From: an uncultured Bacilli bacterium
GTDB lineage: Bacteria; Bacillota_I; Bacilli_A; RFN20; CAG-631
Length of the DNA: 64,000 nt
NCBI GenBank assembly: GCA_947599835.1
Contig: CANQFQ010000006.1
Location: 1-64,000, forward strand
Direction: 5' to 3'
In this document: positions 1-64,000 of the stretch, one piece after another
How the letters are laid out: each line of letters starts with the position of its first letter
Position numbering within the stretch: position 1 is the stretch's first letter
Notes under the pieces: model-generated
What the model saw: only the letters and a program-made list of their open reading frames with translations
Told to the model about the DNA's origin: nothing
Databases searched by the model: none
Position numbers and translations under genes: made by a program

Positions 1-27
1 AATTCGTAAAAAAATCGATTCTTCATA

Positions 28-56
28 TTTTCAATATAGGAGATAAGTGATATAAT
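28..56 (+). promoter_or_regulatory. Candidate sigma-A promoter for ntdP-tdk
   Basis: A perfect -10 hexamer TATAAT (51-56) lies 17 bases after a weak -35, TTTTCA (28-33). It is followed closely by the GAGG ribosome binding site of ntdP. The -35 matches only four of six consensus bases. Confidence 0.5.
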
Positions 57-78
57 TTTAAACGTGAGGTTTAATAAA

Positions 79-612
79 ATGGCATTAAAAGAAATTGTTA
101 TTGTATCCTTTAAACATAATGGTAAAGTCCATCGCACATGGTATCAAACATATTTAATTCAAGAAAATGAAAACTATATTGTTTGTGGGAGTACGCATTC
201 TTTGGTCGTTGAAGCTGATGGTCGAAGATGGCGTGCCAATGAACCAGCAATTACAATATTTTTTAAAAACTTTTGGTTTAATGTTGTTTGTATGTTACGC
301 GATGAAGGAATTTTTTATTATGTAAATATGGCCTCGCCTTGTATTTATGAAAATGATTGCATTAAATATATTGATTATGATTTAGATTTTAAAGTGAATC
401 CAATGTATGATATTAAAGTGTTAGATGAATATGAGTATCGTAAACATCGTAAATTATTTGCTTATTCTGATCAATTGCATCACATTATTAAATCAAAATT
501 TAAAGAAATTAAAACGATGATTATGAATCATGATTTTCCGTTTGATCATGAAAGTATTCATCAATTTTATCAAGCATATGAAAAGATGATTGCTGAGGGG
601 GAAAATAAATGA
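79..612 (+). CDS. ntdP: Nucleoside tri-/diphosphatase Ntdp (DUF402, YgaC family)
   Basis: A 177-residue cytoplasmic protein of the DUF402 family. Its order of motifs matches B. subtilis YgaC and staphylococcal Ntdp: KHNGKVHRTW near the N-terminus, ADGRRW, FWFNVVCMLRDEG and YIDYDLD at about 97-103. Characterised relatives hydrolyse nucleoside tri- and diphosphates with divalent metal. The acidic YIDYDLD stretch fits the metal-binding site of that fold. I chose ATG 79 because GAGG at 66-69 is 9 nt upstream; the in-frame GTG at 64 overlaps that Shine-Dalgarno. The stop overlaps the tdk start, so the two nucleotide genes are translationally coupled. Confidence 0.85.
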   Translation: MALKEIVIVSFKHNGKVHRTWYQTYLIQENENYIVCGSTHSLVVEADGRRWRANEPAITIFFKNFWFNVVCMLRDEGIFYYVNMASPCIYENDCIKYIDYDLDFKVNPMYDIKVLDEYEYRKHRKLFAYSDQLHHIIKSKFKEIKTMIMNHDFPFDHESIHQFYQAYEKMIAEGENK

Positions 613-1211
613 TGTATAGACGTTATAATTTGGGATGGATTGAAGTTATCACAGGATGTATGTTTGCTGGTAAAACAGAAGAATTAATACAAAGAATACG
701 AGTTTTAGAATATGCAAAGCAAAAAATTCATGTTTTTAAACCTAGTATAGATAATCGGTATAGTGTGGATGAAATTGCTTCACATGCAGGAAGTCATTAT
801 CAAAGTTATGTTGTTTCTAATGATTTATCTCCAATAAGAAATACCATTAATAACCCTGATATTGATGTTGTCGTTATTGATGAAGTGCAATTTTTTGATT
901 TTGAAATTGTCGACATTTGCGAACAATTAGCCAATGCTAAAAAAAGAGTTATTGTTGCAGGGTTAGATACTGACTTTAGGGGCGAACCTTTTCCGGTTGT
1001 TGCCGCATTGATGGCTAAAGCTGAATTTGTAACTAAATTAAGTGCTGTTTGCACTAAATGTGGTGCTCCTGCTACGCGAACGCAACGTTTAATTAATGGC
1101 GAAGCGGCAAATTATGATGACCCTATTATTCTAGTAGGGGCCAAAGAATGCTATGAAGCAAGATGTCGTAAATGTCATAAAGTTAATTACCGAAAAAAAG
1201 ATCAAAAGTAA
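609..1211 (+). CDS. tdk: Thymidine kinase (type II)
   Basis: Thymidine kinase phosphorylates thymidine to dTMP in the pyrimidine salvage pathway. At 200 residues it has normal type II length. The P-loop GCMFAGKT is at 16-23, DEVQFF at 91-96, the GLDTDFRGEPF stretch near 118-128, and the four zinc cysteines are C148, C151, C186 and C189. The ATG at 609 overlaps the stop of ntdP in an ATGA arrangement behind a strong GAGGGGG; ATG 612 is an equally possible start. It converges on spoIIE. In Bacillus tdk sits elsewhere, so pairing with ntdP is a local arrangement suggesting joint control of nucleotide pools. Confidence 0.95.
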   Translation: MMYRRYNLGWIEVITGCMFAGKTEELIQRIRVLEYAKQKIHVFKPSIDNRYSVDEIASHAGSHYQSYVVSNDLSPIRNTINNPDIDVVVIDEVQFFDFEIVDICEQLANAKKRVIVAGLDTDFRGEPFPVVAALMAKAEFVTKLSAVCTKCGAPATRTQRLINGEAANYDDPIILVGAKECYEARCRKCHKVNYRKKDQK

Positions 1212-1257
1212 ACCATCATTAAAGTTGAAAATAAAACAAGATCAAATGAAATGTCTT

Positions 1258-3495
1258 TTATGCTTGATCTATGCGAATCAATGCTAAAGTGACATCATCT
1301 TTTGTTTGCTTCATTTCCATAAATTTTTCATATAATTCTTTTGTCAAAATTGATAGACAAGTTTCTTGGTTTTCTAAAAGCAGTGTTTTCATTTCTTCAT
1401 TATATTCATCCATCAATCCATCACTCATTAAATAAATGATATCGCCAGGTTGTAATTGGATTTCCATAACATTAGGAATGATTTTATCAACGATGCCAAT
1501 CGGGAGTGCATAATTTTCTATCACTTTCATTTCATGATCTCGTTGAATCAAACTTAAAAAAGCACCTGCTTTATAAAATTTTGCAATTAAAGTTGTTTGA
1601 TCAATTTCGATTAAGTCGATTGTTGTATATGTATCGTATTGATTTTTAAGTTTTAATAAAGAATTTGTAATCATCATTCCTTCAGTAGGGTTAAGGCCAG
1701 TTTTTATAGTCGAAAGTAAAACATCTAAAGTAAATTTACTTTCTTCATTTGCTTCTATACCATTTCCCATTCCATCACTAATGGCAAGATAGAATTTATT
1801 TTTATAACTACAATATTGAATTGAATCTCCACAATAAGAAGGATTTTTTCCATTTTGTTTGTAATAGAAAGTTATTCGTTGTTTTTTTGTTTCTTGAATG
1901 GATAAAACAATATAATTACTTATTAAATTATTTAAATGTATGTCGATAATTTCCATTGAACAATTTAATATGTGACTAATAATGGACATCACTTGGTTTT
2001 TAATTTGTTTGGTAGGACAATTGGCAATCGCAATATCAAAACGGTAATGATTTAAATCTGAAAAATTGTTAACATATAAAACATCATAATGATAATATTC
2101 TAATTCTTTTTTGATATTTTGATAAAATGAATTTGCGATAATGATACGATCCTCAAGTAAATGTTCTTTATAACTATCCATAATTTTACTAAATCCTAAA
2201 AATTGATTTGAAACAATATCCTTGAGTAAGCACAAATCATCTTTTTCAAATTGCTTGATTAAATAGCTTTGCATAAATTGGTCAATTAGTTTTAAATATG
2301 CATCGGCTTTTAGGCAATTTTTTTTAACATAATTGATTTTATTTTCATTTAAAGTATGCATAATTCCATCTTTAAGATAATTTAATAATAAATGATTCCC
2401 ATTTTGATGACAAAATTGATTTTTAAAACAATTTGCACAAAGTTTATCAAAAACTTCAATATTGGCTTGCTCTAAAATACGACTTTGTTTTGATTTAATA
2501 AATTGGTTAGATAAACTTTTAAATAAAGAAGAAAATTCTTCTAATTTTAGTGAAATATCTTGTTGGTTTTTTAAATACATTTCATAGTATTGATCTTTTT
2601 TAGTTATCGGCTTAAAAATAAAAGATGGAAGAAGTAAAATAATCAAAAGTGTAATGCCGGTTTCTACTATCTCATTGATTTGATTTGCACCCTTCATCGC
2701 AAAAATAAAAATAATGTTAGAAATAAGGTATAATAAAGCAACTCCCCATTTTTGTTTTTCTTTCATAAATCCAACAATAATTGCCGGTAAAATCATGATA
2801 AATAGATCGTTACCTAAAGGTATGTCTAGAACATAAAACGATAAATATAATGCGGCCCCAAAGGCTAAGGTTGCCTGAACACTCCCTTTAATTGCACAAA
2901 CGACGAGAAGTAATCGAAGGCATACGATACTTATACTTTGCTTTTGAAAAAAAGATAAATACAAAGAAAGTAATAAACAAGAAATGATTAACGCATTTTC
3001 ATTCTGATAGATGACACTTTTTAAAGGAAAAGTATGAATGATAAAAGCAAATAGAATACTTATAATGCAAGAAAATACTAGAATGGTAGAAAGCGTTAAA
3101 TAATGGATCGAATGATTAAAAATTTGATAGCATAAATAAGTAAAAAAGATTGAAAATGTGCTACTAAAAGTATGGTTTACAATACTTTTAATTTTAAATA
3201 GTTTAAAAATGAAATAAATTATAAAATATAGGCATATGGCTAGAGCACTATAATATGTATTTTGATTGTAAGTAAGAATAGAACTGATGGTTAGACCTAA
3301 CACGGAAAATAAAAAATAATCAATACCGATAAAAAAACAAAAGGAGAACAAAGGCACTATAAATAAAATTTGAAGATTTTCAAACGTGAATAATGGTGCC
3401 AATAAACTACAAATGATGACAATGATAATTTTAAATAAGTAAATGTAATTTCTTTGCCGATTTTGTTTTTTTTCAATGTTTTCTAAGGTTGTCAT
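1258..3495 (-). CDS. spoIIE: Stage II sporulation protein E, PP2C-type phosphatase
   Basis: SpoIIE dephosphorylates the anti-anti-sigma factor SpoIIAA to activate sigma-F in the forespore and acts at the polar septum. The first 310 or so residues hold about ten hydrophobic helices. A middle region follows with a Cys cluster (CANCFKNQFC), then a C-terminal PP2C domain. Metal-binding motifs are visible: DGMGNG at 574-579, SDG with D692, and KDDVT near 732-736. The protein has 745 residues against about 827 in B. subtilis. ATG 3495 follows an AGGGTGAT ribosome binding site. It is the last gene of the spoVT-yabPQ cluster and has its own Spo0A-like promoter. Confidence 0.95.
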   Translation of the reverse strand: MTTLENIEKKQNRQRNYIYLFKIIIVIICSLLAPLFTFENLQILFIVPLFSFCFFIGIDYFLFSVLGLTISSILTYNQNTYYSALAICLYFIIYFIFKLFKIKSIVNHTFSSTFSIFFTYLCYQIFNHSIHYLTLSTILVFSCIISILFAFIIHTFPLKSVIYQNENALIISCLLLSLYLSFFQKQSISIVCLRLLLVVCAIKGSVQATLAFGAALYLSFYVLDIPLGNDLFIMILPAIIVGFMKEKQKWGVALLYLISNIIFIFAMKGANQINEIVETGITLLIILLLPSFIFKPITKKDQYYEMYLKNQQDISLKLEEFSSLFKSLSNQFIKSKQSRILEQANIEVFDKLCANCFKNQFCHQNGNHLLLNYLKDGIMHTLNENKINYVKKNCLKADAYLKLIDQFMQSYLIKQFEKDDLCLLKDIVSNQFLGFSKIMDSYKEHLLEDRIIIANSFYQNIKKELEYYHYDVLYVNNFSDLNHYRFDIAIANCPTKQIKNQVMSIISHILNCSMEIIDIHLNNLISNYIVLSIQETKKQRITFYYKQNGKNPSYCGDSIQYCSYKNKFYLAISDGMGNGIEANEESKFTLDVLLSTIKTGLNPTEGMMITNSLLKLKNQYDTYTTIDLIEIDQTTLIAKFYKAGAFLSLIQRDHEMKVIENYALPIGIVDKIIPNVMEIQLQPGDIIYLMSDGLMDEYNEEMKTLLLENQETCLSILTKELYEKFMEMKQTKDDVTLALIRIDQA

Positions 3496-3511
3496 AATAT
3501 CACCCTAGGAT

Positions 3512-3545
3512 AGTATAAAAAAACAGTCCTAAAAAGATTGTCGAA
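3512..3545 (-). promoter_or_regulatory. spoIIE promoter with Spo0A box
   Basis: On the minus strand an exact 0A box, TTCGACAA (3538-3545), is followed after 20 bp by TATACT (3512-3517). The distance from box to -10 resembles the stretched spacing at Spo0A-activated sigma-A promoters such as B. subtilis spoIIE and spoIIG. The -10 is only 6 nt before the ribosome binding site, so the leader would be very short. Confidence 0.65.
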
Positions 3546-3582
3546 AGAAGATAAAATCGCAAAAAAATCTACAAATAATGAA

Positions 3583-3714
3583 TTAAATGACTTGGATTAA
3601 ATAGCGAATCAAGAAAAAAGCGGCCATTAAAAAACAAATGCAACTAATTGCAATGCAAAGAATAATTTTAATTTTGCTTTTTATGGGCTGCTTTTTCTTG
3701 AATTCGTTTTGCAT
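3583..3714 (-). CDS. 43-residue single-pass membrane protein at the divIC position
   Basis: A small open reading frame of 43 codons begins inside the 3' end of yabQ (ATG at 3714) and ends before spoIIE. The predicted peptide has a basic N-terminus (KKKQPIKSKIK) and one hydrophobic helix at about residues 17-36, then stops. In Bacillus the gene between yabQ and spoIIE is divIC, whose product has exactly this start followed by an extracellular coiled coil. The coiled coil is missing here and the remaining spacer of about 90 bp is too short to hold it. It may be a divIC remnant, a real micropeptide, or chance; the ribosome binding site is weak. Confidence 0.4.
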   Translation of the reverse strand: MQNEFKKKQPIKSKIKIILCIAISCICFLMAAFFLIRYLIQVI

Positions 3715-4114
3715 TCTTTTCATAAATCCGATTCCTTAATTTTAATATCTTTATTTTTATTATATCCTTTTTTTTAGAAAAGAAAAGATGAATTTTTGAT
3801 AGTTTATGTTCAATTTTACCGACAATTTTTTCATATATACAAAGTAATGGAAAAGATAGAAATTTCATGTAAATGAAACCACCCAAAATTAAAAATAAAG
3901 GCATATAAATACTTAAAATAGCATCGTTAATCAAGAAAAGAATAAAAAAGTAAATCGTACTTAATACGCTAAAGAAAATTAGTTCTAAAACAAAACGAAC
4001 TAATTTTCCTCTAATTTTATAAAAAGTGCGGTTAAAAATGTCATAACAGGCTAAAAAAATCATTCCAAATAGCAATGAAAAGAGGATAACTTGAAATTGT
4101 TGACCTAAATTCAT
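3668..4114 (-). CDS. yabQ: Spore cortex biosynthesis protein YabQ
   Basis: YabQ is a mother-cell membrane protein needed for spore cortex formation. This 148-residue protein has about four hydrophobic helices in its first two thirds, then a basic, lysine-rich tail. It is shorter than B. subtilis YabQ (about 211 residues). Assignment rests on the membrane profile together with its place between yabP and spoIIE. Its ATG overlaps the TAA of yabP by one base, so the two are translationally coupled. Confidence 0.8.
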   Translation of the reverse strand: MNLGQQFQVILFSLLFGMIFLACYDIFNRTFYKIRGKLVRFVLELIFFSVLSTIYFFILFLINDAILSIYMPLFLILGGFIYMKFLSFPLLCIYEKIVGKIEHKLSKIHLFFSKKKDIIKIKILKLRNRIYEKNAKRIQEKAAHKKQN

Positions 4115-4422
4115 TATTTAAAAAGTTTTGTAAAAAAGTTTTCTTTTTTTGTTTTTGCCTCGTTGGAATCGGATTTTTTATCTTGAATATAACTGATTTG
4201 ATCAATTTGTCCTTTAATTTGTAAAATGCCATTATCGGTATCCATTTTTGAAATGGTTAAATCCTTACCCTTAATATGAACGGTACCATAAGGACTTGAA
4301 ATTAAAAATTCTTGGTTGTCAAAACTTTGAATCGTTTTAACTCCTGATAAATCTAAAAGATTGCGATCTTTTAAGGTAATCGTATGATTTTGTTGAACTA
4401 AATTTGTGAATTGTTCTTCCAT
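4114..4422 (-). CDS. yabP: Sporulation protein YabP
   Basis: A 102-residue protein of the YabP/YqfC family, whose members are sigma-E-dependent sporulation proteins; YabP is co-transcribed with yabQ. The family pattern is visible: NHTITLKDRNLLDLSGV, then a short beta-rich stretch (FLISSPYGTVHIKG) and KMDTDNGILQIKG. I chose ATG 4422 because GGGAGG lies 7 nt upstream. Another ATG at 4437 would place the ribosome binding site inside the gene. A sigma-E-like promoter lies directly upstream. A second family member, yqfC, is at 5856. Confidence 0.88.
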   Translation of the reverse strand: MEEQFTNLVQQNHTITLKDRNLLDLSGVKTIQSFDNQEFLISSPYGTVHIKGKDLTISKMDTDNGILQIKGQIDQISYIQDKKSDSNEAKTKKENFFTKLFK

Positions 4423-4470
4423 AAAAAAACCTCCCATTCAAACTTTATGTTTGACTATCGGAGGATATGA
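4423..4470 (-). promoter_or_regulatory. Sigma-E-like promoter and SD-sequestering hairpin before yabP
   Basis: On the minus strand, TCATATC (4464-4470), a 14-nt spacer and CATAAAGT (4442-4449) match the sigma-E pattern. GGGAGG (4431-4436) follows the -10 after 6 nt and is followed by seven T. The same region folds: CCTCC in the end of rqcP pairs with GGAGG, and TCAAAC pairs with GTTTGA. Read-through RNA from rqcP would therefore meet a terminator-like hairpin that also hides the ribosome binding site. Confidence 0.6.
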
Positions 4471-4720
4471 CTTCTTCTTTTAAAATGCGATAAAGGGATA
4501 TCACAGCATCTTTTGAAGTAAAATGCGGATCAATACTTAAAACTTGAATGGTAATTTTTTTATTTCCTAAAGAAAGAATGATGGTATCACCAATATTGAC
4601 TTGAGAAGCAGGCTTTGCAACACGACCATTGAGTAAGACTTGTCCAAAAGAAATAATATCTTTACTGACAACTCTTCGTTTAATTATTCTACAAAGTTTT
4701 AAATATTTATCTAGACGCAT
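4445..4720 (-). CDS. rqcP: S4-domain ribosome quality-control protein RqcP (YabO)
   Basis: A 91-residue S4 RNA-binding protein. RqcP (YabO) works with RqcH on stalled 50S subunits, stabilising the peptidyl-tRNA during C-terminal alanine tailing. MRLDKYLKLCRIIKRR at the start, then VLLNGRVAKPASQVNIGD, is the typical S4 signature and matches YabO in length and position. The start at 4720 follows GGTGATT; an upstream in-frame ATG at 4738 lacks a site. It sits between spoVT and yabP as in Bacillus. RqcH is not in this window. Confidence 0.85.
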   Translation of the reverse strand: MRLDKYLKLCRIIKRRVVSKDIISFGQVLLNGRVAKPASQVNIGDTIILSLGNKKITIQVLSIDPHFTSKDAVISLYRILKEEVISSDSQT

Positions 4721-4754
4721 AGAATCACCATTTGTCATTATAACCTAATTGAAA

Positions 4755-5279
4755 CTAACTATCTAGTTGTTTTAAAATAAATTTTTTAAAATATAAGGCA
4801 ATTTCATTTTCACAATTTTGTAATGATCGATCGTTTTCAAGTAAAATAAACAAGCCATGTAATATTTCACGGCAATATAGAGGAAAAATATAACCTAATC
4901 GCTCTTCGTTATGTCCCGATATAATTTGAAAGTTTTTCTTTTTTACTAAATTTTGTTGCATCACATCATTGATTAAAGTTTTATCAATATATTGTTCTAT
5001 ATAAAATTCGCTTCCTTTACCATAACTTACGATAATTTTATCTGTATCCGCAATGATAATTGTGGCTCCACTAAATTCGTTAATGACTTTAGCAATATTA
5101 AATAACTCTTCTTCCATACCAAATAAAGTAGAAAATTTTTTTAAAATAATTTTGTTATTTTCGTCCATATAAATTTCTACATTGTCTCCAGTATTGATGC
5201 GTAAATTTTTACGAATCTCTTTTGGAATAACAATTCTTCCTAGTTCATCTATTCTTCTTACAATGCCCGTTTCTTTCAT
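4755..5279 (-). CDS. spoVT: Stage V sporulation protein T
   Basis: SpoVT is an AbrB-family transcription factor that tunes sigma-G-dependent genes in the forespore. The N-terminal swapped-hairpin DNA-binding domain is clear (TGIVRRIDELGRIVIPKEIRK), followed by a GAF-like domain of about 120 residues. At 174 residues it is close to the B. subtilis length (178). ATG 5279 is preceded by GAGGTGA. A CATACTA element lies just upstream, as expected for forespore control. It heads the minus-strand cluster ending in spoIIE. Confidence 0.95.
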   Translation of the reverse strand: MKETGIVRRIDELGRIVIPKEIRKNLRINTGDNVEIYMDENNKIILKKFSTLFGMEEELFNIAKVINEFSGATIIIADTDKIIVSYGKGSEFYIEQYIDKTLINDVMQQNLVKKKNFQIISGHNEERLGYIFPLYCREILHGLFILLENDRSLQNCENEIALYFKKFILKQLDS

Positions 5280-5295
5280 AAAGTCACCTCTAAAT

Positions 5296-5302
5296 TAGTA
5301 TG
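5296..5302 (-). promoter_or_regulatory. Possible sigma-G -10 element of spoVT
   Basis: CATACTA on the minus strand is a perfect match to the sigma-G -10 consensus and lies five bases before the GAGGTGA ribosome binding site. A good -35 (TGAATA-like) at the right distance was not found; ATTATA at about 17 bp is the nearest. Low certainty. Confidence 0.35.
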
Positions 5303-5425
5303 TGTATAATTTAAAAATTTATAATTTCAATGATTAAAAATAACTTGAAACGAATTTTGGAATAAATAAATGGAAATCATTGCCAAAAAGTAATCCTTTT
5401 CTAATATTTTTTTTCGATTTTTTAC

Positions 5426-5455
5426 TTGACTTTTAGTATTAAAAAAAATTATACT
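5426..5455 (+). promoter_or_regulatory. Sigma-A promoter of rpsU
   Basis: TTGACT (5426-5431) and TATACT (5450-5455) are separated by 18 bp, a strong housekeeping promoter pointing into rpsU. Confidence 0.75.
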
Positions 5456-5496
5456 TATGTAGTAAAGATTATTTGCTTCGGAAGGGGGGAAATCAT

Positions 5497-5676
5497 ATGC
5501 CAAAAACTGTTGTTCGTGAAAATGAAACACTTGATGATGCTTTACGTCGTTTCAAAAGACAAGTTACTAAAGCTGGAACTCTCGCTGAAGCACGAAAAAG
5601 AGAATTCTATTTAAAACCTGGAATTCGTAAAAAATTAAAATCTGAGCAAGCTCGTCGTAAGGGTTATGGTCGCTAG
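5497..5676 (+). CDS. rpsU: 30S ribosomal protein S21
   Basis: S21 is a small basic protein of the 30S subunit, here 59 residues. The start [21 protein letters not shown] and the tail [12 protein letters not shown] are typical. ATG 5497 follows GAAGGGGGG, a very strong ribosome binding site; a longer reading frame beginning at 5473 would run through that site. It has its own promoter and terminator and so is a single-gene unit, although Bacillus often couples it to yqeY, which is absent here. Confidence 0.95.
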
Positions 5677-5705
5677 GTTTTAGTTTAAAACAGTGTTTGA
5701 TTAAT

Positions 5706-5738
5706 AAAAGGGTGTCATGTGATTGCACTCTTTTTTTT
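5706..5738 (+). terminator. Rho-independent terminator of rpsU
   Basis: AAAAGGGTG (5706-5714) pairs with CACTCTTTT (5726-5734), including one G-U pair. The loop has 11 nt and a run of eight T follows. Confidence 0.85.
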
Positions 5739-5810
5739 GTTTCAAGAATCCATCCCTTTAAAATGTATTTAAACAGAAAAAATGAATAGGTAATTTTATT
5801 ATTATTTTTA

Positions 5811-5839
5811 TACTATTTTTACTTCTTTTATCATAATTT
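5811..5839 (+). promoter_or_regulatory. Sigma-E-like promoter of yqfC-yqfD
   Basis: TACTATT (5811-5817), a 14-nt spacer and CATAATTT (5832-5839) match the sigma-E layout, with six of seven -35 positions fitting. The GAGGTGAG ribosome binding site of yqfC begins 5 nt later. B. subtilis yqfC and yqfD are sigma-E genes, which supports the call. Confidence 0.5.
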
Positions 5840-5855
5840 TTAAAGAGGTGAGATC

Positions 5856-6068
5856 ATGATTTATATTGAAGAAAATAAAATGAGAATTCAGAAATTTAGT
5901 AAAATACTTAGAGTCAGTGATCATTGCATTATCGTAGCTTTAAAAAATAAGAAAATCATGATTGAAGGTATAAAACTATGTATTACTTATTTAGAAAAGA
6001 CAGAAATTATTATTGTCGGTGATTTTATACTTTTAAAATTTCATGATATTGGAGAAATGATTGCATGA
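5856..6068 (+). CDS. yqfC: Sporulation protein YqfC
   Basis: A 70-residue YabP/YqfC-family protein of unknown biochemical activity, expressed in the mother cell in Bacillus. It shares with yabP the short beta-rich pattern (HCIIVALKNKKIMIEGIKLCI ... IVGDFILLKF). It is shorter than B. subtilis YqfC (about 93 residues). ATG 5856 follows GAGGTGAG. Its TGA overlaps the ATG of yqfD (ATGA), the expected yqfC-yqfD pair. Confidence 0.8.
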   Translation: MIYIEENKMRIQKFSKILRVSDHCIIVALKNKKIMIEGIKLCITYLEKTEIIIVGDFILLKFHDIGEMIA

Positions 6069-7000
6069 AATCCTTAGATTATTATGAAATTAGAATTTTT
6101 GATATCTGTCGTGGATTAAATGATTTAAAAGCGAATAAAGTCACAATTTATAATTTACATAAAACGGATGCGTATACTTATCAATTTTTAGCTTCTCCGT
6201 ATTGTCGAAATCGTATCAAAAAAGTTTTTGTTAACCCTAAAATTATAAAAAAAGTGGGTTTATTTCATGTTTTTGAAAATTTTTTTAAATTTAAAACAAC
6301 ATTAATTGCTTTAGTATTTTCTATTGCCTTATTTTTTTTATATAGTAATCGGATATGGAAAATTGAAATATTTGGTAACGCCAAGCAATTATATCCAATG
6401 ATTCAAGAAACTTTGAAAAAAAATCATATTCAAGTTGGAATGAGTAAAATGAATGATGATGCTCTTTTAGTCATTGAGGAAAAAATGCTTTATGAATTAA
6501 AAGATAAAGTGGAATGGTTAGAATTAAGAAAACATGGATCTACGATTACCGCTAAATTTTTAATAAAAAGAACATTGAATCCACCTATATTGTTAAATAA
6601 TTCTTTATATGCAACAAAAGATGGTGTGATATGTGCATTTGATATAAAAAATGGTGAAAAAATGGTAAAAATTAATGATTATGTTAAAAAAGGAGATTTA
6701 CTCGTTCGAGATGTGGTTACGACAGATCAAAATCAAGATGTTTATGTAGGGACGTATGGTGCAGTTTATGCTTATACTTGGTATATTGTGGATTTAACCT
6801 ATACGATGAAAGAAGCAGAAATTTATGATGAAGTAAGTATTTTTACAAAATTACTGATACAAGCTAGAAGTGATATTTCAAAAAACTTTGATAAAAATGA
6901 AAGCATTCATAAAGAAAATGTGTTAAAATTTATTAAAGAGGGTAGAATGATTCATATGCGTGTACATTTTACTTGTATTGAAGATATCACAAAGGAATGA
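6065..7000 (+). CDS. yqfD: Sporulation protein YqfD
   Basis: YqfD is a sigma-E-dependent membrane protein required for efficient sporulation, with unknown mechanism. This copy has 311 residues against about 398 in B. subtilis. It shows an N-terminal soluble part, a single hydrophobic helix at about residues 80-98, and an external region containing the family stretch VYVGTYGAVYAYTWY. The C-terminus appears trimmed. It overlaps yqfC and is followed 7 nt later by phoH, as in Bacillus. Confidence 0.8.
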   Translation: MKSLDYYEIRIFDICRGLNDLKANKVTIYNLHKTDAYTYQFLASPYCRNRIKKVFVNPKIIKKVGLFHVFENFFKFKTTLIALVFSIALFFLYSNRIWKIEIFGNAKQLYPMIQETLKKNHIQVGMSKMNDDALLVIEEKMLYELKDKVEWLELRKHGSTITAKFLIKRTLNPPILLNNSLYATKDGVICAFDIKNGEKMVKINDYVKKGDLLVRDVVTTDQNQDVYVGTYGAVYAYTWYIVDLTYTMKEAEIYDEVSIFTKLLIQARSDISKNFDKNESIHKENVLKFIKEGRMIHMRVHFTCIEDITKE

Positions 7001-7007
7001 TCGAAGA

Positions 7008-7961
7008 ATGGAGTATGTTTTAAACTTTAAAGATTATCATTTGAATATTGCTGAAATTTGTGCTTTTTATGGTACTAATGATCAAAACATTAAACAGATT
7101 GAGAAGTATTTTAAAGTGCAATTTCATGGTCATGGTGAATCGTTAATCGTTCAATATGATCAAGAAAGTGTTGCCGAACAATTAAAGCAATTATTCGATT
7201 TAATGGTTGAAAAAATTAAGTCTGGAACAGAATTAGATGAAATTTTATTAAACCAATTGATTCGTGGTATTGAAAATCATCATCATTTTAATGATGAAAA
7301 TATAAAATTTGTTTCGACATATCAAAAAAAATCTATTCATCCTAAAACAGCTGCACAAGTAACATACTTTCATGCTTTAGAAGAAAATACCATTATTTTC
7401 GCTACAGGCGCAGCAGGTACAGGTAAAACTTATCTTGCCGTAGCTTATGCTTTAGATCAATTAAAGAAAAAAAAGATTCAAAAAATAATTATTACTCGAC
7501 CTATTGTTGAGGCTGGTGAAAATTTAGGCTTTCTGCCTGGAGAACTTAAAGAAAAAGTAGATCCTTATTTAATTCCAATTTATGATGCATTAAACGATAT
7601 TTTAGGAAAAGAACAAGCTCAAAATTATCTTGAAAAAGAAATGATTGAAATTGCACCTTTAGCCTATATGCGCGGCAGAACATTAAGTGATGCTTTCGTG
7701 ATTTTAGATGAAGCGCAAAATACGACGCCGATTCAAATGAAAATGTTTTTGACAAGATTAGGGAATCATGCAAAAATGGTAATTACCGGTGATGAATCTC
7801 AAATTGACTTAAAAAATCCAAAATTATGTGGACTCTTGCATGCCAAAAAAATACTTCAAAATATTGATCAAATTGCTTTTATTGAATTTACTGCGGCCAA
7901 TGTGATAAGAAATCCTTTGGTGGGCAAAATTATTGAAGCATACGAAAAAAATAACGAATAA
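7008..7961 (+). CDS. phoH: PhoH family ATPase
   Basis: A 317-residue PhoH/YqfF-family protein with P-loop ATPase fold, linked to RNA metabolism. Walker A is GAAGTGKT, Walker B is VILDEAQNT, and the family motifs ITRPIVEAGENLGFLPG and MRGRTLSDAF are present. The N-terminal 80 or so residues form the usual small extra domain. ATG 7008 is preceded by AAAGGA at about 10 nt. In Bacillus ybeY follows phoH; here a terminator comes directly after the stop. Confidence 0.93.
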   Translation: MEYVLNFKDYHLNIAEICAFYGTNDQNIKQIEKYFKVQFHGHGESLIVQYDQESVAEQLKQLFDLMVEKIKSGTELDEILLNQLIRGIENHHHFNDENIKFVSTYQKKSIHPKTAAQVTYFHALEENTIIFATGAAGTGKTYLAVAYALDQLKKKKIQKIIITRPIVEAGENLGFLPGELKEKVDPYLIPIYDALNDILGKEQAQNYLEKEMIEIAPLAYMRGRTLSDAFVILDEAQNTTPIQMKMFLTRLGNHAKMVITGDESQIDLKNPKLCGLLHAKKILQNIDQIAFIEFTAANVIRNPLVGKIIEAYEKNNE

Positions 7962-7999
7962 AAGGCGGCTTATTCATTTGTATGAATGAGTCGCCTTTT
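7961..7999. terminator. Bidirectional terminator between phoH and nfo
   Basis: AAAGGCG-G-CTTATTCAT pairs with ATGAATGAG-T-CGCCTTT around a TTGT loop. T-rich ends are present in both directions, so it can serve phoH on the plus strand and nfo on the minus strand. Confidence 0.85.
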
Positions 8000-8004
8000 G
8001 ACAT

Positions 8005-8919
8005 TTATTTTGTTTGGTAATAATTCCATACATGATTCATTAAATTAGGATCAAATTGTTGCTTACGAAGCATTTCGATTTCAAAACGATAAGGAGGATA
8101 ACTGACTTTAGAATTTTCTAAAGAATAAGAAATCCAAGGAGTTTCTAAGATAAAAATTTTGTCTTGTAATAAAGGGTGATGGATAAAAGCGCACAACGCA
8201 TCAAAGCCAATTTGTCCATAGCCAATATTTGCATGACGATCTTTTTTATCCCCACACAAATTTTTAGAGTCATTAAGATGGCAAACTTTTAATTTATCAA
8301 GGCCGATAATATTATCAAATTGTTCGAGTAAAACGTCAATATTTTGAATATCATAACCGGCATCATGAATATGACAGGTATCTAAACAAACGCCAATTGA
8401 ATTTTGATTTTTAATACCAGATATCATTTGTTTTATTTCTTCAAAAGAAATACCTATTTCACTACCTTTTCCGGCCATTGTTTCAATTAATATTGTAATG
8501 TTTGGATATTTCGTTGTCACTTGATTCAATCCTTCAATCACATGATGAATAGCAAGATTTCGATCTGCTTTTAATGCACTTCCGGGATGTAAAACGAGAT
8601 ACTTACAGCCAATAGTTAATGTGCGTTCTATTTCAGTGGTCAACAAGCGTAAGGAAAGTTGATATTTTTCATCATCTTCACAATTAGCTAGATTAATTAA
8701 ATAAGGAGCGTGCACGATAACATTTTCGATATGCATATCGTGTTCTTTTAAAAATTGTTGAGCCTCTTTGATTTTTAATTGATTTACATTTGTCCGAATT
8801 GTATTTTGAGGTGCTCCAGTATAAAACATAAAAGTGTTTGCTTGATAACTTAGTGCTTCTTTGCAAGAACCTAATAAATATTCTGGAGAGGACATACCCA
8901 CATGAGAGCCTAAAAGCAT
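8005..8919 (-). CDS. nfo: Endonuclease IV (AP endonuclease)
   Basis: Nfo cleaves DNA 5' of abasic sites in base excision repair. It is a 304-residue TIM barrel with the family zinc ligands visible in context: IVHAPYLINLA, LVLHPGSALK, IETMAGKGSEIG, VCLDTCHIHDAGYD, VCHLNDSKNLCGDKKDRHANIGYG and ILETPW. It ends the cshB-nfo pair, starting 3 nt after the cshB stop. The same pair (yqfR-yqfS) occurs in B. subtilis. Confidence 0.95.
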   Translation of the reverse strand: MLLGSHVGMSSPEYLLGSCKEALSYQANTFMFYTGAPQNTIRTNVNQLKIKEAQQFLKEHDMHIENVIVHAPYLINLANCEDDEKYQLSLRLLTTEIERTLTIGCKYLVLHPGSALKADRNLAIHHVIEGLNQVTTKYPNITILIETMAGKGSEIGISFEEIKQMISGIKNQNSIGVCLDTCHIHDAGYDIQNIDVLLEQFDNIIGLDKLKVCHLNDSKNLCGDKKDRHANIGYGQIGFDALCAFIHHPLLQDKIFILETPWISYSLENSKVSYPPYRFEIEMLRKQQFDPNLMNHVWNYYQTK

Positions 8920-8922
8920 TTT

Positions 8923-10296
8923 TTATTTTCCTCCTTTATCATTCTTTGCTTGAATTGCTCGTTGTATTTGTCGTTTTTTAATATCTTTTTGAATCATTTC
9001 ACGCCGATGTTTTTTTTTGATTTTATCAATTTGAGTTCTGACTTTCTTTTTATAATTAGGCTTAACTTTTTGTTTTTTACTTTGAACGATTACTTTTTTT
9101 ATTTCCAAGTCTAACTCATTGATTTTTTTGGGAGTTCTTTTTGACCTAGAATTATAATCTTTTAAAACAACCCATTGATTATTTTTAATTTCTTGATGAG
9201 AAAAATGGATTCCCATCCCAATTAATTTTTGAATCACTTCATTATCTTGCTTATGGTATAGCGAAATACATTGTCCTTTAACATTATTTCTACCACATCG
9301 ACCGGCTCTATGCATATAGAAATCTAAATTATTTTTAGGAAATGATAAAGAAATAACATGGCTCACACCACTAATATCTATCCCGCGACTCGCAATATCG
9401 CTAGCTACAATATATTTGAATTCTCCATTTAATGATTTTTTTATGTTTCTTTTCCGTTCCCGTGATTGTAAATCGCCATGAATCATGGCAACATTATAGC
9501 CTTCTTCTATTAAATATTCATAGATTTTTTCCACTTCTTTTTTAGTGTTTGCGAAAATTAAACAAACATAAGGATTAATATTTTTTAATATTAATGATAA
9601 AGTTTCAAGTGTCGTTTTTCCCCGGCAAGGAAAAAGAATATGTTCAATGTCTTGATGTTCCACATTTTTTTCATCTTCTAATAAAATAGGATTTTTTAAA
9701 TATTTTTTTAAAAAAGGTCGTATTCCTACAGGAATCGTTGCACTGAAGATCATAATATGAACGTTTTTATCGACTAAAGAAGCAATTCTATCTACTTCAT
9801 TAAGGAATCCCATTTCCAATGTCATATCTGCTTCATCAATCACTAAAGTGTTTACCTTAGATAAGTCAATAGCACCCGTATCAATCGTTAAATTTTTAAT
9901 TTTTTCGGGTGTTCCAATTAAGATTTGAGGTGTAGGACTTAGTTTATTTAAATCACGTTTTGAATCTTGGCCACCCGTAAGACATGTGATTTTTATTTTC
10001 GAAAAATTTAATTTAAAAAATTCTTTACATGTTTGAAAAATTTGTAAAGCTAGTTCTCTTGTGGGTAACAAAATAATACATTGTAAATTCGGATCATTCA
10101 CTTCTAAACGATTTGCTATTGGAATTAAAAATGAATGTGTTTTTCCGCTTCCTGTTTTTCCTTTGCCAATTAAATTAATTTTTTTTAATGCAACTGGAAT
10201 CACTAAATCTTGAATTTTTGTAGGCTTTTTAAAACCGATATTTTCTATCGACGCTAAAACTTCTTGTTTTAAACCATAATTGTTAAAGTTAGGCAT
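8923..10296 (-). CDS. cshB: DEAD-box RNA helicase, CshB-like
   Basis: An ATP-dependent RNA helicase for cold adaptation and RNA or ribosome remodelling. Motifs are in order: a Q-motif region, GKTGSGKT (motif I), PTRELA, DEAD within VIDEADMTLEMGF, SAT, a C-terminal RecA domain with ASDIASRGIDI, and HRAGRCGR. The last 75 or so residues are very rich in lysine and arginine, an RNA-binding tail. The 457-residue length and the position beside nfo match B. subtilis CshB (YqfR). Confidence 0.9.
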   Translation of the reverse strand: MPNFNNYGLKQEVLASIENIGFKKPTKIQDLVIPVALKKINLIGKGKTGSGKTHSFLIPIANRLEVNDPNLQCIILLPTRELALQIFQTCKEFFKLNFSKIKITCLTGGQDSKRDLNKLSPTPQILIGTPEKIKNLTIDTGAIDLSKVNTLVIDEADMTLEMGFLNEVDRIASLVDKNVHIMIFSATIPVGIRPFLKKYLKNPILLEDEKNVEHQDIEHILFPCRGKTTLETLSLILKNINPYVCLIFANTKKEVEKIYEYLIEEGYNVAMIHGDLQSRERKRNIKKSLNGEFKYIVASDIASRGIDISGVSHVISLSFPKNNLDFYMHRAGRCGRNNVKGQCISLYHKQDNEVIQKLIGMGIHFSHQEIKNNQWVVLKDYNSRSKRTPKKINELDLEIKKVIVQSKKQKVKPNYKKKVRTQIDKIKKKHRREMIQKDIKKRQIQRAIQAKNDKGGK

Positions 10297-10328
10297 AACA
10301 TCACCGCTTTCAACTAGTATTATATAAC

Positions 10329-10357
10329 AAAACGCAACTAATTCCTAGTTGCGTTTT
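10329..10357 (-). terminator. Terminator after the YdjG-like gene
   Basis: AAAACGCAACT and AGTTGCGTTTT form an 11-bp perfect stem with a 7-nt loop. On the minus strand it is followed by TTTTGTT, so it ends the transcript of the gene that stops at 10363. Confidence 0.8.
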
Positions 10358-10362
10358 ATGAT

Positions 10363-11535
10363 TTAAGAAAGAAAAAAATAATTAAACATTAAAATAAGTG
10401 CAATGATAATGAAGATAATTATAAAAACAAATATCGTAATTTTAACTGGAGATTTAGGATAATCTCCATAAAATTGTCCGGTTTGACCATTAATGACGAA
10501 ATGATAAGTGTTTTTACTTCCTTTAATTTTATAAGAACCGTTATACATTGGACATAATAATTGTTTAAATTTGACATTTTTATAATTTGTGTTAATTTTT
10601 AACGAACTAATGGTATCGCCACCGATTTCTTTCGTAATTTTATGTTTTAAAATATTAGACATTACATTTTTAGCCCGATTAAATCCATCCACTAAATCCA
10701 AAGAAGCGCGTTCCGCTTGATAACCTAGTAAATATTTTTCATCATACTTAATAGAATTTTTAAGATTATAAAAGCCAACTTGATCAATATATTTATCTAA
10801 AACATTTTTTGATGCTCGAATGACAATATCATCAAAAAAATATGGCATTGTTCCATGAACAGGAGTCCAATGAATTCTTCTTTCTTGAACCATTTCGACA
10901 TGTCCGTTTGAAGTGTGTCTAGAAACAGTTACATAATAATAATCACCACGCATCGCAGAATAAGTACTATTCGTGTTTGCATCATAAGTCCATATCGGCA
11001 TATAAAATGCATGATATAGAGGATGGAGAATTCCATTTTTTATTTTATTTGGTGCCCAAAATCTCTTTTTAATCCATTTTTTGAAAAGTTGATTATTATC
11101 CTCTATTGAAATTTGAAAAGGAATTACACCTTCAATGTGAATGTTTTCATTTTCTTCCATTGTTTGCTTAATGGTTTTATTTGAACCACAAAATGGACAA
11201 GTTGCGGTCAAATCATTTTTATCGATAATAATGAGGGCACCACATTCTTCACAACGAGCATAAATCTTGGTTTCTTTGTTAATAGAATTTTCGGCATTTT
11301 TTTGATAGGTTTGCAAATAAGTCATAAAATCGTTTTCTTCGACTTCTTGATTGGATTTTGGAATTTCAAAAACAGATCCGCAACTATCACAAATTAAACA
11401 TTGATTTTTAGGATCGAATCGTAAAGTTGATCCACAATTTAAACATTTTCCCTTAATTACTTCAGTTAAATTGTTTGCTTCAAATTCTTTGTTTGTAGTA
11501 TGTAATTCCATTGCTTTTTTTTCATTTTCATCCAT
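10363..11535 (-). CDS. Zinc-ribbon membrane protein, YdjG-like
   Basis: A 390-residue protein with two N-terminal zinc ribbons (CLNCGSTLRF with CLICDSCG, then CEECGALI with CPFCGS), a central domain of about 200 residues (HALYHAFYMPIW-like stretch, VHGTMPYFFDDI) and one C-terminal membrane helix. The architecture resembles B. subtilis YdjG, which with YdjH and the SPFH protein YdjI anchors PspA at the membrane during envelope stress. The next gene upstream is the YdjI-like SPFH protein. Start at ATG 11535, behind GAGGGG. Family placement is inferred from architecture and the neighbour. Confidence 0.6.
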   Translation of the reverse strand: MDENEKKAMELHTTNKEFEANNLTEVIKGKCLNCGSTLRFDPKNQCLICDSCGSVFEIPKSNQEVEENDFMTYLQTYQKNAENSINKETKIYARCEECGALIIIDKNDLTATCPFCGSNKTIKQTMEENENIHIEGVIPFQISIEDNNQLFKKWIKKRFWAPNKIKNGILHPLYHAFYMPIWTYDANTNSTYSAMRGDYYYVTVSRHTSNGHVEMVQERRIHWTPVHGTMPYFFDDIVIRASKNVLDKYIDQVGFYNLKNSIKYDEKYLLGYQAERASLDLVDGFNRAKNVMSNILKHKITKEIGGDTISSLKINTNYKNVKFKQLLCPMYNGSYKIKGSKNTYHFVINGQTGQFYGDYPKSPVKITIFVFIIIFIIIALILMFNYFFLS

Positions 11536-11601
11536 TCTTAATGTCCCCTCTCTATTCGTAAAAGTAAAAATGCAATCGGTCGATTGCATTTAAATAAAAT
11601 T

Positions 11602-12711
11602 TTATTTTAATGTTTCACCACAATTAGGACAGAACTTAGCATTTTCTGGAATTTTTGCATGACATTTTGGACATTCTTTATCGCGTAGCACTTGAGCAGC
11701 CCCACATTCTGGACAAAATTTTGTACCAGATGGAATTTCTTTGCCACATTTTATACATTTGACTTTCGTAGGGTGAAGTAATTGTCCGCATTCAGCACAA
11801 AATTTAGCACTAGATGCATTTTCTTTGCCACAATTAGGACAGATGATTTTAGCTTCATTTGTCGATTGATTCATGACTTCTCCCATCATTTTTCCAAAGC
11901 CAATACCTGCACCCAATCCTATACCGACACCTGCAGTACCACTAGGATTATTTGCAGCGTCTTTAATAGAATCAGCCGCTTGAAATTTTGCATAGGCATT
12001 TAAATCTCCAATAGCAGCCATTGAAGAACGTTTATCGATTGCTTTTTCAACTTCTTCAGGTAAGGAAATATTTTCAACAATAACAGAAGTTGTAGTCAAT
12101 CCAATTTGATTTAAATGTTCACGAACTTTTTCTGCTGTGCCTTTGCCGATTTCATCATACATTGTAGCAATGTCTAAAATAGGCATTTTTGTTTCTGCTA
12201 TAAAATCACTAAAAGAAGAAACAACAATTGTTTTAATGTGATCTTGAATATCTTTAGTAGAATAAGATGGCAAAGTACCAAAAATTTCTTTTAAGAAGAT
12301 GGCTGCATCATTTATTTTTATGGAATAATTTCCAAAGGCTCTAATTCTAACCATACCGAATTCAGTATCACGTTTCATGATAGGGTTAGACGTTCCCCAT
12401 TTTAAATTTGTAAATTGACGTGTATTAACGAAATAAACTTCAGCTTTAAATGGAGAATTGAAATCATATTTCCATGACAAAAGTTTTGTCATTACGGGTA
12501 AATTTGCCGTTGTTAATTGGTAACGACCTTCATTAAAAATATCAGTAATGATACCTTCATTTACAAAGATAGCAACTTGAGATGCACGAACGGTTAATTG
12601 AGCACCATTTTTAATTTCGTTTCCTTCACAAGGGAAACGATAAACCATATCTTGAGAATTTGTATCTTGCCAATCAATTACATTAATCAATTGTTTTTTA
12701 AAAAAACCCAT
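11602..12711 (-). CDS. SPFH/Band 7 protein with C-terminal zinc ribbons, YdjI-like
   Basis: A 369-residue SPFH-domain protein of the virion core protein/YdjI type. The N-terminus (MGFFKKQLINVIDW) lacks a transmembrane helix and suits peripheral membrane binding. The SPFH core spans about residues 25-230, then a glycine-rich stretch (GVGIGLGAGIGFG), then three four-cysteine zinc ribbons of the CxxCG...FCxxCG type. Relatives scaffold membrane microdomains and envelope-stress complexes. Start at ATG 12711, 6 nt after GAGGTG. It is transcribed just ahead of the YdjG-like gene. No PspA or YdjH gene is beside them. Confidence 0.7.
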   Translation of the reverse strand: MGFFKKQLINVIDWQDTNSQDMVYRFPCEGNEIKNGAQLTVRASQVAIFVNEGIITDIFNEGRYQLTTANLPVMTKLLSWKYDFNSPFKAEVYFVNTRQFTNLKWGTSNPIMKRDTEFGMVRIRAFGNYSIKINDAAIFLKEIFGTLPSYSTKDIQDHIKTIVVSSFSDFIAETKMPILDIATMYDEIGKGTAEKVREHLNQIGLTTTSVIVENISLPEEVEKAIDKRSSMAAIGDLNAYAKFQAADSIKDAANNPSGTAGVGIGLGAGIGFGKMMGEVMNQSTNEAKIICPNCGKENASSAKFCAECGQLLHPTKVKCIKCGKEIPSGTKFCPECGAAQVLRDKECPKCHAKIPENAKFCPNCGETLK

Positions 12712-12770
12712 AACAGTCACCTCTTTCGACCCTATTATACAATACTTTTATTTAATATTAAATAAAAAAA

Positions 12771-13505
12771 TTACAAAGTCGCATTTTCGAACCATTTCAT
12801 ATTTTTTAAGCTATCTTGTAAATAAACAAAAGGATCTATTTGAATATTTTCGGCTTCTAAAATGCACCATTTTAATTCATATTGATTCACTTTTTTAAAA
12901 ACAGACTGCATATCTACGATTCCGTGACCAATCACAGGAACATCTTTGGAAACATTTTCAAAATTAGAAGCATCTTTAATATGAATTAAAGAAAGATTAT
13001 TATGATAATCATCTAGTGTTTTCTCAATATTTTGCTTAGCAATCGTCAGCCAACAAACATCGAATTCGAGTGATATATCAGGAATGTTTTGATATAAATA
13101 ATGGATAAAATTATGATTATCTTTAAACTCGTGGGCATGATTATGATAACCTAAAGTTATAGAATAAGGTTTTAAAAAATCTTGCAAATTTTGTAATTCA
13201 AGTAAGATATTGGCGCCATTATTTAGCCAACTTTCATAAGAAATATAAGGAACTATAACATAGGAAATATTCAGTTTTAAAAAATAGGAAAGAGAATTTT
13301 TAATATCATTGATACCCAAATGACAAGAAATCGCTTTTAAATGATATTTATTTAATAAACTTTGAATTTCTTCGGGTGTATATTGATAAAAACTTGCAAA
13401 TTCTACACCTTCATATCCCGCTTCATGAATCATTTTCAAAGCTTTTTCTAAGCCATTTTGTTGAATATAATTAGATAAAGAATATAATTGAACCGCATAA
13501 TTCAT
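12771..13505 (-). CDS. Sugar phosphate isomerase/epimerase (TIM barrel)
   Basis: A 244-residue protein of the xylose-isomerase-like TIM barrel family. Typical patterns are GYEGVEFASF, YHNHAHEF, LEFDVCWL, LIHIKD and IGHGIVDM, which supply the acidic and histidine metal ligands of the family. Substrate cannot be read from the sequence; relatives act on inositol, hydroxypyruvate or ketoses. The stop of the next gene upstream (the rRNA methyltransferase, 13507) is one base away, so they are co-transcribed. Confidence 0.75.
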   Translation of the reverse strand: MNYAVQLYSLSNYIQQNGLEKALKMIHEAGYEGVEFASFYQYTPEEIQSLLNKYHLKAISCHLGINDIKNSLSYFLKLNISYVIVPYISYESWLNNGANILLELQNLQDFLKPYSITLGYHNHAHEFKDNHNFIHYLYQNIPDISLEFDVCWLTIAKQNIEKTLDDYHNNLSLIHIKDASNFENVSKDVPVIGHGIVDMQSVFKKVNQYELKWCILEAENIQIDPFVYLQDSLKNMKWFENATL

Positions 13506-13506
13506 T

Positions 13507-14349
13507 TTATTTTCCTCCTTTTTTATAAATCAAAATAATAAATGAAATTGTCGTTTCAAGTTCATTTAATGCATACAAGTTTTTTATTGCTTCTTTAGAG
13601 GTTTTGTAATAATAAGGGGTCATCATGAATAAATCATGAATCCTTTCTTGGCTTTCTAATTTAATTTTATCTTCAATTTCTATTTTGTCAATGAAAGAAA
13701 AATTAGGAATATCAAGATCTTTCAATTGATTTAAAATAACCTTTTCATATAACACACTTTTTAATTCTAATAAGTGATTTTTTCCGGGTAAAACACGAAT
13801 ATAGATTCCATTTTCTTTTAACACACGACAAAATTCTTTATCAATCATCGGTGCAAAGCAATTTAACATAATATCAAATGATGTATTTAAATAGGGAAGA
13901 AACATTAAATTTCCGATACAGTAATTGATATTTTCTAATTTTAATTGTTTGGCTGTTTTAGAGGCCTCGATAATGGCTCTTTTAGATAAATCAATGCCAT
14001 AAGTGACAAACGAAAAATCTTTAGAAATATTTTGATGAATATAGTTGGTATAATAGCCTTCTCCACATGCAAGGTCGCAAAAGATGGTATAATCCTTTAA
14101 ATTCATTTTAATAATTTCTACAAGTTTTTTGCGTAAAATAGCATAATAATTTTGACTTAAAAAACGTTTCCGAGCCAAAATCATTTCGGGCCTGTCACCA
14201 GGAAAAGAGGAATGGATTTGATTTGCTAATAAAAAATTAGCATATCCATATTTGGAAATGTCATAGGTATGGTGTAGCGAACATTGATATAATTTTTCTT
14301 CTTTAAATAAACTGCTTTGGCAAACTGGACATTTATAAATCGTTTTCAT
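13507..14349 (-). CDS. 23S rRNA (guanine) methyltransferase, RlmA-like
   Basis: A 280-residue SAM-dependent methyltransferase. The N-terminal zinc finger (YKCPVCQSSL ... YQCSLHHTYDISKYGYANFL) and the SAM motif (FCDLACGEGYYTNYI) match the RlmA/RrmA family, which methylates N1 of a guanine in helix 35 of 23S rRNA. Family members differ in target base (745 or 748), which I cannot tell here. It overlaps the VanZ-Ig gene by 4 nt (ATGA), so translation is coupled. Confidence 0.8.
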   Translation of the reverse strand: MKTIYKCPVCQSSLFKEEKLYQCSLHHTYDISKYGYANFLLANQIHSSFPGDRPEMILARKRFLSQNYYAILRKKLVEIIKMNLKDYTIFCDLACGEGYYTNYIHQNISKDFSFVTYGIDLSKRAIIEASKTAKQLKLENINYCIGNLMFLPYLNTSFDIMLNCFAPMIDKEFCRVLKENGIYIRVLPGKNHLLELKSVLYEKVILNQLKDLDIPNFSFIDKIEIEDKIKLESQERIHDLFMMTPYYYKTSKEAIKNLYALNELETTISFIILIYKKGGK

Positions 14350-17270
14350 TTTGCTATTTCCTTTCTTTTGTTTTGTAATCTTTTTTCTTTATGCTTATTT
14401 TTGAAACGCATTTTATAGATAATAAAATGAATCCAATAAATTATCGCTATCATTCCTGTGGCCATCAAAAATCCAAGATAATCAATCATTACATCAGTAA
14501 AAGCTCCTGTTCGTTCTGGAATTGCAGCTTGAATAATTTCTGAAAATAGTGCAATGCAATAACCGATGATGAAATGTAAGATAAGACTAAAATACCATTG
14601 ATCTTTTTTAAAAAATAAGCAATATGTGAATAAAGAAAAAATACTGAATATAAAGAATAAACTGAAATGACCCAAAATTTTTCTTAAATAAAAGGTAAAT
14701 GTAGTAAGATTATTAATTAATGGTTGTTTTTTAATTACAATAGAAAGGGTTATTTTTAAAGGATTTTGGATGCTAAAATGATCCGTATAATATATATAAA
14801 TGTCAGCATTTCCTTTTTTGAGTGGAATGATAACGCCATCAGCCCCCACTTTTAAAACTTTTTCATTGGATGAAACAAAAGTTACTTTTGTATAGGTAGC
14901 CTCTTTTGAAAAATTCACTTGAATCGTTGCTTTTTTGCCATTCAGTAATTCATATTTGTTTTTACCGAGAGATTTGATACTATCGCTAGAAATAAAGTAA
15001 GGTAGTTCTGGATCAAAGGCAAGTCGATTCATAACTTTTAATTCAAACTGCGTCGTCGTTTGATTCCCATAAAGATTAGTTACCGTAATGGTTGTTGTTC
15101 CTTCATGGATTGCATTAATAATTCCGCGAGAATTAATTTTAGCAATTTCATTGTTGGAGGATTGATAGTGAAATAATGCTCTTGAATATGAAAATTGAGA
15201 AACGACACCTAATTGTATTGAATCGGATTTATACATTACAAAATTTTTATCGATAAATTCGGGAATTTCTTTACTTATATTTTGTAAATGCATTTGTTCA
15301 ATGTCGAGATGTACGACTTCAATCATTAAAGAAATACTTACAGTAGTTTTTAAAATTGGCGTTGTAATAGAGGCAGTTATTTGGATATTTCCTTCATTTA
15401 TAGGGAAAAATAAGACGGCGTTTTCACTATCTTTTTCAATCCGCCCTATTGTTTGATCTTGTGTAGGAGTTAAAGACCATTCGATTTGCTTAAAAGTAGC
15501 TTGATTTTCACTAAATAATAGTTCGAATCGATGATAGTGATCCATAGCGGTAGAAATGTTAGAATTTAATGCAGGTATAGGCATTTGCAAAACTTCATCT
15601 TCAATTGCTTTATTGTCATACAAAAGAATTAAATCAGTAGGTAACTTTTCTTGAATTTCAAATTTAAAATCCGCATATGCTCCGCTTTCTATATGGTAAA
15701 CTCTAAAAAAAGCAAATCCTTCTTGATCATTAGCAGTTATTGTATTTAAGATAGGATTGTAGGTTACCATTTCTTCGGTATTAAAGCAAAGATTATCATA
15801 TAGTGATGGATCATATAACGAGGTTGAAACATGACGACTTTGCATAGGAATAAATTCTAAAACATTGTTATTTGGATGAGATAAAGATCCATTTATCGTA
15901 AGAGAAATTTCCACCAAATCACTTAAAGCAATAGTTTGTTGTTTAGTGATTGCGTGGACTTTATTTTCGATGCTGAGCAAAACATTTTCAGTTGTTGTTT
16001 TAGGAATGACATGAACATTTATCATTTTAGTGATTTTATTATCGTATATTACTTTGATAATTGTAGACCCCTCTTGAACTCCTAATACATTTCCTTGCGA
16101 AGTTACACTAGCAACATTTGGATCGCTTGAGATAAATTGAAAAGCATTTACATCTAATTTGGCTTCTTTTGGTACAGGGGTAATTGAAATCAATTTCATT
16201 GAACCGACCACTAAATTTTCAATGCTATTTGGAATGTTGAAATCGATGATATCGGGTAAATTATGAACCACTATTTCGATTGTTGCATAAATGAAAGGAT
16301 TTCTTTCATTGAAAGCCGTAATCGTTGTTTTGCCTGCATTCAATGCTGTGATCTGTCCATCGTCATCAATTGTTGCGACGTTGATATTGCTACTTTCATA
16401 AATAGTTTGCGTAAATGAAACATGGATAGGTTCATATTTGACAAATAATTTTTTTGTTTGTCCAATCCATAAAAAATCAGTTTCTAACGGATAAAATGAT
16501 AGTTTCGTAGGTTCTATTACTTCTTCAAAATCGACAACAACTTTCAAACTAGTTTGAATAGAAGCATCAGCTTTTGATTTTATCGAAAGGGTAATTGGCT
16601 TTAATTGGTTGTATTTTAATGCGGTAAGATAATCATCATTAATGGCAATACAATCGCTATCATATTCATAAGTATAACTTTGATTTGTAGTATTTGTAGG
16701 GAAAAAATTGATTTGGATTGGATAACTATGACCTAAATACACTACATATGTGTTTTTGACCGCATCAAATATAGCATCTTCTAATGTAACTAAAATTTGT
16801 GAAGGAAGAATATCATGAATCGTCATATTTAACTTATCCGTGATATTGTGATTATCCGCACTAATTACTTGAATAGTGGTTGTTCCACTTTTATTAAATG
16901 ATAATAACCCTTTTTCTGAAACAGATGCAATTTCAGGATTTGAACTTGAATAAATTAACGATTGATTCGTTGCATTTTTAGGGTATATTTCTGTGTTTAG
17001 TTGATAAGTGTCCCCCACGCAAAAAGAAATTTCTGAATCTATCGGATTTTGAATCTTAATTTTATTGACAGCAATATATTTGGCTTGATCTTTAGAAAAA
17101 TTATTGATTACTTTACTTAAAGATTGACCTAGAGCATTACTTTGTTGTGCACTATTTTGCCCTTTAATACAAGATTCAATCAAAATCGTTAACGCACAAA
17201 AAACATACATCACTAAGATAAATGATTTCAAAATATTTTTTTTGATTTGTTTTTTTGCTTTTTCTTTCAT
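14346..17270 (-). CDS. VanZ-family membrane protein with inserted Ig-like (Big_2) repeats
   Basis: A 974-residue surface protein. Residues 11-60 look like the first helix and loop of VanZ (hydrophobic helix, then ESCIKGQNSAQQSN). About 800 residues of extracellular Ig-like repeats follow, with the Big_2 hallmark (SSN..IA.V...G.....G.T.I.V) recurring at least five times. From about 862 the VanZ pattern resumes (LRKILGHF, SEIIQ, PERTGAFTDV), with about four helices and a basic tail. VanZ proteins are associated with teicoplanin or lipoglycopeptide resistance; Big_2 domains are adhesion or surface modules. AGAGG precedes ATG 17270 by 7 nt. Confidence 0.8.
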   Translation of the reverse strand: MKEKAKKQIKKNILKSFILVMYVFCALTILIESCIKGQNSAQQSNALGQSLSKVINNFSKDQAKYIAVNKIKIQNPIDSEISFCVGDTYQLNTEIYPKNATNQSLIYSSSNPEIASVSEKGLLSFNKSGTTTIQVISADNHNITDKLNMTIHDILPSQILVTLEDAIFDAVKNTYVVYLGHSYPIQINFFPTNTTNQSYTYEYDSDCIAINDDYLTALKYNQLKPITLSIKSKADASIQTSLKVVVDFEEVIEPTKLSFYPLETDFLWIGQTKKLFVKYEPIHVSFTQTIYESSNINVATIDDDGQITALNAGKTTITAFNERNPFIYATIEIVVHNLPDIIDFNIPNSIENLVVGSMKLISITPVPKEAKLDVNAFQFISSDPNVASVTSQGNVLGVQEGSTIIKVIYDNKITKMINVHVIPKTTTENVLLSIENKVHAITKQQTIALSDLVEISLTINGSLSHPNNNVLEFIPMQSRHVSTSLYDPSLYDNLCFNTEEMVTYNPILNTITANDQEGFAFFRVYHIESGAYADFKFEIQEKLPTDLILLYDNKAIEDEVLQMPIPALNSNISTAMDHYHRFELLFSENQATFKQIEWSLTPTQDQTIGRIEKDSENAVLFFPINEGNIQITASITTPILKTTVSISLMIEVVHLDIEQMHLQNISKEIPEFIDKNFVMYKSDSIQLGVVSQFSYSRALFHYQSSNNEIAKINSRGIINAIHEGTTTITVTNLYGNQTTTQFELKVMNRLAFDPELPYFISSDSIKSLGKNKYELLNGKKATIQVNFSKEATYTKVTFVSSNEKVLKVGADGVIIPLKKGNADIYIYYTDHFSIQNPLKITLSIVIKKQPLINNLTTFTFYLRKILGHFSLFFIFSIFSLFTYCLFFKKDQWYFSLILHFIIGYCIALFSEIIQAAIPERTGAFTDVMIDYLGFLMATGMIAIIYWIHFIIYKMRFKNKHKEKRLQNKRKEIAK

Positions 17271-17357
17271 ATCGGAACCTCTATCTTTATTGGCAAATAA
17301 TATATAATTTATTATATATCTTAAATTTTAAAATGATAAACTATAAAACAAAAAAAA

Positions 17358-17386
17358 TTGTTAACTTCCCATTTTCAGTATATAAT
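17358..17386 (+). promoter_or_regulatory. Sigma-A promoter for the TVP38-like gene
   Basis: TTGTTA (17358-17363) and TATAAT (17381-17386) are separated by exactly 17 bp; the ribosome binding site AAAGGTG follows closely. Confidence 0.7.
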
Positions 17387-17406
17387 AAGTAAAAAAGGTG
17401 TCAAAA

Positions 17407-18156
17407 ATGATAAAAAAGAAATATACAAAAGCACAAAAAGTAATGATTGCCATCAATATTATAGCTATTTTTTTAATCTTAGGGATCATTTTTTTCTTAT
17501 GCTTTTATTTTTCTGATTTTTTTAAATTATTTTCTGACAAAAATGGTAAGGAAGAAATCATTCGAGAAATTAAAAATACAGGTGTCGTTGGATTTTTAAT
17601 ATTACTTTTAGTCGATATTTTTCAAATCATAGTCGCATTTATTCCAGGGGAAATTGTTGAAATTGTTGCGGGTGCCATGTTTGGACCATGGTTGGGGACC
17701 TTATTATGCTTAATTGGATTAACAATAGCTAATTATTTTGTGTATGGGTTAGTTAAGTGGTTAGGCAAACCTTTTGCAACGCTCAATGTAAAAGAAAAAG
17801 AATATACAAAATTTAAATTTTTAAATGAGCCTGGGCGTGCTTTAATTATTTTGTTTTTTTTCTTTTTAATTCCGGGAATTCCTAAAGATTTTGTTGTTTT
17901 TTTAATTCCATTTACACCCATTAATATTCATAAATTCGTCTTAGTTTCATTAGTGGCTAGGATTCCTTCAATCATTCCTTCGACTTTTTTAGGTGATGCT
18001 ATTTCTTCCAATCATTATTTAGTTGCTGGAATTATTATGGGAATTATGATTATTATTTCTGTCCTTGGAATTGTTTTTAATAAACAAATCTATCATTGTA
18101 TTTTATCGTGGCAATCCAAAAGAAAATTAAAAAAAGAGGAATCTTCTCATGAGTAA
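17407..18156 (+). CDS. TVP38/TMEM64 (SNARE-associated, DedA-like) membrane protein
   Basis: A 249-residue polytopic membrane protein with about five or six helices. The family region runs from GVVGFLILLLVDIFQIIVAFIP through EIVAGAMFGPWLGTLLCLIG to FLIPGIPKDF and ARIPSIIPSTFLG, the VTT-domain pattern. Members are implicated in lipid scrambling or proton-coupled transport; the bacterial role is unsettled. Start at ATG 17407, after AAAGGTG; an in-frame GTG at 17398 lies within that site. The 3' end overlaps the next gene by 8 nt. Confidence 0.85.
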   Translation: MIKKKYTKAQKVMIAINIIAIFLILGIIFFLCFYFSDFFKLFSDKNGKEEIIREIKNTGVVGFLILLLVDIFQIIVAFIPGEIVEIVAGAMFGPWLGTLLCLIGLTIANYFVYGLVKWLGKPFATLNVKEKEYTKFKFLNEPGRALIILFFFFLIPGIPKDFVVFLIPFTPINIHKFVLVSLVARIPSIIPSTFLGDAISSNHYLVAGIIMGIMIIISVLGIVFNKQIYHCILSWQSKRKLKKEESSHE

Positions 18157-18658
18157 CCTAGTCAAAAAAAATGTTATTAAAAAAATAATTTTAGTTGGAC
18201 TTGAATTTTTATTAATTATTTTATGTTTAGCTGCTCCATTATTAGAAAAAATGTATGTAAATGATTATGATCAATGGTATAAAAATTATTATATGATTGA
18301 TATTTTTAAAAAATATCCCTTGTCTATTTTTCATCAAATTGCCTTTTTAACTTTTTTAATAACGTCTTGTATTTTGTTCATAGTAACAATGATTTCACTA
18401 TTTATAAAATTAAAATGTGATTTGATCAATATGATTTTATTCTTTTTGCAATGTCTTTCTAGTTTTTTCTTTTTGATGCATTTTAATTATTTTGGTTTTC
18501 TATTTGAATTTTTACTTGTTCTATCTTTATTTATAATATTTATGATAAAACAAGAAAATAAACAAAATCAAAATGGAATTTTTCATAATGTCATTTTTAG
18601 TTTGATTTTAATTATTTTTATGATTGTTGTTATTGTCAGTGATCTTTATTATTTTTGA
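18149..18658 (+). CDS. Unrecognised four-helix membrane protein
   Basis: A 169-residue, very hydrophobic protein with about four transmembrane helices (near residues 11-30, 62-86, 92-130 and 145-166) and a lysine-rich N-terminus. I recognise no family. It starts inside the end of the TVP38-like gene and is probably co-translated with it. It may be a partner of that protein, but nothing in the sequence shows this. Confidence 0.65.
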   Translation: MSNLVKKNVIKKIILVGLEFLLIILCLAAPLLEKMYVNDYDQWYKNYYMIDIFKKYPLSIFHQIAFLTFLITSCILFIVTMISLFIKLKCDLINMILFFLQCLSSFFFLMHFNYFGFLFEFLLVLSLFIIFMIKQENKQNQNGIFHNVIFSLILIIFMIVVIVSDLYYF

Positions 18659-18663
18659 TTTTG

Positions 18664-18693
18664 TGTATAAAAAATGGTTTCTTGATAATACTT
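18664..18693 (+). promoter_or_regulatory. Possible forespore-type (sigma-F/G) promoter of the coat-like pair
   Basis: TGTATA (18664-18669), a 17-nt spacer and AATACTT (18687-18693) resemble sigma-F/G promoters. The -10 is imperfect. A short stem-loop (18701-18719, AAAGTGA/TCACTTT) lies between it and the ribosome binding site. Confidence 0.3.
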
Positions 18694-18732
18694 ATTTTAG
18701 AAAGTGAAATCATCACTTTGAAAGGAAGGAAA

Positions 18733-18921
18733 ATGAATAATACAATAACAACAAAAGAGTTATCAGGAGTCGAGGATATTTTATCCCATTTTGCAGTAGC
18801 AATAAAAAAAGCGGCTTATTATCAAGAAATAAGTACAGACAAGAAAATTAAAAAAGTTTGCGATGATTTATATAATAAAAACATTGCCAATTTTCAAGAT
18901 TTACTAGAATATTTAAATTAG
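18733..18921 (+). CDS. Small CotF-like coat protein, N-terminal-type
   Basis: A 62-residue helical protein (TKELSGVEDILSHFAVAIKK ... VCDDLYNKNIANFQDLLEYLN). This two-helix ferritin-like pattern is common in small spore coat proteins of the CotF family found next to a second CotF-like gene in Clostridia and Bacilli. ATG 18733 follows AAAGGAAGG at a normal distance. The next gene starts 9 nt later and is a CotF-like protein, so the two probably form one coat unit. Confidence 0.6.
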   Translation: MNNTITTKELSGVEDILSHFAVAIKKAAYYQEISTDKKIKKVCDDLYNKNIANFQDLLEYLN

Positions 18922-18930
18922 AGGTGAAAT

Positions 18931-19188
18931 ATGCAAGATAAGGAAATTCTAGAAGATTTATTAAATGATGAAAAAGAATTAGCGATGTTATTAAACACTT
19001 TTGCTTGTGAATGTGCCAATGTTAAATTAAAAAATCTATTATTAGATGTTTTGGAAGATACGCAAGATAATCAACAAAAAGTATTTACTTGCATGCAAAA
19101 TAATGGATTTTATCAAGTAAAAAACGCCAATGCAGAACAAGTAAAACAAGTTTATAAAAAATTTTCAAAAGAAGAATTTGCCGCTTAA
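18931..19188 (+). CDS. Spore coat protein F-like
   Basis: An 85-residue protein with the CotF-family pattern: [57 protein letters not shown]. The end matches the recurrent GWYQPENA-like motif of coat F proteins. It is expected to form a four-helix bundle when paired with another copy and to sit in the spore coat. It is followed by a terminator. Compared with B. subtilis CotF it represents only one half of the protein. Confidence 0.75.
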
Positions 19189-19195
19189 ACAAAAG

Positions 19196-19222
19196 AAAGA
19201 GTGTTGATGCACTCTTTTTTTT
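19196..19222 (+). terminator. Terminator after the CotF-like genes
   Basis: AAAGAGTG pairs with CACTCTTT around TTGATG, and T residues continue to 19222. Confidence 0.85.
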
Positions 19223-19230
19223 AAAAAAGA

Positions 19231-19259
19231 TTGACAACCAGTTTTGTTTTTGGTATGAT
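19231..19259 (+). promoter_or_regulatory. Promoter of the str operon
   Basis: A perfect TTGACA (19231-19236) and TATGAT (19254-19259), spaced by 17 bp, precede rpsL by about 95 bp. Confidence 0.85.
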
Positions 19260-19272
19260 AACCACGCATGTC

Positions 19273-19331
19273 AGTTTCGGAAACGAAACTTTATTTTAAG
19301 GAAAGCACTTGGAACACCTGGTAAAGTGTGT
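19273..19331 (+). promoter_or_regulatory. Structured leader of rpsL
   Basis: The first element is a 7-bp hairpin with a GAAA tetraloop (AGTTTCG-GAAA-CGAAACT, 19273-19290). About 15 nt later a second element pairs CACTT with AAGTG around GGAACACCTGGTA. Such a leader suits feedback control by a ribosomal protein, but I cannot match it to a described class. Confidence 0.4.
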
Positions 19332-19355
19332 TTGCAAAAGAAAGGAGAAATGAAC

Positions 19356-19775
19356 ATGCCAACAATTAATCAATTGGTACGTCAAGGCAGACAACAAATC
19401 GTTGAAAAATCAAAAGCACCTGCACTTGGCAAAGGTAGAAATTCATTATTAAAAAAAGAAATTAAAGTGAATTCTCCACAAAAGAAAGGTGTTTGCACCC
19501 GTGTAAGCATTATGACTCCTAAAAAGCCAAATTCTGCTAACAGAAAATATGCCCGTGTACGTTTAAGTAATGGCTATGAAGTTACGGCTTATATTGGTGG
19601 TGAAGGTCATAATCTTCAAGAACACTCAGTTGTTTTAATCCGTGGAGGCCGTGTTAAGGATCTTCCTGGGGTACGTTATCACATTATTCGTGGATGTAGA
19701 GATTGTGCCGGAGTTAAAGATCGTCAACAAGGACGTTCTTTATATGGAACAAAAAAGCCAAAGGCAGCAAAATAG
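19356..19775 (+). CDS. rpsL: 30S ribosomal protein S12
   Basis: S12 lies at the decoding centre of the 30S subunit. It has 139 residues with the universal motifs [20 protein letters not shown] and [17 protein letters not shown]. In the streptomycin-target segment, the lysine of TPKKPNSA and that of VKDLPG are both wild type. ATG 19356 follows AAAGGAG; a longer reading frame beginning at 19326 includes that site. First gene of the str operon. Confidence 0.97.
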
Positions 19776-19798
19776 TAAAGGATTAGGAGGAAACAATT

Positions 19799-20269
19799 AT
19801 GCCACGTAAAGGAAAAGTTGCTAGAAGAGATGTTTTACCTGATCCAGTGTATAACTCAAAACTAGTTACAAAATTAATTAATAAATTGATGTTAGATGGT
19901 AAAAAAGGAACCGCAAAAACTATTTTATATAATGCTTTTGCGTTAGTAGAAAAGAAAACAGGCGAAAATGCTGTTGATGTATTTGGTAAAGCATTAGCTA
20001 ATATTACACCAACATTGGAATTAAAAGTTCGCCGTGTAGGTGGACAAAATTATCAAGTTCCAGTTGAAGTTTCAACCGAAAGAAAAATTACTTTAGGTTT
20101 GAGATGGTTAGTAAATTTTTCAAGAAATCGGAATGAAAAAACAATGGTAGAACGTTTAGCAAACGAAATTATTGATGCAGCTAATGGAACAGGTGCTTCA
20201 GTTAAAAAACGTGAAGATACACATAAAATGGCAGAAGCTAATAAAGCCTTTGCTCACTATCGTTGGTAA
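19799..20269 (+). CDS. rpsG: 30S ribosomal protein S7
   Basis: S7 nucleates assembly of the 30S head and contacts the E-site tRNA. It has 156 residues, beginning [21 protein letters not shown] and ending [18 protein letters not shown] precedes the ATG. In E. coli S7 represses the str operon by binding its mRNA; no equivalent site between rpsL and rpsG is obvious in the short spacer here. Confidence 0.97.
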
Positions 20270-20299
20270 TTTAAGTTAAGTCGTTAATGGAGGGAAATT

Positions 20300-22366
20300 A
20301 TGACGCGAAAATTTAGTTTGGAAAAAACAAGAAATATTGGGATTATGGCACATATTGATGCTGGAAAAACAACAACCACGGAAAGAATTTTGTTTTTCAC
20401 TGGTGTGACTCATAAAATGGGGGAAGTGCATGATGGTTCTGCAACAATGGACTGGATGGAACAAGAAAGAGAACGTGGTATTACGATTACTAGTGCTGCA
20501 ACAACGGCTGAGTGGAAAGGTCATAGAATTAATATTATAGACACTCCAGGACATGTCGATTTTACTGCAGAAGTCGAAAGATCTTTGCGTGTATTAGATG
20601 GTGCAGTTACCGTATTAGATGGTAAAAATGGTGTTGAATCTCAAACTGAAACTGTATGGCGTCAAGGAAGTAAGTATAATGTCCCTCGTATTGTTTTTGC
20701 AAATAAGTTAGATGCGATTGGTGCTGATTTTGAAATGTGTGTAGAATCCATGCATAAAAGATTAAATGCCAACGCTTGTGCGATTCAATATCCAATCGGT
20801 CGTGAAAACCAATTTCATGGAATTATTGATATTATCGAACAAAAAACTTATTTTTATAATGATGATAAAGGATTTCCAACGTCAGTAGATGAAGTTCCAG
20901 AAAACTTTGTAGAAAAAGTAAAAGAATTGCGTACCACATTATTTGATGCCATTGCTAACTTTGATGACGAATTTTTGGAAAAATATTTTTCTGGAGAAGA
21001 ATTAACGGTAGAAGATGTTAAATCTGCCATTCGAAAAGGCGTATTGACCGGCTCATTTTTCCCAGTACTATGTGGAGCTTCTTATAAAAATAAAGGAATT
21101 CAATTATTGTTAGATGCAATTGTTGATTACTTGCCTTCACCTTTAGATATTCCTGCTTCCACTGGAACTTTAAGTTCAAGTGGTGAAACGGTTGAATGTC
21201 CAGCAAAGGATGATGCTCCATTTGTTGCTTTAGCATTTAAAATTATGGCCGATCCATTTGTAGGTAAATTAACTTTCTTTAGAGTTTATTCGGGTTCGAT
21301 TTCTTCGGGAACTTATGTTTATAATTCAACTAAAGGAAAAAAAGAAAGATTTAGTCGTATTTTGCAAATGCATTCGAATACACGTAAAGAAATTGATCAA
21401 GTTTATAGTGGTGACATTGCTGCTGCTGTGGGCCTTAAAGATGTTAGTACCGGTGATACCTTGACTTCTGAAAATTTTCCAGTTGTTTTAGAATCTATGG
21501 AATTTCCAGAACCTGTGATTTCTCAAGCGATTGAACCAAAATCAAAAAATGATCAAGATAAATTATCGCTGGCTTTAGCAAAAATGGCTGAAGAAGATCC
21601 AACATTCAAAGCCAAAACCAATCCTGAAACAGGTCAAACAGTGATTAGTGGTATGGGTGAATTACATCTAGAAATTATTGTTGATCGTTTAAAACGGGAA
21701 TATAAAGTAGAAGCAAATATTGGTGCTCCTCAAGTTGCTTATCGGGAAACGATTCGTACATCCGCAGATTGTGAAGGCCGTTTTGTTCGTCAATCAGGTG
21801 GTAAAGGTCAATATGGTCATGTTTGGATTAAATTTGAACCAAATCCTGGCAAAGGATTTGAATTTGTCGATGCAATTGTTGGTGGAACTGTACCAAAAGA
21901 ATACATACGTCCTACAAAGGAAGGGCTAGTAGATGCTTTGGTTGGTGGACTCATTGCTGGCTATCCTGCAATTGATATCAAAGCGACTTTATTTGATGGA
22001 TCTTATCATGATGTCGATTCTAGTGAAGCGGCTTATCGTATTGCAGCATCTTTAGCCTTAAAAGAAGCGGCTAAAAAATGTAATCCAGTTATTCTTGAAC
22101 CGATTATGGAAGTTGAAGTCATTGTTCCTCAAGAATATATGGGTGACGTTATGGGTAATATATCGTCAAAAAGAGGAAAAATCACTATGACAGAAGAAAA
22201 AGAAAATGCACAAATTATTCGTGCAAATCTACCACTTTCTGAAATGTTTGGTTATGCGACAACATTACGTTCAATAACGCAAGGACGGGGAATTTTCTCA
22301 ATGCAATTTTCACACTATGAAGAAGCACCTTCTTCCATTATTGAACAGTTGACAAAATCTAAATAA
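20300..22366 (+). CDS. fusA: Elongation factor G
   Basis: EF-G is the GTPase that drives translocation and ribosome recycling. It has 688 residues. GTPase motifs are [14 protein letters not shown] (G1), [11 protein letters not shown] (switch), DTPGHVDF (G3), NKLDAIGAD (G4) and GASYKNKG (G5). Domains II-V follow, with [17 protein letters not shown] and the domain IV loop. It lies 30 bp after rpsG with an AGGG ribosome binding site (GGAGGGAAATT). Confidence 0.97.
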
Positions 22367-22458
22367 TAAAAGTCAATAAATTATAAATATATTGATTTTC
22401 ATTATAAAATTTATTAAAATAATAAAGTAAAAAGAAAATTTAGGAGGAAAAACAAAAA

Positions 22459-23643
22459 ATGGCAAAAGAAAAATTTGATAGAAGTAAGCCACATGTTAAC
22501 ATTGGAACTATTGGTCACGTAGACCATGGAAAAACAACATTAACTGCAGCTATTACTATGGTTTTAGCTGAAACTGGTGGTGCTACATTTACTCGTTATG
22601 ATGAAATTGATAAAGCACCTGAAGAAAAAGCACGTGGTATCACTATTAACACTGCTCACGTAGAATATGAAACAGAAAAACGTCACTATGCACACGTTGA
22701 CTGCCCAGGACACGCTGACTATGTTAAAAACATGATTACTGGTGCTGCACAAATGGATGGTGCCATTCTTGTTGTTGCTGCAACAGATGGACCAATGCCA
22801 CAAACTCGTGAACACATTTTATTATCACGTCAAGTAGGAGTACCTTATATTGTAGTATTCTTAAATAAATGTGATATGGTTGAAGATGATGAATTACTTG
22901 ATTTAGTTGAAATGGAAGTTCGTGATATGTTGAATGAATACGATTTTCCAGGCGATGAAGCTCCAGTCATTCGTGGCTCTGCTTTAAAAGCTCTTGAAGG
23001 AGATCCAAAATGGAAAGCAAAAATCGTTGAATTAATGGAAGCAGTAGATACTTTCATTCCTGAACCTCAACGTGATGAAACGAAACCATTCTTAATGCCA
23101 ATCGAAGACGTAATGACAATTACAGGTCGTGGAACCGTTGTTACGGGTCGTGTTGAAAGAGGACGTTTAAATTTAGGTGAACCTGTAGAAATCGTTGGTA
23201 TTCGTGAAACAACAAAGACTGTTGTTACTGGTATTGAAATGTTCCGTAAATTACTTGATTATGCAAAAGCTGGCGATAATATTGGTGCTTTGCTTCGTGG
23301 TATTAACCGTGAAGAAGTTATTCGTGGTCAAGTTTTAGCAAAACCAGGAAGCGTTCATCCTCATCACAAATTCAATGCACATGTATATGTATTGTCTAAA
23401 GATGAAGGTGGTCGTCATAAACCATTCTTCAAAAACTATCGCCCTCAATTCTATTTCAGAACTACCGATGTTACTGGTGTAATCGAATTACCTGACAGTG
23501 TTGAAATGGTTATGCCTGGTGATAATGTAGAAATGACAGTAGAATTAATTCACCCAATCGCAGTAGAAAAAGGTACTCGTTTCTCTATTCGTGAAGGTGG
23601 ACGTACCGTTGGCGCTGGTAACGTTACAGAAATTATTGAATAA
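22459..23643 (+). CDS. tuf: Elongation factor Tu
   Basis: EF-Tu carries aminoacyl-tRNA to the A site as a GTP complex. It has 394 residues and is the most conserved protein in the window. G1 is [10 protein letters not shown]3 DCPGHADY, G4 NKCD and G5 GSALK. Domains II and III are intact, ending [13 protein letters not shown]. It closes the str operon and is followed by a terminator. Codon use is shifted to preferred codons, as expected for a highly expressed gene. Confidence 0.98.
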
Positions 23644-23664
23644 TTTTAATAAATATTGCATAAT

Positions 23665-23699
23665 AAAGATACCTCTATGAGGTATCTTTTTATTTTTTT
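23665..23699 (+). terminator. Terminator of the str operon
   Basis: An 11-bp perfect stem, AAAGATACCTC with GAGGTATCTTT, encloses a TAT loop and is followed by a T-rich tract. Confidence 0.92.
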
Positions 23700-23718
23700 G
23701 TTTAAGGGGGGTGTAACT

Positions 23719-23997
23719 ATGATTATTGCATTAAAAATTATTTTTGTAATAGCAAATCTATTTCTTCTAGCTATACCTTTTTTAATGATGTACATTGGTT
23801 ATTTAAAAAAACAAGATTGTCGTTTTAAAACAATTTTAAAATTAATTGTTCGATCCATATTAATATTAGGAGGAACAATCTTTATCGTTGTGGTAAGTAA
23901 TGTGACTTGGTGGTCTGTCATTGCTTTTTGTTTGTTTCATTTATTAAATATTTTGTTCTTTAAAGGACAAAGAAAAATGGATGTATATTTAAGGTAG
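23719..23997 (+). CDS. Unrecognised small membrane protein
   Basis: A 92-residue protein with about three hydrophobic helices (near residues 4-25, 41-57 and 62-80) and a short basic end (KGQRKMDVYLR). The start at 23719 follows AAGGGGGGTG. It lies between the str terminator and uvrA and ends 10 nt before uvrA, so it may be co-transcribed with it. No family recognised. Confidence 0.65.
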   Translation: MIIALKIIFVIANLFLLAIPFLMMYIGYLKKQDCRFKTILKLIVRSILILGGTIFIVVVSNVTWWSVIAFCLFHLLNILFFKGQRKMDVYLR

Positions 23998-24007
23998 GTG
24001 TTGATCA

Positions 24008-26839
24008 ATGAATGATAAAATTATAATTAAAGGCGCAAAAGAAAACAATCTTAAAAACATATCGTTAGAACTTCCAAGAAATAAATTAATTGTCATGACG
24101 GGTCTGTCTGGAAGTGGAAAAACGACTTTAGCTTTTGATACAATATTTGGCGAAGGACAAAGACGTTATGTTGAATCTTTATCTCCTTATGCTAGACAAT
24201 TTTTAGGTGGTATTCGTAAACCTGATGTAGAATCCATTGAAGGATTATCTCCAGCGATTTCAATAGATCAAAAAACAACGAGTCATAATCCACGTTCAAC
24301 AGTGGGTACAGTAACTGAAATTTATGATTATTTGCGTTTGCTATATGCCCGTATTGGTGTTCCTTATTGCCCTACGCATCACATTCCAATTGTGGGGCAA
24401 ACCATTTCAGAAATGGTAAAAACCATTTATACATATCCACAAAATTCAAAATTGATGGTGATGGCGCCCGTAGTTATTCGTAAAAAAGGAACACAAAAAG
24501 ATCTATTAGAAAAGCTTTTAAAAAATGGATTTATCCGGGTACAATTCGATGATAGAATCATGATGATTGAAGATGCTTTATTAATGGAAATTGATAAAAA
24601 TAAAAATCATAATGTCGATGTTATTGTGGATCGAATGCTATTAAATGAAGAAAATAGAATGCGATTAGTTGAAGCATTGGAAGTTGCTTTGAAAGAAGCA
24701 AAGGGCATTGCAGATATAAAAATTGACGATGAAATCATACATTTTTCTGAAAATTATGCTTGTAAGGAATGTGGTTTTACGATCCCAAAATTAGAACCTC
24801 GTTTATTTTCTTTTAATGCTCCATTAGGAGCTTGTCCAAATTGTAAAGGCTTAAGTATCAAATTAGAAGTGGATATTGATTTATTAATTCCTGATGATAG
24901 TTTATCTATCAATCAAGGGGCAATTTCCTATTTTAAAAACACGGTTCAAACGGAAAATTTAGAATGGCAAGAATTTGAAGCATTATGCAAACATTATCAT
25001 ATCGATTGTGATAAGCCATTCAAGGAACTATCAGAAAAAGAAAAACATATTGTTTTGTATGGTTCTGATGAGCCTATTAAATTTCAAACAGTAAGTCGTA
25101 GTGGTAACATCAATAAACATTTTGATTATATTGAAGGTCCTAAAGTGCATATTGAAAGACTTTACATGGAAACAACGTCACAAATGATGCGTGATTGGTA
25201 TTATACTTTTATGTTAGAAAAAGAATGTCCAACTTGTCATGGTGATCGCTTAAATGAAAAGGCGTTGGCTGTTCTTGTGGGTGGCAAAAATATTGCTCAA
25301 TTAACGAAAATGTCTATTGGGAATATTTTGAAATTTTTTGATGAATTACAATTATCTGCTCAACAACGAGAAATTTCAAAATTACTCATAGAAGAAATTA
25401 GAAATCGTTTACAATTTTTAGTCAATGTGGGATTATCTTATTTAACTTTGCATCGCATGGCTGCTACGTTGTCTGGTGGTGAAGCACAACGGATTCGTTT
25501 GGCTACGCAAATTGGGTCAAAACTTACAGGTGTTTTATATGTATTAGATGAACCTTCAATTGGTTTACATCAAAGAGATAATCAAAGATTAATTGATACA
25601 CTGAAACAAATGCGTGATTTAGGCAATACGATGATTGTAGTTGAACATGATGAAGATACGATTCGAAATGCAGATTATATTGTGGATATTGGTCCAAATG
25701 CAGGCATCAATGGAGGCTACATTGTTGGACAAGGTACTTGTGAAGATATTATGAATAGTAAGGATTCCATTACCGGACAATATTTAAGTGGAAAAATGAA
25801 AATCGCAGTTCCTAATTTACGTCGTAAAGGCAATGGAAAATATTTAAAAATTATCGGTGCTTGCGAGAATAATTTAAAAAACATCGATGTCAAAATACCT
25901 TTGGGAACCTTTTGTGTTGTAACGGGAGTATCTGGAAGTGGAAAGTCTACTTTAGTTAATGAAATTTTATATAAAACACTGTATAGCAAAATATATAAGA
26001 AAAAACTTAAACCAGGTAAATGTAAACGCATTGAAGGTATTGAAAATATCGATAAAATTGTGAATGTTAGTCAAGATCCAATTGGTAGAACACCAAGAAG
26101 TAATCCGGCTACTTATACCGGTGTTTTTGATTTTATTCGTGATGTATTTGCGAATACCATAGAAGCCAAAGAAAGAGGATATAGCAAGAGCCGCTTTTCA
26201 TTTAATGTCAAAGGCGGACGTTGTGAACGGTGTCAAGGAGATGGCGTGATTCGCGTTCCGATGCATTTTTTACCCGATGTTTTTGTACCGTGTGAAGCTT
26301 GTCAAGGAAAACGCTATAATGAAGAAACATTAGCAGTGACTTATAAAGGAAAAAATATTTATGATGTTTTGGAAATGGAAGTAGAAACGGCCTATCATTT
26401 TTTTGAAAATATTCCAGCAATTAAAAATCGTTTGCAAGTTTTAATGGATGTGGGGCTAAATTATATTAAGTTAGGTCAAAATGCTTTAACCTTATCAGGA
26501 GGGGAAGCTCAAAGAGTAAAATTAGCCTTTGAACTACAAAAAAAAGCCACAGGAAAAACTTTATTTATTCTTGATGAACCTACGACTGGGTTACATATGC
26601 ATGATGTCAAACGATTAATCGGTGTTTTAAATCGTATTGTGGATAATAAGGATAGCATTTTGTTAATTGAGCATAATCTTGATATCATTAAAGTGGCTGA
26701 TTATCTCATTGATTTAGGTCCTGAAGGTGGAGATGAAGGCGGTCAAGTCGTTGCTACAGGAACTCCTGAAGAAGTGGCTCAATGTGAAAAAAGTTATACT
26801 GGACTTTACTTGAAACCTTATTTAAAAACAAAAGAATAA
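24008..26839 (+). CDS. uvrA: Excinuclease ABC subunit A
   Basis: UvrA scans DNA for bulky lesions and loads UvrB in nucleotide excision repair. It has 943 residues with two ABC ATPase modules: Walker A GLSGSGKTT near residue 35 and GVSGSGKST in the second half, and two LSGGEAQR signatures. Zinc fingers are visible as CKECG...CPNC and CERCQGDGV...CEACQGKRY. uvrB is about 4.6 kb downstream, split from it by lgt-trxB-whiA-ctp. Confidence 0.97.
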   Translation: MNDKIIIKGAKENNLKNISLELPRNKLIVMTGLSGSGKTTLAFDTIFGEGQRRYVESLSPYARQFLGGIRKPDVESIEGLSPAISIDQKTTSHNPRSTVGTVTEIYDYLRLLYARIGVPYCPTHHIPIVGQTISEMVKTIYTYPQNSKLMVMAPVVIRKKGTQKDLLEKLLKNGFIRVQFDDRIMMIEDALLMEIDKNKNHNVDVIVDRMLLNEENRMRLVEALEVALKEAKGIADIKIDDEIIHFSENYACKECGFTIPKLEPRLFSFNAPLGACPNCKGLSIKLEVDIDLLIPDDSLSINQGAISYFKNTVQTENLEWQEFEALCKHYHIDCDKPFKELSEKEKHIVLYGSDEPIKFQTVSRSGNINKHFDYIEGPKVHIERLYMETTSQMMRDWYYTFMLEKECPTCHGDRLNEKALAVLVGGKNIAQLTKMSIGNILKFFDELQLSAQQREISKLLIEEIRNRLQFLVNVGLSYLTLHRMAATLSGGEAQRIRLATQIGSKLTGVLYVLDEPSIGLHQRDNQRLIDTLKQMRDLGNTMIVVEHDEDTIRNADYIVDIGPNAGINGGYIVGQGTCEDIMNSKDSITGQYLSGKMKIAVPNLRRKGNGKYLKIIGACENNLKNIDVKIPLGTFCVVTGVSGSGKSTLVNEILYKTLYSKIYKKKLKPGKCKRIEGIENIDKIVNVSQDPIGRTPRSNPATYTGVFDFIRDVFANTIEAKERGYSKSRFSFNVKGGRCERCQGDGVIRVPMHFLPDVFVPCEACQGKRYNEETLAVTYKGKNIYDVLEMEVETAYHFFENIPAIKNRLQVLMDVGLNYIKLGQNALTLSGGEAQRVKLAFELQKKATGKTLFILDEPTTGLHMHDVKRLIGVLNRIVDNKDSILLIEHNLDIIKVADYLIDLGPEGGDEGGQVVATGTPEEVAQCEKSYTGLYLKPYLKTKE

Positions 26840-26900
26840 ACTTTTAATTTATTTAATAAATAAATTATGATAATATAAATATCGTAAACGAGGTGTTTTT

Positions 26901-27881
26901 ATGCTACAATGGGCTTTTTTTCCTAATAATTCAAATGATAGAGCCATTGCCATTAAGATTGGTTCTTTAGAAATTAGATGGTATGCCATTTTTATTTTAA
27001 CCGGTGCAATCCTTGCTTTTTTGTGGGCACGACATCTATTAAAAAAAGATAATAAAATTAGGACAATGTACGATACCTTTTTTGTTTTTGTTATTCCAAT
27101 TTCAATTATTGGTGCTCGTTTGTGGTATGTATTGGGAGATTTAGAACAATTTCAAGGTAAAGATTTATGGTATATTCTCAATCCTGCCACAGGCGGACTT
27201 GCTGTTCAAGGTGGTGTCATGGCTGGCATTTTATTTGGTGCGATTTATTTTAGAAGAAAATACAAAGAGGTTCCTTTTTCGTATCATTTAGATACCATTG
27301 TACCTAGTGTGTTAATAGGTCAAGCTATTGGTCGTTGGGGAAATTTTATGAATCAAGAAGTTTATGGAAGATGTGTTAGCGAATCTAAATTATGGTTTTT
27401 ACCTAAATTTATTCTCAACAATATTTCAAGTGGCAGTGGATGTGGTATTCATGAAGTCAATCAACCTTTGTTTTTATATGAATCTATATTAAACTTAATT
27501 GGTTTTATTTTAATTGCGATTGTTTTACGTAATTTTTGGAAAAAATATCGTAAACCATGTGATTTGTGTGCTTGTTATTTAATTTGGTATGGTCTTGTAA
27601 GATTGATTATGGAACCTTTAAGAGATGAAGAATTTATTATGAAAGTCGGTAATATTCCACTCAGTATTTTAACTTCTATTTTATTTATGGTTGCTGGTAT
27701 TGCTTTAATGATATTTGCTCGGTTTTATTATAAAAACAGAACATATCCAAATTTATATGTCAATCAATATTCGATAAAAAAAGAACAAGAATTAAAATTG
27801 AAACGACAACAAATGATTGAAGAAAAAACAAAAGAAATATTAAAACAAAGAGAAAATATTACGGGACATTTTGAAAGTTAG
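26901..27881 (+). CDS. lgt: Prolipoprotein diacylglyceryl transferase
   Basis: Lgt transfers diacylglycerol from phosphatidylglycerol to the lipobox cysteine of prolipoproteins. It has 326 residues and about seven membrane helices. Family motifs include IRWYAIFILTGA and the signature IGRWGNFMNQEVYGR, with the essential Arg and Asn. A charged C-terminal extension of about 40 residues (KEQELKLKRQQMIEEKTKEI) is longer than usual. An AT-rich promoter region lies between it and uvrA. Confidence 0.95.
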   Translation: MLQWAFFPNNSNDRAIAIKIGSLEIRWYAIFILTGAILAFLWARHLLKKDNKIRTMYDTFFVFVIPISIIGARLWYVLGDLEQFQGKDLWYILNPATGGLAVQGGVMAGILFGAIYFRRKYKEVPFSYHLDTIVPSVLIGQAIGRWGNFMNQEVYGRCVSESKLWFLPKFILNNISSGSGCGIHEVNQPLFLYESILNLIGFILIAIVLRNFWKKYRKPCDLCACYLIWYGLVRLIMEPLRDEEFIMKVGNIPLSILTSILFMVAGIALMIFARFYYKNRTYPNLYVNQYSIKKEQELKLKRQQMIEEKTKEILKQRENITGHFES

Positions 27882-27889
27882 GTGACTCT

Positions 27890-28801
27890 ATGGAAGTTTA
27901 TGATGTTATCATCATCGGTGCAGGGCCTGCAGGATTAAGTGCAGCAATCTATACCTTACGTGGACATTTAAAAACGTTAATTTTAGAAAAGGATACACCT
28001 GGTGGTAAAATTGTAAGAACGAGTGAAATTACGAATTGGCCTGGTTCTAATTTCATTGAAGGATCAACTTTAGCTTATAATATGTTTGAACAAGTATTAT
28101 CTTTAAATGCTGTTTATAAGTATGGTAATGTGTTGAAAATTCTATCTAAGAAAGATTATCATGTCGTCATTACGGATGATGCTAAATATAAAGCCAAAGC
28201 AATTATCATTGCTACTGGTACAAAATATCGCAGTTTAGGTTTACCCAATGAAAGTAAATTTTATGGGAATGGTATTTCTTTTTGTGCGATATGTGATGCT
28301 AAACTATATGAAAATAAACCGATTGCGATTGTCGGTGGAGGGGATAGTGCATTAAAAGAAGCTTTATATCTTTCAAAATTTGCTAGTGAGGTTTATTTAA
28401 TTCATCGTAGAAATGAATTCCGCGGAAGCGATATATTTCTAAAAAAAATTCTTAAAACTTCCAATATTACGATTAAAACGCCTTGTGAAGTCATCGCTTT
28501 AGAAGGTGAAAATCATTTGGATAGTATCAAAATCGTAGATAAAGATAAAAATGAAGTTTCCTATTTATACATTTCTGGACTTTTTTCTTTTATTGGTAGT
28601 GATCCTGCCACGGGTTTTGTTAAAGATTTATTAAATTTAAATCCACAAGGATATATTAAAGTAAATCAAAATATGGAAACCAATGTGGAAAATATTTATG
28701 CTGTTGGAGATGTGATTGAAAAAAATTTAAAACAAATTATTACTGCTTGTAATGATGGAGCAATAGCTGGACAACATTTAGTGGAAAAAAACATCATTTA
28801 A
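27890..28801 (+). CDS. trxB: Thioredoxin reductase-like flavoprotein
   Basis: A 303-residue FAD/NAD(P)H protein. FAD binding: IIGAGPAGLSAAIY. Redox-active site: CAICD, the CxxC that reduces thioredoxin. Second nucleotide-binding site: GGGDSALKEALYL with HRRNEFRG. C-terminal FAD motif: VYAVGDV-like (IYAVGDVI). It follows lgt by 8 nt. In Bacillus rapZ and yvcK lie between trxB and whiA; here whiA follows directly. Confidence 0.93.
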   Translation: MEVYDVIIIGAGPAGLSAAIYTLRGHLKTLILEKDTPGGKIVRTSEITNWPGSNFIEGSTLAYNMFEQVLSLNAVYKYGNVLKILSKKDYHVVITDDAKYKAKAIIIATGTKYRSLGLPNESKFYGNGISFCAICDAKLYENKPIAIVGGGDSALKEALYLSKFASEVYLIHRRNEFRGSDIFLKKILKTSNITIKTPCEVIALEGENHLDSIKIVDKDKNEVSYLYISGLFSFIGSDPATGFVKDLLNLNPQGYIKVNQNMETNVENIYAVGDVIEKNLKQIITACNDGAIAGQHLVEKNII

Positions 28802-28818
28802 AGGAAAGGAGTGGGAGT

Positions 28819-29736
28819 ATGTCTTTTTCATCAGATATTAAATCAGAAATCGCTTTATTGAATGATGAATATGAAAAGGACACCATTGCTGCTCTTTTAA
28901 GAAGTGCTGGGAATATTCAAATTTCTAATCAGGGTTTAGCGTTAGAATTTAAAAGTGAAAATTCTAAAATTGCTCAAAAAGTTTATAAATTTATTACTAA
29001 AAATTATCAAATTAATTTAAAAAAAGCGATTGTTAAAAATATGAAATTATTAAAGAAAACGCAGTATTTAATCATTATTCAAGAAAAAACAAATGAAATT
29101 ATAAAGGATTTAGGAATCATTGATGATGAAGAATATATTAAAGAAGTTTTAAAAAGTAAAGCAAGGACACAAGCTTATTTAGGTGGATTGTTTTTAGGAT
29201 GCGGAAGTATCAATGATTTAAGAACATCGAATTACCATTTAGAATTTTGCGTTTTAAATTATGATTTTGCCAAAGAAATCGTTAAATTACTTGCTAAAAT
29301 TGATATTCCATCTAAAATCATTCAAAGAAGATCACAACAAGTTGTTTATGTAAAAAAAGGAGAAATGATTGGTAATTTTTTGAGTAATATCAAAGCGGTT
29401 AATGCTTATTTAGAATTTGAAGATGTACGTGCGTATAAAGATATGAAAAATAATATCAATCGTTTTTCAAATTGTGATATTGCTAATTATATGCGGATTA
29501 CTAATTCTGCACAAATGCAACTTGAAGATATTGCAATTATTGAGAAAAAAGCAGGTTTAAAAGTGCTGGATGATGATTTACAAATTTTATGTGAATTGCG
29601 AAAAAAATATCAGGATAGTTCTTTAAAAGAATTAGCAACAAAATATACTGAAATCACTTCTAAGCCAATTTCTAAGTCAGGAATTAATCATTTATTTATT
29701 AAAATCAAGAACTTTGCTATGACATTGGAAAAATAA
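28819..29736 (+). CDS. whiA: WhiA family DNA-binding protein
   Basis: WhiA joins a degenerate LAGLIDADG homing-endonuclease fold to a C-terminal helix-turn-helix. In Bacillus it influences chromosome segregation and division; in Streptomyces it controls sporulation septation. It has 305 residues. The N-terminal part has SSDIKSEIALL and LGGLFLGCGSIND, and the C-terminus has LRITNSAQMQLEDIAII-like and GLNHLFIKI-like segments (here MRITNSAQMQLEDIAII and SGINHLFIKI). GAAAGGAGTGGG provides the ribosome binding site. Confidence 0.93.
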   Translation: MSFSSDIKSEIALLNDEYEKDTIAALLRSAGNIQISNQGLALEFKSENSKIAQKVYKFITKNYQINLKKAIVKNMKLLKKTQYLIIIQEKTNEIIKDLGIIDDEEYIKEVLKSKARTQAYLGGLFLGCGSINDLRTSNYHLEFCVLNYDFAKEIVKLLAKIDIPSKIIQRRSQQVVYVKKGEMIGNFLSNIKAVNAYLEFEDVRAYKDMKNNINRFSNCDIANYMRITNSAQMQLEDIAIIEKKAGLKVLDDDLQILCELRKKYQDSSLKELATKYTEITSKPISKSGINHLFIKIKNFAMTLEK

Positions 29737-29775
29737 TTTTTTTCCTATCATAAAATCAAATTTAAATAAAGCGTT

Positions 29776-29798
29776 GAATTCTAACTGTTTTAGAATTC
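29776..29798. repeat. Perfect 9-bp inverted repeat between whiA and ctp
   Basis: GAATTCTAA (29776-29784) and TTAGAATTC (29790-29798) enclose a 5-nt loop. No T tract follows, so it is a weak terminator candidate; an operator is equally possible. Confidence 0.4.
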
Positions 29799-29901
29799 GA
29801 TGTGTCCAGTCGTAAAACGAAGTAATGTAAAGTGTTAAAGTATAGTAATTATAAATCAAAAGAAAGGAATTCATCGAATCTAATGGATGAAAATGTGAGC
29901 T

Positions 29902-31407
29902 ATGAACAATGAAATGCTTCAAGAACAATTAAAAGTTCATAAAAATAAATCTAAAATGATTGGAGTTTTAGTTTTTTGCTTATTAACTAGTTTTTTAGGA
30001 TTTTTAATTGGTCTTAAAATAGGTACGCCTAAAAATGAAAATGCTGCTGTAACTAAAGTTTTAAATATTTTAGAAAATGAATGGTATTCAGAAATTTATT
30101 ATGATTCATATAAAGATGCGCCTATTGCTCAATTTATTTCAAGTGTTGCAAACTTAGACTCAAGTAAACAATTAGATCCTTATACTTATTTAATTAAAAG
30201 AAGTACTGGACAAGGAGGAACAACTACTTCAAAAGAATATGGAAAATTAGGAATTAAGATTCAAAGTCTTTTTAATTCTAATTTTCAATTTATAAAAACT
30301 GTGTATCCTAATTCTCCTGCTAAAAAAGCGGGACTTTTGCCTTATGATGTGATTTATGGTGTAAAATTAACTGATGGAACGATGATTACAGATGATTATG
30401 AGAATTATTTTCAACAAGAAGTGAATCATTCAATGACTCTTTTAATTAAACGATACGAACAAAATTCAAATACATTTGAATCTATAGAAGTGCCAGTTAC
30501 ATTTGAAAGGTATAGTTATCCATCAGCATATCAATTAGAAACTACTCTAGCTGATACGTTATATGTTAAAATTGATGAATTTAATAGTGACATTACGGGT
30601 ATAAATACCGTTGATGAAGTGGAAAAAATATTTAAAAATAATCAAGATTGCAAATATCTTATTTTAGATTTAATCAATAATGGTGGTGGCGCTGTTGATT
30701 CTTTGGTTGAGATTTGTGACTTGTTTTTACCGGCAAAAAAACTAATTTCGACCATGGAAGTAAAAGATAAATCAAAAACCAAATATAAAACGAAAGATAA
30801 AACGGTTTATCATTTTGATCATATTTTTATTTATATGAATGGAAATACTGCTTCGGCTTCTGAAATGTTAATTGGTTGTTTAAAGTATTATTTTGATAAT
30901 TTAACACTTATAGGTACAAATACCTTTGGAAAAGGCATTGCGCAAAGAACGATTAATATTTCCCCACAATATGATTTTCAATATACTTTTGCAAAATGGT
31001 TTACTCCGGATAATCAATGGATTCACGAAAAAGGTTTTGCTCCAACAGAAGAAAGTGATTATATGTTATATAGTTCAAATTATCAACAATATTTAATGAC
31101 ATCATTAGATAAGAATTTATGTTTAAAAAAAGATATGGTTGATACAAAAAATTTAATCGCATTACAAAAACTTTTCAATGCGGTTTTTGATGGAAATGTT
31201 CGAGTAGATGGTTATTTTGACGATAAATTAGAAACTTTTGTTAAGCAATTACAATCAATGTATAACTTAGAACCTACCGGTATCATCGATTATGATTTTA
31301 TTTTGAATTTGGCATTAGATTTTGCTAAAGAGTCTTATAAATACGATATGCAATATGAAGTACGCGTTCATACGATTATTCAAGAAATAGCAGGTGCAAT
31401 GATATAA
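29902..31407 (+). CDS. S41-family carboxyl-terminal processing protease (Ctp)
   Basis: A 501-residue membrane-anchored serine protease. A single N-terminal helix lies at about 19-40, a PDZ domain at about 110-205 (KLGIKI ... [15 protein letters not shown]), and the S41 core follows. The catalytic Ser/Lys/Gln can be placed at S318, K344 and Q348 ([16 protein letters not shown]). A peptidoglycan-binding type 1 domain spans about 405-480. In Bacillus, CtpB of this family cleaves SpoIVFA during sporulation; SpoIVFA and SpoIVFB are encoded at 46.8-48.1 kb. The ribosome binding site is weak. uvrB begins 1 nt after its stop. Confidence 0.88.
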
Positions 31408-31408
31408 T

Positions 31409-33397
31409 ATGGAAAAATTTGAGTTAATATCTAATTTTTTGCCTACGGGGGATCAACCCGAAGCAATAAAAGAATTGGTTGCGGGATTACAACAGCATAA
31501 AAAGGTGCAAGTATTATTAGGTGCAACAGGAACGGGGAAAACTTTTACTATTGGTAATGTTATTGCACAAGTAAATAAACCCACGTTAGTGATTGTCCAT
31601 AATAAAACTTTAGCTGGGCAATTATATGCAGAATTTAAGGAATTATTTCCTAATAATCGGGTAGAATATTTTGTATCGAATTTTGATTTTTATCAACCAG
31701 AAGCTTATCTACCACAAACGGATACCTATATTGACAAAACTGCAAAAACGAATATGGATATTGAATTGATGAGAAGCTCTGCAGTGAGTTCTGTATTGTC
31801 GAGAAAAGATACTATAGTTGTTGCTTCAGTTGCTGCTATTTATTCATTATCGAATCCAGAAGATTATCAAGGTTTAGTTCTTGATTTTCGTTTAAATGAG
31901 CGTTATGACCGAAAAAAATTAATTGAAAGTTTAGTTGAGGCACAATATACTAGAAATGACATAGATCAAACGAGGGGGACTTTTTCATTCAAAGGTGATA
32001 CTTTAGAACTCGCACCTATTAATAATGATGAAGAACTGATTCGAATTGAATTTTTTGGCGATGAAATCGAGCAAATTTCAGTTATAGATCCATTAACCAA
32101 AAAAACAAAACAACGATTAAATTTCTTTTCCTTGTTCCCAGCATATGAAAGAATTAGTCAACGTAGTAAAATTCAACATGCTTGTGAAACAATTAAGGAA
32201 GAATTAGAAATGCGTTTAAAAGAATTTGAAAAAGAAGGAAAACTACTTGAAATTGAACGATTGAAACAACGTACTTTGCATGATATAGAATATTTAATGG
32301 AATTTGGTATTTGTTCTGGTATTGAAAATTATGCTAGGCATATTGATGGTCGACAACCTGGAGAACAACCTTATTCTTTATTTGATTATTTTGGCAAAGA
32401 TTTTTTATTAGTGATTGATGAATCACATGTCACTTTGCCTCAAATTAGAGGAATGTATGAAGGTGATCGTTCTCGAAAGAAAACTTTAGTTGAATATGGA
32501 TTTCGTTTACCTAGTGCGTTAGATAATCGTCCTCTTCGTTTTGATGAATTTGAAAAGAAAATTAATCAGGTTATTTATGTTTCTGCCACTCCTGGCGATT
32601 ATGAATTAGATCAAACGAATCATCAATTTGTCGAACAAATCATACGTCCTACAGGATTATTAGACCCAAAAATTAAAGTCTTACCAACGATGGGACAAAT
32701 TGATGATTTAATTAGTCGTATAAAAGAGCGAATTGAGCGAAAAGAAAGAACTTTAATTACAACTTTGACTATTCGTATGGCCGAAGAATTGACACAATAT
32801 TTAAAAAATTATGGGTTAAAAGTTGTTTATATGCATAGCGAAATCAAAACGTTAGAACGTACTCGAATTTTATATGAATTAAGAAAAGGTAAATATGATG
32901 TTTTAGTTGGTATTAATTTATTGCGTGAAGGACTTGACTTGCCTGAAGTATCTTTGATTGCCATTTTAGATGCTGATAAAGAAGGATTTTTACGTGGAGA
33001 ACGTTCATTAATTCAAATAATTGGCCGTGCAGCACGTAATGCGAATGGTGAAGTAATTATGTATGCTGACCATATCACTGATTCTATGCAAAAAGCAATT
33101 ACTGAAACAAATCGTAGAAGAACGATTCAACAAGCTTACAATGAAAAGAATCATATTATTCCAAAGACGATTATTAAGGAAATTAAAGAACCAGCGACAC
33201 TTAAAACGATTATGGAAGAAGATAATGATTATTCTAAAATGAAACAAAAGGATAAAAAATTTACGAAAAAATCTAAAGAAGAGTTAATTGCAAGATTAGA
33301 AAGAGAAATGAAACAATTTGCCAAAAATCTTGATTTTGAGCAAGCTGCCACGTTGAGAGATATTATTTTAGAGTTAAAAAGTGAAGATGACGTATAA
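31409..33397 (+). CDS. uvrB: Excinuclease ABC subunit B
   Basis: UvrB is the damage-verifying helicase-like subunit of nucleotide excision repair. It has 662 residues: Walker [10 protein letters not shown], the beta-hairpin region [19 protein letters not shown] (Walker B), the SAT-like [19 protein letters not shown] and a C-terminal UVR domain ([20 protein letters not shown]). It follows the Ctp gene by 1 nt, so translation is probably coupled; the upstream AGGTG lies in the ctp end. Confidence 0.97.
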
Positions 33398-33428
33398 AAA
33401 ATGAATTTGTTCAATGGAAATAATAAAG

Positions 33429-33456
33429 TTGACAATTTTAAAGCAGGTAATAATAT
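33429..33456 (+). promoter_or_regulatory. Orphan sigma-A-like promoter
   Basis: A perfect TTGACA (33429-33434), a 16-bp spacer and TAATAT (33451-33456). The nearest gene in this direction is secG, about 340 bp away. Confidence 0.4.
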
Positions 33457-33723
33457 TACTTAAACCTACCAAAATACGATAGCCAATGAATATGAAAAAT
33501 TCAAAAAAAATACTAAAATAGAACAGTATTAATAAAAATCCTTACAAACCTAGAAAATTTTCCAAAATTTACTACCGACTTTCAAAAATAACCTTTTCAA
33601 AACCTTTTAATTTTTTCCTTTCTTTTTTTGCTTTAAAATAGTCAATACATATGTAAAAGTTATAATTTTTGTTGTTAAATTTTACTTTTACAACGAGAAA
33701 AAAAACATAATTTAAAAAAAATG

Positions 33724-33752
33724 TTTATTTATATAAATAAATATGTTATAAT
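33724..33752 (+). promoter_or_regulatory. Promoter of secG
   Basis: TTTATT (33724-33729), a 17-bp spacer and TATAAT (33747-33752) with an upstream TGT, an extended -10. Confidence 0.55.
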
Positions 33753-33797
33753 ACTCGTGCTTAGATCGTAAGCAATAAAATGCAAAGGAGAATGTTT

Positions 33798-34031
33798 ATG
33801 GTTACATTTTTTAATATATTGTTTTTAATCAGTGCTGTTGTCCTTGTAGTTTCTACCCTTCTTCAAGGAGGTAAATCTGCTGGTGCCTCTGGTGCGATTA
33901 TGGGTGGCGGCATGAATCTATTTTCAAATGTAAAAGAAAGAGGTATTGAGAAAATTGTCTCTCGTATCACATTGATTAGTGGCATTGCTTTCATGACGTT
34001 GGCAATTCTTATTAAATTAGTTCAAAATTGA
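33798..34031 (+). CDS. secG: Preprotein translocase subunit SecG
   Basis: SecG is a small auxiliary subunit of the SecYEG channel. It has 77 residues and two membrane helices separated by the hallmark LLQGGKSAGASGAIMGGGMNLF. ATG 33798 is 7 nt behind AAAGGAGA; the two upstream in-frame ATGs are too close to or inside that site. The order secG-rnr-smpB is conserved in Bacilli. Confidence 0.93.
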   Translation: MVTFFNILFLISAVVLVVSTLLQGGKSAGASGAIMGGGMNLFSNVKERGIEKIVSRITLISGIAFMTLAILIKLVQN

Positions 34032-34048
34032 AAATATGACAAAATTAA

Positions 34049-34077
34049 AAAAGAGCAGCAATGCTCTTTTATTTTGT
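34049..34077 (+). terminator. Terminator between secG and rnr
   Basis: AAAAGAGCA pairs perfectly with TGCTCTTTT around GCAA, followed by ATTTTGT. The hairpin sits directly before the rnr ribosome binding site, so partial read-through may feed rnr. Confidence 0.8.
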
Positions 34078-34093
34078 AAAAAAGGAGATTTAT

Positions 34094-36196
34094 ATGATAG
34101 AACGATTAAAAAAATTATTACTTTCTAATAATTATAATCGGATGACTCCAACGGAGATTGCATCTGTTTTAAACGTTCCTAGCGAAGAATTTAAAAAATT
34201 AATGAAGGCAATTAATCAATTAGAAGAAGAATGTTTTCTCCATATTTCAAAACAAGGATATATATTTTTAGCAAGTAAATTAAATATTTTCTTAGGTGAA
34301 ATAAAGAATGTTAAGCGTTATTATGCAATTTGTAAAGTTTTCAAAGGCAATGAGGAAATCGAAATTGAGATTCCTTTTGAAAAATTAAATCATGCTTATA
34401 CTAAAGATTTAGTCAAAATTCAAATGACTTCTAATCAAAGTGGCCAAGTATTAGAAATTATCAAAAGAAACTTATGGGAAATTATATGCGAATATCGACA
34501 CCATAAGTTTATCCATAATTATAAAAATTTTTATTATAATATTCGTTTAAATTATCGAGATAATCAATATCATTTAGTTGATGGACAGGTGCTTTTATTG
34601 CAAATTAAACGTTATGAGGAAGATACGGTTTTTTGTGAAATTAAAAAAATTATTGGCCATCGAAATGATCCTGGCATTGATGTTTTGTCAGAAATTATTG
34701 CAAGTGGTGTTCCTTATGAATTTGATAAGAAACTTTTAGATGAATGTGAAGATCTTTTGAAACATGGTCGTCTAGAGTTAGAAAAAAGAATGAATTTAAC
34801 GCAAGAATTAATTGTTACGATTGACGGAGAGGATGCTAAAGACCTAGATGATGCTATTTCTTTATCGATCTTAGAAAACGGCAATTATTATTTAGGCGTT
34901 CATATTGCTGATGTGAGTCATTATGTCAAGGAAAATTCATTGCTAGATAAAGAAGCTTTTTTAAGAGGTACCTCAATTTATTTGGCAAATGGGGTTATCC
35001 CCATGTTGCCGCATGCCTTATCTAATGGAATATGTTCGTTATTTGAAAATGAGTTAAGACTGACCATTTCCTGCTTTATGGAAATTGATTATCAAGGTAA
35101 TGTTGTAAATTACGATATTCAACCTAGTTATATTCGATCGAAAGCAAGGTTGAATTATCATGACGTAAATTGTTTATTTAATCATGAGACCTGCGATTAT
35201 ATTTTTAGTGATGAACTCAAGCAAATGCTATTTATGATGAAAACATTATCCTCTATTTTATCGAATAAAATGAAAAATAATGGATATCTTGAATTAGATA
35301 TAGATGAGGCAAAATTAGTGATGGATGCAGACAATAATAAAGTTATTGATATTTTGAAAAGAATTCAAGGCCCCGCTGAAAAGATGATTGAAAATTTTAT
35401 GATTACCGCAAACGAAACGGTTGCAAGTCATATTTACTATCAGCAATTGCCTTTTATTTATCGAATCCATGCCGCACCAACTATCGAAAAAATGGCAACA
35501 TTAAATGCGTTTTTTGAAGATTTTGGCATTTATTTGAAAAACCGAAAAAAATTATTTGATGCTAAGGAATTACAAGCTATCTTAAATGAATTTAAAGGAA
35601 CAGAGCAAGAAAATTTAGTTTCGCAAATGATTTTAAGAAGCTTATCTAAGGCTGTATATAGTGTAGAAAATATAGGTCATTTTGGTCTTGGAAGTAAAGT
35701 TTATACTCATTTTACGTCTCCTATACGTCGTTATCCTGACCTAATAGTCCATCGTTATTTAAAAAAGTATCATTTTTTGCATGAATATAATTTGGATCAG
35801 AATTTACAACAATTATTGGTCATTGCTGAGCAATCATCTTATTGTGAACGAAGGGCTGTAGCGTTAGAAAGAGATATTGAAGATATTAAAAAAGCTGAAT
35901 ATATGGAAAACTATATTGGAGCTAAGTATGAAGGTATTATTTCAGGTATCATGGAATACGGTGTGTTTGTTAGATTGGAAAATACTTGTGAGGGATTTAT
36001 GCGGTATGACACTCTACCTAATTATAATTTATTGGATCCAGGATATATCGATAAGAAATTTAAACTAGGTACAAAAATAAATGTGGAATTAATTTCTACA
36101 AGCAAAAAAAATGGTGAAATCAATTTTGCTTACTATGGAAAGATAAAAATAAAAAATCACAAAGGAGATAAAGAGAATGGCTCAAATTATCGTTGA
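34094..36196 (+). CDS. rnr: Ribonuclease R
   Basis: RNase R is a processive 3'-5' exoribonuclease that degrades structured RNA and helps tmRNA quality control. It has 700 residues: an N-terminal winged-helix region, cold-shock domains, the RNB catalytic core with the acidic signature IDGEDAKDLDDAISL, FTSPIRRYPDLIVHR, and a C-terminal S1 domain (GAKYEGIISGIMEYGVFVRLENT). ATG 34094 follows AAAGGAG. It overlaps smpB by 20 nt. Confidence 0.95.
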   Translation: MIERLKKLLLSNNYNRMTPTEIASVLNVPSEEFKKLMKAINQLEEECFLHISKQGYIFLASKLNIFLGEIKNVKRYYAICKVFKGNEEIEIEIPFEKLNHAYTKDLVKIQMTSNQSGQVLEIIKRNLWEIICEYRHHKFIHNYKNFYYNIRLNYRDNQYHLVDGQVLLLQIKRYEEDTVFCEIKKIIGHRNDPGIDVLSEIIASGVPYEFDKKLLDECEDLLKHGRLELEKRMNLTQELIVTIDGEDAKDLDDAISLSILENGNYYLGVHIADVSHYVKENSLLDKEAFLRGTSIYLANGVIPMLPHALSNGICSLFENELRLTISCFMEIDYQGNVVNYDIQPSYIRSKARLNYHDVNCLFNHETCDYIFSDELKQMLFMMKTLSSILSNKMKNNGYLELDIDEAKLVMDADNNKVIDILKRIQGPAEKMIENFMITANETVASHIYYQQLPFIYRIHAAPTIEKMATLNAFFEDFGIYLKNRKKLFDAKELQAILNEFKGTEQENLVSQMILRSLSKAVYSVENIGHFGLGSKVYTHFTSPIRRYPDLIVHRYLKKYHFLHEYNLDQNLQQLLVIAEQSSYCERRAVALERDIEDIKKAEYMENYIGAKYEGIISGIMEYGVFVRLENTCEGFMRYDTLPNYNLLDPGYIDKKFKLGTKINVELISTSKKNGEINFAYYGKIKIKNHKGDKENGSNYR

Positions 36197-36626
36197 AAAT
36201 AAAAAAGCGGCATTTAATTATTTTTTAATTGAAAAAATGGAAGCCGGAATTGAATTACATGGCAGTGAAATTAAATCCATTCGCAACCGTTCTTGTCAAA
36301 TAAAAGATAGTTATATTGTCATTCGAAATGGTGAATTATTTATTTTAAACATGCATATTTCAGAGTATAAATTTGCTAATATTTTTAATCATGATCCATT
36401 AAGGGTAAAAAAATTATTGATGCATAAAAAGGAAATATTAAAATTACAATTAAAAATTAAACAAGAAGGTTTTACACTTGTTCCGACCAAAGTCTATGTG
36501 AATGATCGACAAAAAGTAAAAATTGAAATTGCATTGGCAAAAGGAAAGAAAAATTACGATAAACGGGAAAGTTTAAAAGAAAAAAGTCAACAAAGAGAAA
36601 TACAAAAAAAATATCGCGATAGATAA
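36177..36626 (+). CDS. smpB: SsrA-binding protein SmpB
   Basis: SmpB binds tmRNA and brings it to stalled ribosomes in trans-translation. It has 149 residues with the motifs NKKAAFNYFLIEKMEAGIELHGSEIKSIR and the basic tail KGKKNYDKRESLKEKSQQREI, which contacts the mRNA channel. Its start lies inside rnr, so the two are coupled. The tmRNA gene (ssrA), often next door, was not found here. Confidence 0.95.
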   Translation: MAQIIVENKKAAFNYFLIEKMEAGIELHGSEIKSIRNRSCQIKDSYIVIRNGELFILNMHISEYKFANIFNHDPLRVKKLLMHKKEILKLQLKIKQEGFTLVPTKVYVNDRQKVKIEIALAKGKKNYDKRESLKEKSQQREIQKKYRDR

Positions 36627-36729
36627 GGATAAAACACTAAATAAAATTGAAATTTAACATTGCAATAAATAGAAAAAAAGATGCTTTTTATCGAGAAAAA
36701 ACATCTTTTAATTTTCGCCAAATAAATAT

Positions 36730-37614
36730 TTATTTAACTTCTAATAATTTTAAAACTTTTTTTGTATTAATAAAATTAAACTTAACGTACTCTTTTAAAG
36801 CATCAATACCATATTCTTTTGCAATCGAAGCAGCTAAGGCATCAACACTAGCGTCGGCACCTTTAAGAATGGTTTTGTTTAATTTTATTGACATAGCATC
36901 TAAACGTTTTAAAAATTCATAACGTGCAATGATGCTTGCACAGGCAACCGCTAAAAACTTATTTTCTGCTTTTATATAAAAATCAATATTATTCTCAATT
37001 TTCGTTGCTTTATAGTCTTTAAGATAATTATAAAACAATTCTTTGTCACAAAATTGATCGACAATTACGGGTCCATCAAATTTGGTTTCCTCGCGTAATT
37101 TTGAAATTAAAAAATAATGTAAGTATGCTTTAATTTTATTTAAATTACTGTATTTTTGGCCTGAATAAATTTCATTATACTTAGCATTACTTAAAATCGA
37201 AATTTTACATTTTATACGTTGCACAATTTTAGGAGCAATTTCACAAATCTTTTTATCGGTTAACTCTTTTGAATCTTTAATTCCCAATTGATTTAAATAG
37301 TCATAATCGGTATCTTTTACTAAACATGCTGCAACAATGATTGGCCCAAAGTAATCTCCAGTACCTACTTCATCACTGCCAATATGTGCCAAAAAGTCTT
37401 TATCAAAATTGTGCCAAATCGCATATTCATTGATGGCCTTATTTCCTTGAATTAATACTTGATGATTGTGATAAATTTGGATAGTAAAATCATGTGTGGC
37501 AGCTCTAAACGCAATATTTGGATCCGTTGTTGTGACCTTACAATAGTCATAAAATTCGATAATTTTATTGATTTTTTCATCATCAGCTTTGAAAGTATAG
37601 TTTTGGTTACACAT
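36730..37614 (-). CDS. rnhC: Ribonuclease HIII
   Basis: RNase HIII removes RNA from RNA-DNA hybrids. It has 294 residues: an N-terminal TBP-like substrate-binding domain of about 80 residues, then the RNase H fold with IGSDEVGTGDYFGPIIVAA, which carries the catalytic Asp-Glu pair, followed by DSKELTDKKI and later acidic residues (KGADASVDALAASI). It converges on smpB. It starts 8 nt inside the end of the 115-residue gene. Confidence 0.93.
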   Translation of the reverse strand: MCNQNYTFKADDEKINKIIEFYDYCKVTTTDPNIAFRAATHDFTIQIYHNHQVLIQGNKAINEYAIWHNFDKDFLAHIGSDEVGTGDYFGPIIVAACLVKDTDYDYLNQLGIKDSKELTDKKICEIAPKIVQRIKCKISILSNAKYNEIYSGQKYSNLNKIKAYLHYFLISKLREETKFDGPVIVDQFCDKELFYNYLKDYKATKIENNIDFYIKAENKFLAVACASIIARYEFLKRLDAMSIKLNKTILKGADASVDALAASIAKEYGIDALKEYVKFNFINTKKVLKLLEVK

Positions 37615-37954
37615 TTTCAGCTACCCGATTCTTTAGTTCATTTAATAAAAAACGTAAAGCCTTTCTTGGTTTTCCACGATGTTCTGGTGCAAATACGGAA
37701 ATGTTTACATCAGTACCGCTTTTTGAATTTGTTAAAGATAAAGTTACTTCAAAACCAGCTTTGTGTGCAAAAAACTCATTATAGTCGCTATTAAAATGAA
37801 TTTGTTTATAACTTAGATCTTCAAGCATGGTTTGGATATATTTTTTTAATTGCTCAATGCCTAATTTAAAATTTAAAGTCCGTAAAGTAGGATCATTATT
37901 TGTTTCACTACTTTCTGAATAGGTTTCAAACATAGATTTAATTTTCTCAAACAT
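37607..37954 (-). CDS. Unrecognised 115-residue protein upstream of rnhC
   Basis: A soluble-looking protein with an acidic N-terminal third (FETYSESSETNNDP), a helical segment (GIEQLKKYIQTMLEDL) and a beta-rich end (FEVTLSLTNSKSGTDVNISVF) with the basic run HRGKPRKALRFLLNELKNR. It overlaps rnhC by 8 nt. In B. subtilis zapA is the gene next to rnhC, but I see no ZapA signature. Function unknown. Confidence 0.6.
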   Translation of the reverse strand: MFEKIKSMFETYSESSETNNDPTLRTLNFKLGIEQLKKYIQTMLEDLSYKQIHFNSDYNEFFAHKAGFEVTLSLTNSKSGTDVNISVFAPEHRGKPRKALRFLLNELKNRVAENV

Positions 37955-38043
37955 ATGATATCACCCCATTTCATTTATATTATAGCATATTTTTGCTTTT
38001 TAGGTAAAAAAATGTTATTATATTTTTCAAAGGAGCCGATATT

Positions 38044-38769
38044 ATGCAACATTATTTTGTTGATAAAAAAAATCAAAATTTTTATTTTAAAGATTGTGAT
38101 TTTCATCATGTAAAAAATGTGATGCGAATTAAAAATATGGGTGAAATTGTTTGCATATATGATAAAAAAAAGTATTTATGTCAAATAGAATATGTTGCTA
38201 ATTCGTACCATATTCATATTCTTCATGAAATCGAAGAGACGAAAGAATTAAAGATTGATATTATTTTATATCAAGCATTAATTAAAAATGATAAATTTGA
38301 TTTAGTCATTCAAAAGGCAACAGAATTAGGAGTTGCTGGAATTGTTGGCCTTATTTGTAATCGAAGTATTATCAAAATAGACGAAAAAAATATGCCTAGT
38401 AAGATTCAAAGATATCAAAAAATTATAAAAGAAGCATGTGAGCAATCGACGCGTTCAATCATTCCTAGTTTTTTAAATTATTGTCATATCAAGGATATTG
38501 TTTTAGAAAAAGATACTCTTGGACTTATTGCTTATGAAAAAAATAAAGAAACTGAATCCTTTGTAGAAAAATTAAAAAATTTATCAAAATATAAAAAAAT
38601 CGCTCTTGTGATAGGTCCAGAAGGTGGCTTTGAACCTTCTGAAGTGGAAGCGTTAATTGCCAAAGGATTTCATTCTATTTCTCTTGGAAACCGCATTTTA
38701 AGAAGTGAAACTGCTGCGATTGCAAGTTTAGCAATACTCAGTCATTATATTGAAAGTTATGGTGATTAG
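38044..38769 (+). CDS. rsmE: 16S rRNA (uracil1498-N3)-methyltransferase
   Basis: RsmE methylates U1498 of 16S rRNA. It has 241 residues: an N-terminal PUA-like domain (HHVKNVMRIKNMGEIV), and a C-terminal SPOUT knot with the signature LVIGPEGGFEPSEVEA and SLGNRILRSETAA. mtaB follows 2 nt after its stop, the same rsmE-mtaB pair as in B. subtilis (yqeU-yqeV). A separate promoter presumably lies in the 89 bp upstream. Confidence 0.95.
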   Translation: MQHYFVDKKNQNFYFKDCDFHHVKNVMRIKNMGEIVCIYDKKKYLCQIEYVANSYHIHILHEIEETKELKIDIILYQALIKNDKFDLVIQKATELGVAGIVGLICNRSIIKIDEKNMPSKIQRYQKIIKEACEQSTRSIIPSFLNYCHIKDIVLEKDTLGLIAYEKNKETESFVEKLKNLSKYKKIALVIGPEGGFEPSEVEALIAKGFHSISLGNRILRSETAAIASLAILSHYIESYGD

Positions 38770-38771
38770 AA

Positions 38772-40070
38772 ATGGCAACTTTTTATATTTATTCTTTAGG
38801 TTGCAAAGTGAACACTTATGAATTAGAAAGTATTAAAGAAAGCTTGCTTTTTCGAGGTTATCAATTAGTAAGTGAAATAAAAGAAGCTGATTATATTATT
38901 ATAAATACTTGTTGTGTTACGAATACAGCTCAAAAGAAAAGTAGACAAAGAATTTCTAGTTTTAGGGCAGAAAATCCTAATGCCTATATCATTGCTATGG
39001 GATGTTATGTACAAGGATATGAAGATGAAATTCGTCAAAATTTAGATGTAAATTTATTAGTGGGTACAAAAGATAGATTAAAAATTGTCGATGCAATCGA
39101 ACATTTAGAAATTGGAAAACAAATATCTTTAGTCAATGAATTAAAAAAAGAAGATATTTATGAAGAATTAAAATTATCTTCTTATAGTGAAAATACACGA
39201 GCTTATTTAAAAATTCAAGATGGGTGTAATAATTTTTGCAGCTACTGTATCATTCCTTATGTTCGTGGTAGAATTAAAAGTCGAAATAAACAAGAAATTA
39301 TTGATGAGGCCAAGCAATTCATTCAACAAGGATATAAAGAAATTGTGTTAATTGGAATTCATACCGGGAGCTATGGAAAAGATTTGAAAAATTATACTTT
39401 TAGTGATTTAGTCGAAGAATTATTAAATTTACCAGGATTATATCGTCTTCGAATTTCTTCCATCGAAGAAAGTGAGTTAGATGATAAATTTATTGAATTA
39501 ATGATGAAAAATGAAAAGCTAGCAAGGCATTTACATATTCCCTTACAAGCAGGCAGTGATCATGTTTTAGGCTTAATGAATCGAAAATATAATTTGAAAA
39601 CTTATATGCAACGAATTCAAGAATTTCAAAATAAAATACCCAACATTGCAATTACAACGGATATCATTGTAGGTTTTCCTCAAGAAACAGATGAAGATTT
39701 TTTAAGTACACTAGCTGTATCCAAACAATTAGGCTTTGCAAAAATTCATGTTTTTCCTTATTCTATTCGAAAACATACGGTTGCTGCGACTATGGAAGGG
39801 CAAATTAATGGAATGATAAAAAAGCAAAGAGCAGCTCAATTATTACAATTATCGAGTGAACTAACATCTCAATTTAATCAAAAATATCTCAATCAAGTAT
39901 TAGAAATTTTAGTCGAAACAATTGATAATGGGTATGCCATAGGTCATTCTTCTAATTTTATAAAAATAAAATGTAAAATCAATACTACTAAAGTGACTAA
40001 AAATGATATAATTAAAACGAGAATTATTAAATTAGATAAAGAGATTGCAATAGCAATTAAGGAGGATTAA
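38772..40070 (+). CDS. mtaB: tRNA t6A37 methylthiotransferase MtaB
   Basis: MtaB is a radical-SAM enzyme that converts t6A to ms2t6A at position 37 of ANN-decoding tRNAs. It has 432 residues. The N-terminal UPF0004 domain has three iron-sulfur cysteines (SLGCKVN, NTCCVT, MGCY). The radical-SAM CxxxCxxC is in DGCNNFCSYCIIPYVRGR. A short C-terminal TRAM-like region follows. It is 3 nt before deoC. Confidence 0.93.
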   Translation: MATFYIYSLGCKVNTYELESIKESLLFRGYQLVSEIKEADYIIINTCCVTNTAQKKSRQRISSFRAENPNAYIIAMGCYVQGYEDEIRQNLDVNLLVGTKDRLKIVDAIEHLEIGKQISLVNELKKEDIYEELKLSSYSENTRAYLKIQDGCNNFCSYCIIPYVRGRIKSRNKQEIIDEAKQFIQQGYKEIVLIGIHTGSYGKDLKNYTFSDLVEELLNLPGLYRLRISSIEESELDDKFIELMMKNEKLARHLHIPLQAGSDHVLGLMNRKYNLKTYMQRIQEFQNKIPNIAITTDIIVGFPQETDEDFLSTLAVSKQLGFAKIHVFPYSIRKHTVAATMEGQINGMIKKQRAAQLLQLSSELTSQFNQKYLNQVLEILVETIDNGYAIGHSSNFIKIKCKINTTKVTKNDIIKTRIIKLDKEIAIAIKED

Positions 40071-40073
40071 AAT

Positions 40074-40727
40074 ATGCAATTAAATAAGATGATTGATCAC
40101 ACATTGTTAAAGCAAGATGCGACTTTAGAACAAATACATGAACTATGTAATCAAGCTATTAAATATGATTTTGCATCTGTTTGTGTAAATCCATGGTATG
40201 TGAAAGAATGTTATCAATTATTAAAAAATAGTAATGTTAAAGTATGTACAGTGATTGGTTTTCCACTGGGCAGCAATACATCTGAAGTTAAAGCATATGA
40301 AACGAAAAATGCAATTGAAAATGGCGCTAGTGAAATCGATATGGTTTTAAATGTTAGTGCAATGAAAAATAAGGACTTTGATTATGTTTTGAAAGATATT
40401 CAATCCGTCGTAAAGGCCGCCAATGGAAATTTAGTTAAGGTGATTTTAGAAACTTGTTTATTAACACAAGAAGAAATCGTAAAAGCTTGTAAGTTAGCGC
40501 AAGTAGCACAAGCACAATATGTAAAAACTTCAACGGGTTTTTCAACCTATGGCGCAAAAGTGGAGGATGTTGCTTTAATGTATCAAACCGTTGGAAAAGA
40601 ATTAAAAGTAAAGGCTTCTGGCGGTATTAAAACTTATGAAGACGCTAAAAAAATGATTGCAGCTGGTGCAAGTCGCATTGGTACTTCTAATGGTGTTAAA
40701 ATCATCTTAGAAGCAAATCAAAAATAA
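40074..40727 (+). CDS. deoC: Deoxyribose-phosphate aldolase
   Basis: DeoC splits 2-deoxyribose 5-phosphate into glyceraldehyde 3-phosphate and acetaldehyde, allowing use of deoxynucleosides. It has 217 residues in a TIM barrel: [12 protein letters not shown] at the start, [21 protein letters not shown], the Schiff-base lysine in YVKTSTGF, and [15 protein letters not shown] precedes the ATG. It probably shares a transcript with rsmE and mtaB. Confidence 0.96.
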
Positions 40728-40734
40728 GTAATTT

Positions 40735-41433
40735 ATGGTTATTGGCATATTTGATAGTGGTTTAGGAGGTTTAGTTTTTTTAAAAGAATTACTTGATCAG
40801 CATAAATATGCTCATTATGTGTTTTATGGTGACTATAAACATAATCCATTAGGAAATAAAAATGACATGCAGTTACGAAAGTATTTTGAAAGTGCAATGT
40901 CATTTTTTTTACAACATCATTGTGATCAAATTATTGTTGCTTGTAATACAATGGCTAGTGTAATAGAAAATAGCAATTATAAAGTACTTACTCCTATTCC
41001 CTTTGTTATTCATAAAATATTACAAAATAGGGATAAAGTTTTTTTGATTTTAGCGACAAAAAAAACTATAGCCAGCCAAATCTATCATCAACCAAATACG
41101 ATGAATATAGCCTGTCCTTTATTTGTAAAAAAATTAGAAAAAAATCCCAAACAAGATATGATTCCATATTTAGATTATTATTTAAAAGGTTATCAAAAGT
41201 TTGATGGAATTGTTTTAGGTTGTACGCATTATAGCTTACTTCAGCATGATTTGAAGCAATATATTCATCGTGATATCTTAATTATTGATAGTTGCAAAGA
41301 ACTCGCAAATCACGTTGCCCCTTTCAATGAACAATTACAAATAGAAATTTACTTAACAAAACAAAATCCTACGATCTTACGAAATATTTATTGGCTATTC
41401 CAAAATTATAAAATTTCTATAAAACAAATATAA
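40735..41433 (+). CDS. murI: Glutamate racemase, divergent and short
   Basis: MurI makes D-glutamate for peptidoglycan. It has 232 residues against about 265 usually. The N-terminal IGIFDSGLGG, the first catalytic cysteine in VACNTMAS and the second in LGCTHYSLL are present, so it should be active. The substrate loop GDYKHNPLG replaces the usual GDTARCPYG-like sequence, and the middle is trimmed. No clear ribosome binding site is seen 7 nt after deoC, suggesting re-initiation. Confidence 0.8.
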   Translation: MVIGIFDSGLGGLVFLKELLDQHKYAHYVFYGDYKHNPLGNKNDMQLRKYFESAMSFFLQHHCDQIIVACNTMASVIENSNYKVLTPIPFVIHKILQNRDKVFLILATKKTIASQIYHQPNTMNIACPLFVKKLEKNPKQDMIPYLDYYLKGYQKFDGIVLGCTHYSLLQHDLKQYIHRDILIIDSCKELANHVAPFNEQLQIEIYLTKQNPTILRNIYWLFQNYKISIKQI

Positions 41434-41493
41434 ATTCGTTTATAACTTACTTTGTTTGTGTTAAAATGAAAAAGAAATTGGAGGCAAAAAATT

Positions 41494-42393
41494 ATGAAAT
41501 GCGGATTAATTTTAACGAATGCCTATCAAAAATTAGAACATAGTCTAAATCAAGTCAAACGATTAAAAGAAGAATTCCTTAAACTTGGTGTTTTAATAGA
41601 CGTAAAAAGAAATAATGATTTTGCTATTTTTATCGATAAATGCGGAAATATTCAATCGCAATTAAAAAAATATGATTTTTGTATTTATTTAGATAAAGAT
41701 AAATATATTTCTCAACTTCTTGAAAAATTAAAAATTCGTTTATTTAATTCACATCAAGCAATTGAAAATTGTGATGACAAAATGACGACAGAAATTTTAT
41801 TATCCAATGAAGGCATTAAAATGCCAAAAACTTTACCTGGATTGCTATGTTATAATCAAAAAGAAACCATTTCTAACAGTATAATTGATAAAATTGAAAA
41901 AGAACTTTCTTATCCTTTCATTATAAAAATGAGTTATGGATCCTTAGGTAAGGAAGTTTATTTAGTTCATCATCGCGATGAACTTTTGAAGTATGCCAAA
42001 AAAGTTCAATGCGCACCGCATCTATTTCAAGAATTTATTCAAACGAGTTATGGGAAAGATATTCGTGCCATCGTCATTGGGAAAAAATTTGTAACCGCAA
42101 TGATACGGCAATCTACAAATGATTTTCGTTCTAATATTGAATTGGGTGGTTATGGAATTCCTTTTAATGCCGATGATGAATTTCAAAAAATGTGCGAAAA
42201 AATTGCTGATTTATTACATCTTGATTATTGTGGAATTGATGTTTTATTCGGCAAAAACGAATATTATGTTTGTGAGGTTAATTCAAATGCATTTTTTAAC
42301 GAAATTGAAAAAGTGACCCAAGTTAATGTAGCCAAAATTTATGCTGAATATATTTGTCGTTGTGTATATGAAAATCATGATGAAATCAATTAA
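41494..42393 (+). CDS. RimK-type ATP-grasp ligase
   Basis: A 299-residue ATP-grasp protein. ATP-binding motifs are YPFIIKMSYGSLGKEVYLV, HLFQEFIQTSYGKDIRAIVIG and the metal-binding VCEVNSNAFFNEIEK. AAMIRQSTNDFRSNIELGG-like text (here TAMIRQSTNDFRSNIELGG) is characteristic of the RimK/LysX group, which joins a carboxylate to an amine. The substrate is unknown; peptidoglycan, coenzyme or protein-tail ligation are all possible. A GGAGG site precedes the ATG. Confidence 0.75.
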   Translation: MKCGLILTNAYQKLEHSLNQVKRLKEEFLKLGVLIDVKRNNDFAIFIDKCGNIQSQLKKYDFCIYLDKDKYISQLLEKLKIRLFNSHQAIENCDDKMTTEILLSNEGIKMPKTLPGLLCYNQKETISNSIIDKIEKELSYPFIIKMSYGSLGKEVYLVHHRDELLKYAKKVQCAPHLFQEFIQTSYGKDIRAIVIGKKFVTAMIRQSTNDFRSNIELGGYGIPFNADDEFQKMCEKIADLLHLDYCGIDVLFGKNEYYVCEVNSNAFFNEIEKVTQVNVAKIYAEYICRCVYENHDEIN

Positions 42394-42423
42394 AATTTCA
42401 AACGATGATTTAAAATATTATGC

Positions 42424-42453
42424 TTGACAGTTATGGATAAAATGAGGTAAAAT
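42424..42453 (+). promoter_or_regulatory. Promoter of rpsD
   Basis: A perfect TTGACA (42424-42429), an 18-bp spacer and TAAAAT (42448-42453). Confidence 0.75.
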
Positions 42454-42459
42454 AATAAA

Positions 42460-42610
42460 GCTTGTTAAATAGCAGCACTTATATACACTTTGACTGATGT
42501 CTATAACATCTTAATGGATGTGAGTAACTTTGCTGGAATGCGAAAACATTTATATAGATATCCGAAAGTTAGGAATATAAGCCAGTTGTTGTTTGATAAA
42601 AAACATACAA
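42460..42610 (+). promoter_or_regulatory. Long leader of rpsD, candidate S4 autoregulatory region
   Basis: About 150 nt separate the rpsD promoter from its ribosome binding site. The stretch has local pairing (for example CATC-TTAATG-GATG at about 42509-42522) and ends in a TTGTTT/AAAACA pair just before the start. S4 represses rpsD through such a leader in B. subtilis. A pseudoknot cannot be confirmed by eye. Confidence 0.5.
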
Positions 42611-42624
42611 AGGGAGGAAAAAAT

Positions 42625-43236
42625 ATGTCACGTTATACCGGTTCAAGTTGGAAACTTTCTAGAAGATTAAATTTTTCAACTTTAGAAACAGGAAAAGAAT
42701 TAGTTAAACGTCCTTATGGTCCAGGACAACATGGAAAGGAAAAAAGAAAAAAAGTTTCTGAATATGGAAAACAATTAGCAGAAAAACAAAAAGTACGTTT
42801 TACGTATGGAGTAAGTGAAAGACAATTTAGACGTTTCTTTGAAATGGCAAAAAATTCTAAAGGAGTTACAGGTTATGAATTTTTGAAAATTCTTGAATCT
42901 CGTTTAGATAACTTAGTATACCGTTTAAGCATTGCTAGAACTAGAAGACTTGCTCGTCAATTAGTTACACATGGTCATATCTTAGTCAATGGTAAAAAAG
43001 TGGATATTCCATCTTATATAGTAACACCAGGCCAAGTGATTTCTGTTAAAGAATCTTCAAAAAATATTTTTCCAATTAAGGACTCTGTTGAATTAGTAGG
43101 AAATATTATTCCTAACTATTTATCATTCGATAAAGAAAATTTGAAAGGAAAATATGAACGTTATCCTGAAAGAAAAGAATTATCTAATGATATTCATGAA
43201 GATTTAATCGTTGAATTCTATAACAAAATGTCTTAA
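42625..43236 (+). CDS. rpsD: 30S ribosomal protein S4
   Basis: S4 is a primary 16S rRNA-binding protein and a translational repressor of its own gene in Bacilli. It has 203 residues: [25 protein letters not shown] at the start, RPYGPGQHG, and the S4 domain ([32 protein letters not shown]). I chose ATG 42625, behind AGGGAGG. An open frame extends upstream to 42490 but covers the untranslated leader. Followed by its own terminator. Confidence 0.96.
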
Positions 43237-43250
43237 TTTAATAAGACTCT

Positions 43251-43278
43251 AAAAGCAGCATTTATTGCTGCTTTTTTT
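43251..43278 (+). terminator. Terminator of rpsD
   Basis: AAAGCAGCA pairs with TGCTGCTTT around TTTAT, followed by T residues. Confidence 0.9.
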
Positions 43279-43318
43279 GTGATTTATTTGAATAATTATC
43301 AAAAATTAAACGAGTTAG

Positions 43319-43492
43319 GACAAGAAAAGAAAATCATATGATAATGAAATGTTGAAAAATTTCTATGCTTATCTAAAACAGCAATGTTTTAGAATCATGA
43401 AGCATGAATTAATAAAAGAAATGACTGACGATATTCATTATTCTAATTATGATAATGCTAAAGTAAAATTAAAAGGATTGTTACCTAATTGA
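43319..43492 (+). pseudogene. Remnant of an IS3-family (IS150-type) transposase OrfB
   Basis: An open segment of 57 codons without a start begins after a stop at 43316. It encodes KRKSYDNEMLKNFYAYLKQQ ... DNAKVKLKGLLPN. This lines up with the C-terminal DDE region of IS3-group OrfB proteins, whose consensus runs about SRKGNCYDNAVMENFFGLLKQE then YNNKRIKAKLKGLSPVQYR. Just upstream another frame gives YQKLNELGQ, matching the preceding segment, so a frameshift is likely. CTATCTAACTTTT at about 43522-43534 resembles the right end of such elements. It is not functional. Confidence 0.7.
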
Positions 43493-43509
43493 ATTTAGGT
43501 TACAATCCT
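43474..43509 (-). terminator. Terminator of nadE, overlapping the IS remnant
   Basis: A 15-bp stem with one mismatch (AGGATTGTTACCTAA and TTAGGTTACAATCCT) has a 6-nt loop. The T-rich side (TTTTAATTTT) follows on the minus strand, so it ends obgE-nadE transcription. Confidence 0.7.
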
Positions 43510-43544
43510 GAAATTGATTAAACTATCTAACTTTTAAAGTTCGT

Positions 43545-44291
43545 TTATTTTTTATAATCTTCTTGAGATTTAGGATGATAAGCGAGATGGCGTTTGTGTT
43601 CACTAATGCGATGTAAATATAATAATCTTTGCTTTTTATTTTCATCAACCGTTTTGCCTTTTAAGTATTTATCTAATTCTGCATAAGAAACACCAATTTC
43701 ATCTTCGTCAGTTTGTCCTTCATACAATCCTGCTGTAGGAGGACGAGAAATAATTGGTTCTGGTACACCAAGAAATTTAGCGGCTTCTATGACTTCACCT
43801 TTGGTTAAGTGAATAATGGGTGCAAAATCGACGCCTCCATCGCCATGTTTGGTAAAATAACCAATGTACCATTCATCAGCATTATCCGTACCAATAACTA
43901 AATAGTTTCTTGATTGTGCATACGCATATAACGTAACCATTCTTAAACGAACTTTCGTATTGCTTTTTGCATTTTTATAATTTATAGAAGATTCATTTTT
44001 AAAATTCGTTTCAAAAGAGTCCATCATAACGTCATAAGTATTAGACAAATCGACGACTTGGTAAGGAATATCAAATTTTTGACAAAGATCAATTCCAAGT
44101 TCTTGATCGATTGGCTTACTATGACAAGGTAAAATCAAGCCTAAGGTATCATTAGGAAAAGCTTTTTTTGCAAGAATTGCGACGACTGCAGAATCAATTC
44201 CCCCTGAAACACCAATAATTACTCCTTTTGCATGAGCATCATTCACGATTTTTCTAATCCATTGTACTAAATATTCTAAATAATCTTTCAT
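43545..44291 (-). CDS. nadE: NH3-dependent NAD+ synthetase
   Basis: NadE amidates deamido-NAD to NAD using ammonia. It has 248 residues. The PP-loop GVSGGIDSAVVA, GTDNADEWYIGYFTKHGDGGVDFAPI and the C-terminal ISEHKRHLAYHP fit the family. There is no N-terminal glutaminase domain. It is transcribed 14 nt after obgE. Bacillus nadE lies elsewhere, so the coupling to obgE is a local arrangement. Confidence 0.95.
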   Translation of the reverse strand: MKDYLEYLVQWIRKIVNDAHAKGVIIGVSGGIDSAVVAILAKKAFPNDTLGLILPCHSKPIDQELGIDLCQKFDIPYQVVDLSNTYDVMMDSFETNFKNESSINYKNAKSNTKVRLRMVTLYAYAQSRNYLVIGTDNADEWYIGYFTKHGDGGVDFAPIIHLTKGEVIEAAKFLGVPEPIISRPPTAGLYEGQTDEDEIGVSYAELDKYLKGKTVDENKKQRLLYLHRISEHKRHLAYHPKSQEDYKK

Positions 44292-44305
44292 TATTCAACG
44301 CACTC

Positions 44306-45577
44306 CTATTCATAATATTCGAATTCATATTCCACAATTTTTACAGTATCTCCTTCGCGAATTCCTGCTTGAACTAATTTTTCTTCGACGCCATTATACC
44401 GAAGAATTCTAAGAAATTTTAAAATTCCTTGATCAGTAGATAAATTACTTCGATGGTATAAAGCTTCCACTGGTTTTCCATAGACAATAAACATCCCGTT
44501 TTCTTGTTTTATTTTGCAAAATTCTTCTGGTTTATATTCATAAAGTTTATAATCAGCTTCATCAATATGAATAGGAAAAACAGGCGCCTTGTCTAATAAA
44601 TCGGAAATTTTGAGCATGAGTTCATTTACGTTTTGATGGGTTAATGCACTAATTTCAAAAATTGGAATATCATCGGTTAATTGCTTTTTAAATTCTTTTA
44701 AAAATAATTGCGCTTCTTCTTGATCCATTTTATTTGCAACAATAATTTGGCTACGCTTTAATAAATCTGGGTTAAAATTTTCTAATTCTTTTTTAATAAT
44801 TAAATAATCTTGATAGGGATCTCTACCTTCTGTTGCAGCCATATCAATGAGATGAACTAACACACGACATCGTTCCACATGTTGCAAAAATTGAAATCCC
44901 AAGCCTTTACCTTGACTTGCACCTTCAATAAGACCGGGAAGATCAGCGATAACAAAACTTTTTTGATTAGAAATGCGAACAACACCCAAATTTGGAGTTA
45001 AGGTTGTAAAATGATAAGCAGCGATTTCAGGCTTAGCTGCTGAAACAACGGATAATAATGTTGATTTTCCTACGGAAGGAAAACCAATTAAGCCTACATC
45101 TGCTAATAATTTTAATTCTAATCGGATTTTAAAATGTTCACCAGGTTCACCATTTTCTGCTATTTCAGGAGCTTGATGTCTTGAATTAGCAAAATGGCAA
45201 TTTCCTCTACCCCCACGTCCTCCTTTGGCTATAATGACTTGTTGACCTTCTTCGCTAATATCAGCAATGAAAAAATGGTTGAGTTCATCATAAATAATCG
45301 TGCCTAGGGGAACTTTAACATAAACATCTTCGCCTTTTTTTCCATAGCATTTCTTGCCCATTCCATTTTGCCCATGAGGTGCGGATATTTTTTGATGATA
45401 TCGAAAATCAATTAAAGTATTAATGGATCGTGATCCAACAAAAATGACATTGCCTCCGCGTCCTCCATCGCCACCGGCAGGTCCACCTTTTTCAATATAT
45501 TTTTCATGTCTAAAAGCAATTGCACCATTACCGCCGTTTCCAGCAATAACTTCAATAATCGCTTTATCTATAAACAT
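44306..45577 (-). CDS. obgE: GTPase Obg
   Basis: Obg is an essential GTPase for late 50S assembly and stress responses, and in Bacillus is needed for sporulation initiation. It has 423 residues. The glycine-rich Obg domain (GGNGAIAFRHEKYIEKGGPAGGDGGRGG) is followed by G1 GFPSVGKST, G3 DLPGLIEGAS, G4 NKMD and G5 SAL. A C-terminal OCT domain is present. ATG 45577 follows AAGGGAG; a longer in-frame extension upstream runs across a terminator and is not used. Confidence 0.96.
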   Translation of the reverse strand: MFIDKAIIEVIAGNGGNGAIAFRHEKYIEKGGPAGGDGGRGGNVIFVGSRSINTLIDFRYHQKISAPHGQNGMGKKCYGKKGEDVYVKVPLGTIIYDELNHFFIADISEEGQQVIIAKGGRGGRGNCHFANSRHQAPEIAENGEPGEHFKIRLELKLLADVGLIGFPSVGKSTLLSVVSAAKPEIAAYHFTTLTPNLGVVRISNQKSFVIADLPGLIEGASQGKGLGFQFLQHVERCRVLVHLIDMAATEGRDPYQDYLIIKKELENFNPDLLKRSQIIVANKMDQEEAQLFLKEFKKQLTDDIPIFEISALTHQNVNELMLKISDLLDKAPVFPIHIDEADYKLYEYKPEEFCKIKQENGMFIVYGKPVEALYHRSNLSTDQGILKFLRILRYNGVEEKLVQAGIREGDTVKIVEYEFEYYE

Positions 45578-45603
45578 GGTTGATCGGCTCCCTTCTAAAT
45601 AAC

Positions 45604-45627
45604 TAAAAAAAGCCCTTCTAGGGCTTT
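45604..45627 (-). terminator. Terminator or attenuator between rpmA and obgE
   Basis: On the minus strand AAAGCCCT-AGA-AGGGCTTT is followed by a T run. It separates the ribosomal-protein block from obgE. Spo0B, which lies here in Bacillus, is absent. Confidence 0.85.
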
Positions 45628-45639
45628 GACATACGACAA

Positions 45640-45930
45640 TTAAGCTGCTGCTTTTGGATAGCAAGAAACTTGCTTTCTATCTTTTCCTACACGTTCATAT
45701 TTTACAACTCCATCAACGGTAGTAAATAAAGTGTCATCTCCACCTTTTAAGACGTTTGTTCCAGGATATACTTTTGTACCCCGTTGACGATATAAGATGG
45801 AACCTGCTTTAGCAAATTGGCCATCAGCAACTTTAGCGCCTAAACGTTTTGAATGAGAATCTCTACCATTTTTAGTAGAACCAACACCTTTTTTAGATGC
45901 AAATAATTGCAAATTTAATTTTAATAACAT
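45640..45930 (-). CDS. rpmA: 50S ribosomal protein L27 with cleavable N-terminal extension
   Basis: L27 reaches the peptidyl-transferase centre through its N-terminus. It has 96 residues. It begins [25 protein letters not shown], the Firmicutes form in which the protease Prp cuts after the QLF so that the mature protein starts ASKKG. The prp gene is directly upstream. ATG 45930 follows GGAGGTG. Confidence 0.96.
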
Positions 45931-45931
45931 G

Positions 45932-46255
45932 TTATACACCTCCATGAATTTTAGTGATTTTAATATATTTTGGATATGATTCTTCCAATGTTTTTAATTG
46001 TGTAATCATCATGTTCAGCAATAATTGTAATTCATAAGAATCATGTTTGACTTCAATGAAAGAATAGCCATCTTTTAAATCAAAAAGAATATCTTCTTTC
46101 GTTAGTAAATCATCAATTGAATTGATAGAACCATATACGATAGCACTTACACCCGCACATACAATGTCTTTTCCATGAATGTTTTGATTTGCATGGCCTT
46201 GTATAAGTATAGAAGAAATAACATTTTCATTGAATGTTATTTTTATAGAAATCAT
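45932..46255 (-). CDS. prp: Ribosomal-processing cysteine protease Prp
   Basis: Prp removes the N-terminal extension of L27 and is essential in staphylococci. It has 107 residues (YsxB family). The catalytic dyad is visible as the His in QGHAN and the Cys in [10 protein letters not shown]. It lies between rplU and rpmA, one nt from the rpmA start, the conserved order in Firmicutes, consistent with processing of its neighbour's product. Confidence 0.93.
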
Positions 46256-46260
46256 TGATT

Positions 46261-46575
46261 TTAGCCTTCAATATTAGTAACTTCAATTTGAGTATATGGT
46301 TGGCGATGACCTTTTAAGATGTGATAGTTCGATTTTGCTTTGTATTTAAAAACAAGAACTTTTTTACCTTTTCCATTTTTAATTACTTTAGCTGTAACTT
46401 TAGCACCATCTACATAAGGAGTTCCGACTTTAACTTTTCCATTTTCACCGACTAATAATACTTCTTCAAAAGTTACTTCGTTTCCTGCTTCAACATTAGG
46501 CAATTTTTCGATAAATAATTTATCTCCTACTTCAGCCTTTAATTGTTTTCCGCCAGTTTTAAAAATTGCATACAT
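46261..46575 (-). CDS. rplU: 50S ribosomal protein L21
   Basis: L21 is a 50S assembly protein that binds 23S rRNA. It has 104 residues, starting MYAIFKTGGKQLKAEVGDKL and ending KGHRQPYTQIEVTNIEG. ATG 46575 is behind CGGAGGTG; an in-frame ATG-like codon further upstream lies in the leader. First gene of the rplU-prp-rpmA block. Confidence 0.96.
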   Translation of the reverse strand: MYAIFKTGGKQLKAEVGDKLFIEKLPNVEAGNEVTFEEVLLVGENGKVKVGTPYVDGAKVTAKVIKNGKGKKVLVFKYKAKSNYHILKGHRQPYTQIEVTNIEG

Positions 46576-46579
46576 ATTT

Positions 46580-46688
46580 TTTACACCTCCGTTTAATTGT
46601 TGCTTTATGACTCGCCAAATACAGGTGGAAATCTTCACTTAATAACCTTTTTTGTGCGGTTGTACCCTAAAGCCTAAGGTGCAACACT
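46580..46688 (-). promoter_or_regulatory. L21 leader
   Basis: About 110 nt of untranslated leader lie between the promoter and rplU. It contains a short stem (ACCTT-AGGCTTT-AGGGT) and a longer pairing of GGT and ACC arms. A structured L21 leader at exactly this position is a known feature of Firmicutes. Confidence 0.55.
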
Positions 46689-46691
46689 GAA

Positions 46692-46720
46692 ATATTATCA
46701 AAAAAATAGGAAATAGTCAA
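46692..46720 (-). promoter_or_regulatory. Promoter of rplU-prp-rpmA
   Basis: On the minus strand TTGACT (46715-46720) and TAATAT (46692-46697) are separated by 17 bp. Confidence 0.75.
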
Positions 46721-46761
46721 TAATTTTTTATATATATTATATTAATTAATATAGGGCGATA

Positions 46762-47535
46762 TCATTGTTTTTTATTAGTATTATTTAATAATTTCATTGC
46801 AATTTTTTGATCATTTAGTATTATTCCGTTTTCAAATTTATAATTGTTTGTTTCTTTATACATTTCATAATTTTTAAGTATTTTAAATTTTTTGTGTTTC
46901 TTATTATAGGTTTTATAAATTAAGAATTTATGATATAAAATAGGAATTTCTTTTAAGTACATAAATTGCATAATAAAAAGAAAAATAGTGATTACGATTT
47001 GCGGGTTATAAAGATTGTATATTAATAAAAAAACAAAAAATACAATTGACAAAATTAACGATAGAATGAGTGTTTTTTTATACGATAAACGATATTGTAT
47101 AAGGCTATTTATAACTTGGTAACCATCTAAAGGATAAATAGGTAAAAGATTAAATAAATTAATCGCCATGTTTGCATTTTTTGAAAATAGGAATGTCGTG
47201 TAGCTTAATATATTTTTGTGGTACATTATATGAATTAACAATAAATTGACAAAAAACATGAAAGGTCCAAATAGATAGATAATACAAATTTGATATGATT
47301 TTAGATATTGTATTTCATCTATTTTAAGATTGAAACCAAATGGTAAAACTGTTATTTTTTTCACTTTCACCTTAAAAATTAGACAGGCAATAAGGTGTCC
47401 TAATTCATGAATAAAGGAAAGCGTTAAGAAAATAATTATTGGTTTAAATTGTCCTGTTAAAAAAGTTAAAAATAAAAGTAAAAATGTAGAAACTTTTACA
47501 TCAATGAAATCATTTATTTTGTATAATATCTTCAT
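46762..47535 (-). CDS. spoIVFB: Stage IV sporulation intramembrane protease SpoIVFB
   Basis: SpoIVFB is a membrane-embedded zinc protease (M50 family) that cuts pro-sigma-K in the mother cell. It has 257 residues and about six helices. The metal motif HELGH lies in the second helix (LTLSFIHELGHLIACLIF), followed by VLPFGFNLKIDE and NLLPIYPLDG, which supplies the third ligand. The start at 47535 (MKILYKINDF) aligns with Bacillus; it lies 26 nt inside spoIVFA. No strong ribosome binding site is seen, so coupling to spoIVFA is likely. Confidence 0.93.
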   Translation of the reverse strand: MKILYKINDFIDVKVSTFLLLFLTFLTGQFKPIIIFLTLSFIHELGHLIACLIFKVKVKKITVLPFGFNLKIDEIQYLKSYQICIIYLFGPFMFFVNLLLIHIMYHKNILSYTTFLFSKNANMAINLFNLLPIYPLDGYQVINSLIQYRLSYKKTLILSLILSIVFFVFLLIYNLYNPQIVITIFLFIMQFMYLKEIPILYHKFLIYKTYNKKHKKFKILKNYEMYKETNNYKFENGIILNDQKIAMKLLNNTNKKQ

Positions 47536-48133
47536 AGGAATATGTGACTTTATCTTTAATAAAATAAAGAGCAAATTCAGTTTCAAAATTTCCAAGCTGC
47601 GTATCACTTGTTACGCGATCATATTCTTTGACGAAGCAAGTGTCTAATTCTTCATAAATTCCTAAATAACTATTATCATGACGAACTATGATTTGATAAG
47701 TGCTCTCTTCATAATTAATACTTAAAACTGTACCACTAGAAAAGGAATAGGCTGTTTTATTATTATTGGTATAGTAAAAATCACTGACTCTAACAAATTT
47801 TGAATTTGCAGCTACTGGTAAATCATCGTTGTTTGTAGTTGTTTCTTTTTTTGTACCAAAAGAAAAGAAATTGGTCAATTGATTGCTAAATTTTATCATT
47901 TTTTGATTTATAGCGGTGAAATTTATATTTGTATGAAATAATCGATTAATAAAATTAGCATTTGGATCTTTGTATGCATAAATTAAAAAAGCTAGAATCA
48001 AACACAACACGCCCAATAAGCGATTTATTAATTTTAATGCGCTTTTCTTTTTTTGTTTTTTTTGATTTTTGTTTTCAAACTTCTCTTGCTTTCTTTCGTG
48101 AATACGTTGGTATATTTTTTCGTAATCTTCCAT
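47510..48133 (-). CDS. spoIVFA: Stage IV sporulation protein FA
   Basis: SpoIVFA tethers and inhibits SpoIVFB until proteases (SpoIVB, CtpB) cut it. It has 207 residues: a lysine-rich cytoplasmic N-terminus, one helix at about 45-63, an external linker, and a C-terminal LytM/M23-like domain (FSSGTVLSINYEESTYQIIVRHDN) that lacks the zinc histidines, typical of this protein. ATG 48133 is 8 nt behind GGGAGGA. It heads the spoIVF pair and lies only about 50 bp after the Tad-like operon. Confidence 0.9.
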   Translation of the reverse strand: MEDYEKIYQRIHERKQEKFENKNQKKQKKKSALKLINRLLGVLCLILAFLIYAYKDPNANFINRLFHTNINFTAINQKMIKFSNQLTNFFSFGTKKETTTNNDDLPVAANSKFVRVSDFYYTNNNKTAYSFSSGTVLSINYEESTYQIIVRHDNSYLGIYEELDTCFVKEYDRVTSDTQLGNFETEFALYFIKDKVTYSYEDIIQNK

Positions 48134-48168
48134 AAAAAAATCCTCCCTCATAAATTTTATGAAAGAGG
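48134..48168 (-). promoter_or_regulatory. SD-sequestering hairpin and sigma-E -10 before spoIVFA
   Basis: CCTCTTTCATAAA pairs with TTTATGAGGGAGG (13 bp, two G-U pairs), followed by seven T and then ATG. The stem contains the ribosome binding site. CATAAAAT, a good sigma-E -10, forms the top of the hairpin, 6 nt before GGGAGGA. No good -35 was found. It also serves as a terminator for the Tad-like operon. Confidence 0.55.
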
Positions 48169-48184
48169 AAATTTAAAAAGAACA

Positions 48185-48331
48185 TTAATCTGTACTTACT
48201 TGAAGCGATGATGTTTCATTTTCAATTCTTTCCCAAGTATTTTTTACCAGTGTTTTATATCCCATCACAATGGCACTAAATACACCTATAACAATTAAAA
48301 TACCTAATAATTGTGCTTTAAATTCTGACAT
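48185..48331 (-). CDS. Flp-like pilin candidate, 48 residues
   Basis: A 48-residue protein with one hydrophobic helix near its N-terminus (QLLGILIVIGVFSAIVM) followed by a short amphipathic tail (KTLVKNTWERIENETSSLQ), the layout and size of Flp major pilins. The usual G/x4-E-Y prepilin cleavage motif is not obvious; the glutamate is at residue 3. ATG 48331 is 6 nt behind GAGGTG, a good site. It is the last gene of the Tad-like operon. Confidence 0.6.
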   Translation of the reverse strand: MSEFKAQLLGILIVIGVFSAIVMGYKTLVKNTWERIENETSSLQVSTD

Positions 48332-48336
48332 TTATT

Positions 48337-48675
48337 TCACCTCTTTTGAAAAATTTCATATTTTTTAGTTATTTTACGATCAAAAGCACCATCAATGAAT
48401 AGTTTTGAATCATAATTTTTTACAAATAAAATTTTATAATGATAGCAATAATCTTGTAGTGTTCTTTCAATGTTAAACTCATCAATGTCATATTGTTCAA
48501 CAAAACTTTTAATTTCACTTTGGGTATAACCATTTTTTTGAATATAATTAACAATATTTAAGGTTTGTGTATTAAAAGTAGTTTCAAATGATTGATAAGC
48601 AAATATATCACTGCAAACCCCTAAAAATATCGATAAAAACAGAAAACTAAGAATTAAACCAATTTGATTAGACAA
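48337..48675 (-). CDS. TadE-like pilus protein
   Basis: A 112-residue protein with one N-terminal helix (QIGLILSFLFLSIFLGVCSDIFAYQ) followed by an extracellular domain. The pattern of helix, then F-A-Y-Q, then a helical continuation (SFETTFNTQTLNIVNYIQ) resembles TadE-family minor pilins. It starts 8 nt inside the end of tadC. The role of minor pseudopilins is to initiate or regulate pilus assembly. Assignment is by pattern and neighbours. Confidence 0.5.
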   Translation of the reverse strand: MSNQIGLILSFLFLSIFLGVCSDIFAYQSFETTFNTQTLNIVNYIQKNGYTQSEIKSFVEQYDIDEFNIERTLQDYCYHYKILFVKNYDSKLFIDGAFDRKITKKYEIFQKR

Positions 48676-49330
48676 GCCCGTTCACCCCAATTGATTGAAA
48701 AATAAATACGGAAAATAAGACGATAGCTAAAGCAGATAAAATAAGTGGAAATAAATAAAATTTTTCTAATGATTTAACCTCTTTTTCAACATATTCATTG
48801 ATTGCTTCGTCTTGAATTTGAAATAATGTATTTCCCATATTTTCTAATAATTGCGCATTTTTGGAATTTTCTTGTGATTGATATAGAATTAATATCATTT
48901 GCTTAATTTGAATGTTTTCAAATTGATTTGAAAATTCAATAAAGGGTTGAATAGAACTATCATTTTCAATATTTTCTATTAATTTTAATACATCATTTTT
49001 GATTGTTTCATCGACAAAATCTATGGTTTCTTTTAATGCATTGTATATAATCACTTTATTTTCAAGTAGATTAATTAAGTTCCGATAAAAACCAAAAAAT
49101 GCAATTTCTTTAGAAGCAATTAAATGATGGTATTTTTTTTCTAATTGAAAAATATGAAATAGAAAAATAGGAATAATAATCAATAAACTAAAAATACCTA
49201 TTTGATAATTTACAAAAAGAATCAATAATAAACTACAGATTCCTACGAGAGCTATTTTTAATATTAACGCTAAAATATTCTTTTTAAAGTCAATCTGTAA
49301 TTTATCACAATAAAGTCGATAGTTATTCAC
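48668..49330 (-). CDS. Type II/IV secretion F-domain membrane protein, TadC-like
   Basis: A 220-residue polytopic protein with about three helices (two near the N-terminus, one at the end, near 190-212). The central cytoplasmic part (FFGFYRNLINLLENKVIIYNALKETIDFV) is a type II secretion F domain. Tad systems use two such platform proteins, TadB and TadC; the preceding gene is the other. It is 3 nt after tadB. Confidence 0.7.
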   Translation of the reverse strand: MNNYRLYCDKLQIDFKKNILALILKIALVGICSLLLILFVNYQIGIFSLLIIIPIFLFHIFQLEKKYHHLIASKEIAFFGFYRNLINLLENKVIIYNALKETIDFVDETIKNDVLKLIENIENDSSIQPFIEFSNQFENIQIKQMILILYQSQENSKNAQLLENMGNTLFQIQDEAINEYVEKEVKSLEKFYLFPLILSALAIVLFSVFIFQSIGVNGLV

Positions 49331-49333
49331 ATT

Positions 49334-50014
49334 CTATAACCCCCTAATTTTATTTTGATAAAAGGTAATCCATAATTTTGCAAATGAGTATAATCCAATG
49401 ATTAGCATTAAGGCTAAACTTAATTTACAGATAGGATTATCGAGCATTTTTTCAAAATATTGTCCTAATCCTATTTTTAAAAACACGAGAACAAATATCC
49501 ATAGAAAATAGAGAACAAATAACTCAAATAATTTAACCTTTTTTTTCTTTTTTAGTTGCAAATAATGAACTTTTGTTTTTTGACATAGATCCGAAGGTGC
49601 CTTTGTTAATTTATAAAAATCTCCTCCATTATTTGTATAAAGCGTTAATGTATTAGCATATAGTTGAAAACCTATCAATGGGAAATTATTTGCGATATCT
49701 TCTACTTGTGTTGTAAATTCATCGCCGCTTAATCCCTGAAATTCATTTGAAAGATAGGCTTCTATGGCTTGATATCCTTCATAAACGTTTGGTGTAGAAA
49801 GCATTTGTACATTCATAAAATTAGTAAATTCATAAATTATCTCAATTTGATGATAAAAATTTTTATCTATTTTCTTATTTTTTAATACCCAAAATGTCAT
49901 TGAACCAGCAAATAAACTAATTAGTAATGCTAGGATCCAATCGTTAATAATGTAAAAACTTAGTAAGAAAGTTAAAGGAACGCTTAAAAAATATATTCCA
50001 TCTTTTTTATTCAT
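49334..50014 (-). CDS. Type II/IV secretion F-domain membrane protein, TadB-like
   Basis: A 226-residue protein with helices near 7-25, 28-47, 166-185 and 198-216. The middle (EFTNFMNVQMLSTPNVYEGYQAIEAYL) is a T2SF cytoplasmic domain. It probably forms the inner-membrane platform with the TadC-like protein and the CpaF ATPase. It overlaps cpaF by 8 nt. Confidence 0.7.
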   Translation of the reverse strand: MNKKDGIYFLSVPLTFLLSFYIINDWILALLISLFAGSMTFWVLKNKKIDKNFYHQIEIIYEFTNFMNVQMLSTPNVYEGYQAIEAYLSNEFQGLSGDEFTTQVEDIANNFPLIGFQLYANTLTLYTNNGGDFYKLTKAPSDLCQKTKVHYLQLKKKKKVKLFELFVLYFLWIFVLVFLKIGLGQYFEKMLDNPICKLSLALMLIIGLYSFAKLWITFYQNKIRGL

Positions 50015-51116
50015 TTTGTTCCTCCTTTATAAATTGAGAAATATCATTAAAATATTCTTTATTAAATTTTAATTTTTCAAATAAAAATGGACTCATTGTA
50101 CCATAGATTGCATCGTTATTATTTTTTATTTGATATAAAAAATTACAATTGTATCCATCTGTAGATGGGACATATTCGATAACTTCACTTATAAAACGAA
50201 TGATTTTATTGTTCTCAAAACGTTTTTCAATATGCAAACCAATTTTTAAGTTTTTTGCAATATCTTGTAACATATTTTGTTCGGTAAAATCAATATTTTT
50301 TTGAAATAATTTAATTAATCTATGCAAACTATTTTTTGCAGAATCACTATGTATTGTAGTTATCATAGGATGCCCTGTTGCAATCGATTGTACCAATTCA
50401 AACGCTTCATTGCCACGAGTTTCTGCGACGATAATCCAATCTGGATTATTTCTTAAAGAAGCTTTAATTAAATCATTTAAATTCTCAGTTTGATGACTAA
50501 TAATCCATGATGTAATATCGCGGTGGGGATATAATTCTTTTAAATAGGTTTCATAACTATCTTCAATAATGATTATACGATCATTTACATTCATTTTTGA
50601 AACTAAATATTTTTGTAATTCTGTTTTTCCACTACCGGTAATACCGCTAATAATTATGGATTGGTAATTTAATAATAATACTTTTAACAAATTATGGACT
50701 GCTTGTGGACAAAGTGTAGGATCATTTTCTTTAATTTTTAATATGGGTGCGATTTTTCTTAATGAAAATGTTACAACTTTTTCATTTTTACTACGTGCGA
50801 GTGACGGATGCATGGCATTTAGTCGATAATTACCAAATGAAACATCAAGTATGGGATTTTGCACCGAAAATGGTTGTAGGGAATAATTAGCAATCTGCTT
50901 GATCATTGAAAGAACTTCTTCATTATCCATTTCAATATTTAATTTAAATCTTCCAATTTCATTATCTTGGGCATAGAAATGATTGCCGTTATATTGAATA
51001 TCTGTTAAGGTATCGCTAAAATAATCTTTTAAAAAAGATGACTCTATGATTTCAACACATTTTTCAATATTTGCTTGTACAATGCCATTATTTTTAAACT
51101 CTTTCTTTAAGTTCAT
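50007..51116 (-). CDS. CpaF/TadA-type secretion ATPase
   Basis: A 369-residue type II/IV secretion ATPase. Walker A is GITGSGKT (158-165); the Asp box is IIIIEDSYET; the Walker B region is DWIIVAETRGNEAFE; and the His box follows (TGHPMITTIHS). It powers pilus assembly or secretion from the cytoplasmic side. It starts 23 nt inside the preceding minor-pilin gene. CpaF is the most reliable marker that this locus is a Tad-like machine. Confidence 0.9.
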   Translation of the reverse strand: MNLKKEFKNNGIVQANIEKCVEIIESSFLKDYFSDTLTDIQYNGNHFYAQDNEIGRFKLNIEMDNEEVLSMIKQIANYSLQPFSVQNPILDVSFGNYRLNAMHPSLARSKNEKVVTFSLRKIAPILKIKENDPTLCPQAVHNLLKVLLLNYQSIIISGITGSGKTELQKYLVSKMNVNDRIIIIEDSYETYLKELYPHRDITSWIISHQTENLNDLIKASLRNNPDWIIVAETRGNEAFELVQSIATGHPMITTIHSDSAKNSLHRLIKLFQKNIDFTEQNMLQDIAKNLKIGLHIEKRFENNKIIRFISEVIEYVPSTDGYNCNFLYQIKNNNDAIYGTMSPFLFEKLKFNKEYFNDISQFIKEEQNE

Positions 51117-51495
51117 ATCTCAAAATCCTTTCTTGTTCAAAATCCATGTATGTAATCATAATTTTAATTTGTACACTATTACAAGAGACGGGATATATCG
51201 AACAATTTCTTAATGTTTTTGCATCATAAAAATAGTAATAAAATTGAAAATCAAATTGTGGAAACGAATTTGTTAGTGTAGAACTTACATATGTTTTTAG
51301 TAAATCTTTATCGATTTCTATTGCTGAAAATCCTAATTCTCCAGCTTCAAGAACACTATCTAAATTTAGGCAATTATAAATCATTGACGTATCAATTAAA
51401 TAAGTAGCACTATTCATTTTATTTAAATGATTACCATTTAAAAAGATTTGCATGCATCCTAGCCATGCTAAAATTAAATAATAACAATTATGCAT
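51094..51495 (-). CDS. Pseudopilin-like protein of the Tad-like operon
   Basis: A 133-residue protein with a short N-terminal hydrophobic segment (YYLILAWLGCMQIFL) followed by a mixed external domain with four cysteines, two of them (CSIYPVSC) close enough to form a disulfide. The form suits a TadE/TadF-type minor pilin, but no family was recognised. Its ATG overlaps the stop of the 346-residue gene by one base, and its 3' end overlaps cpaF. Confidence 0.5.
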   Translation of the reverse strand: MHNCYYLILAWLGCMQIFLNGNHLNKMNSATYLIDTSMIYNCLNLDSVLEAGELGFSAIEIDKDLLKTYVSSTLTNSFPQFDFQFYYYFYDAKTLRNCSIYPVSCNSVQIKIMITYMDFEQERILRYELKERV

Positions 51496-52535
51496 TATTG
51501 TTCATACACTACATCTAATAAAGGACTATCGATGGATTGGTAGTAAAATTTAGAACCCGTGGGCCCAATAATATTTCGATAAATAGAGAATTCACCATAA
51601 ATATAAAAAGTGTTTTTTAACATTCCAATTTTTGAAAAAATAATACAATATCGAATAGGATTTACTAATAATGTAGCGTTAAATGGAATAAAAAATGGAT
51701 GCATTACATTTCCGCATTGATTATTTTTAGTTTCATAGATGGTTCCTGTATATTTATCTTGATAAAATCGATTCTCATTTGCAATATAAAACCAATTTCC
51801 TTTCCGTTGAACGGGTAATTCAATGTCGACAGAATGACTTGTTGGTCCAATTAAATCCGTATCAGGAAATACGGTATCGTATAATCTTAAGGTTGCAACT
51901 GAAATATCATCAAGATTATAGGCTTCTGAAGTTTTAATGAAAAGGGATAAATTAGAAAATGTGATGTAGCGATTATAATCATTCATAATGGGCTTAATGG
52001 ATGTCGTTGTAACATATTCATAATCATAATTTACCGTTGCTTCAGAAAGTTTATATGCCATTTTAAAATATGAAACTACTGGTGCTTTAAATTGATAGGT
52101 GTTGGTATTTATTGCATTATTTGAGTAACCGACTCTCATGCAACTACTAATCATAATATCGTTCGAAGTCAACACTAATTCAAGCCATTTTATTTTAATT
52201 AAAATTTTTTTGGTAGAATTCCAACTCGTAAAATTTTGATTATAAAACAAGGTATATTTACCAGTTTCTAATTCTTTTCCATTGACTATATTTGTTTGCA
52301 TGAGAGTATTCCCCTCATAAATTTCAAAGGTATAATTCAATAAATGACTTGCGTTCGTAATCGAGTCGAATGAAATTTTTATAGGTTCATAGACTTCAGT
52401 TACAGGAATAGATCCTTGTGCTGAAATAATTGGAAAAGGCAAAGATGAAGCAAGCTTTAAAGGTTTTCTTAGTGTATTAGGAACACTAGGTGAAATAAAA
52501 ATTACGTTTAACCAAATGAAAAATTTAAATAACAT
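51495..52535 (-). CDS. Unrecognised exported protein of the Tad-like operon
   Basis: A 346-residue protein that begins with a hydrophobic N-terminal segment (LFKFFIWLNVIFIS), probably a signal or anchor. The rest is beta-rich with many Thr, Asn and Tyr residues (for example TVNYDYEYVTTTSIKP) and no lipobox or LPxTG. I recognise no family. In this position it may be a tip adhesin or secreted substrate of the Tad-like machine. It overlaps the 124-residue gene by 11 nt and the next gene by one. Confidence 0.6.
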   Translation of the reverse strand: MLFKFFIWLNVIFISPSVPNTLRKPLKLASSLPFPIISAQGSIPVTEVYEPIKISFDSITNASHLLNYTFEIYEGNTLMQTNIVNGKELETGKYTLFYNQNFTSWNSTKKILIKIKWLELVLTSNDIMISSCMRVGYSNNAINTNTYQFKAPVVSYFKMAYKLSEATVNYDYEYVTTTSIKPIMNDYNRYITFSNLSLFIKTSEAYNLDDISVATLRLYDTVFPDTDLIGPTSHSVDIELPVQRKGNWFYIANENRFYQDKYTGTIYETKNNQCGNVMHPFFIPFNATLLVNPIRYCIIFSKIGMLKNTFYIYGEFSIYRNIIGPTGSKFYYQSIDSPLLDVVYEQ

Positions 52536-52899
52536 AGGTTAAAAAAATCGTCATTGCTTTTTTCTTTAAACGATAAAAAGTACTTTTAGAATAAATTCCA
52601 TACCACCATTTTGAATCCGCATTTGTAAAGAATTCGTTTTGTAAAATACGATTGTATTCATAATCAATCATATTTAAAATGTTGTCAATGTAGGTTACAT
52701 AATTTTCACAATAGCTGATATTGATTTGGTTTTGTAGATCTACCATGCTGTAGATGGTTTCTTGTTCTTTAATCATATCAGTTAAGATTGAATGATTCGC
52801 TAATAAAGTTTTAACTCTTAAATACTCATTACCGAATTGTTTTAAACTTGCACATTGAACTTTAAACGAACTTTTTAAAATAGAATCATCAAATATCAT
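52525..52899 (-). CDS. Unrecognised protein with a possible C-terminal helix-turn-helix
   Basis: A 124-residue, mostly helical protein. The end (WWYGIYSKSTFYRLKKKAMTIFL) resembles the recognition helix of sigma-like or ArpU-type phage regulators, where S-x-S-T-x-Y-R-L-K-K is common. That similarity is short and uncertain. It may be the regulator of the Tad-like operon, of which it is the first gene. ATG 52899 lies 7 nt behind AGGAGG. Confidence 0.5.
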   Translation of the reverse strand: MIFDDSILKSSFKVQCASLKQFGNEYLRVKTLLANHSILTDMIKEQETIYSMVDLQNQINISYCENYVTYIDNILNMIDYEYNRILQNEFFTNADSKWWYGIYSKSTFYRLKKKAMTIFLTYVI

Positions 52900-52921
52900 A
52901 ACCATTCCTCCTTTTAGACTA

Positions 52922-52954
52922 ATTATTCCATTTTTTTTGTGCGTATTTTGTCAA
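52922..52954 (-). promoter_or_regulatory. Weak promoter candidate of the Tad-like operon
   Basis: TTGACA (52949-52954, minus strand) is followed by AATAAT (52922-52927) at 21 bp or TGGAAT at 18 bp. The spacing makes it unconvincing, but no better candidate lies in the 230-bp upstream gap. Confidence 0.3.
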
Positions 52955-53031
52955 ACCGTGTCACACGTTGTAAAAAAATGTCCACATTAATACAATAGGC
53001 AATAAATAAAAAAAAGACTTAAAAAAATAAA

Positions 53032-53108
53032 AAAAACTAAGAATAACCATATGAACTGCCATTTTTAAACAAAATGATTTCAGTTCATGATGTAGGTTCT
53101 TAGTTTTT
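53032..53108 (-). terminator. Large composite hairpin after the DUF2188 gene
   Basis: Twelve bases (AAAAACTAAGAA) pair with TTCTTAGTTTTT. Inside this, CC pairs with GG and ATGAACTG pairs with CAGTTCAT, around a 22-nt loop. A second small hairpin (ATGGTT/AACCAT, 53109-53127) adjoins it. It probably terminates the DUF2188 transcript and shields the Tad-like operon. Confidence 0.6.
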
Positions 53109-53126
53109 ATGGTTATACAACAACCA

Positions 53127-53420
53127 TTATTTTCTTGAAGATTTTTGTTTTCTTGATGTCGATGGATTGGATTTACTTCTAGATCTTGAGGTACGTGCTG
53201 TAGAATTTCTAGGATCATTTCCATATGAAGTAGCAAGTCTAATTTTTCCATCTTTTCCATGAATTAAGAATTCACTAGAGGTTTCCATGGCCAATTTACG
53301 TCCATATTTCATGGCTTCTTTTTGCGTATCATAATTGCCTTTTGACTTGCTAGAATCCCCATTGACAACATGCCATTTACCATCTGTTTTATGGTAGGTT
53401 ACATGTACTGTACGTTTCAT
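53127..53420 (-). CDS. DUF2188 domain protein
   Basis: A 97-residue small basic protein. The N-terminal 60 residues (VTYHKTDGKWHVVNGDSSKS, EAMKYGRKLAMETSSEFLIHGKDGKIR) are the DUF2188 pattern, found in many Bacilli, with unknown function. The last 25 residues are rich in Ser and Arg/Lys (TSRSRSKSNPSTSRKQKSSRK-like), which suggests nucleic-acid or wall binding. It is a single-gene unit with an AAGGAAAC-type ribosome binding site. Confidence 0.75.
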   Translation of the reverse strand: MKRTVHVTYHKTDGKWHVVNGDSSKSKGNYDTQKEAMKYGRKLAMETSSEFLIHGKDGKIRLATSYGNDPRNSTARTSRSRSKSNPSTSRKQKSSRK

Positions 53421-53548
53421 AATTATCAGTTTCCTTTCTTTTTTCTACCTAGTTATATTTTTATTTAAAAAAAGAAAATTATTCTTAAATAGTCAAAAAA
53501 TTGCAATTTTTACCATTTTTTTCATATATATAAGATAGGTGAAAAAGA

Positions 53549-54223
53549 ATGAAAGTTTTAATTTATAATGAAGATACAAATAAAATGGAATCCTATAATC
53601 GTTCATTAGGTTCTCCAATGCCTTATATAAAAAATAGATATTTAACATTAAAGGAATTTAAAGGAAGCACTAAAAGTCAAATTTTATGGTCCACAAAAAG
53701 AACGATGGAGGCCTTTAATAAAACAAGAGAAAGATGGCGTAAACCGATTTATGTTGGATATGCATTTAAAAGAATTTTTGAAGGTGGTCATTCAGGACAA
53801 AGTCAGCATTATGTGGGTGTTTCCTTTGATACTGCCCAAAATTTAAGTGTAAAACAACGAACAGAATTATATAATTTGGCAAAAAAATTAAAAGTATGGG
53901 TATATGTTGAACCATTGAGGTTAACTCCTCGGTGGTTGCATTTTGATAAAAGGGCTACGCCAAGCGCATGTTCAGCAGGATATCCTGCATTAAAAATGAA
54001 TTCGAAAGGGAATTATGTTTTAGTTTTACAAGATGCACTAAATACTTTAAATTATAATACTGGTGGATTAGATGGAATTTATGGTCAACAAACCAATCGT
54101 GCAGTACAAGCATTTCAATCACGATACAATATTTCAGAAAATGGAGTCCAATGTAAAACTTGGCAAAAATTATCTTCCCTTGTTGTTGGAAAAGGAAAAA
54201 GTAATAAAAATGAGTATTATTAA
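53549..54223 (+). CDS. M15-type peptidase with peptidoglycan-binding domain
   Basis: A 224-residue protein. The catalytic part has the M15A zinc motif SQHYVGVSFD (S85, H87, D94) and the third ligand in WLHFD (H131). A peptidoglycan-binding type 1 domain spans about 147-212 (LQDALNTLNYNTGGLDGIYGQQTNRAVQAFQ). Members trim peptidoglycan peptides. No signal peptide is seen, so it may act in spores or after lysis, or export is unusual. AGGTGA precedes the ATG. Confidence 0.75.
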   Translation: MKVLIYNEDTNKMESYNRSLGSPMPYIKNRYLTLKEFKGSTKSQILWSTKRTMEAFNKTRERWRKPIYVGYAFKRIFEGGHSGQSQHYVGVSFDTAQNLSVKQRTELYNLAKKLKVWVYVEPLRLTPRWLHFDKRATPSACSAGYPALKMNSKGNYVLVLQDALNTLNYNTGGLDGIYGQQTNRAVQAFQSRYNISENGVQCKTWQKLSSLVVGKGKSNKNEYY

Positions 54224-54256
54224 TAAAAAAGGATTGAACCCATGAATTCAATCCTT
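54224..54256 (-). terminator. Terminator of typA
   Basis: A 10-bp stem, AAGGATTGAA with TTCAATCCTT, is followed on the minus strand by TTTTTTATTA. It sits between convergent genes. Confidence 0.85.
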
Positions 54257-54308
54257 GAATAAAATGTTAGTTAACATTGCTATTACGTTTCATTTCTATT
54301 TTTGCTTT

Positions 54309-56129
54309 TTATTCTTCGTTATTACGAAGTGCCAGTCTTCGATCTAATTTCGTTAAATAACGTTTTCTTAATCGAATTGCAGTCGGAGTAATTTCAACAA
54401 GTTCATCATCTTCAATAAATTCTAATGCTTCTTCAAGTGTCATAATGCGACATGGACGTACAGTCGCAGACATATCTGTAGCTGTACTTCTAACATTAGA
54501 TTGGTTCTTAGATTTTATTGGATTGACCGTTAAATCATTACTTAATTTATGAATTCCAACGATTTGTCCTTCATAAACTTCTTGACTAGGAGGGACTAAT
54601 AAAGTGCCACGTTCTTCTAAAAATTGTAATGCATATGCCATTGTTGTTCCTGTTTCAGATGAAATTAAAACACCATTAGTTCTTCGTGGTAATTCTCCAA
54701 GATATGGAGCATAACCCGCAAAAGTAGTAATAATTGTTCCTTCTCCATGCGTTTCATTCGTAAATTCATTGCGATAACCGATTAAACTTCTTGTGGCTAA
54801 TAAATAAGTAATTTTAGTATAGCCATCCGTGGTTTCCATATCTTCCATGACGCCTTTGCGCAAATTAAATGCTTGAATGACTCTGCCACTATATTTATCG
54901 AGGACATTCACGATTACGCGTTGCATAGGTTCATAGAGAACACCATTTTCTTCATGTAAAATGACTTGTGGGCGCGACACAGCAAATTCATAACCCTCTC
55001 TACGCATTTGTTCAATTAATATAGATAAATGAAGTTCACCACGACCCGAAACTTTAAAACTATCCGTGGTAGGATTTTCTTCAACTCTTAAGCCAACATT
55101 GACTTCCAATTCTTTCATTAAACGCGCTTTGATTTGTAATGATGTTAGAAATTTTCCGCTTTGACCGGCAAATGGCGATGTGTTTACACAAAAATTCATC
55201 GATAATGTAGGCTCTTCAATTTTAATGAGTTCTAGGGGCTGTGGATTATTTACATCAGAAATAGTTTCCCCAATAGATATTTCACTAATGCCTGAAATTA
55301 CCGCAATATCACCACTATGTATTTCATCCACAGGGATTCGCTTTAATCCTTTATAAACGTAAATTCTTGAAATTTTTGCTTTTACAATCGAGCCATCGGA
55401 TTTACAATAAGAAACTTCTTGATTTGCTTTTAATGTTCCTTGAAAAACACGACCAATACCTAGACGACCAATATAATCATCATAGGCTAAAGTTGAAATT
55501 TGCATTTGTAAAGGTAAGTTATTTTTAGAAATATCATAGATTGCTGTATGATTTAATAAAGTTTCAAATAGAGGTTGTAAATCTTTGCTATCATCTTCGG
55601 GATTGTATTTAGCAATCCCGTATTTAGCTATTCCGTATAAAATTGGAAAATCTAATTGTTCATCAGTTGCATGCAAATTGTCGAATAATTCAAAGACTTC
55701 GTCGACCACTTCGGAGCATCTAGCATCTTTTTTATCAATTTTATTAATAAACAAGATGGGTTTTAACCCCATTTCTAAAGCTTTAGATAAAACAAATCTC
55801 GTTTGAGGCATAGGTCCTTCGCTAGAATCAACCAATAAAATGACAGTATCGACAGTACGAATAATTCTTTCAATTTCACTTGCAAAATCTGCATGTCCTG
55901 GAGTATCAACAATATTAATTTTTATATCCTTATATTGAATGGAACAATTTTTAGAATAAATGGTAATTCCTCTTTCACGTTCTAATTCATTATTATCCAT
56001 GACACAATCGACAACTTCTTCATTTGCCCGAAAAACGCCACTTTGTCTTAAAAATGCATCGACTAATGTAGATTTACCCGCATCGACATGAGCAATTACC
56101 GCTATATTTAATATTTTTAAATCAGCCAT
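54309..56129 (-). CDS. typA: Translational GTPase TypA/BipA
   Basis: TypA is a ribosome-binding GTPase involved in 50S assembly at low temperature and in stress. It has 606 residues: G1 AHVDAGKSTL, RGITIYSKN, DTPGHADF, NKIDKKDAR, then domains II, III, V and the unique C-terminal domain (GTMAYALQFLEERGTLLVPP). ATG 56129 follows AGGAGATG; a longer ATG start at 56138 lies within the site. It is 12 nt downstream of the sugar transporter gene. Confidence 0.96.
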   Translation of the reverse strand: MADLKILNIAVIAHVDAGKSTLVDAFLRQSGVFRANEEVVDCVMDNNELERERGITIYSKNCSIQYKDIKINIVDTPGHADFASEIERIIRTVDTVILLVDSSEGPMPQTRFVLSKALEMGLKPILFINKIDKKDARCSEVVDEVFELFDNLHATDEQLDFPILYGIAKYGIAKYNPEDDSKDLQPLFETLLNHTAIYDISKNNLPLQMQISTLAYDDYIGRLGIGRVFQGTLKANQEVSYCKSDGSIVKAKISRIYVYKGLKRIPVDEIHSGDIAVISGISEISIGETISDVNNPQPLELIKIEEPTLSMNFCVNTSPFAGQSGKFLTSLQIKARLMKELEVNVGLRVEENPTTDSFKVSGRGELHLSILIEQMRREGYEFAVSRPQVILHEENGVLYEPMQRVIVNVLDKYSGRVIQAFNLRKGVMEDMETTDGYTKITYLLATRSLIGYRNEFTNETHGEGTIITTFAGYAPYLGELPRRTNGVLISSETGTTMAYALQFLEERGTLLVPPSQEVYEGQIVGIHKLSNDLTVNPIKSKNQSNVRSTATDMSATVRPCRIMTLEEALEFIEDDELVEITPTAIRLRKRYLTKLDRRLALRNNEE

Positions 56130-56141
56130 AAAAAACATCTC

Positions 56142-57590
56142 CTAAGAATTACTTTGTCTTTTTTTATTTTCAGCATCTTTTTTTCTTATTTCTAATTCTA
56201 ATTTAATTTGATTGAAACGTTCTCGATTTAAATTTGCTCGAATACCAAAAATAATTGAAAGTAAAAATAAGACGCTTGGTAATACGGCAATCACATAACG
56301 AATCGCAATTAAAGAAGAGGCAGAAGTTTGAGCTACCCAAGCACCACCATAACTTTCTTGATAACCAAATAATCCCAATATAAAGGAAACTAATGCGACA
56401 GAAATGCCGGATGCTGTTTTATACATAAATTGAACCACGCCATAATAAGCTCCTTCACGGCGAACATGATTAACATATTCATCCACTTCAATTACATCTG
56501 GAACACTAGAATATGGAAGAATTTGAATGGCACTCATACCAAAACCGACAGCAACGACGACCACGCCTAATCCAATAAAGGCCTCTGTTTTATTTGTCCC
56601 ATCAAATTTTGGAATAAATAAACAACATAGCAAAGAAATCACAATCCAAATAATGGCTATAATATAGACTTTTACTTTATTGTATTTTTCAGATAATTTA
56701 ACCCAAATGGCAGCAGTTGCAATGGCCACAACTAAAGGAATGGCAATAAATATCATAGATACTAAAGAATCCCCCATGGCGCCAAAATTTAAAGAGTCAT
56801 TTACAAAGAATAAAAAGACGGCCATGATAATGTCAAAACCAACCATGGACAACAAATAATACATCATCGTATTGCGGAATTCTTTTAATTTAAAAAATTC
56901 TTTGATCGTTGTAAAAAATGGTTTCGAATAAGTTGCATCACTGTCATAACGTTCTTTAACATTTAAGGCAGAAATAATCATAATGATAGCAGCAAGTATG
57001 CCAAAAATCGCAGCGCCTACTGTATATCCCCATTTTACACTATTGAATGCTTGAGCTAAAATACTTCCTTCACCTTCAGATAATAAAGAGAATAATGCAG
57101 CACCAAGAATCATTCCGATGTTTGCGAGAATAATTCGAATACCATTTAAGGAAGTTCTTTCATCATAATCTTGTGTCATATTAGCTGTTAAAGCATTATA
57201 TGGAACGTAAACGACAGTCCAAATGGTATTAAATAACATATAAACAAATGTAAAGTATATAAATCTAATAAAATCACTCGTTGCGGCATTAAATGGAGAA
57301 ATCCATAATAAAATAAATAATAACCCATATGGAATTGCACCAAACAACATATAAACCCTACGTTTGCCAAATTTTGAATTTGTTTTATCCGATATAATTC
57401 CCATAAAATAATCAGTTAAAGCATCCCAAAACTTTGAAATGATAAATACTAAACTTGCTAGATAAGGCTTTAATCCAGCAACGCTAATCATATAATAAAG
57501 TAAATAAAAATTAATGGCAGCAAAAATGATGTTACAGGATAAGTCGCCTAATCCATAACAAAATTTTTCTTTTTTTGATAAACGATTCAT
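56142..57590 (-). CDS. GPH-family sugar:cation symporter (MFS)
   Basis: A 482-residue transporter with 12 predicted helices of the glycoside-pentoside-hexuronide family. Family landmarks include the start KEKFCYGLGDLSCNIIF, FWDALTDYFMGIISDKTNSKFGKRR and YVPYNALTANMTQDYDERTSLNGIR. Members import di- or oligosaccharides or sugar acids with Na+ or H+. No glycosidase or regulator lies next to it, so the substrate is open. Upstream gene of typA. Confidence 0.88.
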   Translation of the reverse strand: MNRLSKKEKFCYGLGDLSCNIIFAAINFYLLYYMISVAGLKPYLASLVFIISKFWDALTDYFMGIISDKTNSKFGKRRVYMLFGAIPYGLLFILLWISPFNAATSDFIRFIYFTFVYMLFNTIWTVVYVPYNALTANMTQDYDERTSLNGIRIILANIGMILGAALFSLLSEGEGSILAQAFNSVKWGYTVGAAIFGILAAIIMIISALNVKERYDSDATYSKPFFTTIKEFFKLKEFRNTMMYYLLSMVGFDIIMAVFLFFVNDSLNFGAMGDSLVSMIFIAIPLVVAIATAAIWVKLSEKYNKVKVYIIAIIWIVISLLCCLFIPKFDGTNKTEAFIGLGVVVVAVGFGMSAIQILPYSSVPDVIEVDEYVNHVRREGAYYGVVQFMYKTASGISVALVSFILGLFGYQESYGGAWVAQTSASSLIAIRYVIAVLPSVLFLLSIIFGIRANLNRERFNQIKLELEIRKKDAENKKRQSNS

Positions 57591-57717
57591 AGAGTCATCT
57601 CCTATAATTTAACGCTAGCATTATAGCACGTTAAAAAAAACAATTCAAATAGAGTAGTATTATAAGTAGAAAAATCAAAGGGCATATGATATGATATTAA
57701 TAGGGTAGGATTAAAGA

Positions 57718-58548
57718 ATGCAAAATAAAGAAAAAAAAGAAAAGGCAAAAAAACCTTCAATATTCTTTCGAATAGGACAAGTTTTTGTAAAATTATTTAC
57801 GACAAAATATCAAATTCAATCTTTAGAAGAATTGAAAACCGATGGCATACGTATTATTTGTACGAACCATGCACAAATGGGCGGACCTCTTGCTTATCAA
57901 CTTTATTATCCATATAAAAAAAAGATTTGGTGTATCAGTGATGTATTTAGTCGTAAAACTTTTCCACAATATGCAATGAAAGAATTTTGGCCTAATAAGC
58001 AAAATAGCAAATGGTATAAAATGAACTCCCATCTTTTAGCCCCCTTGGCCTCTTTTGTATTCAAAAATGCCGATGTGATTCCGGTTTATCGTGATCATCG
58101 TTTTTTAACAACCATTCGTCAGACGACAAAATGTTTAGATGAAGGATATGATATTATTATCATGCCTGAAAAACATGAAAAATATAATTTAGTGGTTAAT
58201 GAGTATGAAGAAAATTTTGTTAGTGTGGCTAAACTTTATTCTCAAAAAACGCAAAAAAAAGTTTATTTTTATCCTAGTTATGTTGCACCAAATTGTAAAA
58301 AAGTTTTGATTGGTCACCCGATTGAATATAATCCTAATAATGATTTTGATGTTGAAAAAAAACGGATTTGTGCTTATTTAAAAGAAAACACAACCGATTT
58401 AGCTCATTTATTACCTTCACATATAGTTGTTCAATATGTGAAAGAGCCTCATAGCAAACCTTGGGTCTATCAAAAAAGTGATAAGAATACCAGTGCTGAA
58501 AATCAAAAAATGTTTGTGACATTAACAAAGAAAAAAACTCGCAAATAA
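57718..58548 (+). CDS. PlsC-like acyltransferase, divergent
   Basis: A 276-residue protein with the layout of lysophosphatidic acid acyltransferases. The usual H-x4-D active site appears as NHAQMGG, with His51 but Gly at the Asp position. The next block is VIPVYRDHRF and the third is IIIMPEKHEKYN in place of FPEGTRS. It has no clear membrane helix and a basic N-terminus. With the catalytic Asp absent it may be inactive or use another residue. Confidence 0.55.
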   Translation: MQNKEKKEKAKKPSIFFRIGQVFVKLFTTKYQIQSLEELKTDGIRIICTNHAQMGGPLAYQLYYPYKKKIWCISDVFSRKTFPQYAMKEFWPNKQNSKWYKMNSHLLAPLASFVFKNADVIPVYRDHRFLTTIRQTTKCLDEGYDIIIMPEKHEKYNLVVNEYEENFVSVAKLYSQKTQKKVYFYPSYVAPNCKKVLIGHPIEYNPNNDFDVEKKRICAYLKENTTDLAHLLPSHIVVQYVKEPHSKPWVYQKSDKNTSAENQKMFVTLTKKKTRK

Positions 58549-58862
58549 CACGAATTTATCGATAAAATTTTAAATTTTGCAAGGACATTATGACTTAGAT
58601 TTGTTCTTGTCATTGTGGATGTTGTGCCCATCTTGATGATTTTATCGAATCTTGTTTTTATATTCATCTAGCATGCATCATCGATTTGCTTCAAAAATAG
58701 CAAATTTGAAATGAATGATAATTAAAAAAGGTATGAAAGAATTCCATTTTGTAATCAAATGAATCAAGAATTTGTGATGTGTGATTTTAATAAAAAAAGA
58801 ACATTTTAAAATGAAAATGTTCTTGAAAATAATATGAATTATACTGATTTTATCGAGAATTA
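58549..58862. other. 314-bp gap between the PlsC-like gene and galE
   Basis: It contains the galE terminator near its right end and otherwise no gene. A plus-strand stretch at about 58592-58693 reads as a Cys-rich peptide segment (ICSCHCGCCAHLDDFIESC) but follows a stop and has no start; it may be a decayed gene. Confidence 0.5.
58790..58824 (-). terminator. Terminator of galE
   Basis: AAGAACATTTT pairs with AAAATGTTCTT around a 6-nt loop (11 bp). On the minus strand it is followed by TTTTTTT. Confidence 0.85.
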
Positions 58863-59873
58863 TTATTCATAACCTTTAGGATTTTTCTTTTGCCAATTCC
58901 AAGCATCACGTGCCATATCATTTAAATTATATTTTGCTTTAAAGCCAATTTCTTGATAAGCCTTTGTAGGATCGGCATAGCAAGTTGCGATATCTCCAGG
59001 TCTACGCGCAACAATTTGGTAGGGGATATCAAAGCCAACGACTTTTGAAAATGCATGAATAATTTCTAACACACTATAACCCGTTCCAGTTCCCAAATTA
59101 TAAATAACTAAACCACAGTTTGTTTTTAATTTATTTAGGGCAAGCACATGGCCTCTAGCCAAGTCACAAACGTGAATATAATCACGAATGCCTGTACCAT
59201 CTTTGGTAGGATAATCATTTCCGTTGACTTTTAAGTAGGGTAACTTTTTGATAGCAACTTGAGTGACATATGGAACTAAATTGTTAGGAATTCCGTTAGG
59301 ATCTTCACCAATTAATCCAGAAGGATGCGCACCAATAGGGTTAAAGTATCTTAAAATTGCGATATTAAATGTCGGATTGCAAGTATAAAAATCTTGTAAA
59401 ATAGATTCAATAAATAGTTTTGTTCGGCCATAGGGATTTGTTGCGCTTAATGGTGAATCTTCAGTAATTGGTAAAGTTTGCGGATTACCATAAACCGTTG
59501 CACTAGAGCTAAAAACAAAATTTTTAACATGATATTTTTTTGCTAATTCTAATAAAACTAATGTACTATTAATGTTATTTGCATAATATTGTAAAGGTAT
59601 TTTAACAGATTCTGGGACCGATTTTAAACCGGCAAAATGAATGATTCCATCGAATTTTTCTTCTTTAAATATTTGCTCCATTCCATTATAGTTGCAAACA
59701 TCCATTTGATAAAAAGGAATTTTTGTTTCAGTAATTTGTTCAATGCGCTTAACTGCTTCATATTTCGCATTGGATAAATTATCTACAATTACGATTTCAT
59801 CATTGGCTTGAATTAATTCTATGCAAGTATGTGTACCAATATAGCCGGCACCGCCTGTAACTAAAATTTTCAT
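58863..59873 (-). CDS. galE: UDP-glucose 4-epimerase
   Basis: GalE interconverts UDP-glucose and UDP-galactose with bound NAD. It has 336 residues in an extended short-chain dehydrogenase fold. The nucleotide motif is GGAGYIGTHT, the catalytic Ser/Tyr/Lys are in SSSATVYG and YGRTKLFIE, and YFNPIGAHPSG follows. It is a single-gene unit with its own terminator. No galK or galT is nearby, so it more likely serves cell-surface polysaccharide supply. Confidence 0.95.
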   Translation of the reverse strand: MKILVTGGAGYIGTHTCIELIQANDEIVIVDNLSNAKYEAVKRIEQITETKIPFYQMDVCNYNGMEQIFKEEKFDGIIHFAGLKSVPESVKIPLQYYANNINSTLVLLELAKKYHVKNFVFSSSATVYGNPQTLPITEDSPLSATNPYGRTKLFIESILQDFYTCNPTFNIAILRYFNPIGAHPSGLIGEDPNGIPNNLVPYVTQVAIKKLPYLKVNGNDYPTKDGTGIRDYIHVCDLARGHVLALNKLKTNCGLVIYNLGTGTGYSVLEIIHAFSKVVGFDIPYQIVARRPGDIATCYADPTKAYQEIGFKAKYNLNDMARDAWNWQKKNPKGYE

Positions 59874-60089
59874 GAAATCACCACTTTCATTGATAATGTA
59901 AATTATATACTAAAACAATGCAAAAAAGAATATAAATTTATTGTTTTTATAGAAACATTGCGGTTGTCTAAGCGAATTTTGTATTGATTAGATTTACTTT
60001 TTCATAAAAAAGTAATTAATTTGATAATTCTGTAGTATTTTTAAAAAAAATATTATATAATAATATTTTGTTAGGACAGAGGTGTTATT

Positions 60090-61466
60090 ATGCCAAAATT
60101 TAGTTTTGATAAAATTGTAAATCATACAAAAATCAGCGGTTTTGTCTATCCGGGTTCTGAAATTTACGGAGGCCTTGCGAATTCATGGGATTACGGTCCT
60201 TTAGGTGTGGCTTTAAAAAATAATATTAAAAAAGCTTGGTGGCAAAAATTTGTTGTTGAAAATCAAAATGTTGTTGGCTTAGATTCGGCCATTATATTAA
60301 ATCCTAAAGTATGGGAAGCTTCAGGACATGTTGCAACTTTTAATGATCCTTTAATTGATTGTAAATATTGTCATTCTCGTTTCCGTGCTGATAAATTAGT
60401 TGAAGAACATGATAGTTCTATTCGTGCTAGTGTTATGACGAATCAAGAACTTGAAGATTATATTGCTAAAAATATTGTTTGTCCTAAATGCGGACACAAT
60501 CAATTTACGAATATTAGACAATTTCAATTAATGTTTAAAACTTCTATAGGTGTAATTGAAGATGCGAAAAGTCAAGCCTATTTAAGACCAGAAACTGCAC
60601 AAGGAATTTTTATTAATTATAAAAATGTCTTAAGAACTTCAAGAAAAAAAATTCCTTTTGGAATTGGACAAATTGGAAAAGCATTTAGAAACGAAATTAC
60701 TCCTGGAAATTTTATTTTTAGAACTCGTGAATTTGAGCAAATGGAACTCGAATTTTTCTGTAAGCCTGGAACGGATTTAGATTGGTATGCTTATTTTAAA
60801 AAATATTGCATGGACTTTTTATTGAAACTTGGAATGAAACCTGAAAATTTAAAATATTTAGAATACGAAAAAGAAGAATTAGCCCATTATTCTAAAGCAA
60901 CTTGTGATATTTTATATGCTTTTCCATTTTCTGATCATTTTGAAGAATTGTGGGGAATCGCTCATCGAAGTGATTATGATTTGACCAAACATCAAGAATA
61001 TAGTGGAGAAAAAATGGAATATCTTGATGTGGATACAAAAGAAAAGTATATTCCTTATGTTATTGAACCTTCTGTCGGTGTCGATCGTCTATTACTAGCT
61101 TTGATTTGTGATGCTTATGATGAAGAAACTTTACAAGATGGTGATATGCGTACAATTTTGCATTTTCATCCTTCTATAGCTCCTTTTAAAGCTGCTATTC
61201 TTCCATTAAGCAAGCAACAAAATGATTTGGCCAATGAACTTTATCAACAATTAGTCAGCGAATTTGAAATTGACTTTGATAGTACTGGAAGTATTGGTAA
61301 ACGTTATCGCCGTCAAGATGCGATAGGAACGCCTTATTGTATTACAATCGATTTTGATAGTCCAAACGACCAATCTGTTACAATTCGAGATCGTGATACG
61401 ATGACGCAAGAAAGAGTTAAAATTTCCGACTTAAGAACTTATTTGAATGATAAAATTAAATTATAG
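60090..61466 (+). CDS. glyS: Glycyl-tRNA synthetase, single-chain class II
   Basis: GlyRS charges tRNA-Gly with glycine. It has 458 residues and is the alpha-2 dimer type (COG0423), not the alpha2-beta2 form of Bacillus. Class II motifs: GPLGVALKNNIKKAWW, motif 2 GQIGKAFRNEITPGNFIFRTREFEQME, and motif 3 EPSVGVDRLLLA. A zinc ribbon-like insertion (CKYCHSRFRADK ... CPKCGHN) is present. GAGGTG precedes the ATG. It leads the glyS-dnaG-rpoD block. Confidence 0.95.
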   Translation: MPKFSFDKIVNHTKISGFVYPGSEIYGGLANSWDYGPLGVALKNNIKKAWWQKFVVENQNVVGLDSAIILNPKVWEASGHVATFNDPLIDCKYCHSRFRADKLVEEHDSSIRASVMTNQELEDYIAKNIVCPKCGHNQFTNIRQFQLMFKTSIGVIEDAKSQAYLRPETAQGIFINYKNVLRTSRKKIPFGIGQIGKAFRNEITPGNFIFRTREFEQMELEFFCKPGTDLDWYAYFKKYCMDFLLKLGMKPENLKYLEYEKEELAHYSKATCDILYAFPFSDHFEELWGIAHRSDYDLTKHQEYSGEKMEYLDVDTKEKYIPYVIEPSVGVDRLLLALICDAYDEETLQDGDMRTILHFHPSIAPFKAAILPLSKQQNDLANELYQQLVSEFEIDFDSTGSIGKRYRRQDAIGTPYCITIDFDSPNDQSVTIRDRDTMTQERVKISDLRTYLNDKIKL

Positions 61467-61477
61467 GAGAGATATGA

Positions 61478-63277
61478 TTGAGCAATATTAGTATTGATAA
61501 AATTAATGAAATAAGAAATAGCGTTGATATTGTTGATGTAATATCGCGTTATTTAAACGTAGTAAAAAAAGGAAAAAATTATTTTGCTATTTGCCCTTTT
61601 CATAACGATACTAATCCTTCATTAAGTATTTCTCGCGAAAAGCAAATTTATAAATGTTTTGTTTGTGGTGAAGGTGGCAATGTTATTACTTTTATCCAAA
61701 AATATAAAAAGATTCCTTATATCGATGCCCTGAAAGAGATTGCGTTAATTGGCGGTGTTACTTTAAATATTCAAGAAAATGTAAAGCGAGAAATAATTGA
61801 TCCTAAAATTCAAGTTTTATATGATTTATTGGAAGATGCTACGAAATATTATCAAACGGCATTATCTTCAAGTCAATCCGCGATTAATTACGTGACTCAA
61901 AGAGAACTCCATAGTGATATTTTACATGAATTTAGAATCGGATATAGTTTAGATGATGAAAAAATGATTAAATATCTAAAAAGTAAAAAATATAGTGAGG
62001 AAGATATGATTCGAAGTGGCCTTGTAATTGAAACAGAAAATGGTACATTAAAAGATCGTTTTGCAAATCGTTTAATTTTTCCAATTCAAGATATCCAAGG
62101 ACGTGTCGTGGCCTTTAGTGGCCGAGTTATTGAAAAAAGTACATTGGCTAAATATTTGAATTCACCAGAAACAGAAATTTTTATTAAAGGTAACACATTA
62201 TATCACTATCATTCGGCATTAAATAGCATAAAAAAGAGTAAGAAGGTTTACATTTGTGAAGGCTTTATGGATGTCATCGCATTATTCAAGGCCAATATTT
62301 CGAATGCAATTGCATTAATGGGAACTGCCTTTACCAAGGAACATTTAAAAATATTAAAGTTTTTAGGTGTGAATGTTGTTTTATCTTTGGATAGTGACAA
62401 TGCCGGACGATTAGCTACTAAAAAATTAGCAACTGAATTAGAAAAAGAAAATATTAACGTACAAATTGTCAGCGATTATGATGAAGTTAAAGATGCTGAT
62501 GAATATTATAATCGTTATGGAATGAGTCAATTATTACTCAAAGTTCAAAATCCTATTACTTTTTTTGAATTTAATGTTAATGAAATGAAAAAAAGTAGTT
62601 TATTGCAGGATAATTTAGAAGAAAGAAAAAAGTTTGCTCATAATATGTGTCGTTATTTAGCAAAAAAAGATGATTTAGAAATAGATTTTTATCTCAATAA
62701 AATGGTTGAAGATTTAAAATTTCCGAAAACTACTTTATTAAAATTAGTAAAAAAGGAAAAAGAAAAGCAAAATTCTAATTATATCCCAACTAATTTTACA
62801 ATGAATCAAAGATTATTGAAACGCAATGAAAAAATTAAATCGGATGTTGTTTTTCAAATGATTCAATCGAGTGAAGCCATTGAAGAATTTCAAAAAGAAG
62901 AAGTTTACTTTTCTATGCAAGATGATTGTTATAAAACGTTAATTATGTATATTTTAGATTATTATTTAGAAAATAAAAATTTTACGGAAGCCGATTTATA
63001 TTCATATATTAGCAATATAAATCCAAATGATGATGAAATCATCAAAACTTTAACAGAAGTATTAAATACGCATGAAATGGCACCGATTTATACAAAAGAA
63101 TATTTTAAAGATTTAATTTATGAAATCAAAGAAATTATGACTTTAGAACAAAAAATTGATTTCTTAAAAGAAAAATTAGAATACATTGCTGATCCTAAAG
63201 AAAAGGGAAATATTACCAATGAAATTATTCTTTTAAATCAGCAATTAAAACAAAAAAAATTTAAAACAAAGGAATAA
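61478..63277 (+). CDS. dnaG: DNA primase
   Basis: DnaG makes RNA primers for replication. It has 599 residues. The zinc-binding domain has CPFHND and CFVCGEGGN (C39, H42, C60, C63). The TOPRIM core has [14 protein letters not shown] and [12 protein letters not shown]-terminal helicase-binding region follows. The start is TTG at 61478, with AGGAGAG 6 nt before it; the nearby ATG at 61474 reads into a stop after five codons. It ends 14 nt before rpoD. Confidence 0.95.
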
Positions 63278-63291
63278 GGAGGAGGCACCAT

Positions 63292-64000
63292 ATGAAAGCA
63301 GAAAAAGATTTAGATGAAATGTATGATAATGATGAAATTACTGAAGTAGACATTGATGAAATTAAGCAAAAGCTTCAAAATGATATGAAAGCAGGAAAAC
63401 AATTAACGAAAGAAGATGTCTATAAAGCTTTTGAAAATGCTGATTTAACAGATGATGAACTTGCCGATATCATTGATTATCTTGAATTAAATCAACCCTC
63501 TGATTCTGACTTAAAAGATGCAAAAGATTTACAAGATATTTTTTTAGATGATGATGTGTTTGTCGATGAAGCATTGTTAGAAGAAGAATCGATTCCTGAT
63601 GATATGGAAGATTTAACGAAATATGATTACGATTATGATTCTGAAACAAAAATTAATGATCCTGTAAAAATGTACTTGCATGAAATTGGTCGTGTACCTT
63701 TACTTGGAGATCGTGAAATTGAAGTGGCCAAAAGAGTTGCAGAGGGCGATGAAATGGCTAAACAAGAATTAATCACTGGAAATTTGAGATTAGTTGTTTC
63801 AATTGCTAAGAAGTTTTTAGGAAGAGGCATGTCCTTTTTGGATTTAATTCAAGAGGGCAATATAGGTTTGATGAAAGCCATTGAAAAATTTGATTACTCT
63901 AAAGGATATCGTTTTTCAACCTATGCTACTTGGTGGATTCGTCAAGCAATCACGCGCGCAATCGCTGATCAAGCAAGAACCATTCGAATTCCTGTTCATA
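63292..64000 (+). CDS. rpoD: RNA polymerase sigma factor RpoD (SigA), 5' part
   Basis: The housekeeping sigma factor, cut by the window edge after about 236 codons. ATG 63292 follows GGAGGAGG. The acidic N-terminus (region 1.1) is present, with [27 protein letters not shown] (region 1.2) and then region 2, [33 protein letters not shown] and [22 protein letters not shown]-like text ([22 protein letters not shown]). The last visible part is [10 protein letters not shown]. The order dnaG-rpoD is conserved in Firmicutes. Confidence 0.97.

Follow-up and report, generated by a model that had tools for sequence, protein, structure and literature searches.

A Tad-like operon conserved across an order of uncultured Bacilli, and the absence of the prepilin peptidase family from most of its carriers

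In a recent review the prepilin peptidase is counted among the ancestral components proposed for type IV filaments, and prepilins are held to need processing ahead of assembly (PMC10191384). A 64,000-nucleotide stretch of DNA from an uncultured Bacilli bacterium, here called the window, carries an operon that raises the question of whether a Tad-like machine can run without this enzyme and, if so, what it is for. The operon lies at 48185-52899 on the minus strand and consists of eight tightly packed genes, designated A to H in order of transcription. The initial annotation read it as a compact operon for a Tad-like pilus or secretion system that lacks TadV and is situated against the SpoIVF operon, and proposed DNA uptake or a sporulation role among its possible functions.

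A conserved eight-gene operon

Eight overlapping minus-strand genes had been described, and all eight open reading frames were found where they had been placed, overlapping or standing a few bases apart. In a search across the uncultured Bacilli order, a group of gut-type bacteria with small genomes, the ATPase encoded by gene D was found in 200 of 279 genomes. We compared 46 neighbourhoods, a set that includes the window and a few duplicate records, and the order A-B-C-D-E-F-G-H is kept in nearly all of them. With about 44 further loci, drawn from many genera, arranged in this order, the layout goes far beyond what chance would give, and the whole operon is present in nearly closed genomes (L153-L156). 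Besides D, the 46 loci contain A in 37 cases, B in 41 (scored by position), C in 44, E in 45, F in 45, G in 43 and H in 42, several of the absences being due to contig ends. The annotation had left A and B unrecognised and asked whether they are linked to the other genes in relatives; at these frequencies they are, and they therefore belong to the system.

Gene D (50007..51116, minus strand) encodes a 369 aa CpaF/VirB11-type assembly ATPase that matches Pfam T2SSE at 1.4e-27. CpaF (3e-17), FlaI and VirB11 stand near the top of its PDB matches, which bears out the earlier assignment of a CpaF-type ATPase. In NCBIfam the VirB11, TrbB, archaellum FlaI and TadA models outrank PilT, ComGA, GspE and PilB, with D reaching the cut-off of none of them. 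The possibility that the ATPase falls in a competence or type II family was also considered: D is not of the ComGA/GspE type, scoring 63.7 of the 300 bits set for ComGA, and with no ComC-type peptidase found a competence (ComG) pilus was rejected. D is the only T2SSE ATPase over cut-off in its own genome.

Genes E (49334..50014, minus strand, 226 aa) and F (48668..49330, minus strand, 220 aa) encode membrane platform proteins in the TadB and TadC positions, respectively. Both had been called solid F-domain proteins. This stands for F, although F is recognisable as a T2SSF family member only by way of its orthologs, 5 of which match out of 27 (the best at 6.6e-5), but not for E, which has no T2SSF match in Pfam, alone or via orthologs, and is identified as a TadB-position protein by profile comparison with the corresponding proteins of conjugative plasmids (hhalign probability 93).

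The first gene, A (52525..52899, minus strand), most likely starts at 52899, where an ATG is preceded by a properly spaced AGGAGG, giving the 124 aa originally reported. Its product is a small regulator-like protein matching NCBIfam NF045770 with 71 bits; the C-terminus is an MG284/MPN403 domain (NCBIfam) with the look of an ArpU/sigma-region-4-like helix-turn-helix, and some orthologs have weak matches to ArpU/RinA phage regulators and to SigG. Gene B (51495..52535, minus strand) encodes a 346 aa predicted exported protein in adhesin position, with an N-terminal signal-like helix. Its AlphaFold model is all-beta (pLDDT 63) and has no significant match in the PDB; given the moderate model confidence, the Foldseek list for B was set aside. 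Neither a thioester domain nor any other known adhesin domain is recognised in B, and look-ups of B, like those of C, G and H, in Pfam, NCBIfam and the PDB were uninformative. B is the fastest-diverging gene of the operon: its identity to the sister genome is 42%, where D reaches 86%, a pattern that would fit surface exposure.

The neighbours of the operon vary. In the window they are spoIVF-rplU-obg and other housekeeping-type genes; VirB4, VirD4 and relaxase genes are not among the neighbours within the window, and a conjugative T4SS was rejected. In the large family f4 a divergent guanylate-kinase-like gene usually stands ahead of the operon, and a small acyl-carrier-protein-like gene often comes after it. 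Across the 46 neighbourhoods spoIVFA/spoIVFB follow H in the window's own family only, so the reported abutment on the SpoIVF operon holds within that family and fails elsewhere. Even in the window the two are separated by a terminator-like hairpin (48141..48169, minus strand) with a 13 bp stem and a T run, which lies between H and spoIVFA and overlaps the spoIVFA ribosome binding site. This stretch folds at -19.1 kcal/mol (z -3.8), and a similar hairpin with altered stem letters is found in two relatives (L042, L043).

Prepilin peptidase and the candidate subunits

The prepilin peptidase family Peptidase_A24 (PF01478) has no match in the window's own genome, which is 93% complete, even at E <= 10. 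This genome-wide search confirms the lack of TadV and, together with the ATPase and platform proteins, supports the annotation of a compact Tad-like operon without it. Within the order the family was detected in 13 of 279 genomes, ten of which carry the operon, and it is absent in about 95% of operon carriers. One of these ten matches (G147) was discarded, being weak and lying inside the region of a ribose-phosphate pyrophosphokinase-like gene. In each of the other nine carriers a second ATPase, in a frame of 565-602 aa, is encoded no more than about 10 kb from the peptidase; three of these loci were read from end to end and encode a classical pilus with a PilC-type platform and KGFTLIELV-type prepilins; among the other carriers examined, D is the sole T2SSE ATPase in 36 of 37. 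This classical type IV pilus, present in nine genomes of the order, is also type IV filament machinery and shares the same hosts, but with its PilB-type ATPase, PilC, PilD and prepilins of that type it is unrelated to the operon. Among near-complete carriers, 33 of 40 have no A24 match at E <= 10; of the remaining seven, three have A24 with a separate classical pilus and four have weak or spurious matches. The archaeal-type family Arc_PepC_II (PF06847) gave no match over cut-off. A hidden prepilin peptidase was rejected, there being no convincing PF01478 (E <= 10) or PF06847 match in the near-complete carriers. We consider that the machine probably runs without a prepilin peptidase.

Compared with the classical Tad (type IVc) pilus, the operon shares the CpaF-type ATPase, the TadB/TadC pair and a very small putative main subunit, but it has no TadV, no CpaB/RcpC in the locus, no Flp with E5/Y6 and no TadE match, while the exported protein B and the regulator-like A are extra. 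TadZ is not among the eight genes. The tad operon of Bulleidia (Erysipelotrichales), unlike the one described here, begins with tadV (PMC12786226). Related Bacilli (f17, f25) have compact Tad cassettes that resemble the operon in their order of ATPase, platform, platform, ~50 aa and ~110 aa proteins. These cassettes differ in carrying a CpaB/SAF protein and a DUF5411-like protein; SAF/RcpC in Pfam matches them and none of the eight operon genes. Peptidase_A24 is found in 18 of 20 class-level relatives, most of them with CpaB-type Tad cassettes. The peptidase of these relatives may serve another pilus. Set against the components of a type IV filament, the operon provides the ATPase and the platform, lacks the prepilin peptidase and encodes three putative pilins.

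These candidates are C, G and H, which had been described as a pseudopilin-like protein, a TadE-like protein and a pilin candidate. No Pfam or NCBIfam match upholds the names TadE-like or Flp-like for them, and the assignment draws on size, position and topology. Gene C (51094..51495, minus strand) encodes a 133 aa leaderless minor-pilin-like protein whose N-terminal hydrophobic helix begins at residue 2; in the AlphaFold model (pLDDT 91.5) this helix spans residues 2-31 and is followed by a small alpha/beta head with strands at 82-128, and the model has no significant match to a solved structure. Gene G (48337..48675, minus strand) encodes a 112 aa leaderless pilin-like protein that in the alignment starts M[S/G/A]; a small residue stands at position 2 in most loci, the start having been picked with such a residue in mind. 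C and G are of a size and topology compatible with TadE/TadF pseudopilins but match no family. Gene H (48185..48331, minus strand), the candidate main filament subunit, encodes 48 aa starting MSEFKAQLLG, with no classical type III leader, no E5, and no Flp match in Pfam or NCBIfam. In its alignment E3, L9, G10 and F18 are invariant. All 36 non-duplicate loci have the start M[S/G/A]E[I/F/L/V][K/N][G/A], with a strong Shine-Dalgarno at the conserved position in each. Position 2 is S, G or A in 36/36 loci, against 15% of 215 other genes from the same loci, although the 36 loci are related and do not count as 36 independent events.

The main rival reading holds that this is an ordinary Tad-like pilus whose subunit carries a six-residue leader, MSEFKA cut before Q, removed by a peptidase that is too diverged or belongs to another family. 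The K[G/A]Q of H is almost invariant and resembles a short type III signal, the Flp-position proteins of the class-level f17 cassettes (MKEATG, then E) allow a leader of the same length, and the class-level genomes nearly all have Peptidase_A24. Such a cut would, however, leave H without Glu at +5, C is leaderless in its model, residue 6 of G is not invariant, and the searches of near-complete carriers for A24 and Arc_PepC_II described above speak against a peptidase to make the cut. We regard leader cleavage as rather unlikely, and favour subunits made without a classical cleavable leader, unlike those of known type IV filaments, which would therefore need no prepilin peptidase. Ordinary removal of the first Met would then expose Ser, Gly or Ala, followed by Glu, in H.

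Relatives on conjugative plasmids

Outside the order, the operon's nearest relatives are Tad-like modules on conjugative plasmids; among plasmid proteins, D is matched best by 'CpaF/VirB11' proteins from Listeria and Brochothrix. On the Listeria plasmid pLIS40 the gene order is a thioester-domain protein, a 63 aa protein, C, ATPase, E, F and G; on pL21564-1 (Brochothrix) it is an isopeptide-forming fimbrial protein, four ORFs of about 50 aa, C, ATPase, E, F, G and a 48 aa protein; and on pLS20 it is a thioester adhesin, two small ORFs, C, tadA, E, F, G and a 47 aa protein. In the conjugative element L121, C-G-D-E-F and TrbL/TraG-like genes come after a protein of 1224 aa that matches a thioester domain weakly. 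The operon has the composition of the pLS20-type module, namely an exported surface protein followed by C, a CpaF ATPase, two platform proteins and G, and like the module it keeps the C-D-E-F-G-(H) order. It differs in that the plasmid modules lie inside conjugation operons, next to genes for VirD4, relaxase and T4SS, that their adhesin is larger than B and has thioester or isopeptide domains, and that gene A is missing from them.

Homology to the pLS20-type modules was observed at about 1e-80 or better for D. Besides E, hhalign comparison supports F (probability 95) and G (95, against pLS20/pLIS40/pL21564-1). Support is weaker for C (9e-6 to 1e-3 against these modules), whose counterparts in conjugative elements include L011 (1e-19), L121 (1e-5) and pLIS40 (9e-6). 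H is marginal against plasmids (0.011 for pL21564-1), the exception being the conjugative element L011 (2e-5), and B was equated with the plasmid surface protein by position only. In the tree of D the ATPases of the order form one clade (95/98) whose nearest neighbour is the plasmid group, a sister relation with weak support (82/70), and they stand apart from the CpaB-type cassettes (97/90) and from PilB.

The pLS20 adhesin p34 is needed for efficient conjugation, and the pLIS40 adhesin WP_012952147.1 is listed as its homolog (PMC8092201). Gram-positive conjugation systems seem to lack pili (PMC8092201, PMC11730352); a text search found the word Tad in neither of these papers.

A proposed filament and its probable role

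The machine is very likely Tad-like. We propose that cells with a single membrane use the operon to build a minimal Tad-like (type IVc-like) filament: D would power assembly upon the E/F platform, H would be the main subunit and C and G minor, tip or priming subunits. B would be exported through Sec and either act as an adhesin or be displayed by the filament as one, an adhesin function for which we put the chances at about even; A may be a small regulator of the operon. The module would be the chromosomal counterpart of the Tad-like module beside the mating adhesin on pLS20-family conjugative plasmids. By analogy with that position beside a mating adhesin, its most likely job is attachment to other cells or surfaces, not sporulation. 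A chromosomal, order-wide, peptidase-independent Tad-like adhesion pilus displaying the exported B is the best reading, and one we hold to be reasonably probable as a whole.

Instead of a surface pilus, C, G and H could form a short pseudopilus that works as a piston bound to the membrane and exports B or some other protein. The co-encoding of B at nearly every locus with a signal-like N-terminus, the very small subunits and the lack of a separate retraction ATPase are consistent with such a secretion device. B has a Sec-type N-terminus of its own, however, and the relatives of the module adjoin surface adhesins and not secreted enzymes, making the piston unlikely.

A DNA-uptake pilus replacing ComG in natural transformation is improbable. 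Flp pili are described as serving transformation in an actinobacterium (PMC4322843), and the four genomes of the window's family all contain ComEC; yet in the main family the operon and ComEC show no association (119/192 versus 19/32, Fisher p = 0.85), and ComEC is retained in families without the operon, so the earlier suggestion of DNA uptake finds no support in co-occurrence.

For sporulation, SpoIVA was used as a marker and detected in 30 of 279 genomes, weakly in two of these; it occurs in about 7 of 200 operon carriers, and 21 genomes are SpoIVA-positive without the operon. A SpoIIIA channel was rejected, as SpoIIIAA is not among the 25 NCBIfam matches listed for D and no gene of the window matches SpoIIIAC-AH; the operon also differs from that channel in having two platform proteins. 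That the operon encodes a sporulation apparatus, either SpoIIIA-like or linked to engulfment, under common regulation with spoIVF, although suggested by the spoIVF adjacency, by cotJB lying close to the operon in another family (L045) and by SpoIVA in the window's own genome, is highly improbable and already largely refuted, because that adjacency is limited to one family, a terminator precedes spoIVFA and most carriers lack SpoIVA.

Returning to the adhesion pilus, it is possible, though we say so tentatively, that the whole order builds a type IV filament from leaderless pilins and that the same peptidase-free adhesion pilus is present, unrecognised, in pLS20-type conjugative plasmids. If this is true, the hosts of pLS20-type plasmids, which are said to conjugate without pili, would carry an adhesion pilus. 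With the ATPase and platform kept in some 200 genomes and the peptidase dropped, the need for leader cleavage becomes directly testable.

First gene of the operon and the boundary with spoIVFA

The operon's first gene (A, 52525-52899, minus strand) carries an MG284/MPN403 domain, which is found in the first gene in most loci and resembles the sigma-region-4/ArpU helix-turn-helix. The domain takes its name from proteins of Mycoplasma, which is not known to form pili of this kind. Between the last pilus gene (H) and spoIVFA lies a terminator-like hairpin (48141-48169, minus strand), and the ribosome binding site of spoIVFA falls within its 3' arm. In loci L042 and L043 the letters of the stem are altered and the hairpin itself is retained. 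This hairpin could at once end the pilus transcript and mask the spoIVFA start in read-through RNA.

Other genes in the window and in genome G273

At 14346-17270 (minus strand) the window encodes a protein of 974 aa that combines Big_2 Ig-like repeats with a VanZ-like domain at its C-terminal end and may be a large protein of the cell surface. In family f6 (genome G273) the spore coat gene CotJB (L045:12880-13263) lies immediately upstream of the operon, a second instance of a sporulation neighbour. No Peptidase_A24 match was found in this MAG of about 150 contigs; it does encode a second T2SSE ATPase (L147:1258-2328, 356 aa) with a PilT/ComGA-like start.

Related modules on mobile elements

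A conjugative element on a contig labelled Bacillus subtilis DE0224 (L011:2408-14366) carries the same module rearranged as C, G, VirD4-like, F, D, E and H-like, followed by exported proteins of 196 and 941 aa. On the Brochothrix plasmid pL21564-1 (L158:12476-13204), near-identical hydrophobic ORFs of ~50 aa (MLDQNTDRSWWMIGAV...; four annotated, three of them read) stand in tandem between a fimbrial protein gene and a C-like gene. They are similar to the 47-aa protein of the conjugative plasmid pLS20 and look like an amplified pilin.
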